64,000 nt of DNA from Hexactinellida sp. DTS-2022 (taxonomy: Eukaryota > Porifera > Hexactinellida): positions 2,914,001-2,978,000 of the forward strand of contig JAPNXP010000014.1 in the NCBI GenBank assembly GCA_028753945.1, read 5' to 3'. The notes beneath the pieces were generated by a model. The model ran no database searches. It was given only the letters and a program-made list of their open reading frames with translations, and had not been told where the DNA came from. Position numbers and translations under genes: made by a program. Below, piece after piece: positions 1-64,000 of the stretch (position 1 is the stretch's first letter; the number at the start of each line of letters is the position of its first letter).

Positions 1-2720
1 TTTGAGTACTTTTTCATGAAAAGGTTGCAATGTCAATCAAAACAAATTGCATACAAGTACCGCACATTTAGGAAGATTGAAAAGTTTCGCTTAAATTCAG
101 AAATTGAATGGCCTGACCGACTGCAAGAGGCATGTTTAGCTTCCAATACACACTTGAAGAAAGCAACTAAGGCGACACCGTTCAAGTTAATGTTTGGACG
201 AAACTTTAATCCGGCATATCTGTTTAACCAAAATTTTGAAGTTGATGAGGATTATTTTCCTTCTGAGGATGAGAATGAATCCTTAGGCAATGAGCTTTTG
301 AAGTCCATTTATGAACCAGCTGATGATTGCAACGAATGGGTAGAGCACATGGATTTGCAGAGAAATTCTGATCTTCAAATGGCCTCTGACAATATCAAAC
401 AGGAACAAATTCGACAGAAAAGAATATTTGATCTCAAAGTTCAGCAAAGCAGGTAATACTACTTATCGTGTATGTTAGACATATTTAAAACTGCTGATAT
501 AACTCTAATTCTATGAGTAATAGATTAATAATCTGTATCCACAGATCAACAATTCAAGTGTCAGATGAGATACTTATACGAAATGTTAAAAAGGATAAGA
601 AACTCCCCGGCACCAAAACTCAGCCCAAATACTTTGGACCATATACAGTCAAACAATTAACAAAAGGTCATGTTGTTGTTTCAGAGAAAGAAAAAAAAAG
701 AAAAAAAGTTCCATTCCATCTAACCAAAAAGTATTTGCAACGCAACATACAGGTATTTAATCATTTGAATTTAATAGTACCGATTATCTATTTTATTAAA
801 ACTCGATTGTTGCTTGTGTGTGTGTGTGTTTGTGTGTTTGTCCGGATTGTATTAAAGTGATGGGGAATAGAAATCGCGTTTATATATGAGATAGAAATTA
901 GCTTCCAAATGTTATAATTGGTAAACAAGTATGCTGATTTCGAATTTCATTTATAAATTTCTAATATAAATATTTGTTGTTTACAAAATTAGGTAAACAA
1001 AGTATCGAAAATCAAATGAACCTAGAAATTAGCTTTCAACGGGTATTATAGGTAAACAAATATGCTGATTTCGAAATATTTTTTTTCAAATTTTAAATGT
1101 AAATATTCATTTTATATTTAAAAAAGTGAGACCGCGTAGTGGTTGAGTTATTTGTCGCAAAGCGACCGAGACCGAAGGGCTCGTTATATTTAAACGGGAT
1201 GCTTTATACGTATATTTTAGAGAAATAGATAACCAATTTTGGTTAGTTTACTTAGTTTACTATTTTAATGATGCACTTCATATAGTTTCAACAATCTAAA
1301 GCATGCTCCCCAAATCTGGACTACACTAATTCAAGTGAAGAAGACCTAGGAAACTACATTATTAATAATGAATGTAAGTCAAATGCAAAATACAATTACT
1401 GTATCTTATAAATAAATTTCGAATTGTTACAAATATTATATAGTACATTTTTTAACAGGTGGAAATAGTGATATTGGCGCAATGATTGAAATCTTCGAAT
1501 CTTCATACACTCCAACTATTTCACAGGATATTTTCGATGGTATCAGATGTAAAGTGATGCAAACCTTAGAAGAAGGATCTTATTTATCTCCATTACATAG
1601 AGAGCTCGACGAAAAATCTAAGTACATGCGTTTTACAGATATTATTTCTTATCATCCTAGTACCTCCTTTACTTATACATTTAAAGAAAAAGTCGCATGC
1701 TTAATATCCCAGTGGTATAACGAGTACCTCGATCTTAGACAGGTAGAAGAGAATGAATATCATAAACAAAACTATCCCTTAACAGTTCTACTCCCTGTCG
1801 TCTTCGAATACATTATGAATTTAGAAGTCCAAATTGAGCCTGAAAGTGCAGTTACGTACCCCACTCTAGAGTTACACAAACCCTCTAATGTCGGTAATTT
1901 TGAGACTCATAGTTTTAAACTGGAAAGTTTATGTCCTGTTTGGCAAGGAGAATTTGGTGGTATCTTGCATCAGAATACATGCTCAATAGATAATGTAATT
2001 TCATTACTCAGTTTATATATTAAAGAAATACAGATGGCTCTCAAATTTACAGAAATAACGCAAAATTCTGATGTAGAACAAATTTTCTCATTACTTCAAG
2101 GCCTAAGGTTTGACGAACTTCGTGACTTCATTGCTAAATTGACCGAAATTTCTATTACTTATGATGTCATCGTACAGACATATGACTTTTTCGGATCTGA
2201 ATCGCGAATTATAAAGGCTCTTCGTAAATTGGACGTTTGCAACGACGTGTATTATTGTACGCTTCAATGCTACAACTGTTCTAGTTCTTTTTCTACTAAA
2301 GTTCAGCTTGGAAGTATTCGCTTTGTTACATCTTCTTTACAATCGTGTATTGATAACAAGCTTGTTCCAAATAGATGCAGAAAATGTCGGTCAACTAATT
2401 CCAATCTCGAACTACTCGTGGGGCACTTTCAAGCATTACCGCCATTGTTGGTAGTCGAACTAGGCCATCTTTCAGAACTTAATTGCAAATTAAAAACAAA
2501 TGATATCGATGAAATTATATCCATTACTAACGATAGCCGATCACTTTGTTACAAGCTTGCGGGATATACACTATACATTGGAAATCACTTTTTTCTGATG
2601 ATAAGCATTAATAATGTTTGGTATAAATATGACGATATCAAGTCCCCTAAACTGGTGGAATGGGGAAAAAGTTGCTCTTTAGGAAAAATTAATTCAATAT
2701 TCTACATATTACAGGAATAA
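1..2720 (+). CDS. Ginger/gypsy-type integrase C-terminus fused to a USP-like cysteine peptidase (3' exons)
   Basis: Four exons join in one open frame: 1-452 (open to the window edge), 545-752, 1286-1373 and 1459-2720, all with GT/AG introns and matching phases. Exon 1 carries the end of a retroviral-type integrase core (ATPFKLMFGR motif). Exon 2 has a GPY/F module (YFGPYTV), known from gypsy integrases and Ginger1 DNA transposons. Exon 4 (412 residues from its first Met) resembles a ubiquitin-specific or SUMO-specific (USPL1-like) peptidase: Cys167 in HQNTCSIDN, a CxxC/CxxC zinc site (263/266, 299/302), His369 in IGNHFFLMI and Asp384/385 in WYKYDD. Multiple introns argue for a Ginger-type DNA element or a domesticated gene rather than a retrotransposon. 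The peptidase role is inferred from residue order. The N-terminus lies outside the window. Confidence 0.72.
815..840. repeat. TG-rich microsatellite in intron 2
   Basis: A short run of TG dinucleotides interrupted by TTTG. It follows the donor site at 753 and lies within the intron between the second and third visible exons. Confidence 0.8.
1125..1192 (+). repeat. Degenerate Helitron-like 3' end inside intron 2
   Basis: The stretch contains GTCGCAAAGCGAC followed by a purine-rich GAGACCGAAGG tail. This resembles the hairpin-plus-tail seen at the better preserved Helitron ends at 22257 and 56997, but there is no clean CTAG terminus. It is probably a decayed copy. Confidence 0.4.
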
Positions 2721-2825
2721 TAAAAAGTATTAAACTAGTTTTGTTCCTTGTAGTTATTATTCAATCAATAACCTACTTATATGTTTGCCTGTTCGTTCGT
2801 TTGGCAGAGTAGATTAATCTACTAT

Positions 2826-3104
2826 CAGTGGCGGATCCTGACATGTTGAAAAGGGGGGCCCTAGAAATAATGCGAGCGTAGCGAGCAATTTATAAGGGGC
2901 CTGGGGGGGGGTCATCTCCAGATTCCTTTTGAGTTATATACACCTCAGAAGTCATTTTAAACGCTAATTTATTTATGGAGCCTTTTAATTCAAACTTGAG
3001 GCTGAATTTTGAATTATTTTGGCAATTTCACCCCAAATTTCAGTCAATTTCAGTTTCGAGGTGGGGGCCCGGGCCACCTGGGCCCCGCCCTGGATCCGCC
3101 TCTG
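2826..3104. mobile_element. hAT-like MITE, CAGTGGCGGATCC ends
   Basis: The left end CAGTGGCGGATCC pairs with the right end GGATCCGCCTCTG. The repeat ACTAT flanks both sides (2821-2825 and 3105-3109), giving a 5-bp duplication. The interior has G-rich and C-rich runs near the ends and no coding sequence. Confidence 0.75.
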
Positions 3105-3977
3105 ACTATACCAGTACATGACTGTACTAACGCCAGTCCACGAATTTACTACGTATTTCTCAAATCGGCAAATTTCAATCCAATCTCTAATAAGTGAAAT
3201 TGTAGAACATTTCACAAAGATCACCATGATTATTACAGATCGTCCTTGCGTGTGTTCGTAACAAAAGTGATCGCTTACAAGGAGTCGAGAATTGTGTTCA
3301 AAATAGAGAGAGACTTTTAACAAACTCAATGTAATACAATTCTAATGCGATTTTTAAATTGGGACGTTGGCAGTACTCCTAAAAATTATGTAATCTTGTG
3401 GATTATTAGTTGTGCGTATCATTTGAAGCCAAACATGTTTCAATAAAGTAAAGATGTAGAGGTGATTATTGACGACAAAGTTCAAGTAATTACAAGTATT
3501 TGTGGTTTAATGAAGAATTTAAAGTATATTAGTAGATGAGTTAATCTGTGCTTCAGAATGAGTTATCATTGGGGGGGGGGGGTCATTTTTCTATGGGGTA
3601 AAATTTCTATGCAAGCAGTATAGAAAATTGACCCCCTTTGAACATCCATGGTTACTTAATTGAAGGGGGTCAGATTTCTATGGGGGTCAAAAATCTATGC
3701 AACAGAACTATCGAATAGATTCACCTTCATATTAGTTAATTAATTATAAATTCTATATTTAATAAATTAGTATTTTATGGAAAACGCGGGGCACCAAGAT
3801 ACTTTTTGCTTTGGGCGCCGAAGAGCTAAATCCGGCACTGATTTAGAGGCACTAAACCTTCCAAACAAAGTTTCAATGTGCTCTGATGATCTCACAAACT
3901 CATTACCAATTTATATTAAATTTAGTTTGAGTACTTATGAATATGCAGAGTCATGACACTGTTGAGCCTTTCTTGTG
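3105..3977. other. Non-coding repeat debris between elements
   Basis: No gene is visible. The stretch holds a poly-G run near 3570, two imperfect copies of a GGGGTCA...TTTCTATG motif (3582-3690), and a terminal repeat ending AAATCCGGCACTG at 3839. That last sequence is the typical right end of a hAT MITE whose left end I cannot find. Confidence 0.55.
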
Positions 3978-4417
3978 TCATAGTAGATCGCAGGTAAGTT
4001 TTACGCGACGAAGTGAACTAAGCAACCGCTCACTAATAGCATTAGTTGCCGACATCACCAAGATTAACTGTACCAGGGTGCAAACTTCACAAAGCAAGGA
4101 TTTCTGTACTCCAGAAATTCCTTCCTCTGGGACGTTACTAGCCATTACATTTAACTGCATTCTGAGCTGCTCCTGGTTCAATTCGCCTTGGAGAATTTAC
4201 ATATGAATTCAAGCTCCTCCTCAAAGCTGTTCCTTTTCGAAGCCTTAACAAGTAGATCAGTGGTTCTTAACCTTTTCTCTGCCATTTCCCACTTTGGAAT
4301 ACCTAGTTACTCTATTCCCCACCTAAATATGAACATAATTTAAGAAGTAAATTGTGCTCATATACTTTATGGTACACTTAATAATATTATTTTAATATTA
4401 TTGTTATTAGTTCAGTG

Positions 4418-4575
4418 CAGAGCGGCGCCAGCCAGCAGCCACTGGTGGGGCACAATTGCGTCAAAGGTGGGGCACAGGCTGTTTAAACTGGGGCACACTC
4501 ACATCAATGAGGTGGGGCACTCCTAATTTAGGTGGGACAAAGGCCCCACCTGGTTCCACCCACGCGCAGCCTCTG
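4418..4575. mobile_element. hAT-like MITE nested in the 4258-5502 element
   Basis: The left end CAGAGCGGCGCCAGCC pairs loosely with the right end GCGCAGCCTCTG. The flanks GTTCAGTG (4410-4417) and GTCCAGTG (4576-4583) match at 7 of 8 positions. The interior repeats a GGTGGGGCAC word several times. The MITE at 47235-47349 belongs to the same family. Confidence 0.75.
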
Positions 4576-4609
4576 GTCCAGTGACACTTATAGATACATA
4601 ACTATATAT

Positions 4610-4756
4610 CAGGGTTGTAAATCAAGCCAAATATTTGAAATATTTGATTTAATTTGAATTAATTCACGTGAATATTGAGTGGCATTTGAATTGATATTAT
4701 TTGAAAATTCAAATGCTTTGATTTAAGAAAAGATAAATTATTTATTTACAGCCCTG
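4610..4756. mobile_element. hAT-like MITE, CAGGGTTGTAAAT ends
   Basis: CAGGGTTGTAAAT at the left is matched by ATTTACAGCCCTG at the right. The flanks CTATATAT and CTATATGT agree at 7 of 8 positions. The interior is AT-rich with near-palindromic AATTTGAAT/ATTCAAAT words. It is nested inside 4258-5502. Confidence 0.8.
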
Positions 4757-4998
4757 CTATATGTTCATTGGGCATTTTTTTTCACACAAGGGAAAATAAG
4801 GCTTTGAAAATTCTCCGGCCAAAGATTTTCTGTAGTCCAGCCAAACTAGACCATCCTATAATATAACATAGTTAAGCAAATGAAAACTACTCCGACCATA
4901 GCCGGAGCAGCAGAACAGCGTGTTATTCCTATGCAAAGGATATTTCTTGAAAATGGCAATATAAATTTTCTAAGCAAGTCAAGGCGATATTTCAATTT

Positions 4999-5076
4999 GA
5001 TTCTATATGGATTTGAGCACCCCAGGTAACTCCGTTCGCACGGAGTTCCCAGAGGTGCTCAAATCAGTATAGAATC
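4999..5076. repeat. Foldback repeat with double hairpin
   Basis: Arms GATTCTATATGGATTTGAGC (4999 onwards) and its near-complement ending at 5076 pair over about 23 bp. The loop holds a second perfect hairpin, AACTCCG with CGGAGTT. There is no coding content. Confidence 0.75.
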
Positions 5077-7464
5077 ATATTGATTCGTGATTTCCACACT
5101 AAATTTTGATTGAGCATTTTGTTTTTTAATATTTGATATGTCAAGGGAATCTCAAACTATTTCTCCTGTCAATGTTTATAATGAACAACGGGCGAGCGTA
5201 GCGAGCGTGCGAATTATTTTGGCGCTCGAACCCAATAGAAGTTCAGAATTTGTCTGGACAACACTGCAGTTATGGTCTGGAAGCAGTGAATACCTGTTTA
5301 ATATACGTACGAGTTCAACCTAGAAGTCTAAAAATTAGTACAAGTATAATTTAAGACAATAAATTGAACAGGTTGAATTCCAAGAAAACATTCCAAACTA
5401 CTGTTAATGATTTGTAAACTTTTTAGCCTGAGGCTCCATTCCCCACCTGAGGATCCTCAATTCCCCACTAGTGGGTAATTCCCCACCGGTTAAGAACCAC
5501 TGAAGTAGATCTTCCAGCTTACAATAGATCATATCATGTAACAGGGCTGGTCAAACCTCGACTTGATTGCGGCGGTGATGAGTTCAAGAGCCTAATAGAA
5601 AATTTGTCGATACCTATCTTCAGTATCTTCAGGAAAGTTACTTTCTTCCATACCAACCTCGTACCTCTTTGGTGTCTTTCCCTGTGTAGCAATGATGGTT
5701 CTTCAACCTTAAGATCACCGCCCCTTCTTACAGCCTTGGCCCAGAGAAGTTTCAAGTATTCCTCAGTTCTTACAGATTGCAGAGCCTGCACTGTCATGCG
5801 GCAACCTTCTGTCCTTCATAAGCTGACATGAGTGGTGATAGAGGGTTCTGCTGAGGTTGTCGCTGTGTTGAAGCAGTAGCTCACCCAAGAATACACCAAA
5901 GAAAAAGTCAAAAGATCTCATGTAAGTTGACACCCCCGTGATCCTGCTCCTCATTTCAGTTTCCTTGACCAAGTCTAACGACTCATCCCACAATATCTAT
6001 AGCACCCCATAGTTGGAGAGAATTGACTGGAGAGGATTTTCACGTACAGTTCATCTTGTTGGACAGAGGATTAAATTCAAGGGGAAGATTCCAAAGAAAT
6101 TTGTCTTTTGAGACGCTGTAAAAGAGCGTCACGACAAGAGGACTTCTTGATCAATTTTGTGATTTCATGACAACATCGAGGGCATCCCGCATCAACTTGT
6201 TCTGCTTATCTGTGTCAGAGCAGGAAAGGTTAAGGGAGTGCTCATAACAATGAGTGAATACAGCTGTCTCTTTTTTAAATAGTTGAGCAGCCACCCCCCT
6301 ATTTGATCCGGCCATTGAAGAAGCTCCATCATACATACTGCCCCTAAGCTTTGTGATACTGATATTCAATCGTATCAAAACATCTTGTATTATGTTGTGT
6401 GGCATTGAAGCTTCGGTAGACTCTGTTTGATACATACCAACGAAGTCCTCATGTGGCTGAAAACTCTCATCCACCTACCTGCAACAGAGAACAACTTGTT
6501 GTTATTGGAAACATCAGTTGTCTCATCCACCATTACGGAAAAGAAAGGAGCCAAACGAATAGTATCGGCTACATCACTCAAAACATGAAATGCTGTCGTT
6601 TTCAAAATCTCATTCTGAACATATGCGGAGGTATTCTTGTCGATCTTCTTCAACCAGTTTCCCACCCTTGGGTCATACTACACTCCGAGTTTCAAGAACT
6701 GGAGAAAGTTGGAGTGAGATTCCGCACCGTGTCCTCTAAAAGGGAGCCTTTGGTGTGCTAAAAAGCGTGTATATGAGAGAATATTCAAAAAGCACTGGCA
6801 ACGCTCCAGTTTTTCTTGCTGATGTTGAACAGAGAGGCCACATCTGTAGTTTTTGAGACCAGTCTTAATACCTTCAACATTGCTTCTTTATGGCAACTGC
6901 TAGTTTGATGATATAGTCGAACTTCACGCATGAGTCTTTCCAGTTTGAATATCCTCCGGTTACAAAGGCGGTATCGGCACTGGAAGACCACTGGAGTTTG
7001 TTCTCAATGTTGGCTTTCACACAAATTAAGCAAATAACCGAATCGTGATCCTCGCAGTGGCGAAGCCAGGTCCACAGTTTGAACCATGCCGTTTGAAAAC
7101 CTCTCTTCACGACTAGCTTTTCACTTTAACTCCCTTTTGGGAAAGTTGAAGTCTCTTGGCTGATGAAGTTTGGTTATAGGAGGAGACACCATTAACTAAC
7201 AATTTAAGCTTACCAGTAGTATTGAGATATGAATTAGAATCAAAATATAATACTATAAGAAAGTGAAATCATGTTTTTCAGCATATATAATAATTGTCGT
7301 ATGATAAAAAGTGGAGAGACATTGACCGCTAGTCTGCTCCAATTTTTGTCAGAAGTATATTATTTGTTCCTAATAAAGTGGTTCGACGAAGAGTAGAAAT
7401 TGATCTGAGGTGGCCGAGGACATCCTCAGCCAATTTCCTTTATTTTTTTATTTAAACAAAAAAA

Positions 7465-8129
7465 TTGGGGTGTCATGGCCGCTCCACAATGGAGCCATGT
7501 ATGACGTTATGCTGGATAAGGGGTAGCAGAGTTGCAGCAGATCTATCTGGTACACATAACATAACCATTCGGGCTGTATCTCTCTCGACTATTCCAAAAA
7601 CCCATGTACCCACTACTAATCTTCCGCTATTGTATTATCGTTTGCCGAACTTGGATTCATCAATCTCCACGATCATCCCGGGACCACCTAAGGGTTCAGC
7701 ATCTTGTATGATATCTTTAACACAGATATCCTTCGTAGAGTTATTTCAATCAACAACAGTCTCTGGTGCCCACTGCAACTGCTTCTCCATTATAGCGTGT
7801 GACTGAAAGTCCTCACACCAGAGATACATGAATTGGAGAACCGAAGTAAGCGAGAGTTTGGAAGGATGAAAGATGGAACCAAAACGGATTGAACAGGAAC
7901 TCTTGCATGCGCGACATTTCCACTTGTAACCATCCTTGGAGTTGGCGTAGGCACCCTCATACATTTCCTCACCACATTTGCATTGCATTGCACGAGTTAA
8001 AAGGCCATAATCCCGTAACAAGTTAATTGTGTGTTGATAGTTTGATGTTAGAGAATACAAGTGAGGGAGAAGAAAGTCAGTTGGGATGTCGGGAATGATA
8101 AGTGGGATTTGCAACGGTATGTAATCCAT
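7465..8129 (-). pseudogene. Merlin / ISXO2-type transposase relic
   Basis: On the minus strand, 8129-7746 gives a 127-residue frame with a zinc-ribbon (CKCGEEMYEG, then WKCRACKSSCSIRFGS) followed by LSLTSVLQFMYLWCEDF, typical of the N-terminal half of ISXO2/Merlin transposases. The same frame continues into GPGMIVEIDESKFGKR, the start of the DDE core with the first catalytic Asp. It is then broken by a TAA stop and continues as YNSGRLVVGTWVFGIVERD. It fades after about 7480, so the rest of the core is missing. Merlin elements are cut-and-paste transposons related to IS1016. Confidence 0.82.
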
Positions 8130-9920
8130 TTAAAGTTTAGAATAAAATTAATCTGTGTTTATATACTATTTTTTCCAAAGGTAGTGACAATATTTAATGT
8201 TTGGAATGCACTGTGGTTTACTTGGTGGTTTCTAGAAGAAACAATATCTAGTTAGTAACGACAATTTTGCACATTACATTACAAACACAAAATTTACTCA
8301 CAGACTCGTATCTAAAGTCGATTATTTAGTCAATAATCTGTTTAATTAATTTTATTTACATTATTAACTAAGACTGTGTTAATTAATAAGGCCAGGGAAA
8401 AGAATTAATTGTTTATCAATCAAATTTTTCAGAAAATACCGTCTGCGGGCGGGATTTTATTTATATTTTGTATTTCAGTATTATCAAAATATCATTATCC
8501 TATACTAAACAATATTAATTTAAATTTAATTAGAAATCACATGACAATGCCAAATAATTAACTTAATTCCCTAAATAAAAGACTTATTAAAAATTGATAC
8601 ATTAGAGTAATTTACACAAGTATATAGTTAATATTTGTACAATTAGGTTCAGAAGATACTAATAAAAAATATATATTTGGGACGGACGGGGATTATAAAT
8701 AAGTTATTTTGTTAATATGGCCTAATATAATATTTTAATAGAAATAGTGCTCTACGAAATTTTAAATGATTACACTGAGCAGGCGGTTTCAGAAAAGTGT
8801 TATAGCTCATTTAAGTGATTGATTATTATTCAAATTAAGGAGACGTTATCAAGTAACTGTAATAGAATTATTCTACTCCTGCAAATAATTGTTGCATAAT
8901 TTATCATAGGGATAGAGTGTAGCTTTACCAAATTATACAGTTACATGAAAGATATTTGTCTGTGGAGCGGATTAAATAGTATAATAAATCATTATAGAAT
9001 ATGATACCACTCAAATAAATATTTTCAATTTATACTCTGGTAGAATTTGGACTTGGATACTAGGACAATAAATAGTATTATAACTGGGAGCGACGCCAGT
9101 TATCAACATTACCTTATCTATCGTCTCGTCCTTGTAATAGAATTTCAAGCTATTTAGAGAATAACAAAATCCATAAAGAATTCTAAATTATAGGATAAAC
9201 CATCTAGATTTGATGACCGATTGAAGCAAGTGCAGGAGCAGTTGCTTCACTGTTTGTAGATACAGTAGAGTCCGCCTAATATTAATGTCTATAAAAAGGA
9301 ATATTTCATTATTATCAACATATTTTTTATATAATTAGTACCCCAAACGGTAATTTATTGTTATAATATAAGGTATATATGTGGAAAATAACAAGTTTGC
9401 AGAGTCAAGCAGTAAAATTGTAGTAAAATAGAATTGACAAATTTGTGATTGCGTAATGAACAGTGTAATTGGAATTCACATGAAAGTTCAAATTCGTCAC
9501 TAGCAAAAGAATAAAGCTGTGGAGTCATTAGGAATAGCTTGTATACATAAGAGTAACTACTGTAAATAAAATTGTTTAAACTAAAAGGCTTCTGTGATGT
9601 TATCAATTTCCTCAATAGGATTTGGCTTATAACTGATTTTGGCCCTAACTTTGTCAATTATTGCCCGATTTTAGATTTATTTTGGTCTATCTTCATCATT
9701 TAGCGAGTTCTAGACGTGTCCATATAGCGTTTTAGCCTAACTCCACTAAATCTAGGTTTTTATTACTGAAGTTGCACCCAATTAGTATTGATTTTTGATG
9801 GAAACTTGTCAAACAATAAATATTAATTTTTTTAAAAATTAAATTAATTTAAAACAATGTTTTAGTCTATTAGATTCAGTAATTCTTGTACAATTATCTG
9901 CCTTGTGTGGTAGTGCGAGC
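8130..9920. other. AT-rich stretch without recognisable genes
   Basis: There is no convincing reading frame and no complete inverted-repeat element. A weak pogo-like word (TACAGTAGAGTCCGCCTAAT) near 9262 has no partner that I can see. Short open frames here have no family resemblance and are probably chance. Confidence 0.6.
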
Positions 9921-11131
9921 ATGGATTCTGGAAGTAAATAGGAAGGCAATGTGTTGCTAAAGAAGCGAGCACGTACATCCTGTATCATCCATTGTTCTGA
10001 TTATCCTTCGGACTCGAAGTCTTTAGTATCACCGAAAGATTTTGACTCATTAAGGACAATCCTAACGGCAGCAGAGATAAGAAAGCATGCCACACTTCTT
10101 GACATCTCTCCCAGAAGGAGAGATGCCTCCAGCGCACATGATGCAATATCACCGCAAGTGTAGCAGCATTTTCACAACGAAGAAACTACTGGAGTCCATA
10201 GCTGCCAAAGAATCAGCACACAGTGATACACACAGAACCGGAAGGTGCTCTAGAGAGGCTCTCCACATGCATGATCAAATAAGTAGATTCTGTAACAAAT
10301 CATGCATGTATCTTAAGGTCAGAACACCAGTGAGCCTCTCATCCAGTGTGTTGAACTACGTGCAGATGACAGCATTCGTAAAGCAGCAACCAGAAAACTG
10401 GATTAAAGAATGCTGTGAATCTTGAGTATAGAGCTGTTTGAGATGAAGGAGATTACCACAGAACATGTTACAGGCTGTACATACGTGTTGAATCTGTTTA
10501 TCAGCTCATCTGTTAGTATATGACAAAAGAGCAAAATAAGTATGCAGTGTATGAAGAAGGAGAGAGTCAAGCCCACGAGGAGCTGTTTTCTACATCAGAA
10601 ATGAATTGATGACAAATCCAGAAGTTAAACCCATGACAGAGTTAACATCAAGATTGGAGGCTTTGAATTATTTTGGTGTCACTGAGCTGAAACAATTATC
10701 CAAGAAACATCTGCGTCGAAAGCTTGAAAGTGAATTTGGTGCATCCCTGCACATTTTTTCTGATGGCAATGGAAGACTTGTTGTGTATCCAGACAGTCTG
10801 TCTAGGAATGAGCTTTGCCAGACAAGCATACCAGTTGAAGAAAGAACTGAAAATATAAAAGCTGCCACTTCTGTAGACGCTACAGAAAGCTATGCAGCTG
10901 AGATATAATCTAAACTTCTAAAGAAAAAATATGTCATTCAGTTTTAGCCACCCAATCCACAGCAGGACAAGGACATCATCCCAGAATCAGTCACACAATT
11001 TATGTATACCTTGCTGACTGGGGAATCTAACGGTGTAAAGAATCTAGAGACTACCCACTAGCTTTGGCAAGTGAATTGTCTTTGCTGTCACTTGTGGAAA
11101 GTTAGAGCCACCTAAGCATTTCATTCTCCTA
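9921..11131 (+). pseudogene. Transposon-derived gene of an uncharacterised family, segment 1 (N-terminus)
   Basis: Starting at the ATG at 9921, broken frames follow the order of a large protein family that is common in invertebrate and fish genomes and has no function I can name. Recognisable blocks are MMQYHRKCSSIF (10135-10175), ELRAD-like remains near 10350, IRNELMTNPEVKPMTELTSR (10590-10660), KKHLRRKLESEFGASLHIF (10705-10760), LVVYPDSLSRNE, and, after a frameshift, PESVTQFMYTLLTGES (10980-11030). Several stops and frameshifts make it dead. The gene stops at 11131, where a Helitron is inserted, and resumes at 22258. Confidence 0.72.
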
Positions 11132-11904
11132 TCTATACTATTAAAACACAAGGGTGGATGTGTGTATGTGTGTATACGTATATATATATACTGTATTTGT
11201 TTGTATGTTCCGAGTTGATTGAAGAAACTGGACGGTTTCCATTTGAGATTTTTGGCATATAGGGGTAACTTTTGGCACCCGACAACAAGTTGAGGTTTCA
11301 ACTCAAAATTTATCACACCTCGACAAGTTATGACGTCATTGTCACATTTCGAGAACCCTGAAATTTCATTAATCGCACATAATTCGCGCCCTCTAAGAGA
11401 TAAAATCCGAAAAATTTATAGAACATGTACATTAATGATGCAGACACGGTGGTCACACCAGATCACCAATATGCTTACTCATTATCGCATGATGACGTTA
11501 TCATTAAAATTTCATATTGTTAAATTAGACTATTTAGGTTTATTTACGCTTTACCTTGACTTTAAAAGCACTCATAATTTGCTTTATTGATGGGAAATAT
11601 ACTAGGAATGAGTGCATTAAGTGATAGGTCTACATATTTTTAATTGATGCAGCTTCAAATAAATTAATATTGTAATTGGACCATGGATTGCGTATTGCGT
11701 ACTTAATATACCCTAATGATCTAATCAAGGATATTACGAAGTTAATTCACTGGGATATTTTTTCTCTTAATGTAAATAGCAGAAACTAGCAAATTATCAC
11801 ATTTGGACGTTACATACAATACTATGAGTCGATTAGCAATACAAGAATACGTACATGCATATATATATATAATATGAATTCATAATATTATACGTAAATT
11901 AAAG

Positions 11905-12912
11905 CAGGAGCGTAGGAATTGGGGGGGGCCGGGAGGGCCATGGCCCCCCCAACATCCAACACTGGTGGGGCCTGCCCCCCCCCCTTTGAATTTACTAAAA
12001 ATCAAAAACATTTATCTGCATATGCATATCGGGCATATATCATGCGATTATTTTGAACTATTGAACACCTCTATTTACTGATCCAATTAAAATGAAGTGA
12101 CTGATATGTTAATTGTTAAATATACAAACAGTGTTGAATGCATAGTATACACTAACCAGCCAAAGGTATTTGAACAATTGGAGTTTTAATGCAAACAGTA
12201 TTAGTCGTCTGGTAACTTATTAGCGGCTGGTTAAACTACCTAAAATGACTTTAAATATCTTGCTATAGATATAAATTAAAAAATATTTTGAATTCGCGTC
12301 ATTTAGTTAATATCCATGAAGTGGCATAAGTGTATCTGCCACGTGACACTTGTGGCACAAATGGGAATGTGGCTGTATTTCAGTAAAATAAACATAATGA
12401 TTTGAAATTATGCTCCTAGAGTAATTCGACCATGTGGAATTCAAATCTGCATTCAGAACTTCTATATTCTCATTCCATCTTGATGATCAGACATTATATA
12501 TTTAATTCGCTAATTATATAGTTAATGAGTTAACACCTCCAAATAAATGTAAATTTAAAGATTTTGCTATTTTATTATACAGTAAAACCTCTAATTAGGG
12601 AACACTTTGGGGACTGCTGAAAAGTGTTCCTAATATGGAGGTGTTCCTTGATAAGAGGTCTGCCTTTAGGAGCCTATCATTAACTTTGTAAGGTGTATGA
12701 ATGTTTGTTATAAATATGCTCAATATGTACACTAACCGGCCCAAAGTATTTGAAGAGCAATAATTTGTATTCATAAATTAATGCTTATAGTAGCATATTA
12801 ACAATATTAGATGTTTCAACATGGCTATTTTGATAAATATATATGTCAATTAAAATAGAATAGGGAAATTTTTGAATTCAGATTTTTAGGGAGGTGATGT
12901 TCCTACGCCCTG
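11905..12912. mobile_element. hAT-like MITE (1.0 kb) nested in the Helitron
   Basis: The ends CAGGAGCGTAGGAA and TTCCTACGCCCTG form an inverted repeat. The flanks AATTAAAG (11897-11904) and AATTAAAA (12913-12920) match at 7 of 8. It begins with a G/C-run segment and contains a small pogo-like inverted repeat (about 12580-12661) and two same-orientation copies of a CGGCCAAAGTATTTGAA-like word (12149, 12727) that recurs at 26838. Confidence 0.82.
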
Positions 12913-13242
12913 AATTAAAACATATCAAATAAACAACGTATTATCACAAGTAAGAATTTAATATATACTGTCGTAGGAAATCGATACAGATTTTCGCATA
13001 AAGTAGATTTCGCAACAACACAACACTATGTGAGAAATTTAGCTATTCCTCTCAACGAGGTTATGATTATAGCGTATTAGAATAATAGTTACATTTATAA
13101 GTGTTCTTAATTTTTAAGTTATAAACATCTTTGAGAATTTTAGTTTAGATAGGCCTATAGTAAGCAAGCTTTTAACTATAAATTCTTTGAGCTATTTAGA
13201 TTTTTGTCTTGGTGTTCTAATTACTAATTAGATTACTTTAAT

Positions 13243-14399
13243 ATGCCCAAACAAGTGGAACGTGCTACTGAAAGTTCTGCTGACAAGATGAGGAGAATAC
13301 GGAATGTTGAAACTAATGACGAGCGACTCCTTCGATTGCAACAGATGCGTGATAAGAGACTGTTGCGTTTTCGAATCCAGAGCCCCAAATATACACGAGA
13401 CGTCTCCAATAGCAGTGCAAGCGTAATATACTTACCTTGCGAAAAGAGACGCCAAACACGAGAAAGCCAGGATACGAGCTATCGTTTCTCGGCAGGGCTC
13501 ACGTTTGCTATATGAGACTCCCAAGAAGAGAGTTGCACGTTGCCTTGATCTCCAGGATAGACAGGCATCTCGGCTGAGTAAGGAGACGGACGATGAGCGC
13601 GAAGTAGTCTTACTGATCTCCAGGATAGACAGGTCTCTCGGCACAGTATGGAGACGACGAGGAGCGGGAGGTTCGTCTGACTGATAAACGAGAGCGAAAT
13701 GCATCTCGGCTCGGTAAGGAGACGGACGAGGAGCGCGAAGTCCGTCTTATTGATAAGCGAGAGCGACAGGCCTCTCGGCTGAGTAAAGAGACGAACGAGG
13801 AGCGCGAAGTTCGTATTACTGATAAGCGAGAGCGACAGGCCTCTCGGCTGAGTAAGGAAACGGACGAGGAGCGCGATGTCCGTATTACTGATAAGCGATA
13901 ACGAAAGGCTGAGTTGTATGCTAAGAGGGTTAAATCCCGGATTGCTCTAAACTATGCCAGAGGCCAAATTGCCTCTGATGTTCCAGATTGTATTGTACAA
14001 GAATATACAGTTGGCAGTTTGACTTATAGCTGCTCTGTTTGTCTGGCAAAGTTTTGGGAAAGTGAAAAGCTATCGGGTAGAACTAAGTTTCGTTACAAGT
14101 TCCCGTTATGCTGTGGGGATGGGAAGGTAGTTCTACCCTCTATAGCTTCACACCCTGACCTCTTGATGCACCTCCTGACTGCTGCTGACCCGCGTGGAAG
14201 AGCGTTTCGAAATCAAATCAGAGCATACAAATCCGCTCTGGCGTTTGCTTCTCTTGGAGTGAATTTCGACAAGGGTCTGGATAATGCTAAGGAGGGGGTG
14301 TACACATTCCGCATACACGGAGTAGTGCACCATTTGATCGGACAGCTGATGCCTCGACAAGGCGAGGCACCCTACTTTGCGGCAGATCTATATTCATGA
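13243..14399 (+). pseudogene. Helitron replicase N-terminal region
   Basis: The start at 13243 (MPKQVERATESS) opens a basic, charged region. It is followed by degenerate 23-residue repeats and then an open frame at 13914-14399 with CSVCLAKFWESEKLSG and the conserved Helitron N-terminal block around YTFRIHGVVHHLIGQLMP. Further frames to 14900 (LPELKGLQFMLHDYNAYVSFF) continue it after a frameshift. The repeats introduce stops, so the reading frame is no longer continuous. Confidence 0.85.
13563..13907 (+). repeat. Five 69-bp tandem coding repeats in the Helitron N-terminus
   Basis: Each unit encodes about 23 residues on the pattern SRLSKETDEEREVRLTDKR. The last three units are well preserved, while the first two carry indels and an insertion of CTCCAGGATAGACAG-like sequence. 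Charged repeats of this kind are usual at Helitron N-termini. Confidence 0.8.
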
Positions 14400-14919
14400 T
14401 GGTACTCCTGAGGCTGAGCTGGAGATCCGTCAGCGGAATTTAGGAGAGGCTTCTCTTCCTGAGTTGAAAGGGTTACAATTTATGCTGCATGATTATAACG
14501 CATATGTCTCTTTCTTTAGAAAGGGAGTAGATCTGATGCGAGAGCAGGGGGGCTGAAGTGAGAATGATTATCCGAGCAGAAGGTGCTCCGTTCCTCGAAG
14601 TTACAATGCGCTTACAGCCCCTGAAGTAGCTGTTGTCATCCCAAGTTACTACTATGGAGAGGAGGATGCCAACAGAGTCATAGTGTTGCACGCACACAGG
14701 CGGTCTTCAGCGTATAACAGAGACTCACCGCGCTTATGATGCACTACATTATGTCTTCCTCTTTCCTTTAGGTGAGGATGGCTGGCAGCTGAAAAATCCT
14801 CACGCTCGAGGTAAGGGTTCTGTCACCGCTATGGAGTACTATTCATTCCGTCTGATGATCAGGGAAAAGAAAGTCCACTGCATCTCTGTGGTAGACTCTT
14901 CCATCAGTTAGCTGTTGAT

Positions 14920-15779
14920 ATGTATGCCAAGCTAGAACAGCAGAGGCTGAATTACATCAAGATGAACCAGCAGCAGATTCGAGTGGATTTTTACTGTGGG
15001 TTGTCTGATGCAGTCGCTTCAGGTGATACAGACTCAAGAGAACTGGGACGTAAGATAGTCCTTCCTTTTTCCTACACTGGTAGTACTCGACAAATGTTTG
15101 AGTTGTACCAGGATGCGATAAGTATAGTCAGGAAATATGGTAAACCAGACTTATTCATTACATTTACGTGTAATCCGAAATGGGAGGAGATTACTTCTGC
15201 TCTACTATTAAATCAGAAAACGAGCGATCGTCCTGATTTGATAGTCGAGTCTTCAGATTGATGTTGCGAGAATTACTTCGGGATATTACGATAAAGCATG
15301 TACTGGGCAAACCACTAGCGCATGTGTATACCATTGAATTCCAGAAGCGTGGTCTGCCTCACGCTCACATTCTTATTATACTCACTGACCGGGATAAGCC
15401 TAGAGACCCGCTTGAGTATGATCGAATTATTTGTGCTGAGCTTCCGGACCCTAATCTGCAACCTAGACTGCACTCTATCGTTAGACGCTGTATGATGCAT
15501 GGTCCATGTGGTGTAGCAAAAAAGAGTGCTCCTTGCTTAAGGGACGGGAAGTGCTCTAAGAAATACCCAAAGGCATTTTCAGCAATTACAACAACTGCTG
15601 AAGATGGCTACCCCATGTATCGTCGTAGAGACAATGGCCGTGCTGTTAATGTGGGCGGGGCTAAGCTTTATAATAGGTGGGTAGAACCATACAATCCCTA
15701 TCTGTCATTGAAGTTTAATGCTCATATTAACGTGGAAATATGTAGTACAGTGAATTCTGTTAAGTACCTGTACAAGTAG
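14920..15779 (+). pseudogene. Helitron Rep (HUH nuclease) domain
   Basis: Two overlapping frames (14920-15261 and 15258-15779) give the rolling-circle replication initiator. PDLFITFTCNPKWEEI is followed by the HUH motif in FQKRGLPHAHILIIL (about 15340-15385) and a Cys-rich RRCMMHGPCG segment. The domain ends KYLYK, then a TAG stop, then VYKGHNRAVV. Relatives usually have a Tyr at the stop position, as part of the two-tyrosine active site, so the stop removes a likely catalytic residue. The frameshift at 15258 is a second lesion. Confidence 0.88.
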
Positions 15780-15805
15780 GTGTACAAGGGACACAATAGA
15801 GCAGT

Positions 15806-15970
15806 TGTTGAATTCAAATCAGGCAGTGAGACTGTGGAAACTGCTGACACCAAGCGTGTTGATGAATTCAAATCGGGCAGCAAGACTGTAAAACTGCTGA
15901 CACCAAGCGTGTTGATGAAGTCAAATCAGGTAGTGAGACTGAAAACTGCTGACACCAAGCGTGTTGATGA
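15806..15970 (+). repeat. 52-53-bp tandem repeats within the Helitron Rep-helicase linker
   Basis: GCTGACACCAAGCGTGTTGA recurs at 15843, 15896 and 15948, each preceded by a diverged AAATCAGGCAGTGAGACTG segment. The unit length is not a multiple of three, so each added copy shifts the reading frame. It lies between GHNRAVVEF and EISNYLEGRYVSATEA, which are adjacent in other Helitrons. Confidence 0.85.
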
Positions 15971-16214
15971 AATATCGAACTATTTGGAGGGTCGGTATGT
16001 TTCTGCTACAGAGGCGATTTACCGTATCTTTGCATGAGATCTCCATGCTACTGCCGCATGTGTTGAGGTTAGCTGTACATCAGGAGAATCAGCAGCCGGT
16101 ATATTTTTCTGAGGAGACTGAACTCAAAGGATGCATTGAGTAAACAGCGGCACACTACTCTGACTGCATGGTTTGTAGCAAACCAAACTTTCCAAAGCGC
16201 TAGGGATATAACTC

Positions 16215-18240
16215 ATGACAAATTTCCCTGATAAATTTGTGTGGGATAAATCTGAGCGTAAATGGAAACTAAGGGTAAAGGGACATGGTATCATGATTGG
16301 CCGGATGTATTTTGCACATCCAGTGGAAGGAGAACGTTTCTTTTTAAGAATTCTCCTCAACCATGTTACAGGATGTACAAGCTTTCAGGACATCCGAACT
16401 CTTGCTGATGGTACTGTGTATAAAACCTATAAGGAGGCCGCACGCAGTCTTGGATTGTTGGAGGATGATAATGAGTTAGATGAGTGTTTAACAGATGCAG
16501 CTGCTTCTGCAATGCCCCCGCAGATGCGCTACTATTTGTCACTATCCTCCTGTTCAATGTACCCACTGAACCTTTGGGAGAACCATAAGGCCTCTCTAGC
16601 TGAGGACTTTCTACTTCGCGCTAAGCTGTCTGTTCCTGATGTCCAATTGGATGAGCATATACTTAATAGTGTATTGCTGGATATTGAACAACGCTTAGAG
16701 AAGCATGGAAAGTCTCTTTCGGATTTTCCCGGCATGCCAATGTCTGGGAATATTCGAAATCGATATGAAGAACCGAGAATCATTCAGGATGAACTTGATT
16801 TATGTGAAGTGATCAGTTAGAGCGATTCCAAACCGGTGCTAACCTACTGAATGCAGACCAACTGATTGTATTTAACACTATCATGACAGCCGTGGATGAT
16901 TCTCATGTTTATCCTAAGGTGTTCTTCATCGACGGACTTGGCGGTACAGGAAAGACATTCCTTTACAATACTCTGTTAGCTAGGGTCCGATCGAGGGGGG
17001 AGATTGCCGTAGCTATGGCTTCTTCGGGAATAGCGGCGCTCCTCTTAAATGGTGGTAGAACAGTCCATTCCAGGATGAAAATTTCTCTTTCAACCAATGA
17101 GTACTCTGTCTGTAACATTACTAAACAAAGTGCGCTTGCTAGACTCATTCAGCGCTCAACTCTCTCGGTTTGTGATGAGGCTCCAATGTCACATAAGCAT
17201 GTCGCCGAGTGTATGGATCGTACTTTTAGAGATCTGTGCTCTTGCGAACTACCATTTGATGGCAAGGTTATCGTGTTTGGAGGTGATTTTCGTCAAATCC
17301 TACCTGTTCTTAAACGGGCAAGCAGGGGTGAAGTTGTGTCAGCGTATCTGAACAGATCGCCTCTCTGGCGTCATGTTAAGGTAATGCAATTGACTATTAA
17401 TATGCGCCTGCAGAAATTATGCTCCCAGGATACGATTGAGGTCAGTGAGTTCTCTGACTTTCTCCTGAGGGTAGTGGAAGGCACTGAGCCAGAGGATGAG
17501 AATCAAATGATTCACATTGGCAATAAATTTGTAGTTCCGGGGGATCATGATTCTGACTGGTTTACACCGTTTATGGTGACATTGTGAACAATTATCTTGA
17601 TCAGAAGTTCATGTGTCAGCGCATCATTATGTCTCCAAAGAATGAGACAGATGATGTCATCAATGATTACGTCATGGGACTGATACCTGGAGATGCTGAT
17701 ACCTTTTGAGTGCTGATTCAGTTGATGATACTCAGGCTGTTATGTATCCGACTGAGTTCCTTAATACACTTAGTCCTAATGGTATGCCTCCTCATCGACT
17801 AATCCTGAAAAGGTTCGCATCTATTATTATATTGCGCAGTCTTGATCCTACGCAGGGTTTGTGTAATGGGACTTGCTTAACTGTGAGATCTGTTTGCAAA
17901 AGGCTGATAGATGCTGAGATTGCCACAGGTAGTCATGTGGAAATTCGAGTATAAATTCCCCGCATACCACTCCATACTCCAACTGATTCCGGCTTTCCGT
18001 TTGTTTTGAAGCGAAGGAAGTTCCCGGTGCGTCCTGCTTTCTGCATCACTATAAACAAGGGCCAGGGTCAGAGTTTAGAGACTGTCGGTATTTCTTACCC
18101 TCTCCTGAAGCCATATTCAGCCATGGTAAACTTTATGTGGCTCTGAGTCGAGTTCATAATCCTAGAGGTTTGAAGATGTGGAGGGAAGGAATCTGTCGGC
18201 GGTGGGGAGTTGGTTAAGAATGTCGTATATGGGGAGGTTT
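16215..18240 (+). pseudogene. Helitron Pif1-family helicase domain
   Basis: The frame at 16215-16820 carries the linker block HPVEGERFFLRILLNHVTG. The frame at 16883-17587 has Walker A (GLGGTGKTF), Walker B (CDEAPM), FGGDFRQILPVLKR and the INMRLQ motif of SF1 Pif1-type helicases. Later motifs appear in other frames: LDPTQGLCNGTCL (17840-17880), [18 protein letters not shown] (18035-18090) and [13 protein letters not shown] (18117-18155). Frameshifts and a stop at 17587 break the protein. The domain unwinds DNA during rolling-circle transposition. Confidence 0.9.
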
Positions 18241-18405
18241 TGCTAACTCGGGTAGAGAAACCTCTGTCATCCTGCCTGGATCTGATTAGTTCGCATTCGC
18301 AGGATGCATCGATCTTATCCTCTCACGGCGTCCCTGTATTCTCGCCTTTTAAGAGAGGCTTGACGGGTGAGTATAATGAGAGGGAGAGTAAAGTGTCTAA
18401 GATAG

Positions 18406-19071
18406 TTGAGTTCAGTCATAGTGATGATAATTATTGAGTTAGAGGAGTTACCAGAGTGTATTCTTTCGAGCGATGACATTTCTCAATGTTCAACTCATAA
18501 TCTCTTATGTGAGCTTATTAGGTTTCCTAGAGATATGACTGATGATTCGGGCATCACTTCGGTAAACAAATTTACTCTCGCGATGCGACTCAATCTAGCC
18601 CAATCTATTGGGTTAGGTTCCGAGGAGATATTACCGAATCGGGAAGAGCTTTCAATACGTGGAACATCCTTGCGTTATTATTCATCACTCGCGACAAAAC
18701 TGTGTGATAAATTTGGAATTGGATTCCATTTGTGTCCAGTTTATGGTGATTGTAACTGTCTATACCGAGCTCTATCTCATATCATTTTTGGTAACGAGAG
18801 GTCGCATCATATTCTTAAACAATGTTTGATCTGTAAGTTTGAGGCTAATCCACAGCATTATCTTAATGTGATGGGCAGATCAGGCATATTGAGTGAACAG
18901 GACCTCCACTGTCATATAGATCGAATTAGATCTCGAAATGAGTGGGGTACTAACACTGAGTTGAATATGATTGGGGCTTTAGCTCGGATAGACGTGGTGT
19001 CAATTGACGCAACTGATGTTGATGAACATTTGGAGCTTCCGTTAGAATGTGATCCAATCTATGAAGGTTAA
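18406..19071 (+). pseudogene. OTU-type cysteine protease domain of the Helitron
   Basis: A 221-residue frame contains FGIGFHLCPVYGDCNCLYRALSHIIFG. It matches the OTU catalytic block, with Asp and Cys in GDCNCLYRAL. HCHIDRIRSRNEWGTNTELNM agrees with the conserved middle of OTU domains, where a GxxWGxxxEL pattern is usual. The expected C-terminal His segment is not clear: the frame stops at 19071, and the next bases read IYHRIDHQIG in the same frame after the stop. OTU domains are a known accessory of animal and plant Helitrons. Confidence 0.82.
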
Positions 19072-19947
19072 AAACTGGGGGTAATTTACCATAGAATTGA
19101 CCATCAAATTGGTATGGAGCAGTTTGATCCATTTTACCAGTAACTCGATAGTTCTACTAATATATTGTGTGTACTGCATTTACTTTGCAGTACATCACAT
19201 GTATTGGTTTATGAATCAATATATGCAATCATTGATGAGATTGGGTGGCGGGTTCCTTTGAAGTTGCTGCCGTGTCATTCCAAGTGGTGAATTTGACCAT
19301 GGTTGTATTGGTGATTCTGTATTAGCCTGTGGAGATATAAATCATTGGTATCTTGTGATCAAATTCATATGCAGAGTTGTACTTTCCTTTGATGTTCTCT
19401 ACTTCGGTAGTTTGCTGATAAGTATCGTGGCAGATTCGTATATTGAGTGGTCGCACTCTTTGGCGCATTCTACTTCGGGAGTTTGTACTTAGATTGTTCA
19501 CTGATCTTCCCCTACTATGGTAAGTAGCCAGTAGTACTCCTGATATTTAAATGCTATTTTATGGTATTTGTTTATCAGGTTGCTACTTGGTGAAACTGGA
19601 GTGGAGTACCTTTCGGAGTACACTTGGAATAGATTATGCACTATTTCATAGAGCAGAGTCTGAGGGTTTGAAGTTGGTGGGTTCCCCCTTGTGAAGGAAT
19701 TATTGAGATACTAAAAGTGCAGAATATCATTTCAGGATGGTATTCTGCCTCCCGAAAAATGGATCACCACGTTCGGGAAAAGGTACTGAGTGTGTCCCAA
19801 GTGAACTCCTCTTTCAATTATAGGAGAACCCTGAGGGACTGAACACATAATAACACTAAATTTTTCGTTTCTATTCGTTTTTTTTTATTTCGGCAGATTT
19901 ACGAGTTTTCAGAATCTTAATGCATTGTATACTGTTTTATGTCATTG
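19072..19947. other. Helitron interior without identifiable gene
   Basis: This stretch follows the OTU frame and shows no family resemblance. A pyrimidine run ending TTTATTTCGGCAG at about 19892 looks like a splice acceptor ahead of the possible microexon gene that follows. Confidence 0.4.
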
Positions 19948-19959
19948 CATGCCTCAAAA

Positions 19960-20443
19960 TAAGAAGAGGGGGAGGGGCCGGGAACAAGCAGAAAAAGCCC
20001 GGCAGGTGTCCCGGAATTAGCTGGGATACTCGCCGGGCTTACGAAGGCCGCTCTATTAATGGTAAGTTTACATAATTGTGATACACATTTTCAAGTGGTT
20101 ATTCAGTATGTTTTATAGGCTGAGATAGAAGCGGACATCTATGTGAGTAAAGTATTTTTAATGTTCTCTATATCTTAAGCATATTGTATATTTTCTTGTA
20201 ATATTATAGAAAAAGTCACAGCATCCGATAGCGTCCAAGGTTAGTTTGGTGTGGGTTATAATTTGTCAGTCTATATATATAGTATATAAATTTGTATATA
20301 TTATAGAAACCAGCCGCCGTCACCACCACCGCCACCACCACCACCACAACGACCAAAACCATTGGAACGGGAAGTGACGCAAACAAGTCAGGGGAGGAAA
20401 ATCCCCTCTCCGAGAAGGGGAGAGGAAGGAAATAAATGTGAAT
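19960..20443 (+). CDS. Candidate small spliced gene with microexons inside the Helitron
   Basis: Four segments join in phase 0: a first exon ending at the donor ATG|GTAAGT near 20058, a 24-nt exon (AEIEADIY) at about 20120-20143, a 30-nt exon (KKSQHPIASK) at about 20211-20240, and a last exon from about 20308 encoding a Thr-rich run and SEKGRGRK before a TAA. Each internal exon has TATAG before it and GT after it. The start is uncertain, because the upstream frame has a stop just before EEGEGPG. Similar exon-like pieces follow at 20499 (KRSPPGEVERGEEE) and near 21570 and 21660. I recognise no family; it may be captured sequence or chance. Confidence 0.35.
20310..20362 (+). repeat. ACC/GCC trinucleotide repeat
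   Basis: A run of CACCACCGCC units encodes a Thr-rich tract in the frame of the candidate spliced gene. Confidence 0.85.
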
Positions 20444-20571
20444 ATAATTTAATAGATTTAGTATTTCATATATAATCGCTTTCAAAACGTTTATTATTCG
20501 TGTAGAAGAGATCCCCACCTGGGGAAGTAGAGAGAGGGGAGGAAGAGGTGTCCCCAGGCCCACTTCCCGTG

Positions 20572-21378
20572 ACTGCCCCCTGTAGTCTGGTCGTTGGAAG
20601 GTTGAACCTAGAAAAAATTCATACAAAGCGTATCTTAGTATCACTAGAAGCGGAGTTTTTCGTAGAACAACATATCCGAAATCCGCTAAAATCCGTTTTG
20701 AGGAAAATTTTTTACACGGGTGGCAGTGTCGGCCATTTCATAGTAAATCGCCGACATTTTCTTAACTAACTTTCTCAAATCAAATCTAACCAATTTATAA
20801 TCACCATATTTGTACTCAGCGTAAATTTCCAGCAATTTGATATATCACATGACAACATTTGGAGGATTTTTCCATAGCAACGCTGGAATGTATCAAAAAT
20901 ATGTCAGGAATGTGCGAACATTCCATTCTCAAAATGTGGGCCTGTCATTCTAGTGACCCCTCGTTCAACTCCACTAGTATAATTATACACATATCGACCC
21001 TCTAAAATGAGATTTGATGAGATTATTCGAGATGAACCTAAAATTGAAGATTTTCGGATAAATCTCGTCAAATCACATTTTAGAATGAATAGGCCCACAA
21101 TTTGAGAATGGAATGTTCGCACATGAGTACAAATATGGTGATTATAAGTTGATTAGATTTGATTTGAGAAAGTTTGTTAAGAAAATGTCGGCGATTACTA
21201 TGAAATGGCCGACACTGCCACCCGTGTAAAAAAAATTCCCCAAAACGGATTTTAGCGGATTTTGGATTTGTTATTCTACGAAAAACTCCGCTTCTAGTGA
21301 TACTAAGATACGCTTTGTATGAATTTTTCTAGGTATGACCCATTTTGGGATTTCAACGACCAGATTACAGGGGGGCAG
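20572..21378. repeat. 807-bp near-perfect palindrome (long-TIR element) in the Helitron
   Basis: CTGCCCCCTGTAGTCTGG at the left pairs with CCAGATTACAGGGGGGCAG at the right. Complementarity continues for about 250 bp on each side and resumes in the centre (TGCGAACATTCCATTCTC at about 20910 against 21100). I see no clear target duplication. The central words (ACATTCCATTCTCAAA, AGTGACCCC) also occur in the arms of the 30312-35965 palindrome, so the two belong to one repeat superfamily. Confidence 0.85.
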
Positions 21379-22189
21379 CTAAAAAAGTAATGTTAAAATA
21401 CTTAGATATAAATTAACCTACTATTCTATCTTTATAGAATACTTATGTGATAATCTTTCCTGCTAAATTTACACATTTATTTAATAGAATAGGACACACA
21501 ATAAAATAGATTTCATTATAAGAATGTCCATATATGATTTTCTACTTATGAGATATCTTTCCCATTTAGAAAAGAAAAACTGGGATTAGGTGAGTATTAT
21601 TTGTCTTCAGCTTTACTACGTATATCTATTACTTAATACTGTGGTTTGTTATAGATTCGTCAATATATAGAAGGAGGAGGAGGAGGTGGTGGTATAGAGT
21701 ATTAGATTTTAGCACATTATTTGTTTGTTTTTTTAGGGGATAATGGGGGCAAAAGTTTCTCAAAAAAAAGTAGCAGGCAATTATGGATAATAACATAGCG
21801 AATTTAGTGAACTATTCGTTATGTCTAACTAACACATTGAAATGTGAATTAATATATTAGTATGATAACCAGCATTCACGACCTCGATTATTCAAAACAG
21901 AGAAAGAAGAAAGTAATTGAAATTTGTATTCTGTACATATATTAGTTACTAACTACTTATTGTATTGTTGTGTAAAAAGTAGATACATTTGTAGTAATTG
22001 ACTATATTATAATATCAAGGGGATAATTATATCACAGCTAGAAAAATAGAGATTGTAAATGTTAGTAAGAGACCGCTAAGGGATCGGGGAAATTACATAA
22101 AAGAATTGAGGGACGAAGTCAGAAAGGGTTGTGAGAAATAATAATTACATAGACGCCCATAGCACGAAGTGATGAGTACATCCACACAA
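21379..22189. other. Helitron 3' interior, AT-rich
   Basis: No gene is recognised. Two exon-like pieces flanked by TTTAG/GTGAGT and TTATAG (about 21572-21591 and 21653 onwards) are possible continuations of the candidate microexon gene. The rest is AT-rich. Confidence 0.4.
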
Positions 22190-22257
22190 CAACCGAAAAG
22201 CGGTTGTTGTGTGGATGTGTTCTGTCGCAATGCGACCTAGCGAGCGAAGAGCGCTAG
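22190..22257 (+). repeat. Helitron 3' terminal hairpins and CTAG end
   Basis: CCACACAACAACCG and CGGTTGTTGTGTGG form a strong stem with an AAAAG loop. A shorter stem GTCGCA/TGCGAC follows, then AGAGCGCTAG. Hairpins of this type just before the CTRR end act as the Helitron terminator. Confidence 0.9.
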
Positions 22258-22798
22258 TTTGCTGTGAAGTATCTCACCGGCAATACAAACTTGATACGAA
22301 ATCTGAATCGGTTTGGCCACGGTGTCTCCTATTCACAAGTTGAGGAGATTGACACGGCAAGTGTCTCTAGAAACAAGACCTCTCGATGGAATATGTGCCA
22401 CTTCCAGAAAATGTCTACCCAGGTGTAGTCACAACATTGGCATGGGACAATATTGGTCGTCTTGAAGAGACAAGTGGATAGGGGAGCTGTCATCGAGTCA
22501 ATGGAATTGTTGTTCAGCCAAAAGTTCTCCAGAAAAGTACACCAGCAATGTCTAAACATAGAAGCATCCCTACCATAATTGCAGTCAGCCTACAACGTCG
22601 GCCCCGGACTGGACCACTAAAGATTGAGACATTGGATGTTGACACTAGGAACTAGGTCTAGGAGGAAAAAATGAAGAACTTTGTCTGGTTGCTTGCATGC
22701 ATGTCCAACCCTGAGAATCAGACAATCAGCACTTCGACAGGCTTTAACATCCAGATCAGGGATAATGTGGTTGTGATTCAGAACACTGTGAGCTACCT
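22258..22798 (+). pseudogene. Transposon-derived gene, segment 2
   Basis: It continues the frame left at 11131 with FAVKYLTGNTNLIRNLNRFG and HGVSYSQVEEIDTA. After frameshifts it reads LPENVYPGVVTTLAWDNIGR, then IIAVSLQRRPRTGPLKIETL and NFVWLLACMSNP, ending NTVSYL at 22798 where the Transib/RAG-like element is inserted. These blocks appear in this order in the uncharacterised family of which segment 1 is the N-terminus. Confidence 0.75.
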
Positions 22799-23085
22799 CA
22801 CAGTGGTCTAAAATGGCAAATCAGGAGAAATCGCTATAAAAGCCATTCTAAACCTTTTTTAGACATCCTAAACCTATTATTGTTGAATAGTAAATCAACC
22901 ACGAGAAATCCAATGATTACCTAAAAAACAGTGTATGACTTCAATTTTTCGAGTTATGACGTAATCACTTTATATATTATTAATATTAATTTCTCAAATT
23001 TGGTTGAGTTAATTTTTAATGCTGCCAAGTTATAGAGGTATACATAGTATTGTATTTATATGCAACTATAAAGATATTACATGAA

Positions 23086-25161
23086 TTATTCTCTAATTAA
23101 CCTCAAGAATAGCTCATCATTCGTTAGATGACCGGTTTTTTGTTTTTGTTTGAGTTCTATGTTTTTCCTCTGTAAGAATGAAACATAATTACTCTGACAG
23201 AGGAGACGCACGAACACATCGCGGATATTATCCTCGAAGTTTGTTTTTCGTGCCAATAACTCGCGGTATCTTCTTATGTGCTTGTTGCACGATTCCAGGC
23301 CTTCTTCGGAAAACGCTTTCATTCCTCTTCCTTCATTAAATCTTGACATTAATTCTACTGAGTGAGCCAAAATCTTATGGAGCGTTGGTGTGACATTGGC
23401 CCAAGAAAAGTGATCAATGATAAGTTGGTAAGTGTCCTTGCAATGAGTTTCTAATGTTTCCTCGTTAATAGTATTGTCGCTGTTGTAAATCCTGAGAATG
23501 ACACCAAGATTCGAGTGAATGGTGGTAAACGACTGTCTGCAATCATTCGGTAACAAGGTCACAACCCATCGGAGATAACTATTTGTTTCATCGCACTTTC
23601 CAGAAAAACACTGCCTTGCCACGTTTCCAGTGGTTGATGTTCCCCCTTGACTATTTGGAAAGTCGATCCTAATTCCCGTTTTCTCTTGTAAGAAATCGCG
23701 AACAAATGCTTTAGAAGTTTCGATTTTGGAAGACGTAGGTGACGATTTTCTTACTCCTGCATGAAGATTCATCAACCAAGAAAATATTCTAATGTATCCG
23801 TGTAATGGAGAGGCTGGTAAGATATCGATTGTTGAAATTGGTCTGTGAGTAATATTGAATCGTTTCGAAGGATGTCTGGCCAAAAACTCATCTTCGTCTA
23901 CCTCAAGAAATATCTCCTTTGCTAGTTGGATGCTTCGATTAATGGGGAACCCGTGTTGGATTAAATACCTGTCTTTTAATTGTTCTCTCGTAGCGGTACA
24001 TAAGTGACAAGCCGCTCCACCGGCACCATCCAGAATACCTGCCATTTTAGTATCGAACATAGCTCGTTCAACCCTCACGTTTCATTTCCCTTGGGGAAGC
24101 TCAAATCCGTTCGTTTGAATGTATTCCGTTTCAAAATTAATGTTCTCCATTAGAAAGCGTACGTTATCTTCATTTTCTGGGACTGCAAATAATGACAAAG
24201 GACGCACAGCAAAAGGAGAGTTAGGTACGGGATTTTTCCAAATTATTTCCTTTGTATTATCCGTAATGTGTATTATTCGGAAACAAAATAAAAGGAATGT
24301 TTTAGTTGAGATATCAGGATGTTCTTGCAATTGGTTGTAGAGTCTGTGACAACCAGATCCATCTAAGCCATCAACTATTGTTATATTAATTGGGTAACGG
24401 GCATTTTGAAGGCTTTCGTCAAATTCGACCAGTTGGTGCACTGTGATGGCGAGTAAATCTCTATAAGGTATCGTGATTCCTATAGGATGGTTTAATTTGG
24501 TCACAATTTGGAGTTCGTTTAATAAATTAACCTTTGAACGGAAGAGGCTAAGCTTATTATAGGAAGATAAAATTACATTCTCCGATTTCAAGAAGCGTCG
24601 AAATTCGGTATACTTTCTCCTCCCTATAGATAAGAAATCGAGAAGAAATGAGCAATTAGATTTACTCAGTTCACGACTAGAGGAGCCAAAAGTACCAGTT
24701 TCGACTATTTCTTTGCAAAAATCTGACACCGTATAATCCTTCTCGTCGTTTGAAATAAGCTGCAAAAGTAAGGCAGCTACTTGTTTTGCAGAGATTTTTT
24801 CAATTTCGGCATAATCTCGAACACAGTCCAAGAGACTTGACATTCTGTTTCTCTGATGCTTTACAGAACATTCAAGCAAGGGCTTCAATCGAGAACTAGG
24901 CTTTTCTCCTAGATCTGAAGAAGTAGCAGTTACTGTGCATGTATGTGCAATAGATGGGCCGAAGAAGCCAAGTTTCCAAGCTTCGAGTGTTTGTCTTTTT
25001 CTGCATACTTCTCTCTCTCTTAGTAACGCCACAAATTTCATTCGGTAATGGTCAAAATACTCGTCTTGAACAGAACATTGTGCCATGAACTTACGAGTCA
25101 AGGAACTAAGGTTTTCAGAATCATTCTCTTTCAAAAAGGTGTACACTTTGTTATTGTCCAT
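23086..25161 (-). CDS. RAG1/Transib-family transposase with one in-frame TGA
   Basis: One minus-strand frame of 692 codons starts MDNNKVYTFL at 25161 and ends at 23086. It is interrupted only by a TGA at 24084-24082. Candidate catalytic residues in family order are Asp267 (VDGLDGSGCHRLY, compare RAG1 D600), Asp370 (AMFDTKMAG, compare D708) and Glu623 (SEEGLESCNK, compare E962). A zinc site is formed by Cys385/Cys388 (ACHLCTAT) and His595/His600 (HKILAH). The blocks IIWKNPVPNSP and TGNVARQCF match family-wide motifs. Length is Transib-like (about 700 residues) and there is no RING region, while HKILAH and GLESCNK look closer to RAG1. Activity would need read-through or another copy. Confidence 0.88.
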
Positions 25162-25789
25162 GAGTCTTGTAATTTCTATTCATAATGTAACATTTATTAA
25201 CAAACCATAAAATTATATTTTGTCAAATATAAGTGAGATTTTCGGTGATTGGGCTTACTCTTAGCCTATTTTTAAGATTGTTTGCGGGTACCTGCGGGTA
25301 TAAATATATTTTTAATTACTAGAATAGATATATAACTAATAATTTATGTTGGTATTACGCTTCTCAATTCACTTCAATTTGAGATTTTGCTCTCTGATTA
25401 CCTGAAAATTAGTTAGATTAATACAACTGATTGGAAAATTTGAACAGCTCATAATAGGTTTAATAAGCAAATAAATCTGCAAGAAATTATTAATATCGAA
25501 TAAAGGAGAAAAAATGCATTCTAAATATGTTTACACTTTGCATTCACTATTTATAGAAAGTAACCTGGAGATTGGAATAGTCAATGGTATTTTGATAGAC
25601 ATCATTTTACACTGTAACTCAATATCATAGTCATGACTTCAGTCGAGTGTATCGGAATGTAACCACACTCAATTTTCAAAATCAATGCATTTTTCTAGGT
25701 TTACAACAATGCAGAATTTTATGAAGCTAAAATTACCCAAAACAAGTGATGTCAAAATTTCGAATTTTTCTCCTGGTTTGACCACTGTG
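25162..25789 (-). promoter_or_regulatory. 5' flank and right terminal repeat of the Transib/RAG-like element
   Basis: This is 628 bp between the transposase start and the element end, AT-rich, with no convincing frame. The terminal 23 bp read inward as CACAGTG, a 7-bp spacer and CAGGAGAAA. It presumably holds the promoter and a transposase binding site; I see no specific promoter motif. Confidence 0.5.
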
Positions 25790-25980
25790 TACCTGCCAAC
25801 AATTAATGCTCCCGCTACAGCTATGTCTACTGTAAATGAAGTTCTGAACCAAACACTCAACATCATGAAGTCCCTGTACCTGAACCAAATTGTCTGTATG
25901 TTTGACTAAGCATTGTATGCTAAGACTGCAGAGTTAGTGTGGAAGCAAGACAAATACAAGAACATTATCATAAGGACTGG
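25790..25980 (+). pseudogene. Transposon-derived gene, segment 3
   Basis: The frame reads YLPTINAPATAMSTVNEVLN, then IVCMFD, a TAA stop, and ALYAKTAELVWKQDKYKN, ending IIIRTG at 25980. In relatives the stop position is Gln (FDQALYAKA), so one base change made the stop. The sequence is cut at 25980 by the 10.4-kb composite and resumes at 36340. Confidence 0.75.
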
Positions 25981-26199
25981 CCATAGCATTCTAATATACT
26001 AAGGCAATGGCACTTAGGTTTTTTAATTTACACTACATAGTTAATAGATTCATGAAATAAATATTTAAACACAATGAGCTAAGTGTAACAATAAACAACA
26101 TTATAGAGTCTCTCTGTAAAGTATGAGATTAGGAGTGAAACTTGTATTTGCAGTATAATTCGTCAGAGGAACTCTCCATTTAACAAACATCTTATAGAG

Positions 26200-26343
26200 C
26201 AGAGGTTCTGAAATTGGGTGCACGGAAGTATTAGGGGGTCGACAAGATCTCAAAATTTGTAATACGGGAAATGGGAGGGGATTCACAGAATATTTGATAT
26301 TTGCTAAAGTGGGTCCACGGTTGAAAAAGGTTGGGGTTCGCTG
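26200..26343. mobile_element. Degenerate hAT-like MITE
   Basis: The left end CAGAGGTTCTGAAATTGGG and the right end TTGGGGTTCGCTG are weakly inverted. The flanks TTATAGAG and TCATAGTC match at 6 of 8. The GTGCACGG/GGTCCACGG words are typical of old hAT MITEs. Confidence 0.5.
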
Positions 26344-26504
26344 TCATAGTCTGTATCTAGAATAGAATAAGAATTAATTAATGGAATCAAACAAACTCGA
26401 TCTTAAATTAATTCAGAAATATACTAATAACTAACTTGAGAATATTTGCGGCAAAACCCCCACCCTAAATTGAAGTTTCAAACTAAATATACGTACGTAT
26501 AATA

Positions 26505-26830
26505 CAGTAGAAGGTCGTTAGTAATAACACGGTTAATACAGCCCCTATAAAGCCTTTTCAACACAATCATATTGGTTAAATCGAATCCCGATGAAAGCGC
26601 GCTTTGGTGCCCCAGCGTTTTATGTCCCTGACCCTAAATCCCTAACGTTATTAGTACCCCGTGCATATATCGCTAATGTTTAAAGCCCAGGGGCCCCAAA
26701 ACGCGAGCGATTTAGGTACGGGGACCAAGAAAAAGGGTGGGTCCCCCCATAACGCGTATAGACCGGATAAGGCGAACAAAAGCATTTTGATGTTCCCCTG
26801 GCTGGTATTCGTACGAACGAGATTCTACTG
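26505..26830. mobile_element. pogo/Tigger-like MITE
   Basis: CAGTAGAAGGTCGTTAGTA and its inverted counterpart ending GAACGAGATTCTACTG are flanked by TA on both sides. It contains poly-G and poly-C words but no coding sequence. Confidence 0.78.
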
Positions 26831-28164
26831 TATATTACTTTACACGGCCAAAAGTATTTGAATATCCGAAATTTGTGCCACAAGTGGCTGATGACAGGGA
26901 TACATATACTTCCTCAAATATCGACATAAGATGACCTGAAAAAACTAGGTTTTCAAGTTTATCACGATAGTAATCATAGTATGATATTTTAACTAACTCA
27001 TAACAATGTAGTGGCATTTTGTGTTCCTGTCAATGCGGCACTTGTGACACAAGTGGCACAAAAAACCGCCTGTAACGCCGATGCAGGCAGAGGATATCCT
27101 ACACAGTGGGCATTTTCAGGGGTGTAAGTGGAAATAAGAAAACTATGCTTAGATAGACTCTAATGAAGTATTATTGACATATAGGTTATCGGTAGCTTCA
27201 AACCGAATGGCATCATCAAAATATTGTGAGTAATCTCATAACAGTTGTTTTGGACGATCAATGGTAAATTCATGATTTATTTATTTTTGGTTTTGTAACA
27301 ATTATATATTAATTACCCTGATTATTGATAATACATCTTAAACTTGTGTAAATAATTGGAATGTTAGTCATATCCCAGGTATTATATATTGCATTGAAAT
27401 CTAAGAGGGTAGATGGATGCTGAGTGTAACTATTGCAGGTGCAATTACTCTTAGGAAACTCTAGATAGTTTTAGTTAGCTAGTTGTATAATATGGAACAT
27501 TACTAGCGCCTAAATTTCTTCCGGATCTCAAAATTATCCTATTGAAATTAAAAAACATGGATGAATTCCTAGCTTGGTATGCTGATTGAGAGATTTGACT
27601 TTAAAATATCATAAACTGCTTTGTTATTCGTTATCACTATCAGTTAATGGATGAAAAAAACTAAAATAATTGGATAAATAGTGGAGAAATTAAATTTATA
27701 CTATAGGAATTTTCTGAGGGGACAATGGTAAATTGAAAAAATAATTTAGGGGGGAGGGGGGCTTGGGGGGTCTGAAATTTAGGATAGATCAAGTCAATAA
27801 GTATTTAGGCTAATTAGAATCAATGAAATAACTAACCATTATGGGCCAGCCTAAGTTTTTGAACTGAATGTGAAAATTAATTAGTGTCCGATCTTTAGAA
27901 AAACTCTTTTGATAATCTGGCAAATTCAGAGTCAAAACTAAAATAAAATTTATCTTAATAATTATCCCACGTCTGGCTAGGAAAGTAAAATTGAAACTGA
28001 AAGTTAATTGAATTTCAATTGAAAGTGAAAGTGGGGTTTTTCTATTTATACCTTTACCCCAAGACATCCGAGGGATTTATATAACTCATTAACTGATATC
28101 ATATTGAGTATGAACACTAGTAAGATAAAACTGCTCTTGCGCATCAGATTAGCATACGCTATAG

Positions 28165-29476
28165 CAGTGGTGTAGAAGGGGGCGCAAGGGGGCGGAGCCC
28201 CCCTTGTTAAAATTTAATAGACTCCTTTAATAGGCACCAAGTTTTGTAAGTTTCAAAATAACCTGTGGGGGCCGATTACCAAACAATTTTTTATTCTTGA
28301 CTTTGCTTAGATTATACATCTACATACATAGAATATAACACTGAAAACTAGGAACGTAAATAACATCTTACTTATCGTTTACAGCCAAAACTAAGATCCT
28401 AATGTTGTGCCAAACTCCCCTCAGCTCTAAACTTGTCGGGGTCCAGAACTCCAAACTTGGCGTCTATGAATCATTTAGTTCAATTTTTTTTATGAGGTTA
28501 TTTGTAGAATTATAATTTTTCATATTATGAAGAAATTCTAAACAATTTAATTAGCCAATTAAGCGCGTCAATCAATTCAGACTGTCCAACAATCCCGATT
28601 TTGCTTGAAAACCCAAATCCCGACACAACTTGGCAAATGCCGATTTTACACAGGTAGTCTAATTTCAATAATACTGCTATGTGATACTGTGTATTATTGT
28701 CGACTAAGTACTAACTTTATCTCATTTGTAAGATTCTTTAGCTTTAAATTGGTGAATATATCTGAGGAATAACAATAATTTAATTGAAATGATGTTTTTT
28801 AATGGGAAACACGCGTGAAATTACGATCGATTTACCAAGCCATTTGACAGAAATATGTATTTGAGAGTGCTGGAAATGCAGTTTGAGGCCTTCCAGGTTG
28901 CAAAATTTTCGGTAGGGCATACCCCCAGGAGCCGCTAGTTTTCTCATGCTACGCCCTAAACTGACCGCTATGCGTTCAAAAATCCGGAAGAGTTTTGGAA
29001 TGGAATAACTTCTATTAATTGACTCAATTCTTTGTACGGAATTCAAATCTTCTGCCACACGTCGCGAAGCGACCGACCAAGCGTAGCACGCTAGTTATTA
29101 GTATTTCTGAATTCTAGGGCTTCACGAATGTACCCGACTGTGGGACAAATAAGTTATCGCCCCCAGATCCATGGGCGTAGCCAACAAAAGATTTTGGGGG
29201 GGCCCCGAAAAAACTTGTGGGGGGCCACTATTCAGATGAGTCATTACAATACAGAAGGCGAACGCTATATATATCCTTATTCAAAGTTATTGTAAAAAAT
29301 TTGGGGGGCCCGGCCCCCCCATGGCTACACCCATACACATACCCCTAGCTTGATCCTGAAGATATGATCGTTTTTATAAAAAAACACCCCTTTTTGCAAT
29401 TCCTCGACCCGTCCCTGAACATCTTAATTTATGATCCCAAATCTTCCCTTGATACAAATTTAATTCTACACCACTG
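28165..29476. mobile_element. Non-autonomous hAT, 1312 bp
   Basis: CAGTGGTGTAGAA and TTCTACACCACTG are perfect inverted ends. The flanks CGCTATAG (28157-28164) and CACTATAG (29477-29484) match at 7 of 8. Inside are a Helitron-like 3' end (GTCGCGAAGCGAC...CACGCTAG, about 29058-29094) and a small MITE at 29170-29335. No transposase is seen. Confidence 0.85.
29170..29335. mobile_element. MITE with CATGGGCGTAGCC ends
   Basis: The left end CATGGGCGTAGCC is matched by GGCTACACCCATA at the right. The interior is homologous, in the opposite orientation, to the better preserved copy at 44865-45055. Confidence 0.7.
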
Positions 29477-30309
29477 CACTATAGTATAGTAATGGTGAAT
29501 TCAATTTAAATGTTTTCCTATCCAGAAAAATTCTGTTTTGAATATGAGTACGTATTACATTACTCATTCCTTTTCACAGTAATCATTGTCCTTGCATTGT
29601 ATTAATTTTAAAATTGAGTTTTAGAGGTTTTAGGTTATGCTTAATCCCAAAAAGTATAAGTAAGATATTTGACAATGTTACACTATTTCCCCTGCTTTGC
29701 CCACTGTGTCCTACCACCCACTTAGAGAATTTATTGAAAGTGGAGAAATACACCTTACAATGGCTTGAACAGAAATCAAATTTACCAACAAGTAGCCCCT
29801 ATCATGATGCTATAGTATTCTATACGAGGACGTATCAAGCTATATTCATAGGGATTCCATAATGACCAATTTTCAGGGAGAGAAAAAATAAGAAATTACC
29901 ATTGCACTTCCTGGAAATCTTTAACTTATCCTTTTCTTCTCTGTATGACTCAGACTAATTGATAGAGCTGACTAAACAAATAATATTCCGCTGAGTCGAG
30001 ACTACTGTGCATGTGACAAATTGAGAATAGTAGGAGGGAAATCATGGTAGATAAACTTGTGAAGAATATCGTTCAGCTTTAGATCACACGTGCAATGTTG
30101 CGAAATGTATCCCCAACATTGGGAACCGGTGTTTCTCTTCTCTGCAAATTTCCCGACTAAAGCTTGTCTGAGTTGATCTGGTTTCTGGTGCAACTTGAAA
30201 TGCGCGAACCGGTCATCTGATTTGTATTACCCTTACACTTTGGAGCCGAACTAAGTAGTGGCATATCTACTTAGTAGCTAGCAGAACCACAAGAAATCAA
30301 TACTATTAT
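29477..30309. other. Composite interior without recognised gene
   Basis: An 82-codon frame at 29614-29862 (MSFRGFRLCLIP) has no family that I recognise and may be chance. Nothing else is visible. Confidence 0.4.
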
Positions 30310-30769
30310 TAGTCCAGCCGCTTACAACATTAATCATGCATTTTTATATAGAATTTTCAGACTTTGTAGGTTTGTTCTTTCATGCAAATAGTGTATTTTT
30401 GGAATCCAAATTCCAATGTGTCGGCCACAATTGACCACTTAAGGGACACATTTTGAAGGTGTTAGAACTCATCTAACTTCCTCAAATCAAGTCCAATTTC
30501 AATTTTATACCGATATTCGTAATCAACACTAAATTTGGCGTCATTTAAGTGGTCACCTGAGACAATTTTTCCTTTACGACGCAGGAATGTTGTAGGAATT
30601 TAACAACATTCCATTCTCAAATTTGATTGTAACCCTATCGAGTGACCCCTTGTTCGATTCCACTCAGCTTCCTGAAGCTAGTTAGACACATGCGGACCCT
30701 CTCAAAAGGTCATTTGGTGCAATTGTACTGTTCTGACATATTTGTTCCGGCTGCAAAATGGTTCCGGCC

Positions 30770-30934
30770 CATAGGCGTCGGAAAACCCGGCCACCCGGCA
30801 TGGGTCGGCAGCCCGTATGGGCTTCCCGGCTCTACTTGGCGTGAATGTAGCGGCCCCGGGTCCGATTGGGCCGATCCCGGAACCTTTGGGCCGGGCGGCC
30901 CAAAGGGCCTTCGGGACCATTTCCGACGCCTGTG
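30770..30934. mobile_element. GC-rich hAT-like MITE in the left palindrome arm
   Basis: The ends CATAGGCGTCGGAAA and TTTCCGACGCCTGTG are inverted. The 8-bp duplication TTCCGGCC is perfect at 30762-30769 and 30935-30942. It is far richer in G and C than its surroundings, which produces long but meaningless open frames on both strands. Confidence 0.85.
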
Positions 30935-31497
30935 TTCCGGCCGGTACCAATTTGTCATAAATTGTTCATTTAACAAATTAGTTCCGGGCTAAATTTAGAG
31001 TGTTAATCATTTCTATGGGTTCGTCTATTCCATAGCAAATTCGTTCCGGCTTAATTTATACCAGTAATCACTTAGACGGGTTTCTAATCCAACACTTAAG
31101 AACACTTCAAACCAAGTTTACAAAATAGAAGGCAAATACAAATATATTTTATGTAAATAGATGTTAGAATCCCTGGACCGGATATATTTCTGAGATTTTC
31201 AATACTTTATTTGTTAATAGTTTTTCTGTTATACGGAATATACGTATATACATATCCCTTCGTTGCACCGGTATGTGAATGTCAAACTGAAACTAAAAAG
31301 CAATTTCATTTGAATTGAAATCTGATTTTTCTATTTATACCTTTTACCCCAGGCAATGAAGGGTGTAATTGACCTAACAACAGTTAGAATATTGAATAAG
31401 TATTCAAAATCTCAATTGTGAGATCACTCAACCGCTACGCGCTCTCGTTTATTCATTAAAATATGGCTCATTATTAGTTGTTCCAACTTAACAACAA

Positions 31498-32102
31498 CAG
31501 TGGCGGCGCCAGGGGGGGCAGGGGGGGGGGGCATAGCCCCCCCCTAGAATAACAATATTGTACACAGTGATGTACTCCGTTACTAAATCTTCCGTTACTC
31601 CGTTACCGTTACTTTATATCTCCCGTTACCCTTACTCCGTTACCGTTACTTTATTTATTCCGTTACCGTTACTGCGTTACTTTTGTTAGGTTTACCCGTT
31701 TGCCTATATTCAGTACAGTAAACCTTAATGTAACGGTTACTGATTTAAAATTCCGTAGTAATGGCAATGGAATAAGTTTAACGTAATAACGGTAATGTAT
31801 GGTAAGAGGAACTGATTAAAGATAACGGTAACTAGTTAAAAGTAACGGATGTCCGTTACCGTTACTTTTTTCCGTTACCGTTACTCGGCGATGTCCGTTA
31901 CCGTTACTTTTTCCGTTATCGTTACTCGGCGATGCCCGTTACCGTTACTTTTTACCGTACCGTTACTTGTCGACATCCGTTACCGTTACTTTTTCCGTTA
32001 CCGTTACCGTTACCGTTACTCAGTTACTAGTAACGGAGCAGGGAGCACATCACTGGTTGTACAGTGTGGCCCCCCTACCAGAAAATCCTGGCGCCGCCTC
32101 TG
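31498..32102. mobile_element. hAT-like MITE with CCGTTACC tandem core
   Basis: CAGTGGCGGCGCCAGG pairs with CCTGGCGCCGCCTCTG. ACAACAA flanks both ends (31491-31497, 32103-32109). The core from about 31560 to 32040 is built of CCGTTACCGTTACTTTT units and carries the same repeat as 38409-38650. There is no coding sequence. Confidence 0.82.
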
Positions 32103-32386
32103 ACAACAAACATTCTCTTTTTGCCACAAAACAAGTTCTATCCAGCAAATGTATTTACCAGTATATTTGTCGAAGGCTAGTCTTTAGGTGAAGTATAATA
32201 CTTGACAACTTTTTTCCTATTTGCCACAAAGTGTCAAAGACAACAATAAATATCATTTTAGAAATATTCCGATTCTAAATTGGAAATCATCATCCTTGTT
32301 TACCAATTAAACCCGTTGGAAGCTGGCCTCTATGTGCATTTCGTATTTATCAACTTTTACTTATTTTGTAACAGCAACAATTTATA

Positions 32387-32544
32387 CAGATGAACTCCCG
32401 TTATAACGAACTCGGGTATAACGGAATACCCGCTTATTAAAGGAGCACTAAATGCATTAATTATTTTCAGTTTAAAACGAATATCCGGATATAACGAAGG
32501 AATTTACAGGTCACGAGCACTTCGTTATAACGAGAGTTTACTTG
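32387..32544. mobile_element. pogo-like MITE
   Basis: CAGATGAACTCCCGTTATAA and its inverted copy (TTATAACGAGAGTTTACTTG) are flanked by TA at 32385-32386 and 32545-32546. GTTATAACGA words of this type mark Tigger/pogo-derived MITEs. Confidence 0.8.
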
Positions 32545-33203
32545 TATATTCATAAGAAAAATTTGTAAATGCGAAATTAGTTTTCATACTTACTGTTTAA
32601 GAACAAAGCTAGTATAATAAATACGACTATGTTTAACCTTAATCCAATAAATATCATACATAGGGCCGCCAGAAGCGGTCAGGCCAATAGCCTAACCACT
32701 CTTACGTCACTAGTTAGGCCGGTCATGTCATGGCCAGACCACTATAACTGCTTCCACCGGATCTGATAGATACCTTGTATTAATAATCACGAGATTGGAT
32801 AACATCTAATTCGAAATCCTGAGACTTAAGCTCTATTTTTAAGATTAATTCAATTAGTACGTAGGATAATAAACATATTTACTACTTCCCAGAGGCTGAG
32901 GGTACATGGTTTTTAATTATAATGTACGGTTATGTACCTAAGCAAGGGTGGTGATTACGTAAATGTTACTTAAGTGTAGTTTCAGTTTGACATTCACATA
33001 CTGGGGCAACGAAGGGATACCATATAACAGAAAAACTATTAACAAATCAAGTATTGAAACCTGGGATTTAGAAAGAATTCCCAGGATTCAAATCCCAGAA
33101 ATATATCCGGTCCCGGGATTATAACCTCTATTTACATAAAATATATTTGTATTTGCCTTCTATTTTGTAAACTTGGTTTGAAGTGTTACTTAAGTGTTGG
33201 ATT

Positions 33204-35164
33204 CATAGACTCCTTAAGATAAGGACTAGAACGTCGCGATCTCGGGGTTTTTAACTTGAGTCAGAGAGGCTCCGATTATAAAAATTTAAAAAGCATTAGG
33301 TTTCCGGTTTCCAAATGTGATTTTTGGCATACAGGAGTAACTTTTGGCACCCGTCAACAATTTGAGGTTTTCACTCAAAATTTCTCACACCTCGGAAAGT
33401 TATGACGTCATTGTCACATTTCGAGAACCCTGAAAAGTCACTTAATCGCACATAATTCGCGCACTCTAAGAGATAAAAATCTGAAAATTTAAAATAACAT
33501 GCACATTAATGATGCGAACACTTTGATAACACCAGATTGCCAATATGCTTACTCATTATCACATGATGACCTAATCACTAAATTTCACATTTTTAAATTT
33601 GACTATTTAGGCCTATTTACGCTTTATAATCAATGTTAGAAGTGTATAAACCATACACCAACCGCAAAGTGGTTGGTGTGTGGTTGGGTTCTGCCGCAAA
33701 GCGACCTAGCAAGCGAAGCGCACTATAATATATAGATACACACCGCCAGATCGTGTCCCTAAATCTCACATATTTAGGGACATATGTCCCTAAATACTCC
33801 ATAAAAACACACTTTTATGGTGAATTTCCTTATAGGGAATCGAGGTTTTTTTTACCTAATTGTGTTGTAAAAAAAGCTAAACATTTAAATATGTCCCTAA
33901 ATGTTACATTCAGAGTAGAGCCGAGCGACAAGACACGAACACGACACGAACACAAACACGACACGACACGAATTCGTGTTCGTGTCGTGTTAGACCAAAG
34001 TTTTCGTGTTCGTGTCGTGTTCGTGTTCAAGGTTTATGTCTCGTGTCGTGTTCGTGTCGTGTTGTGCCAAAACTTTCGTGTTCGTGTCGTTTTCGTGTTC
34101 AAAGTTCATGTATCTTGATCGTCTTCGTGTGGTGTTGGGCTAAAATTCATCGAGGTTTTGTTATTAAAATTATACAATACTTGTGGTATTCAAGTTATTG
34201 TATTGTATTCCTATTTCACTTTTGTGTTCCCGTTAAATTGTTGTTCAACCACAATTGCTTTCTTATATTGTCACTAGTATTTGAGACAATTCTTCCATAT
34301 TGCGTTCATAACTTAGACCGTGGTCCACGCTTCGACTTATTTACATTCAAATATAATTATGAATGTTATGATTTCTTAATTTATATATATTAATTTGATT
34401 TATCAAAACTATGTATTCGGTGTCCGAGTTTCGAGTTTTTTATTGATATTCGTGTTTCGTGTTCGTGTTCATGTTTCGAATTCGTGTTTCGTGTTTCGTG
34501 TTCGTGTCGTGATCTGTTTGTGTGGCGAATTTCGTGTTCGTGTTGTGTTCGTGTCATATGTTTCGTGTTCGTGTTAGTGTAAAAGACAAATTTCAACACG
34601 ACGAACACCTCTAATTCAGAGACATGCTTTTAGACTGTAGCATCAATCTATATAGATACTAGCGTGCTTCGCGGGAGAACACAAACACACACCAACCGCA
34701 AAGCGGTTGGTGTATGGTTTATACACTTCTAACATTGATTATAAAGCGTAAATAGGCCTAAATAGTCAAATTTAAAAATGTGAAATTTTAATGATTACGT
34801 TATCATGTGATAATGAGTAAGCATATTGGAAATCTGGAGTTACCAAAGTGTTCGCATCATTAATGTGCATGTTAAATTAAATTTTCAGATTTTTATCTCT
34901 TAGAGTGCGCGAATTATGTGCGATTAAGTGACTTTTCAGGGTCCTCGAAATGTGACAATGACGTCATAACTTTCCGAGGTGTGAGAAATTTTGAGTGAAA
35001 ACCTCAAATTGTTGACGGGTGCCAAAGGTTACCCCTATATGCCAAAAATCACATTTGGAAACCGGAAACCTAATGCTTTCCAATTTTTATAATTGGAGCC
35101 TCTCAGACTCAAGTTAAAAACACGGAGATCGTGACGTTCCAGTCCTTATCTTAAGGAGTCTATG
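33204..35164. mobile_element. 1961-bp long-TIR element built from inverted Helitron ends
   Basis: CATAGACTCCTTAAGATAAG is repeated inverted at the right end, and the arms run about 500 bp. The duplication GTTGGATT is perfect (33196-33203, 35165-35172). Each arm contains the conserved body and the 3' end (AGCGACCTAGCAAGCGAAGC) of the local short Helitron, facing inward. The middle holds another MITE (33916-34613) and a segment related to 61850-62030. It sits in the right arm of the 30312-35965 palindrome. Confidence 0.82.
33916..34613. mobile_element. hAT-like MITE with CGTGTTCGTGTC tandem core
   Basis: The duplication ATTCAGAG is perfect (33908-33915, 34614-34621). The terminal repeat is short (TAGAG...CTCTA). 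The interior is mostly ACACGAACACGA units on the left and GTGTTCGTGTCG units on the right, so it is palindromic at the level of its satellite. Confidence 0.8.
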
Positions 35165-35323
35165 GTTGGATTAGAAACCCGTCTAAGTGATTACTGGTAT
35201 AAATTAAGCCGGAACGAATTTGCTATGGAATAGACGAACCCATAGAAATGATTAACACTCTAAATTTAGCCCGGAACTAATTTGTTAAATGAACAATTTA
35301 TGACAAATTGGTACCGGCCGGAA

Positions 35324-35488
35324 CACAGGCGTCGGAAATGGTCCCGAAGGCCCTTTGGGCCGCCCGGCCCAAAGGTTCCGGGATCGGCCCAATCGGACCC
35401 GGGGCCGCTACATTCACGCCAAGTAGAGCCGGGAAGCCCATACGGGCTGCCGACCCATGCCGGGTGGCCGGGTTTTCCGACGCCTATG
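35324..35488. mobile_element. Second copy of the GC-rich MITE, in the right palindrome arm
   Basis: It is the reverse complement of 30770-30934, including the flanking GGCCGGAA duplication (35316-35323, 35489-35496). Sharing the same insertion site means that the arm was copied after the MITE had inserted. Confidence 0.85.
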
Positions 35489-36339
35489 GGCCGGAACCAT
35501 TTTGCAGCCGGAACAAATATGTCAGAACAGTACAATTGCACCAAATGACATTTTGAGAGGGTCCGCATGTGTCTAACTGGCTTTAGGAAGCTGAGTGGAA
35601 TCGGACAAGGGGTCACTCGATACGGTTACAATCAAATTTGAGAATGGAATGTTGTTAAATTCCTACAACATTCCTGTGTCGTCAAGGAAAAATTGTCTCA
35701 GGTGACCACTTAATGACGCCAAATTTAGTGTTGATTACGAATATCGGCATAAAAATTGGATTGGACTTGATTTGAGGAAGTTAGATGAGTTCTAACACCT
35801 TCAAAATGTGTCCCTTAAGTGGTCAATTGTGGCCGACACATTGGAATTTGGTTTGGCACTATATCCAAAAATACACTATTTGCATGAAAGAACAAACCTA
35901 CAAAGTCTGAAAATTCCATATAAAAATGCATGATTATGCCTATTTTTGGTTGTAAGCGGCTGGACTATATGAACAAACAAGTGTGTAATAATTCGCAAAC
36001 AGAATTTAGATGAAAATTATACTTATTTACATTAAACTAATCGTATCGTGACTAAATACAAACATAATGGGTGCACAGTAAATAAAATTGAATAGAAAAA
36101 TAACTTGCGGTTGTTTAATAAATACCCATTCCACTGAATTCAGGTTCAAAAATGTAATTCGATTGTGAGGCCTGACATCAGTATGGTATGACATAATGGC
36201 GCTAAACAATATATAATATGGAGGGAATCTATCGCCTAAAAATTTACAAATCAAATGCATATGAAAATGACTCGTTTAACCAATCCATGGTCCAAAAAAA
36301 ACATGAGTGCCATTGCCTTAGCATATTAGAATGCTATGG

Positions 36340-37231
36340 ATTGGTGTATTCCATACTGCTTGCAACCTGATGTCCACCATTGGCAATAGAACCTTTGTGT
36401 CGAAACAGGAGTGATTGCAGAGGGATCAGTCTCTGCTGTGATGGAAGGACGAAAATATAACCGTCCAGTTAGAGCAGTGGTTCTCAACTTTTTACAGCGC
36501 GGACCACTTCAGCAAATAATAGGGTCTCCGCGTACCACCAAAATGACCGATATTTATATACTCCCCTGAAAACGAAGTACAGCATAACGTGCTATAAGTG
36601 TCAAATTTTGGTATATTTAAAAATAAAATGAGATACCTCCGCGTACACTAGAAAGAGCTCGCGTCCAATCAGTGGTACACGTACCACAGTTTGAGAACCA
36701 CTGAGTTAGAGTGTACAAGCCGTGTATGAAGCAATGAGGCTGGCATGGAAAGGCTTCCTTCCATGGCTAGAGACAAAGCATGTTGGGGAAGTTCACCACC
36801 TATAGTAAACTCTGAAGAGCATTGAAACATTCCAAAATGATGTATGTCATGCACAAATTGAAGAGCTACTGTAGAAGGCATCATGCACTTGCATCTTTAA
36901 GCTGTTCCAGCACTACCTAGACTCCCTAGGAGATGGAACTGCACTCCCGTTATTGGAGATGTCATATTTGGACAAGAGTGAGATTTTGCTGGCTTTAATT
37001 AGAGTTTCCAGAGAGGGTGACTGGATGCTCCACCCTGCAGCAAACAGACAGATGATTCCTAGGTGTTTTGCCTATGACAAGCTGAACTATTCCCGCTTCC
37101 TCCCCTGTTACTATGCTATGATGTCTCGGCTGCCTATTGACCACCCTGATATATATGACCACTTAAATGCAAGGAGGCTTCTCAGTACAGATTGGCAAAA
37201 AAAGAATACATATTGGCGAATTCGTGTAGAT
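36340..37231 (+). pseudogene. Transposon-derived gene, segment 4
   Basis: It resumes with GVFHTACNLMSTIGNR, then after a frameshift GVIAEGSVSAVMEGRKYNRP. A hAT-like MITE (36475-36703) follows, then VYEAMRLAWKGFLPWLETKH in another frame. The frame from 36953 gives MSYLDKSEILLALIRVSREG, LHPAANRQMIPRCFAYDKLN and MMSRLPIDHPDIYDHL. It reaches RIRVD at 37231, where a second MITE is inserted. The order is that of the family's C-terminal half. Confidence 0.78.
36475..36703. mobile_element. hAT-like MITE, perfect 8-bp TSD
   Basis: CAGTGGTTCTCAAC and GTTTGAGAACCACTG form the ends. AGTTAGAG is duplicated exactly at 36467-36474 and 36704-36711. The interior GCGGACCAC/GCGTACCAC words are typical of this common hAT MITE type. 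Confidence 0.92.
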
Positions 37232-37688
37232 CAGTGTTTCTCAAAGTGGGCCGTAGAGCCCCCGGGGCGCGGTGAAATGTTGTTGGGGGGGGCTAAGGAG
37301 TCATAGAAAGCGAAACAGAAATCGATCTCACGTCAAAACAGCGGTAACATGTTTCTAAATATTAAGTAACTAACAAAAACTATAAAACTGCAAGGATCAG
37401 AGCCTTAACAGTGGTAATTAATATTGCTTTGATTAACGAAAGCCAGTCCTCTCTATAATTTCAATATAAATACGCACAAATCTAAACGAATAGAATTGAT
37501 AAACTCGATCGAATAAATGAATAGTAAAAGAAATGTAGATTATAGTGCTGATTCATTAAATCAAATACGGATTTGTTAAACAAATACAAAATGTAATATT
37601 GAGACTTTGTGGAGGGGAGGGGGGGGGGCGGTATCGAGGATAAATTGTTGACAGGGGGCGCTGTACTAAAAAAGTTTGAGAAACACTG
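37232..37688. mobile_element. hAT-like MITE, CAGTGTTTCTCAAA ends
   Basis: CAGTGTTTCTCAAAGTGG and AGTTTGAGAAACACTG are the ends. TAGAT is repeated on both sides (37227-37231, 37689-37693). Removing it restores RIRVDQRIEESVN in the host frame. An alternative reading is an 8-bp TGTAGATC duplication with trimmed ends. Confidence 0.85.
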
Positions 37689-38093
37689 TAGATCAAAGAA
37701 TTGAGGAAAGTGTCAACAAACATACTCAAACACCTGGTGGGACGATAGGCTTCAGCATGTATTGTGGAGCTGTCAAAAGATATTACATGACATCAGAGTA
37801 CCGAAGTATCTCAGGCAGCTGAGGGATATTATATATGTTAAGTCACCAGGATAGCGATTTCAGCCACCCAGAATCAAGCGAGATGAGACTGATATCCAGT
37901 CCTTGGTAGATCTCATGGAGAACAGTTGGTTGAATCCATTCAGTCCAGACCATCAAGAACTGGCGAGTTTGTCAACTGCTACTGCTGCACCAACATACAT
38001 TGCAAAAGATCTTCTTGGTGCCCAAAGGTTAGGAGAAGAGGCCTATCAAGCTTTCAAACAAGAACGTTTGGAAGCAAAAAGTAATGGTAAGGG
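37689..38093 (+). pseudogene. Transposon-derived gene, segment 5 (C-terminus)
   Basis: Open pieces read EESVNKHTQTPGGT, YYMTSEYRSI and, from 37903, MVDLMENSWLNPFSPDHQEL, AKDLLGAQRLGEEAYQAFKQ and ERLEAK. This is the usual C-terminal end of the family. A stop follows YRSISGS in one frame. The sequence is cut at 38093 by another MITE. Confidence 0.78.
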
Positions 38094-38400
38094 TAGGGGC
38101 GGGGGGGCGAACCAATGCACTGGAGGGGCAAACCCAATAGTTGTAAACATTTCAAAATTTACATTCAAACCAAATCGATATTTTAATGACAAACTTGGTT
38201 AAATAATCTGGCAATTATAATAGTATACATACGGTGGGGCATCTCAGCAAAACAGTAATTATGAACTCCCTGTCCAGGACATTTAGCATTTCCGAATTAA
38301 AATTAAGTTCTCCTATAACAGACAAGCGAGTTCCAGCCGCCCCCACAGGGGGGACGGATCAAAAGCCCTGGGGGGGCGGCCGCCCCCCGCGCCGCCACTG
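38094..38400. mobile_element. hAT-like MITE, perfect 8-bp TSD GGTAAGGG
   Basis: GGTAAGGG lies at 38086-38093 and 38401-38408. The right end GCGCCGCCACTG matches the CAGTGGCGGC family, while the left end TAGGGGCGGGGGGG is a diverged form of it. The interior has G/C runs near both ends. Confidence 0.8.
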
Positions 38401-38408
38401 GGTAAGGG

Positions 38409-38650
38409 GCATCGCCGAGTAACGGTAACGGACATCCGTTACTTTTAACTAGTTACCGTTATCTTTAATCAGTCACTCATATCATTACATTACCGTAACA
38501 GTAATCGTTACTACGTTAACTTATTTAATTGCAATTATAATGTTATTTCAAATCAGTTACCATTATATTAAGGTAAACTGTACTGAATAAAGGTAAACGG
38601 ATAAAATTAAAAAAAGTAACGGAGTAACGGTAACTGATTTAGTTAGAAGA
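38409..38650. repeat. GTAACGG tandem-repeat segment
   Basis: This is the inverted-orientation relative of the CCGTTACC core at 31560-32040, with the shared words ATCGCCGAGTAACGGTAACG and GTTACTTTTAACTAGTTACC. It is more decayed, and no ends are found. Confidence 0.75.
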
Positions 38651-39252
38651 TATTGGTAACATATTTCACCTGTGTGATTTGCGAATAATTTATGTAGCAG
38701 CCTCTCATTTACACTATAGAAAATACAAATGCCTTCCCGTTGAATCTAAGATCTCCATTGGAGCTCCATGTCTGTAGAAAATAAATAATAGACATCTTGC
38801 CGTCTCCAGCAGATTTTGAGTACGTCTCATATATTTGGTAAGTCTTCAAGTTAGAATAGTGCTATCCTGATGAATGGAATTTAGGTTTAAAGAGATCCAT
38901 CCCAAGTTATATCAGGGTTCAGGAAATACTGAAATGGGTATGCAGTTCACTGGAAGTGATTGGAGTATACTTACAATAAGAATAGCGGTTGCACTAGTGA
39001 CTAGTCTATGTAGTTTAATAGTGTTAATTAATCCTGGCAAAAAATAGCGACAGGTGCATGATTGTACATATGTGCATCGGTAACACTGATTACAAAGATT
39101 ATAGCGGAACTATTTAACGCTCTGAACTAATCCGAATATCATTTATGATTTTCTGAAACTTCTAAGGGTCTAGAAGCATCCGAGAGCTAATAGTATATAA
39201 TTCTACATAAGTGTTTTGCTGAACTCATCAAGCAGGGAATAAACCTGTTAAT

Positions 39253-39645
39253 AGCCTGGGCCTTATTAACTAACAATTCTTAACTTTTTTCTTAGCTTTG
39301 TAATCTTGAAATTATGAGAGAGGTTATCAAAATAATATTGAATTACCAGTCTAAAGGTTCGAAATACCTAAAACACCTCGGAGGATAAATTTTGTTCGAT
39401 TCCTCAAAATTTCTTCAGAGTATGCCACCATTTAACCTAAGCATGACGTCATATTCTTAGAATTTTCTCAACTCATTTTTATACAAAATTGCACCTTGTT
39501 TGTTAGATTTTACAGATAATTTGGTTGGATACGAATCTAACCCCTAATTGAAATGTCCATCTAAGCAGGCTTCTAGAATTTCTACTTAATTCTCCTAGAA
39601 TTTATCTAAATATTAGTTAAGAATTGTTAGTGAATAAGGCTCCTG
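39253..39645. mobile_element. MITE with GCCTTATTNACTAACAATTC ends
   Basis: GGGCCTTATTAACTAACAAT at the left is matched inverted by ATTGTTAGTGAATAAGGCTC at the right. I find no clear target duplication. A single end of the same family (GGGGCCTCATTCACTAAC) lies at about 57284. Confidence 0.65.
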
Positions 39646-39901
39646 ATCTCCTGAAAAACTTATATTTGTATTTGAGAGCCCATGTAATAGATAGCAGGCT
39701 AAAATATTTGGTCCAATCAGACCAAACTTGGAGCCGGAGCAAATATGTCATAAGACACAATCAATACTACCAAAAAAATCAATACAAAGATAATTTATAA
39801 TGATTACTAAGTGATTAGAATATAATGCATTTACAAACAATCCATATTCTTGATCAACAAATATTATGAATTTAACAAGTTAATAACAAGAATCATAGTA
39901 T

Positions 39902-41155
39902 TTAGCTTCGACCTTGAATAGCAGCACCTGTCTGCTTTGCAATCTGTTCTTTGAGTAAAATAATACTTTGTCTTTGTTCAGCAGTTAGTTGAGCGATTTG
40001 TTCATCAGTAAGAGCCAATACTTGAAGAATTAAAGATGTTTTCTCTTCTTGAGTAATTGAGCTAATATTAGTTGCCTTATCAGTACTTGCGGGATCTCTA
40101 TTAAGGTCTGAGAAACCTACAATGTGTTGGGGTTTATGATTAATTGTATGTCGCAATTCTATTCCCGTTGAAAGAGAACTTGGCAGTTCACCATGCGTCA
40201 AAGCTTTACGAGGATCATGAGGTGCGTCACATCTAAGGCCTTGACTGAGAATATTTGGTTGAATATATGGATTAGATAACCGTGTGTCAATTCTAATATC
40301 AGAATTTGTTATAGGAATATTTTGAGCTAAACTTTCAAAGTTTTTCGATGGTGTGTCCAGTAAAGGGATATTTTTTACTGGGTTTTCTCGAAGAGTGTCG
40401 GTTAGAGGTTTCAGTGGTAATGTTTGTGAGAGCCTAGTAAAATTAACGGAACTAGGCCTATTCTGAGAAGATACATTTAATACTTTGATGTCTTGAATTG
40501 TTCTAGGATCTTGAGGTCCGTGGGGAGGGCGAATATCATCTATAGGGTGGTGTTGTAATTGAAAATTAACTTCCTGGGGTATATCTTGACTAAAATTTCG
40601 ATGAGCAGAATGGTTTGATTTAACCATGTTCAAGTCTGTATTAGACATATAAGGAGTACCAGGATTAAAACTACTTTGACGGTATTCATAATGTGGTTCA
40701 TTATGATGTTCAGATTGACGGGTTGAATATTCTGTGAGGTAGACATCTTGATGACTCATTATATCAACAGGATGAGGGTTTTCAACTATATCATTGAAAT
40801 TAGGAACAGCGATTCGTGGTTTATGTAAGAAGTCATGAGCTTGATGTGGGTCTACAATACGCATAACAACTTGAGCCTGAAGTAATGCATATGGAAGTTG
40901 TGGATTATGTAATAGTAGTTGACGAGCTTCTTCAGGTTGATGCATTATAAATAACTTCATCTGTTTCATTAGTTCAAACATTTGTTCAGGAGGTAAAGAA
41001 GCAACAGCTTTTGTGATTTCTTCAGGTGCATTTTCAGGAGGAACAATGGGTCCAAACAAATTAGATTCAATGCTTGAAGAAGTTCCAGCAATTTTTCCGC
41101 TTTTCAGATCATCTTTAGATGAAGCTGGTGCAATTCTAAGATTTCGACCACAAAC
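39902..41155 (-). CDS. CSTF2: Cleavage stimulation factor subunit 2 (CstF-64), last exon
   Basis: The exon runs from a splice acceptor at about 41155 (TTTTTTAG before it on the minus strand) to the stop at 39902. It opens with the end of the RRM (CGRNLRIAPASS). The hinge domain follows (ITKAVASLPPEQMFELMKQM, then NPQLPYALLQAQVVMRIVDP), which binds CSTF3/symplekin. A low-complexity Pro/Gln/Asn/His-rich middle then leads to the conserved C-terminal three-helix domain (ALTDEQIAQLTAEQRQSIIL), which binds Pcf11-type factors. The protein works in nuclear pre-mRNA 3'-end processing by binding GU-rich downstream elements. The RRM exons must lie further right on the minus strand; I could not find them in the window. 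It has no stops and appears functional. Confidence 0.95.
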   Translation of the reverse strand, partial: VCGRNLRIAPASSKDDLKSGKIAGTSSSIESNLFGPIVPPENAPEEITKAVASLPPEQMFELMKQMKLFIMHQPEEARQLLLHNPQLPYALLQAQVVMRIVDPHQAHDFLHKPRIAVPNFNDIVENPHPVDIMSHQDVYLTEYSTRQSEHHNEPHYEYRQSSFNPGTPYMSNTDLNMVKSNHSAHRNFSQDIPQEVNFQLQHHPIDDIRPPHGPQDPRTIQDIKVLNVSSQNRPSSVNFTRLSQTLPLKPLTDTLRENPVKNIPLLDTPSKNFESLAQNIPITNSDIRIDTRLSNPYIQPNILSQGLRCDAPHDPRKALTHGELPSSLSTGIELRHTINHKPQHIVGFSDLNRDPASTDKATNISSITQEEKTSLILQVLALTDEQIAQLTAEQRQSIILLKEQIAKQTGAAIQGRS

Positions 41156-41831
41156 CTAAAAAATGGGAGTAAATGTGTATAATAATGATGGGTGTAGATT
41201 ATAGATGTCAAAATATTTCATGATTCTATAAATTAATTACAAACAATTCACTATTTCACGACATTTTCATACCCTATATACTATTACAGTTTACACCGCA
41301 TCGTGACAACGGTCCGCTAGTCGGGCATTACTAGAGTATAGCACGGTTCAGGGGGCAATTTAAGGATAGGAGGCATCTCACTTGAGTACGCTCCTATTTA
41401 CTGCAAACTATTGCGCATAAATAAAATATTGATAAGATTGATATAGTAATTGCGAACTATTTGACATGGCCATACGGCTTTGTTACTATATTCGCTACTT
41501 ATTACCTCAGAAGATTCATAAATGGACTACTTTGTGACTAAATTTGGGGAAAATATTTACCAATGCGTCTATAGAAGGAGTGGGCTTTATCCCATTGAAA
41601 TAGATTATCATACACTTTCGTACAAATGATGTGACAATCAGTAATCGATAAAAAATCAATCAACATCTGTCTAATTAAATCCAATCGATGTAGTCTTATA
41701 AATTTTCAGAGCGGAAATGGGGTTACGAGTGTTTCCATCCTGTAAACTCCGAAGATAAGTACTATATGTATAATCCCTGCAATGGATCATACTGGGCAAT
41801 GCAAGCCTTGAATTTTATTTGCATTATAATA
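41156..41831 (-). other. Probable CSTF2 intron
   Basis: The sequence upstream of the CSTF2 acceptor is AT-rich with no recognised exon. The intron may extend far to the right, through the MITEs and Helitron fragments that follow. Confidence 0.5.
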
Positions 41832-42005
41832 CAGTCAACATCCGGTAACTCGAACCCTCAGGGGAATGAAAAATCCGTTCGAGATAACGAATGTTCGAGT
41901 TAACAGGCATTCGAGTTACCGGATGTTGACTAAAGGGAAATGAAAATTCGTTCGAGATAACGAATGTTCGAGTTAACGGGCATTCGAGTTACCGGATGTT
42001 GGCTG
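41832..42005. mobile_element. pogo-like MITE with internal duplication
   Basis: CAGTCAACATCCGGTAACTC and its inverted copy ending CCGGATGTTGGCTG are flanked by TA. The block GTTCGAGATAACGAATGTTC through CATTCGAGTTACCGGATGTT occurs twice in tandem, so the right half has been duplicated. Confidence 0.85.
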
Positions 42006-44789
42006 TATGTCTAATTGTGTCAACGTATGGCGAATTTGTATTTTTGAAAGTCATCAAATTGCTCATCCATTAGCTTTAAGTTAGAAAGAAGCGTGTGCAG
42101 GACTTAGAAGTCAGTGAATCACCTCTGAAACAAATTCTATTATCTAAGTTGTGTAATTAGTTTAAAAGTAGAATAAGAGCGTCTATCCTACAAAACAGAG
42201 TTTATATGTATTCGTAAACTTGTTGATACTTGTTCTAGTAGGTTATAATTGAATACTTACTAATAGGCTTATATGAAATATTTCTCAGTCGAAATTTGTG
42301 AACTTTTTTACTTCTGTGACCTAATTTTAATTTTCATATCTCCAGCGACAGAAAAAGTGGATAGTTCCAGAATAATGCATTTGATAGGATAATTACTCGA
42401 TTATTGCAGAAGTATGAATGAAAAATGTACGTACGTAGTATAAATGAAAAATTTCAAGCCTTAATCTATTGTATCTTTCACACATAAGTCGGACATCGAC
42501 TCATCAACTTTAAATAAAAATTTCTCCGAAAAGAGTAATCAAAGTTTACTACAAATGATTAATTATCCCAGACTAGGGAGCGACCATGAGGTGCAGTGGA
42601 TAATGCGGGGGCAACAGGGCCCAAAGCCAGTTGAGGACACACAGATTTGTATATACAATGTTAAAGAATTTTCGACCATCCAACCGTAACATGTGTTCCT
42701 GGGTCAAAAAAGGGCCATGGCCATATGTGGTAGTGTCGGTTCATTGTTTGTGGGATATTTTAGCGATATAGTAACTTAAAGATAATTGTGTATAGATTAT
42801 CGATGGTATAATGCACAATTCCGTTGAAAGCTAAGGTCCAGCTCAAAGGGGTAATTGAAAATCATGAACATAAATGGGAATCAGACGCGCAAATTATCAT
42901 TTTGAAAGATAATTTTCTGATTAGCATTTATATCATCGAAGGTTACAACGTTCAAACAGTTGAGATAAAAAATCTCTCTATTAAGAATCAGGAGATACAA
43001 AAACTGGAACCAACCGCTACCATATATGGGCATAAAATGATTATGATGCTAGAACTTGTCGAATTGAAAGTTCAAGTTTATATAATGATATCCTAAAGAA
43101 TAGGAAAGTATTCAGGCAGGAAACAGTACAAAGCCAACGTCTATAGTTTCAATTATGGCCATATATGGTATTGTTGGCCTTAAGGTTAAATTACGGCAGA
43201 TTCATGCAAAAAAACACATAGATTTCGTTTTGAAGTTAGGTGTTTGATTCTCACATATATGATAGAAGACACTATAGCTATATCGAAACTGAAAACGAAA
43301 TCTGATTATATTTTATAAATTTTAATTTATGGGGAATGCAGTTTTATTGTAATACAAAAGTCCCATAGGGGGATTTGTTCAGACTCAACCAGATAACTGT
43401 GGGGATTGCAAGATCAATATTACATAAAGACATATTTTGTGTGATCTAACATAGAGATCATCGTTATGGGCGGGAGGTGAGTGGTTTCGAATTTTGATAA
43501 AATGTATATAAAAATATTGCGACCTTTTGAAACCAAAAAATGGATAAAAAGGTCATCATTTTATGAGAAATTTGAGAAAATGTTTGAAAAAAATAATTCC
43601 AAGTCATAATTCAAAAATGTAAACCGTCTACCAACTCCGCACGCTTATAATCTTTAAATATTGATTCTAATAACAAACATTGATGGCCGCATTGCCAAAT
43701 TACCCCATAATATCGACCAACACTTTTGGAATTCGCCCTATGGGAGATTTGTATTAGCCAAATTTTGAAACTGACAAAAAATAAAAAGTATAATAGATAG
43801 GGACATTTTCTTTTTGTTTTATTGCTTTGTATCGTATAGGTATCTATTTCTCTCAATTACAGATTAATACAAGAACTTTCATTAGCGTGGGGTAATTTAA
43901 CCTTAACTTTTACAAAATGTTAGATATTCAAATAATTGAACATGGTATCAAATATAACAATATTCTTATAGGCAATATATTCAGCGACGAATATTTCAAT
44001 AAAAATCTCTGATACTAGTGAGAAACTGTGTGTGGGCAGTCATCCTAACTAGTTTACATCCAATCAGAAATTTGTGCTGTACAAGTCCAGTTCCTGTATT
44101 GAAAGAAAAACTAATCCTGCCCCGATAAATCTCACCACTGAAGGGCTCGCCAGATCCTGTGGATTCCTCTGCTAGAGTGGTCTAACTTTTAAACAAACGC
44201 CCACGGTTGGGGCCATTAAGATCGATTTTAACCAATTACACAAATTGTCAATTAGAATAATTCCAATCTATATTCACCCTTTGGTGGATTCTAATTATAG
44301 AACCACAATAAAATATTTCAGGTCATACACACCACTTACAAAAAGTAAATGAACATGTATGTTATATATGAAATGGTTTAAAATTGTTCATTTTTAAACA
44401 AAGCATCATAACTTCAAAATTTCAACAATTTACGTCAGGCGTGATTGATCAATTAGTGAATAATTGATAACCCAGAAGTGAAAGCGATCAAAATGAATAT
44501 AGAAATTAATTATAAGGCGAGAATATGATATTAATATCAGCCTTCGCAGTTATTAGTATATTCATAATATGGATCTGAATGTCGGAATAACAATATAATC
44601 TCGTTAGTAAATCGCGGGTAATATGGAGCGTGATCTCGGGATTGAGACCCCGTAAGCCAATTGCTCACAATGTTTGAATTTATGGAAGCCTAAATCCTTT
44701 ATAATGCATATTAACCTAAGTAAGTAGTATTCAGAATTATCATTGGTAAACTTTCGTGTTAACTAGAAAATAATAAATAAAGAGCTTTT
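42006..44789. other. AT-rich stretch, no recognised feature
   Basis: No family-like reading frame is seen; a 90-codon frame at 42824-43096 looks like chance. A CCCATAGGGGGATTTGT word at 43362 and its inverted relative CGCCCTATGGGAGATTTGTA at 43734 hint at an old inverted-repeat element. Confidence 0.5.
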
Positions 44790-45128
44790 CAGGGGCGTGC
44801 TGGCCATACAATCGATGAGGGAACCATTTAGGGGCCGCCTAGGGCCCCCTTGTGGGACCGCAGGCATGGGCGTAGCCATGGGGGGGGCCTGGCCCCCCAA
44901 AAATTTAACATGGGTCCCCCCCAAAATTTTCTACAATAACTTTGAATAAGGATAGATTGAGCGTTCGCTCACTGTATTGTAATGACTCATCTGAATAGTG
45001 GCCCCCAAAAAATTTTTCGGGCCCCCCAAATTTTTGTTTGTTTGCAACGCCCATGACCGCAGGCCGGCCCCCTCTGCGATGACTTTCTGAATGGAATCCA
45101 GCATGCCATCCACCCCAGCACGCCCAAG
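44790..45128. mobile_element. hAT-like MITE containing a second MITE
   Basis: CAGGGGCGTGCTGG at the left is matched by CCAGCACGCCCAAG at the right. The flanks GAGCTTTT and TAGCTCTT agree at 6 of 8. It is split by the 44865-45055 element. Confidence 0.6.
44865..45055. mobile_element. MITE with CATGGGCG ends, perfect 8-bp TSD
   Basis: ACCGCAGG is duplicated exactly at 44857-44864 and 45056-45063. The ends CATGGGCGTAGCC and GCAACGCCCATG are inverted. Runs of G and C sit just inside. It is a reverse-oriented relative of 29170-29335. Confidence 0.88.
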
Positions 45129-46496
45129 TAGCTCTTTATCATATCATAATACGTGATATACGTAGAGATGTAGATGTGAAATGAAGCGTTTCTAATGTCC
45201 CTTATGTTTGGACATGTATATGTGTAAGAATGATATCCATATTGGAGGGAGTGTGTGTAAGGAAAAGATATTTATAACGTTAAAAACCTGACTATCACCG
45301 AAATAAAAATTGCAACTATGCATCATGCATTGTTGCAATATTTAAAATTTTATCAAAACTAAATGAAGATTTGACAGTTGAATACATAATTCTGTTATTA
45401 AATTAATAATCGCTACAGTGTATTATACAGCCATTTGTAAATACGCTCCTAATCCTGCTCTGATCCAATTTTCATACGCCTAAATCACAAATTAATGTTA
45501 CGGTATAGGAGAGGATTCCAAATTTTCGCGCTCCTAAGTTGAATTTTTCCAAAAATCATACACCAAAAGGAGCGTCTCGCGCTCCTGGATAATTCCGTGA
45601 CTCGCTAAAAAGAAAAGTAATTTTCCCAGTAGAATAGAAATAAAAATATTTTGTATACCACTGTGATCAAAAGTTTACTGAACAATTAGGTGAATCACCG
45701 AAATAATTATTTAATAATTATTTTCGGACATAACTGAGCACAGTGGCAGTAGGGTTTGTAGCATTTATTAATATATAAAAGTTCATAATACATTTTCGGA
45801 TGTTTACAAATATTTGATAGAATATAATGAACACCAAAGTGAAGGTGTTGTTGTTAGCAAAAAATAAACAAATAATTAGTAAATGAGCCTTGAGACTAGC
45901 TTTCAAGTGCTAATATAGGTAAACAATATGCTGATTTTGAAATTGCATTAAAAATGTATATTACAGTACATAATGGATATAGTGATTATCGATATAGTGA
46001 TATATTGGATATAATGATAATTTGTTTACAGATTGTACAATAATATTTGTTTTTGACCATCCTTGGCCCCAATAATTACATATTTTACAGTATAAATATC
46101 GTTACCAGTTGAATTCGATAAGGAATTTGATAATTTGGCCAAAAATCCCATGTCCCCACCACTATAATTATATCCATCATGTACTGTATAATTATTTATT
46201 ATTATTGTTTACAAAATATACTCTACTCCGCTAAATGGGACACGTAAGTATCAGGCCTCTTGTTACACACAATTGAGCGGAGTTCCAGATTAACTGAAAA
46301 ATTTATAATAAGTGGCGATTTACTAGCGATTTTAAACAATCAAATTTAAAACTTATAACAATTACTCCACTGGGAACGTTCCCTTGATGATACTAACACC
46401 AATAGCAGGGATGGATCCACCGGGGGGTTCAGGGGGTTACACCCTCTAAATAATTGCTCAGGGAGCGTGCTAACCCCCCCCCCCACCTCAAAAGAA
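45129..46496. other. AT-rich stretch, no recognised gene
   Basis: Nothing coding is identified. G/C runs near 46420-46485 (CCGGGGGGTTCAGGGGG, CCCCCCCCCCCAC) look like a truncated hAT-type MITE next to the Helitron. Confidence 0.45.
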
Positions 46497-47007
46497 TCTA
46501 TACTACTAAAACACAAAGCTGAGTATGCGTGTATATATATTTGTTTGTATGCTACGAGTTGATTAAAAAAGTGAACTGTTTCATATTTCATTTTTGGCAT
46601 ATAGGGGTAACCTTTGGCACCCGCCAACAAGTTGAGGTTTCCACTCGAAATTTCTCACATCTCGACAAGTTAGGACGTCATCGTCACATTTAGAGAAATT
46701 CCTGAAAATTCACTTAATCTCACATAATTCGCGCCTTCTAAGAGATTAAATTATGAAAAATAATTAATAAAACATGTACATTAATGATGCGGACACGTTG
46801 GTCACACCAGATTGCCAATATGCTTACTCATTATTTATCGCACGATGACGTAATCATTAAATTTTCACATTGTTATGTTTTACTATTTAGGCCTATTTAG
46901 GCTCTACAATCGATGTTAGAAGTGTATAAACCACAAAACCAACCGCGAAGCGGTTGGAGTGTGGTTGTGTTATGTCGCGAAGCGATCTAGCAACCGAAGC
47001 GCGTTAG
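46497..47007 (+). mobile_element. Short non-autonomous Helitron, 511 bp
   Basis: It starts TCTATACTACTAAAACAC after an A and ends AGCGCGTTAG before a T (CTAG changed to TTAG). The paired CCAACCGCGAAGCGGTTGG stem and the TCGCGAAGCGA stem lie just before the end. The body shares the TTTTTGGCATATAGGGGTAA and AGTTAGGACGTCAT type blocks with the 5' part of the 11132-22257 Helitron, which could mobilise it. Confidence 0.88.
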
Positions 47008-47234
47008 TATGATATTATAATCCAAAAATTATATATAGGGACTGGCACATTTCCGAGATTGGTTGAGAGAAATTTAACAGAGTTCTTTCCCTATCTCCCT
47101 AGAATAAATGCTTAGTTTATTAATCTTAACTGTTGATTCATTGTGATTGTTGGTTAATATATAGTTTAAAATTAATTAATTAATTATTAATCTATAGTAA
47201 TGTATGAATTTAGAAAAGATTTTTTGGCGGATAT

Positions 47235-47349
47235 CAGTGGCGGCGCTAGCCAGCCGCCACTGATGGGACACAATCACGTCACAGGTGGGGCACAGGCTAT
47301 TAAACAGGGCACAACTACATTAATTAGGTGGGGCCTGTCGCCGCCTCTG
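47235..47349. mobile_element. hAT-like MITE, CAGTGGCGGCG ends
   Basis: CAGTGGCGGCGCTAGCC and GCCGCCTCTG are the ends. The flanks GCGGATAT and GCGTATAT match at 7 of 8. Same family as 4418-4575 (GGTGGGGCACAGGCT in both). Confidence 0.8.
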
Positions 47350-47739
47350 GCGTATATTAAATATATTTCAACTTTCCTAAAAGATGTTTTCTCAAATGCA
47401 GTTCTTATAAAAGAACGTGCAAAAACTGGCACAGTTGACCGAAAGGCCCTTCCCAACGGAGTTCACAATTATTATGCCCAAACCTGGACCATAGCTTCTA
47501 TACACTAAAGCAAGGGTCTTCAATCTTTTTCTTATGAGAGCCAAATGTTAGTACCCTATTAAATTGGCGAGCCGCTTTGAAAGGCTAGGAATAAGTAATC
47601 TATATTTAATATCGCACTGTATTATTGTGAATGATTGATAATATTACTTATATAATAAATATTAGTGTGAAGGCTGATACTGTTTGATTTGTTACATTAA
47701 GATACCATCTATATTAGGTTTCATATTAGTTGATGAAAT

Positions 47740-50105
47740 ACGAAAAGAAAGTCTTGGAGGTGGTCATCAGTCAAATTAGTTCTAAATTTAATCTTGATAT
47801 ATTTCATTTTAGAGAAGAATGCCTCGTAAGTATAAGTGCTTCCAAATAAGCTAGCTATCCTTTTGCGTGTTTCAAAATAGCAGGATAGATATCTGAAGGA
47901 AGTGTTTTATAGAAACTAATACGCCAACATCCTTGAAGTCTGCCTTGAGAACTATGCTCGACTGCAGGTCAACGAGTTCTGGTTGAAGTTCCTGTGAAGC
48001 ATATTGCAAAAATCTCGAAGCTTTGTTGTTGATGTCTAAAATCTCCAAATCTAGAATCAAAATTTTCTTGGAGATTTGAGATAATTCGAGCATATTGTTT
48101 CCATCGGCATTATTTAGTGAATTTAGTGATGGAAAGTGAAAAAGATGCTATTTTTAAGCTGTAGCTTAAATAGAGCGAGTTTCGTATAGAAACTTCGAAT
48201 TGTGGCATAAAGTTTATGTATCAGCTTGTTCTTTCCCTGGGTGTAGAATTTAGAATATTGAGGTGTGAGTCATATCTACAAGGAAGGCAAAGTCGATAAT
48301 CCACGTTGGATCTTCGAATTTAGGCTTTTTCTGGCCCTTTGACGCTGAGAAATTTGATATTTCACTCGTAATTGCCAAAACCTTTTAAGAACTGCTCCTC
48401 TACTCAGCCACCTAACACTTGTAAAGTAGATAACAACCCCGTATTCTGAATCGAGATCATTCAAAAATTCTTTAAATTCTCTATGATTCACTGCTTTAGA
48501 TCTGATAAAATTGACAACGTCTACTAACAAATTCATGACATTTTCTAGTCCAAGTGTTTTTGCACATAGGGCCTCTTGATGGATAATACAGTGGCATCAT
48601 GTTACTTCTGTAACGCTATTTTTGACAACCATCTTAGAACTTGACCTCTAAACCCTGTACCTGTACCAAGCATTGATGGAACTCCATCTGTTGAAATGCC
48701 AGCTAACTTTAGAACAGAAATGTTGTTTTCCGATACAGTCTTAAGAAACTCATCGAAATATCAATGCCACGAGTTCTTCCATGCATAGAAAGAAGAGACA
48801 ATAATTCTTCCGTAATGTTGAAGTTTTCATCAACGCCTCTTATCCAGACTGCCAATTGCTCTACATCACATATATCTTTACTTCCATCATGGCCTATTTA
48901 ATATACGGCTATATATGTCGCCGAGAAGGCCATAAAACAAAGAGGCCAGTTTCTAATTTTCAAAAGGGAGAATTGATATAATTTGAGATAATGAGATAAT
49001 TAACACTTAATTCATTATTAGGTAATGACTCACTATCTCAAAAATTATTGGAGTTAGGCATATAAAATGTATTATCGATGAATAGGAAGTTACCTATTCC
49101 GGACAGATCAGTACCAGTCTAGTTTACATAACATTCATAGTTTTTGAGTTATGGCACATTTTAGGAAATATACGTTCTCCATGCAACCGAGGAATGTGTC
49201 AACATTCCAATTATAATTTCGATATATTTTATTCTACTACTTCTGGGTATAACCATGTTCCAATTTTGAACATTTATAACGCGTTTAACTATGTTAAAAG
49301 TATGCTAGAAAAACAAGATAATTCGCAACCAAAATAACCATAACGTCATCAGATGATGACATATCACAATTCTGGAGGGTGCTATGTATACCTGGATACC
49401 ATATTCCTATATAGTTATAATACACTTTTCAGCTCTATCATTGCTAATTATTCGAATAAAGATCAATTCTCCCTTTTGAAAATTAGAAACTGGCCTCTTT
49501 GTTTTATGGCCTTCTCGGCGACATATATAGCCGTATATTAAGTAGGCCATGCTTCCATCAAGTGCCAAGCTACAGAAACTAAAACAACTTATATTTTCTA
49601 ATAGCTCTGCATGAATATTTGTTGAAATTGATTCCACTCAACGAGCTAATGTCGTAGCGCTCAGGGAGACTTGCTGTATTAGTTGTTTTTTTGTCTGGAC
49701 AACATTGATCAGCGAATGCATTAAGGCACTACTTTATATATTCACAGTCCGTAAATGGTTTCATACGTTTCGCGATTATATTACTAATAGCAAAGCTAAC
49801 TGCTGTATCCGACTTGACAGAACTGTCACTTTTGAAAAGATTGATAGTTCACTCTATAGGTTTCTTTTCAGGTTGTCAAGTTTAGTCTTTCGTGCTTCCC
49901 CAAGAATTCCTATAAAATTTGACTGGTGTTTGGAGTTGTAATGTCTTTCCAAGTTTCCTTTTTTAGCGGAAGCAATTGTTTCACGGCATATAAAGCAAAT
50001 GTATTTGCCACTGTCCTCCACGAAAAAATACTTGATTTCCCATTCTATCTTGAATGACCTATTTTCTTCTTCTATCTTCCGCTTTTTCGATGTTGAAGTA
50101 GCCAT
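47740..50105 (-). pseudogene. hAT transposase relic (EPM2AIP1/GTF2IRD2-like)
   Basis: From 50105 the minus strand gives MATSTSKKRKIEEENRSF and a BED-type zinc finger (YICFICRETIASAKKGNLER, then HYNSKH). CFSFCSLALDGS follows at about 49580, interrupted by a MITE, and resumes near 48880 as DICDVEQLAVWIRGVDENFN. Middle blocks lie at 48536-48276. The C-terminus has ELVDLQSSIVLKADFKDVGV (about 47960) and a dimerisation motif, RIASLFGSTYTYEAFFSKMK, at about 47860. Stops and frameshifts are frequent. Confidence 0.87.
48890..49551. mobile_element. Mutator-like MITE inside the hAT transposase
   Basis: Inverted arms of about 87 bp begin TGGCCTATTTAATATACGGC and its counterpart ending GCCGTATATTAAGTAGGCCA. 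The duplication CTTCCATCA (48881-48889, 49552-49560) is 9 bp, which is the MULE signature. It lies within the LALDGSKD codons of the hAT transposase. Confidence 0.85.
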
Positions 50106-51066
50106 TCGTAATAATTTAAGAATAAGAAAAATGTGTAATTGCAGAGTATTTGATATCCGAAAATTAAATAATATATTGTCGAATACTTCAATTTATAATT
50201 GAGTTTTGAATATTGAGAAAACATAAATTAATTTCTGAAGACAACAATAGTCTTCTATATAATGTAAACACCAATAAGGTTTCCAGAATTCGAAACAATA
50301 AAGTGCTACTACTTAAGTATATTCGCAATATCTTTTGAATAAAATACCCAAAGAATACTGATAACACATTTCAAAATGAACAAAATGAGTGACTCATAGA
50401 AAATTGTCCTGCGAGCCGCACGCTTTATGCTCAAGAGCCGTAAATGGCTAGCGAGCCGCAGATTGAAGACCCCTGCACCAAAGGAATGGTGGTCACGAAA
50501 AATTTGGACCAGGGATTGGTAAATTATTTCAACTCGACAAAATGCTTTTTCGTTAATTTGTACATTATTTTAATAAAATCCTCATTAAATAGTTACAATC
50601 AGCCTCGTGTAGTATGAATTGTGTTCATTATACACAAATTTAATAATATACGAACTAGAATACATTTCCTATTTGAATTGTGCATTTGGACAATAACTAG
50701 TAAGGCTTTCAATATTAAATAGAAATTTACAATTAATTTCATAATAAGCAGGCTTGTTCATTAGTAATCTATTATGCTGAGTATACTTGTATTTGAACTG
50801 ATGTTCAAAGGAACTGATATTGCGTGACACTTATGCATCTTGTTTTTATCCACACATAAAGTGAAAATTTACATTGGTGGATATTAATGGGATTCTAAAA
50901 AATTTTAAATTCCCCTCTATTCGATTCCAATCGACTCTCACTAATTCCAAATACATACCAGTAAAATATCTATCCTGGGATTGGAATTAAACAATGATGC
51001 TTGGAAAATGGCTAAGGTGAACTGGGTAGGGAAAATATCGTTTTAATGACGAAATGTCTGCACCCT

Positions 51067-51249
51067 CAGTGTTTCATCCAGTCATTTAGGCAAGGGGGGG
51101 GGGGGGGGGCAAAGTAGAGTTTTGGGAATGTGAGGGGGGGCGCTTCAGCTTTGGTCATTGATTCAATATATTTTTCAAATCCCAAGGGGGGCACATAGGA
51201 TCCAAGGGGGGCAAATTCCCCCCCTCGCCCCCCCCTAAATGAAACCCTG
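51067..51249. mobile_element. hAT-like MITE with long G and C runs
   Basis: CAGTGTTTCAT and ATGAAACCCTG are the ends. ACCCT is repeated at 51062-51066 and 51250-51254. A run of about 18 G near 51097 and matching C runs near 51225 make it foldable. Confidence 0.7.
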
Positions 51250-51668
51250 ACCCTTATGTTTGAACGACTCGCGATTATTGTTTCTCAAAAACTTTGTGTC
51301 TTGGTAAGAGTGCTGGAGAGCTCTTCCTACAGCGAAAAGAAAATTATCACCTCAAAATTCCAAAAGTTGTATACAAACCTGCAAGGCATTACCTTTGCTA
51401 CTCGAATTGATTTGTACAAAATATGGTTTCAAGTCCTTCTGACATCAAGATACAAAAGATGCTCTAGAACACCATATAGGTTTGTACCTACAAATGTCAG
51501 GTTCACAGTATCACATTTCATATTGTCAAATCCTGGAGTCTGAGCGCCGGCTTCAGCTTTTAATATTCTAAAATTGTTTCAGATCAGAAGAGAATCTGAT
51601 ATTATTGAGAGACCTACTAGTCTATAAGAGTATTTAAGTACATTTTTTCACTCAAATCACGATGAACA
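51250..51668. other. Unassigned stretch within the second CCATAGC element
   Basis: A 95-codon frame at 51256-51543 (MFERLAIIVSQKL) has no family that I recognise. It may be part of the relic downstream. Confidence 0.3.
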
Positions 51669-52075
51669 TGCTGCTAGTTTTGATGTAGATTCCTATTTGT
51701 CAAACTTAAATGAAATCAGCCAACCGGGAATGGCAACATCTCAAGTTGAGTGCCTCGCGTATGTCGCTGGCTATGCTGTATTTTCTTATCTCAAAAATCT
51801 ATTACGTAATTGTATATTGTGCAGGAAATTTCTATGTATTGAAAAATCCTTACAAGTGAATGATGCATAGGCAGTTAGTCTATACTCATAGAATTGTTAG
51901 ATAGGGGTTCTCTACAAATATCCATCGAGCAATGTTCCTGAATGCATTAAGGTCATTTTTGACCTTTTTAGGAAAATTGACAGTCATAAGGAAGAATTTG
52001 ACAAGTTTACTCTGGCTCTTCCTGTACGAAACTTGTTCAACTGGCATGGCCCACTATGGAACTAGAGCACAGCAC
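51669..52075 (+). pseudogene. Possible P-element/THAP9-like transposase fragment
   Basis: The frame reads SQVECLAYVAGYAVFSYLKN, then CILCRKFL, and after stops FDLFRKIDSHKEEFDKFTLA. A Y(V/I)AGY-x-CxxC arrangement is common near the C-terminus of P-type and THAP9-like transposases. The match rests on this short motif only. Confidence 0.35.
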
Positions 52076-52786
52076 ACTTTGGAGATTCATAGGTAAATGC
52101 AATGTATCGCGGTCGGACATTCTACGAAATCTTTTTATCACTGTTTCCAAATGTTTGTTATCTAATAAATTTAAGAATTATAATGTACTAGTATTGAAGC
52201 GTGATAATAGTAAGCTTACAAAATTCAAGAATTAATTATTCTTTGTTTCTTTTAGTTTTATTCAGTCAACCTTGTGCTGTTCCTGTAGATGTATTAAGTG
52301 CGACTACTCCCTCTTAGAAGTATATCTTTATTTACGTATTGATGTCTTAAGCTCCATAGTATTATAATAACTTTTATATCAATATCTGTGTTTGTATGAG
52401 TATACTGTATTATATTATATATTAAACCCCAAATATTTTCCAATCGTTTGAATTTGATATTTAATTGACAATAATATGTTGTCAAGGTGATGAAGGTAGC
52501 AAAAATGAATGTAAGATGAAAGAAATTAAATATATAAAATGTTGGTTTGATGTGCTTAACCAATCCCTGGTCCATCTTTTTTTAGTGACCACTATTGTCT
52601 TAGTGTATAGAATGCTATGCCTTGACATTGCATCCCCAAGATATTTTGTGCTGGATCCATCCCTGACCAATAGTATGAGCCTTAATATTTTGTAGACTGT
52701 TGGTACCATCCGATAACCACAAGATCATAATATCTGGGAGAATGCGATTTACGGATATCAATAAGACAGTATACTCTATCTATATA

Positions 52787-53024
52787 CATTAGACTCGGCT
52801 TAATAGAGCCACAGGTAAATAGATATATTCGCTTAATCGGGTCAAAATCTCACAGCATTTATAGGACTGAATTATATTTTGGATTAATATGTTTTCGGTC
52901 ACTAGATTTCTCAAGCTTAATCAGATCAAAGCAACGAGCACCAATTTTGAACCCAAAACTTGAATTTGTCCCGAATAAGCGGTATTTGTCCAGAATAACC
53001 GCTGTCGCAATTAAGCGGGGTAAA
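52787..53024. mobile_element. pogo-like MITE, right end lost at a Helitron
   Basis: CATTAGACTCGGCTTAATAG preceded by TA resembles the left end of 54739-54922. The shared words CGCTTAATCGGGTCAAAAT and CACAG...TTTATAGGAC occur in both. The expected inverted end is missing where a short Helitron begins at 53025. Confidence 0.65.
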
Positions 53025-53518
53025 TCTATACTATTAAAACACAAACCTATATACTTGTATATATGTGTGTATATATTTGTTAGTAAGTTCAGAGTTGATT
53101 GAAGAAGGAGGACTATTTACAATGTGATCTTTGGCAAATAGGAGTAACTTTGGCACCCGCCAACAAATAGACGCTTCCACTCAAAATTTATCACACCTCG
53201 ACAAGTTATGACGTCATTGTCACATTTCGAGAACCTTGAAAATCCAGGTAATCGCACATAATTCGCGCCCTCCAAGAGATACAATAGAACATGTACATTA
53301 ATGATGTGGACACGTTGGTCACACCAGATTGCCAATATGCTTACTCCTTATCGCATGATCACGTAATCACTAAATTTTACATTGGAAAAATTGCTTATTC
53401 AGGCAAATTTACGCTTCATAATCAATGTTAGAAGTATATAAACAACACATCAACTGTGAAGCGTTTGGTGTGTGGTTGTGTTATTCCGCGAAGCGACCTA
53501 ACAAGCGAAGACAGCTAG
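53025..53518 (+). mobile_element. Short non-autonomous Helitron, 494 bp
   Basis: TCTATACTATTAAAACAC follows an A at the 5' end, and ACAGCTAG precedes a T at the 3' end. The body blocks are those of 46497-47007. The terminal stem is weaker (AACTGTGAAGCGTTTGG). Confidence 0.88.
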
Positions 53519-53600
53519 TATATGAATCAAAAGTAAAATGAACCTGAGATTAGATTTCCATAAGTGTCAACAGATAGGTACCCTCATGCTTCCACCTAGG

Positions 53601-54437
53601 GCATTAAGATCGAACGATCAAAAGATCGCGATCCTTCTTTGACGATCGAAGCAGATCGTCGATCATATTTTACAGAACGATTGAAATGGAAATAGCGATC
53701 AATTTTTTGCATAAATTCTCGATCCTACAGTCCGATCTTTTAGAAAAGGTTGCCCAATTAAATTAATCCACCAAACCCATACCTGCCAACCGTACAGGGA
53801 TTTCCTGTACAGTACAGGGATTTTAACCATTTTGCTGTTCTGTACAGGGAATTATTACATTTGTACAGGGATTTTAAGTCGGGACAAAATTAATGATTGT
53901 AAGTAAAATACACCTAAAAATGTCTTTACTCTCAAAATGTAGCATTTTGTTAAAGTAACAATTCCTAATCAAGCGTATAGTGTCTGAATCGCTCATGTAG
54001 GGAAATTTCCCTACATGAGCGAGACAATGATTTTTCGGGTGTACAGGGATTTTTTCCAATGTACAGGGGGAAATTGGAGCTCCGTACAGGGATACGACTC
54101 AAATAGGTTGGCAGGTATGCAAACCACCTAATTTGTTTACACTTATGTATTTGATTTGAATACGAATATTAATTCAATTTATCCATAAAACAGGCCCATA
54201 ACAATAAAATATTTTTCAGGTTGTTGAAAATCTAACTTCACTGTTTCTAAAAGTTGGTCAAGTTGAAACCTGAGCATCCTGAATAGTTAATACGGCAAAT
54301 AAGAAATGATCGCTAAAATGATCGGGATCGGATCGGCGATCTTTTGTAAAAAATGCGATCGGGATAGAGATCGCGATACTGTTTTAGGTGAAGATCAGGA
54401 TCGAGATCGCGTTCAATTTTTTGGCGATCGACTAATG
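53601..54437. mobile_element. Element rich in GATC words, split by a MITE
   Basis: The left part (GGGCATTAAGATCGAACGAT, then GATCGCGATCC) and the right part (GATCGCGATAC, ending GGCGATCGACTAATGC) are inverted in character. Between them sits the 53778-54119 MITE. I cannot define a target duplication. Confidence 0.55.
53778..54119. mobile_element. hAT-like MITE, CATACCTGCCAACC ends
   Basis: CATACCTGCCAACCGTACAG pairs with GGTTGGCAGGTATG. CAAACC lies on both sides (53772-53777, 54120-54125). GTACAGGGATTTT words are repeated in both halves, and a GTAGGGAAATTTCCCTAC palindrome lies at about 53997-54014. Confidence 0.85.
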
Positions 54438-54738
54438 CAAAATATTTCCTCACGGGTTTGGACTTGCAACTTTTTTTTCTATGTTTATTTGGGTCCAGAA
54501 GAAGACTCTAACGTAGAAATTATTTGGTAACAATTTCTTTCAAGGTTGACCTATAATTTGAGGTAAAATTCCCTAACTACCAGTTTTAGCGCACCTAGGT
54601 GTAAATCATTTAACAAAATATTTGAGAAATATTAAATTATGAAGAAATTTAACAAAATTAAATTATATGCAATGATAAATAAGGGCAACAAGTAATTCTG
54701 CCTTGATTACCTAGGTTTGAACAGATGTTTACTACATA

Positions 54739-54922
54739 CAGTCAACTCCGTTTAATTGGGACACCGGATAATCGTTTCTCCGCTTAATCGGGTCAAAATT
54801 TCACAGGATTTATAGGACATAATTACAGTTTGGCTTACAATATTTTCGGTTAATCGGTTTCTCCGCTTAATCGGGTCAAAACAACCTGGTCCCGATGTCA
54901 CCCGATTAAGCGGAGTTGACTG
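54739..54922. mobile_element. pogo-like MITE
   Basis: CAGTCAACTCCGTTTAATTG and its inverted copy ending AAGCGGAGTTGACTG are flanked by TA. CTCCGCTTAATCGGGTCAAA occurs twice inside. Confidence 0.88.
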
Positions 54923-55324
54923 TACATCAATTTACTAGTTTTCTCAGCAAATAAAATATTTCGACAATTGCTGGAGTTATCTAGTTCTTACGATCTTCCT
55001 AAGAGATATGTTGTTCTTGAATAATCTTTCTAGATTCAGAATACCTAGTTTCTATTTCACTGGAAGATCGGAGTTTGTCAATTAAAAATAGTGAATCTGT
55101 GAATGAATGATAAGCAGGGGTGGCTGAAATGCGAGTAAACAGCAATTTCCCTCCAATAATATCCAATTGAATCTTTCCAAATTCTTATTCTAGCAGACTG
55201 TTTACAGCGCTTATTTTACGTTAACAGTTAATCAGTTGTTGCTAGCAGCTAATTTGTTGCTACTAACAGCTCAAATTTACTGTTAACAACTAATTAGTTA
55301 ATGTTAACATCAAGTTAATAGCTG
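54923..55324. other. AT-rich stretch with GTTAACAG-type words
   Basis: No gene is seen. From about 55200 to 55315 the words GTTAACAGTTAATC and ACTGTTAACAACTAATTAG repeat irregularly, probably the remains of another MITE core. Confidence 0.4.
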
Positions 55325-55745
55325 CAAGGGTGGGGTTGGCTAACCGATCTGAGCCAACGGTTACAATTCGATTTCTCGCCACGGTTAACCGGTTAACCGC
55401 CCATCCTACTCAATACAATAAATCCTTTATAAAAATTTGATTACACTACAGAATAAGACTCAAGTTGTATAAAGTATAACTGCATAATTAAATTAACTGA
55501 TACATTTCGTGCTTTAGGTAAATTTAAATCAATGTTGTCCAATAAAATTTATTAAGTGGTGATGAGAAATGGATTTAGGACTACATATTCTAATAAAATT
55601 CAAAAAAAATTAATACTTGATACATTAATTTAGCAATAACTCCGCTGTTATTCAACAGACCGGCTAACTGGTTAATGAAATCTCTAACCGTTAACCGATG
55701 TCAGCAACGGTTAACCGGTTAACCGGTTAACAGAATCCAGCCTTG
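55325..55745. mobile_element. hAT-like MITE with GGTTAACC core
   Basis: It starts CAAGGGTGGGGTTGGC and ends AATCCAGCCTTG. ATAGCTG flanks both sides (55318-55324, 55746-55752). CGGTTAACCGGTTAACC clusters sit at both ends, so the whole can fold back. Confidence 0.72.
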
Positions 55746-56259
55746 ATAGCTGTTACCGGCCTTTTGAGTCCTCACTGTAGTAAATGTAATCTCTCCCCAT
55801 ATTCCTTAACATCCAAGACATATTTCTTTCAACACTTTTGAACAATAAAATTGAAATTCCTTCGCATTAATTGCAAGAAGACTAATGATCAAAAGATGAA
55901 GTTTACTGTAAGCGTTTCCACTCCTGAGAATAAACTCATGGATTATATAATGGGTTTCTCAACCATCTGCTATTATCCACTTCAATATACTTGCGAAAGA
56001 AATGTCACCCAGTGTATCTGTCACTAGTCCTTCATCAATTGTAAACACAAAAAAAGGATTAGTTGAGTTGATCGATGCTTCGTTCGAAGAAAATATCTTA
56101 GTGGTTGATCATCATTTGTTTATTACCTTGTTCAAAAAATTAAGTTTCATAACTATTCATGATATCACAACAGATTATTTCAGACGTAGAGAATAGTAAT
56201 TTTAAAGTATAAGTACTATTCAATTGATTCTCTCACTCACCTAGTTTAGAACTAACTTG

Positions 56260-56645
56260 CAGACATGGGGTCAAGCCCTTTCAAAAGGGCTTAAGTCCAA
56301 GCCCATCCCTAATCAGAAGGGCTTAAGCCCAAGCCCTTTTTCTAAGCCCTTTTTGAAAAAGGGCTTAAGTCCAAGCTCAAGCCCTTAATAAAGGGCTGAA
56401 GTCCGGACTTAAGTCCTTTTACTCTAATTATTTAGAAATCCATACCGTATTTTATTGAATAAGTGCCTTGAAAAGAGCTTGAAAAAGGGCTTGAAAAGGC
56501 TTGAAGCTCATCTATAAAGGGCTTAAGTCCAAGTCCGGACTTAAGCCCTTTTATTAAAGGAGGACTTAAGTCCAGATTTAAGCCCTCTCAAAAATGGGCT
56601 TAAGTCCAAAGGGCTTAAGCCCTTTGGGGCTTGGCCCCATGCCTG
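56260..56645. mobile_element. MITE with AAGGGCTTAAG tandem core
   Basis: The ends CAGACATGGGGTCAAGCCC and GGGGCTTGGCCCCATGCCTG are inverted. The interior is almost wholly AAGGGCTTAAGTCC and its complement. The flanks CTAACTTG and CAACTAAG do not give a clean duplication. Confidence 0.75.
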
Positions 56646-56959
56646 CAACTAAGTATACCACATCCTTATGATTCCACCAGAACACTTAACCTTATGCTTG
56701 ATTTCGTCTACATAATGAAGACAATAAGCAACAATTGGCTCAATCAGAAAGATGCTAGTCATACCTGTATCTACGCTAAATTAAATGATTTCTCCGTTTC
56801 TAATGCTAGTACATTCTATTTACAAGAGCAAAGTATTCAGTAGTGTATTGAAGAAAAGAAGTTCAAATATAAAGTCTATATATCCTGACTGTACTCTTCA
56901 TACAGAAGTAAATACGTATTTTGAATTCGAAGAATCTGAATTCGCATATGCTCTGATTC

Positions 56960-57290
56960 AATTACCGAGAAGCGACCTAGCAAGCGAAGCGCGCTAGTAC
57001 TATTAAACTTACAAACCTTTGTATATATATATGTACATAATTGTTTGTATGTTCAGAGTATAATTAATTAACTGGACGGTTTCCAAATCTTATTTTTGGC
57101 ATATAGGGACCTTTTGGTCCTCGACAACAATTTGAGGTTTCCACTAGAAATTTCTCACACCTCATTAAGTTATGACGTCATTGTCACATTCGAGAAGAGT
57201 AAAAAGTCACTTAATCGCGATCTCTGGAAGAAAAAATTGATAGAAGATGCACATTAATGATGCGGGAACGTTGGTAACACCAGGGGCCTC
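56960..57290 (+). mobile_element. Helitron 3' end joined head-to-tail to a Helitron 5' end
   Basis: AGCGACCTAGCAAGCGAAGC ends in GCGCTAG at 56997. It is followed directly by TACTATTAAACTTACAAACC, which is the Helitron 5' start lacking its first four bases. The usual Helitron body then runs (TTTTTGGCATATAGGGACC, AGTTATGACGTCATTGTCAC) until about 57280, where it is truncated by a MITE end (CAGGGGCCTCATTCAC). Confidence 0.82.
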
Positions 57291-57540
57291 ATTCACTAAC
57301 ATTTCTTAAACTTAAACTTCGCCCAAACTCAGTCTAAATTTATATTCCAAAAAGATCATGAACCTTATGGGCGTGATGGCCGCTATGAGTAGTGAGGAAC
57401 AGAGTTTCGCTTTTACGAGGTCAAGTCGCAGGCAATGGGCATATGCCTAGAACAGCCCATGAGTAGACTAGTGGCAGGCAGCACCTAGCGAGATGGGTTG
57501 TCCGCGGGGTCAGCGGAAAATTGGAAATAGAGCAATGGTG

Positions 57541-58008
57541 CGATCGACAATGTTCACGCGAAGATCTATGCTACCATATTTGGAGCCTCTGCTAACGCCA
57601 AAAGTTATGGTAATCAAATATTTAAGAAAGATTTTGTTGTAGCGAATTCAGATTACAATAAATCTCTGTACCTAACTTGTCCCGTTATTTGTGATCATGC
57701 ATTATTGTCAAACTCTTTTCAGTCTACTGTGCTAGCACATACAATAAAGGGATTAGGTAAGACACAAAATCCCGAATCTTTGACTGAAAATTTAATCGCT
57801 TTACAAATAATGAGTGGGTGTTCGAATGAAGAGATTTTCCGCGATTTTTTGTACAATTTAGCCCATTTGTATTCTTTATTTAGGTATTCTACGGGGGATC
57901 TGAAGATTCTAGTCCAACTGGAGGAGTTAATCTGTGAATCGACATCTGAGTTCCTGAATGGTATCACTCCTGAAGTGCTTCGCTCACACATCAAGCACCC
58001 ACGAAGTT
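57541..58008 (+). pseudogene. Unidentified coding-like fragment, continued at 59559
   Basis: Two frames read HAKIYATIFGASANAKSYGN and, overlapping, FVVANSDYNKSLYLTCPVIC, then LENLIALQ-like sequence to IKHPRS at 58008. An inverted-repeat element (58010-59558) follows. Downstream at 59559 the sequence reads KQKLNEDTKTTFITEECRD and MKENNVLRAACASKDVS, ending at a GTAAGT donor-like site. Joining across the element is plausible, but the family is unknown to me. Confidence 0.4.
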
Positions 58009-58009
58009 A

Positions 58010-59558
58010 ATATATGTTACGGTAGATGTTGACACTTGGAACATGTTAACATCTACCGCGGTAGATGTTGTATTCAACTTCACTTTCAATTCTAAAATTA
58101 TAGTATGGCTTCTTGATTACTTTCAGTCGATGTGATTTGTGTTAACACGGGTTTCTAATCCCATCATATGACACGAGCTGTTCATTTATAAATGTATTTA
58201 GTGTGAAATGATTGCCATATATAAGTGTATGACCTATGTGTCTGAAAGTTAAGATATCGTGCCCATGCCCCAGTATTATATAGGGATCAATTAATTTCTC
58301 ATTTGCTTGCAAATTTCCTGCTTCAATAAATAGTTAAGGACAAAGTTGAGGAAATTTACTTGACCCTCTTTCACAATGTATATCTTTCCTTTGGCATAAT
58401 TTGCACTTTTTCGGTATCAGTTTAGACTCGATAGTTGTTTGTTAAAATTTGTGGAAAGAATAGATAATTACAGTGATGCCGGTTATAAGCATATCGTCGG
58501 GAACTGAACTTAATGTGCTTATAACTGGCATGTTCTTATAACAGACATAAATTTAACAGGGTATATGGCAACCGTTTTCCAACATAGTGTTCTTATATCC
58601 GTAGAGTTCTTATAAACGGTGTGCTTATATCCGACATCTACTGTAGATGATGCGTTCTTAGCTTTGATGGTAAATAGCTCTGAGCAATAGGAGCACTTAC
58701 ATGTACATTCATATTCCTGGATGCTTAATGCAACATTAACTAGTGCGGTAACAATGTTGTATTCTGACTCAAAGAAATCAAGTTCATTATTTTCACATTC
58801 TACATTCATTTTCCTTGCTAACCAAAAGCGTAGCGAATCGAATTTTTCTTAAGTAATCTTTGACCGCTGTTTCCAGCCACTTCAGAAGTATTTGTAATTG
58901 GTAAGATGGAGGCTAATCAGAGTTAAAAAGTTATCAATACTACAAGCGTTGCACATGTAAACTCCCTTGTAGCAACCTCCCAAACTCAAAACTGTTCAAG
59001 ATCAGCGAATGAAGCGTTAGACTTAGCCCTACCCATCATACCAACAGTATAAATTGTTCAAATACTCGCTATCAGAACTATCAGTATCTAGTAAGCTTTT
59101 ATTCTTGGGACACTCGTTCTTGGATATTTTTGTACAATTACCTGCTTTATTGCTGAGATCTGCAACAGTTGAAATAGTGCCACCTTCAGCGAATATTTAC
59201 TTCAGCTTGGATCACACAGTTGATCAATTATACGTTGTATCTCTTCTATATTCCAGGTACGAGATTTTGGTTCCTGTTTTTTGGCCAATATTTCATTCTC
59301 GAACTTAAGATAGTGATACTTTAACCGATTGTTAGACATACAATAAGAAGACGTCAAATTTTAAAAACTATAAGATTAATATTATATATCTACGTATTTG
59401 TTTACTCCTCTTAACTAAATTATCCGTCCCATCTGTACCAAATTGAAAGTAATCAAGAAGCCATACTATAAATATAAAATTGAAAGTGAAGTTGAATACA
59501 ACATCTACCGCAGTAGATGTTAACATGTTCCAAGTGTCAACATGTACCGTAACATATA
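58010..59558. mobile_element. 1.55-kb inverted-repeat element
   Basis: TATATGTTACGGTAGATGTT at the left is matched inverted by ACATGTACCGTAACATATA at the right. The arms pair over about 115 bp and include ACATCTACCGCGGTAGATGT. A pogo-like MITE (58471-58643) lies inside. A minus-strand frame at 58809-58519 with a CxCxYC cluster is not recognised. TA target sites are likely but ambiguous. Confidence 0.78.
58471..58643. mobile_element. pogo-like MITE
   Basis: CAGTGATGCCGGTTATAAGC and its inverted counterpart ending TATCCGACATCTACTG are flanked by TA (58469-58470, 58644-58645). GTTCTTATAA words recur inside. Confidence 0.8.
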
Positions 59559-59692
59559 CAAGCAAAAGCTAAACGAAGATACGAAGACCACCTTCATTAC
59601 AGAGGAGTGTCGGGATATTATGAAGGAAAATAATGTCCTCAGAGCAGCCTGTGCTAGCAAGGATGTTTCAGTAAGTGTATTTTACCCTTCCG

Positions 59693-59830
59693 GCCGCCAG
59701 GTGTGAGGAAGAGAGGTCGTTTTCGTTTCTGAGGATAATTAAGACTTGGCTGAGAACTTCAATGACTCAGGGATGAATTAATCACCGTGCGACTTTGAAG
59801 ATAAACAGTAATACGTCGAGTTGCTGGACA
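59693..59830 (+). pseudogene. hAT dimerisation-domain fragment
   Basis: The frame CEERSFSFLRIIKTWLRTSM, then TQG, a TGA stop and INHRATLKIN, is the conserved C-terminal dimerisation motif of hAT transposases of the ZMYM type (compare SERSFS-LRRLKTWLR). No matching upstream catalytic part is visible nearby. Confidence 0.75.
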
Positions 59831-61453
59831 TGCGCGAGGTGGTAAACGATTCGTCGAGAAGAACAGCATGCGCAGGGTTTTCTTAAAGGTAAATTAGAGG
59901 CCCAAAATGGGATTCTAATTTTTCTCAATGGGCCCCTAAATTTTAACGTGCTAAGTGCTCAATATCATGAAATGTAGAGTGAGGGCCTCTAATTGTTGGT
60001 AGGGCCCTCTAAACAAATCCTTAAAAAAACAATGAGCACGCGTAAAGTGTATATGCAAAGACGCTAAAATAGTGTGTGAAATTCGAGTATTTGACATAAG
60101 TTAATGTTTACAGAAGTGATTTACCTATTTTTGGAACTGCCCACTCGGGGATAAATATAGTTCGGCTCCTATGCTCTTAGTTTGCTTAGAGTTGAATCTG
60201 AAGAAGCAGAGTTTTGGAGAAACCCTTGTTCGTATTGTAATTAACCTGGCAAACAATAAAGTTAGCTATACTCAATTAAGTATTGTGCTTCATCGATTCT
60301 AACCCACACCGATTAATCTTGGACAAACGTTTAATTGGGACTACTCCCCATGAACTAAATCTATTCCATAGAAGCTAATGCTAAGAATTTCCGGTTAATC
60401 GGGACAAGCTCTGCTTAATTAGGACAAACACAACAAATTGGGTTCAAAATTGGTGATCGCTCAATAACAAATTCAAATGTATCAAAACAAATTCTAATAA
60501 TCTTGATCAATTCATATAAAGGTATAAGAAAATATCTACACAGGGTTTCTTGACGGTTTCCGTAAATCGAAATTTACTAGAGATTATGATCTTGTAGTTC
60601 ACGGATAGTGCAACGGTCTAAAAATATTAAGGCTCATACCATGGGTATGAACAGCCTCAAGGGTCCGCAGGCAGTGGACGAATTGTTATAACGGTTTTAA
60701 TCCTTAAATTGTTTGTAATCGCTAATAGGTCGCTACTTTATATATACTTTTCGGTTAATGGTCAAGACTGTATTTGAAATTCATGGGAATAACAAACTTC
60801 AGGCTTTAAGTAATCCATGGTTCAAGGCATTAGTATGGCCATATATAACGTAGGTCATGGTTCGCCTTACCCGAAATTCGTAAGAATCAGTGTGATTTGT
60901 ATTGAAAAGGCTTCGAAGGGGACTAAAATAACCGTGTTCGTACTAACGAAGTCTCTGTATATAAATTAGAAATATATAGAATATCATTCATCCAATTCAT
61001 TCAAGCTCAATTGTTGTGGAATGTTATACTAGTTTAATTGCAAGATCTACAGAAATACAATAAAAGCAACTGTTATTAATATTTTCTACAGTTTCAGATG
61101 CGCCCCTTGGATGAGTATTCAAGACTAAAAGTGAAGTTTGTTGCTGAAAATTTCGTCAATTTCATGTCGGACTAATACAATCTCAAGATGGATTCTATAT
61201 ATCTCAGTCATTGCTTCTTTCTATTCTATCGATATGGTGGGGGGTAAACAGACTGCAAATCAGCTATTTCTTGTCAGTTCTCACAAAACGATGCATTTCT
61301 ACTTTCCAAGTTGTCGAAGCTCCGCCTTATGAGAATGCGAAGTAAACCATTATGTTTAATTTCTATTTCAGTAAACCACAGACAAAACTTATAACACTAG
61401 TGACTTTTATTAAGGTTGGTGAACATTTTCCCACACCTAAACAGCTGCCAATC
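59831..61453. other. Mostly unassigned AT-rich DNA with a decayed pogo-like MITE
   Basis: At 60300-60440 the words CGATTAATCTTGGACAAACG, TTAATTGGGACTAC and CCGGTTAATCGGGACAAGC mark an old pogo-like MITE. GGGCCCCTAAATTTT and GGGCCTCTAATTG words lie near 59930-60000. No gene is recognised. Confidence 0.5.
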
Positions 61454-61510
61454 AGGGGCGTAACCAGGGGGGGCAAGGGGAGCGACCGCCCCCCCCCCCC
61501 CCCCCTGTTT
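61454..61510. mobile_element. Truncated MITE end with a long poly-C run
   Basis: CAGGGGCGTAACCAGGGGGG followed by a run of about 19 C is the left end of a common hAT-type MITE. No right end is seen. Confidence 0.55.
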
Positions 61511-61849
61511 TTTAGATTGCTCCCAACTTTTTAGGATATATACTTAGATAATTATTCCAATCCATCCAACACAATCTGAGACGTTTGAGGCTCTAATTCC
61601 ACACTTCTTACTCTCTGCAAACTATAGCTCAAATAATCCATCAAAAATACTCGATCATTAGATTCACCAAGTGTTTTCCATATTAGACAAGCTTTTCAAG
61701 TATTTCTATCACACTTCTCCTTTTCACAAACGAGCCAAATACCTGTTATTGTCCACCCATAAGTTAGATATCCATACAAAATTGTTCATGAGATACATCC
61801 AGTTATCCTGAGTTCTTATTCATATTCCGATATATATATATATACTGTT

Positions 61850-62033
61850 AGAAAGTGTCTAGTTATTCCAAATAACTATACACTTTTATTGGAAAATACT
61901 CCATAAAAGACACTTTTTATGGTGGAATTCCTTATAGGGAATTTAGTTTTTTTTTAATCTAAATTGTGTTGTAAAGAAAGCAAACTTATAAAAAGTGTCC
62001 ATTTATGTCAGATAAAAAGACACTTTATATATA
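61850..62033. repeat. AAAGTGTC-type MITE, related to 33750-33907
   Basis: ATACTCCATAAAA, TTCCTTATAGGGAAT and AATTGTGTTGTAAA occur in the same order here and at 33790-33880, although the outer words differ (AAAGTGTC here, ATGTCCCTAAAT there). It looks like two subfamilies of one palindromic MITE. Confidence 0.65.
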
Positions 62034-62035
62034 TA

Positions 62036-62295
62036 CCGTATTTATTCGAATAGTAGCCTCTATTCGAATAATCGCCTACCTCCAATAATTGCCCCCCTAA
62101 AGTAGCAAATAAAAATTTATTACTGCTACCCTGAGTAAACATCTACATCTAATATAACTCACAATACGATTATCAACCGATTATCATAATTAAATTGTAA
62201 TAAAATGTGATATTCTAGAAAATTGCTCAAAATTATTGGTCGAAAAATGGAGTAAAAAACAATAATCGCCTAGGCTACTATTCGAGTAAATACGG
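62036..62295. mobile_element. Tc1/mariner-type MITE, CCGTATTTATTCG ends
   Basis: CCGTATTTATTCGAATAGTA and its inverted copy (TACTATTCGAGTAAATACGG) are flanked by TA. The interior is AT-rich with CCCCCC near one end. Such ends are widespread in animal genomes. Confidence 0.85.
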
Positions 62296-62738
62296 TATAT
62301 AGAATTTGAATTTGATATAAATTTAATTGTCTCAATTTCGAAATCACAGTTTTCCTCGAATCATTATATGAATTGATTCATAAGTATTCATATATAGTGG
62401 GGTAAAATTAAGGTTACGTGACCAACCGCTGGCTAGTTAAGTTTTATGCCTGATTCTGATACTTTAGGATATAACTCGCGATTTAAGGTCCCATGCCGCT
62501 CTGGAAAGTTTGGGCAAACTTTTTTATAGCGACAAATTCAAAGGGCCTTCGGCAATCATTTTGAAAAATTAAGGCCCCTCTCTGAACATTTCATAAATTG
62601 AGATTAGAGTATCTTTGAACAGTATGCAATAAGTAGTAGCTGCACTGAAAATTTCAACTCAATCGGGACTATAGTTTTAATGTAATAACCTTTTGAAGAT
62701 TATTACGTCATTTGTCACCATGGGAGGTCCATTCTTAA

Positions 62739-63446
62739 TAGGGATGGGACGGATGCGAATTTTTCCACATCCGCGAATACGGATGTGCATGCGGATGCCA
62801 AATTTTTAACTCCGCGGTTACTGATGCGGATGCGGAGTTTTCATCTTTACATCCGCGAATGCGGATGCGGATGCGGAGCTCAAAACTATTGGCTTTCATT
62901 TTTACAATATTATATTTAGTACTATTACTATACTTTGGACTCTCGTAATATGTACAGGGATTAGGCGAACAAAGCTTAATTCCCACACAAATACATGCAA
63001 ATGAATGCACATCAGACTATTAGGGAGTATGAACTGTGTAAGTAGTAAGAATATCTGGCCTTTCTAAGAGTCCACCTGTAGACAAAGGGTCCCCATTTAG
63101 ACATTTACTGAAGTAGACTATAAGAGAAATGGACTTAGAGAATGGATAATTATAGAAGAACAATATTACATACAAAAACTGTGCAATTAAACTAGTAATG
63201 AATAACAAAATTATGTTAGACAATTAATTAAGGAAGTGAACTATTAGATAAGTGGAGAAGTGGACTATTAGAGAGAACAGCCTTAATTGGGAGGGGAAGG
63301 ATGTGAAATTAATAAACTCCGCGGACTCAGATGTTAGGCGGTGCGAGATTTTTAAACTCCGCGGAATCGGATGTAAAGGCGGAGTTGATAAATCATGCGG
63401 AGCTCCGCGGATAAGGATGCGGATGCGGAGCTCTGTCCCATCCCTA
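62739..63446. mobile_element. hAT-like MITE with GCGGATGCGGAT core
   Basis: TAGGGATGGGAC and GTCCCATCCCTA are the inverted ends. The flanks ATTCTTAA and ATTCTAAA match at 7 of 8. Arrays of GCGGATGCGGA and CTCCGCGGA words lie near both ends, with an AT-rich centre. Confidence 0.82.
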
Positions 63447-63599
63447 ATTCTAAAAGAGTGTTTTTAAGGGATTTGAAAGATATCTTATCCTATATACATG
63501 CAATAACCTTTTAACTCGCTATGTAGTATGTCTCCATGTCTCCATGCTACTACATATGAACGTAATATTTGTATCATTCCCCCCTTTAATTAGTGCTAT

Positions 63600-64000
63600 A
63601 TGAAGAAATATTTAACGCTAAAAAGGAAACCTCAAGTTGGGGTAACTCTAACAGAATATTTATTCAAACCAAAAAACGACAATCTTGATGGTTTACTAGC
63701 ACAACTATAAGACATTGATGAACAATTTATATTTGAATCTCCATTACTACCAGATAATCACATTGAATTAGTTCCACAGGACATTGCACAATCTCAAAGT
63801 ACTCCATTAGCAAAAACACCAACACAAGTGGTACCAGTTATCATCGAGCCGCTGCAACCTCCGAAAGATATATCCTAAGTGGCTGGAGAAAAGCCATCTC
63901 GACCACTGGTGAAAGTGTACCCAAAACAAGAAAATGGCCACTAAGCTGGTCGATCATTCCTTTCTGCATGGTATGCTGATAACGACTGGATTGAATACTC
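63600..64000 (+). pseudogene. hAT transposase relic, N-terminal part (runs off the window)
   Basis: From the ATG at 63600 one frame reads MKKYLTLKRKPQVGVTLTEY, then three in-frame stops spread through Pro/Gln-rich sequence. It then continues AGRSFLSAWYADNDWIEYS at the window edge, which is the start of the TTF-type zinc finger typical of ZMYM/DUF4371 hAT proteins. The frame is otherwise preserved, so the copy is young or only lightly mutated. Confidence 0.7.

Follow-up and report, generated by a model that had tools for sequence, protein, structure and literature searches.

A decayed Transib transposon with unequally spaced ends, and its recently active relatives, in a probable glass sponge genome

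According to Tao et al. (2022), most known Transibs, including HzTransib, belong to Subgroup II (PMC9435367). Subgroup I Transibs, which are free of RAG2, always have asymmetric ends, have kept alpha11-alpha12 and carry a CTT1 tail; they have been proposed as possible RAG intermediates. The nonamer-binding domain (NBD) occurs in both subgroups, and asymmetric ends are found in some members of Subgroup II as well. RAG2-free Transibs of the build described below are already in print, as Subgroup I Transib (PMC9435367). The origin of the 12/23 rule is an open question, and one hypothesis paper ties the recognition of the asymmetry to RAG2 (PMC8355894). Here we describe an element located in a stretch of 64,000 nucleotides (hereafter, the window; Table 1), together with its relatives in a genome of 112.4 Mb (18 contigs). 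With a probability of roughly 70%, this element is a decayed autonomous cut-and-paste copy of the Transib superfamily, largely of Subgroup I build, and a member of a large family with recent activity; the genome is probably that of a glass sponge. The host group is new, and so is the two-spacer design as quantified below.

Table 1. Features of the transposon and its insertion site (window positions).
Feature	Position	Strand	Basis or remark
Whole transposon	22799..25789	gene on minus	2,991 bp
Target-site duplication TACCT, left	22794..22798		sequence; one TACCT at each of three paralogous empty sites
Target-site duplication TACCT, right	25790..25794		sequence
Heptamer CACAGTG, gene-3′ (long-spacer) end	22799..22805	plus	
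Second conserved block, long-spacer end	22818..22830	plus	AAATCAGGAGAAA
Heptamer CACAGTG, gene-5′ (short-spacer) end	25783..25789	minus	
Second conserved block, short-spacer end	25767..25779	minus	AAACCAGGAGAAA
Transposase frame	23086..25161	minus	691 codons; in-frame TGA at 24082-24084 (codon 360)
Catalytic D267	24361..24363	minus	DGLDGSG aligns with RAG1 CDGMGD
Catalytic D370	24052..24054	minus	
Catalytic E623 (EEGLESCNK)	23293..23295	minus	
Zinc-site cysteines C385/C388	23998..24009	minus	
Zinc-site histidines H595/H600 (HKILAH)	23362..23379	minus	
NBD-like fold, residues 88-154	24700..24900	minus	predicted
Span with inner part missing from short non-autonomous copies	23209..25060		junction element 411/2262; L009-L023

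A preliminary description of this DNA had reported CACAGTG at both ends of the element, a perfect 5-bp TACCT duplication and restoration of the host reading frame upon excision. All three proved correct: the heptamers begin at 22799 and 25789, TACCT is present on both sides, and the host frame is open across the junction once the element and one TACCT are taken out. Furthermore, at three paralogous empty sites (C13, C2 and C1), which are 90-92% identical to the host repeat of the window, this repeat runs unbroken across the insertion point with a single TACCT. The insertion was exact, with a 5-bp duplication, and for this the empty sites are stronger evidence than the rejoined host frame. The DNA that received the insertion (window positions 22200-22798 and 25795-26100) is thus repetitive in its own right, with no fewer than three further copies that are 90-92% identical to it. 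Elsewhere in the window we observed a Helitron-like remnant on the plus strand (13914-19071), with Helitron_like_N at 15258-15776 and a PIF1-type helicase at 16883-17584, and a piece of a host gene on the minus strand (39902-41059) with CSTF2 hinge and C-terminal domains.

When the DNA of the element was compared with the genome, at least 66 matches were found (the best 40 of 59 candidates were scored). Exact 5-bp duplications flanked all 14 copies of the window family with both ends readable, and these had 13 different sequences; 13 of the duplications were read from one locus each and the remaining one on either side of an insertion (L004 with L024). Two copies share the duplication AAGTA but differ in their flanks. 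The number of matches and the exact duplications in 14/14 readable copies argue that the window element is not a chance pattern. Two loci about 41 kb apart (L003 and L026, G000 C1) apparently represent two oppositely oriented parts of a single element, as would result from an inversion within it; CGGAA seemingly lies on both sides, a by-eye reading through a missing base that was left out of the 14-copy count. Fifteen fetched short copies (L009-L023) have one deletion junction in common (element 411-414/2262). Their spread would therefore postdate the deletion and would have required mobilization in trans; nine of them lie 1.6 to 3.2% from their own consensus. The preliminary description had suggested a search for copies without the TGA. 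One sister copy, L004/L029, indeed has an open frame, but a 14.3-kb insertion cuts it near its end; the sister copies L002, L003 and L005/L006 carry stops or shifts. This insertion (G000 C1:16849006-16863338; L024/L025, L068, L069) meets the element at a T run, and its first 9.9 kb contain no frame of 200 residues.

The transposase frame, previously put at ~690 codons and assigned to the DDE type, has 691 codons, and D267, D370, E623, C385, C388, H595 and H600 all lie where they had been placed. In addition to the in-frame TGA, the window protein lacks four residues that are found after WLMN in its relatives; these two defects mark the window copy as dead. For its intact relative P0003, a RAG1/HzTransib fold was predicted, namely a DDE transposase with the zinc-site cysteines and histidines. 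The segment from CxxC to LH measures 66 residues in the window protein, the corresponding lengths being 64 (mouse RAG1), 60 (BbRAG1L) and 30 (HzTransib), and it was by this length only that an alpha11-alpha12-type zinc-domain segment was judged to be present. The protein has only ~87 residues ahead of its NBD-like part and lacks the N-terminal region of RAG1. When the N-terminal half served as the sole query, HzTransib (E 0.24) was outranked by the best sequence match, an esterase (E 0.11) that is unrelated. The GRP motif of the RAG1 NBD was absent from all 52 proteins P0001-P0052, some of which are partial. A CTT1 (CCHC) tail was absent from the window protein, P0002 and P0003, and present in 17 of the 32 clade proteins whose tail could be read. 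No RING was found in the window element, and none of the 11 elements with an uninterrupted gene has a second frame of at least 100 residues from ATG that could represent a RAG2-like partner, which agrees with the lack of RING and RAG2 noted before. Searches of the whole genome with the Pfam profiles RAG2 and RAG2_PHD gave no match either, but as their controls were equally silent this result carries no weight.

Within the window element, the two ends matched each other best at a shift of 9 bp (12/14 bases), and 15 of 2000 shuffles did as well. At 30 loci (L029-L058), both ends were sought under the conditions that they begin with CAC, resemble each other and are flanked by a duplication with no more than one mismatch. 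They were found in 17, with 16 exact duplications and one mismatch in L036; since the search itself demanded these duplications, they prove nothing independently. Four loci (L034, L047, L048 and L058) show both heptamers and no duplication in register, while nine others show one end. All 33 non-redundant ends read CACAGTGG, although 8 of these were located via the heptamer itself. For the comparison of end with end, L031, which is sister to the window copy, was set aside, and the remaining 16 elements were oriented by gene. The best inner match lay 9 or 10 bp deeper at the 3′ end in 13 of the 16, the exceptions being L035 (14, with 10 in its sister L038), L032 (a tie of -2 and 9) and L056 (-1). 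Counted by subfamily, in our own grouping, the shift of 9-10 bp was present in 10/12. Of 2000 shuffles, 0-15 were equally good for seven elements, 34-82 for another four and 224-1115 for the other five. Single elements are thus often weak, and the strength of the spacer shift lies in the agreement among elements.

The second block has a consensus near GGAAATAGG (GGAARTAGG-like). Judged from best hits of at least 7/9, it lies 10-11 bp past the heptamer at gene-5′ ends, compared with 20-21 bp at gene-3′ ends, except in L035 (7 bp at the 5′ end) and L050 (top-scoring hit elsewhere); scores were below 7 at both ends of L030, L032, L045 and L056 and at the 5′ end of L033. Across the genome, the pattern CACAGTGG N{0,30} GGAARTAGG gave 544 matches and its reversed control 0. 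In 100 of these matches (contigs 1 and 2), the spacer was 10-11 bp in 37 cases and 19-21 bp in 61, the others being 15 and 27 bp. Among the same 100 matches, 21 pairs of neighbours face inward at a distance of up to 5 kb, and 20 of these pairs combine a short with a long spacer against 47% expected from the mix; the 27-bp spacer was counted as long, and because the copies are not independent the pairing odds are no p-value. The lone non-mixed pair joins ends that resemble two different subfamilies. The ends of most subfamilies examined share one plan, with CACAGTG followed by a block at a short (5′) or long (3′) spacer, so that the second shared block sits roughly a helical turn deeper at the gene-3′ end. 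At the gene-5′ ends of several subfamilies, the second block is followed by an A-rich run ~21 bp past the heptamer, in place of which the gene-3′ ends have TATTT. A vertebrate-type 12RSS, tested as the 12-bp form only, was rejected as there was no excess over the control (51 matches to the nonamer ACAAAAACC at 12 bp with at most two mismatches, versus 63).

Sequence searches identified HzTransib as the nearest solved relative (E 1.5e-10), with RAG1 reaching 0.0028 at best. A 42-row tree was built from 20 of the 52 clade proteins (P0001-P0052, picked by length), 19 proteins of other groups, HzTransib, BbRAG1L and mouse RAG1. A tree with RAG1, RAG1L and Transib proteins had been proposed in the preliminary description; here, the window protein fell in a clade of its own (100/100) with P0003 nearest, and 21-row tree tests rejected neither the grouping of this clade with RAG1/RAG1L (p-AU 0.318) nor that with HzTransib (p-AU 0.267). 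The free 21-row tree put HzTransib beside the RAG rows (84/75), which was flagged as possible long-branch attraction, and the trees comprise two RAG rows only, long branches and no named Subgroup I protein. It is conceivable that the clade represents a RAG1-like lineage proper, sister to RAG1 plus RAG1L, which never had RAG2L or lost it. The predicted NBD fold and the RAG1-length zinc-domain segment would fit such a lineage but may be ancestral, as may other shared features, and the heptamer CACAGTG equals the RSS consensus as given in PMC8289069. The p-AU of 0.318 leaves the corresponding grouping standing, whereas the free trees do not join the clade to the RAG rows, the nearest solved relative by sequence is HzTransib, and the second frame is missing from all 11 elements with uninterrupted genes. 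We therefore regard this alternative as unlikely. The earlier suggestion of features closer to RAG1 than in a typical Transib holds, relative to the solved HzTransib chain, for the predicted NBD fold and the zinc segment (66 versus 30 residues); by sequence, HzTransib is nearer than RAG1. Likewise, the suggestion of a RAG2-free RAG1-like lineage is upheld as to the Transib/RAG1 kind and the absence of RAG2, while the trees neither support nor reject descent with RAG1.

Since HzTransib is nearest by sequence and neither a RING nor a RAG2-like frame was found, the window element is a Transib and not a RAG1L/RAG2L element. It displays the features of the superfamily, i.e. a DDE transposase of predicted RAG1/Transib fold, ends with a CAC heptamer, 5-bp duplications and a single gene. 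With respect to Subgroup I, it has the asymmetric ends and, by length, the alpha11-alpha12-type segment, and it lacks the CTT1 tail. On the basis of the NBD fold, the zinc segment and the asymmetric ends, we filed it as largely of Subgroup I build, the absent tail notwithstanding. This assignment is tempered by the fact that two of the features leaned on do not separate the subgroups, and the absent CCHC tail is one of the two that do. An ordinary Subgroup II-like Transib would account for the same features if the NBD match reflected a common helical arrangement or the Subgroup II equivalent of the NBD, and if the asymmetry were a functionless frozen accident; we consider this quite improbable. 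A domesticated or composite locus instead of a transposon copy, for which the nearly intact frame is the sole point, can be dismissed in view of the duplications, the empty sites, the TGA, the many copies and the short non-autonomous derivatives.

The Transib of the window is part of a wider set of relatives. With P0003 as the query, at least 66 genome matches were found (the best 64 of 952 first-look candidates were scored), nine of which extend uninterrupted from residue 1 to at least residue 676; L029, the insertion-cut copy, is among these nine. Some full-length frames are near-identical (pS 0 for L037/L039; pS 0.011 for L039/L041 and L040/L042), which points to recent movement. The between-subfamily pairs (19 among the 25 pairs listed) had pS values of 0.69-0.75 and pN values of 0.33-0.54, indicating that the protein was kept by selection. 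In this genome, such Transib elements form a large radiation with recent activity. Among 53 related proteins, all nine with a source-given name come from Oopsacas minuta, a glass sponge; it is these transposon relatives alone that make a glass sponge the probable source of the genome. The HzTransib query gave 117 matches (best E 1.6e-19, top identity 38%), many of them in P0003-matched frames, and no clear distinct Subgroup II family appeared among these loci, which were not sorted by tree. The RAG1 Pfam search gave 33 weak matches and no strong one in the genome, the best reaching 32.4 bits, and many lay in transposase frames matched by P0003. This top score belongs to L060 (G000 C2:3229125-3229787), a divergent, uninterrupted relative of 695 residues with a pN of ~0.53 from the others, in which motif searches recovered the E and not the first two D motifs. 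Patterns derived from A1 gave 78 stretches in prokaryote genome contigs and 126 in viral contigs with no relative among them, published bacterial Transibs being outside this test. Among the matches listed, further protein searches returned mainly two other groups (P0053-like and P0067-like) and P0069 of Patiria miniata. P0067, P0073-P0075 and P0077-P0081 form a distinct group with an N-terminal GRP motif and, in most members, a CCHC tail; this group is possibly the better match to published Subgroup I.

In the mechanism we propose, the catalytic core of a transposase dimer would grip both heptamers, nick at CAC, leave hairpins on the flanks and insert with a 5-bp stagger. Judging from its anatomy, the NBD-like domain would touch the second block, and the one-turn difference in spacers could oblige the complex to combine one short and one long end, much as RAG combines a 12RSS with a 23RSS, yet with no RAG2. 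Short copies that lack the transposase gene would have been moved in trans. The uneven-ends design may not need RAG2. In its broadest and, to us, somewhat doubtful form, the idea is that living glass sponges harbour hundreds of RAG2-free RAG1-fold transposons with the V(D)J heptamer at their ends and the second block at either of two fixed spacers that differ by a helical turn; the NBD would read this block, and short ends would be joined only to long ones, so that a coupling of spacers like that of V(D)J recombination would operate without RAG2 in an early-branching animal group. The many young RAG2-free elements of this genome, with their uninterrupted genes, unequal ends and predicted NBD fold, would offer a test system for the question of whether unequal-end pairing preceded RAG2. 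They also extend Transibs of largely Subgroup I build to an inferred sponge host. No title or abstract opening in the literature searched, which did not extend to subscription papers, Repbase and supplements, mentions sponge Transibs, and the genome papers on Oopsacas and Aphrocallistes mention neither RAG1 nor Transib in their main text. Public records name some Oopsacas proteins after RAG1, so that the presence in sponges is already in the databases.

As judged by the published description (PMC9435367) and not by sequence comparison, the elements resemble Subgroup I Transib in their RAG2-free single gene, asymmetric ends, NBD-like domain, RAG1-length zinc segment and 5-bp duplication, and also in the CCHC tail of the 17/32 clade members. 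They differ in that the window protein has no such tail and no GRP in its NBD-like part, and in the spacer pair of 10-11/20-21 bp; that paper never uses the word 'sponge' in its main text. In contrast, the solved chain of HzTransib (PDB 6pqn, 6pqx) lacks the first 160 residues that bear the NBD fold and is ~36 residues shorter in the zinc domain, and its ends are called symmetric in PMC8289069. According to the same source, amphioxus ProtoRAG (BbRAG1L-BbRAG2L; 6b40) has a RAG2L, the heptamer CACTATG and spacers of 27/31 bp. AanRAGL of Aureococcus likewise has a RAG2L, with other end motifs, but it shares the bipartite ends, spacers that lie 9 bp apart (4/13) and the 5-bp duplication (PMC9435367). 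Compared with vertebrate RAG1 and its 12/23 RSS, there is no excess of ACAAAAACC at 12 bp, no RAG2 frame and no RING, whereas the heptamer CACAGTG, the unequal spacers, the NBD fold (predicted here) and the catalytic core are the same.
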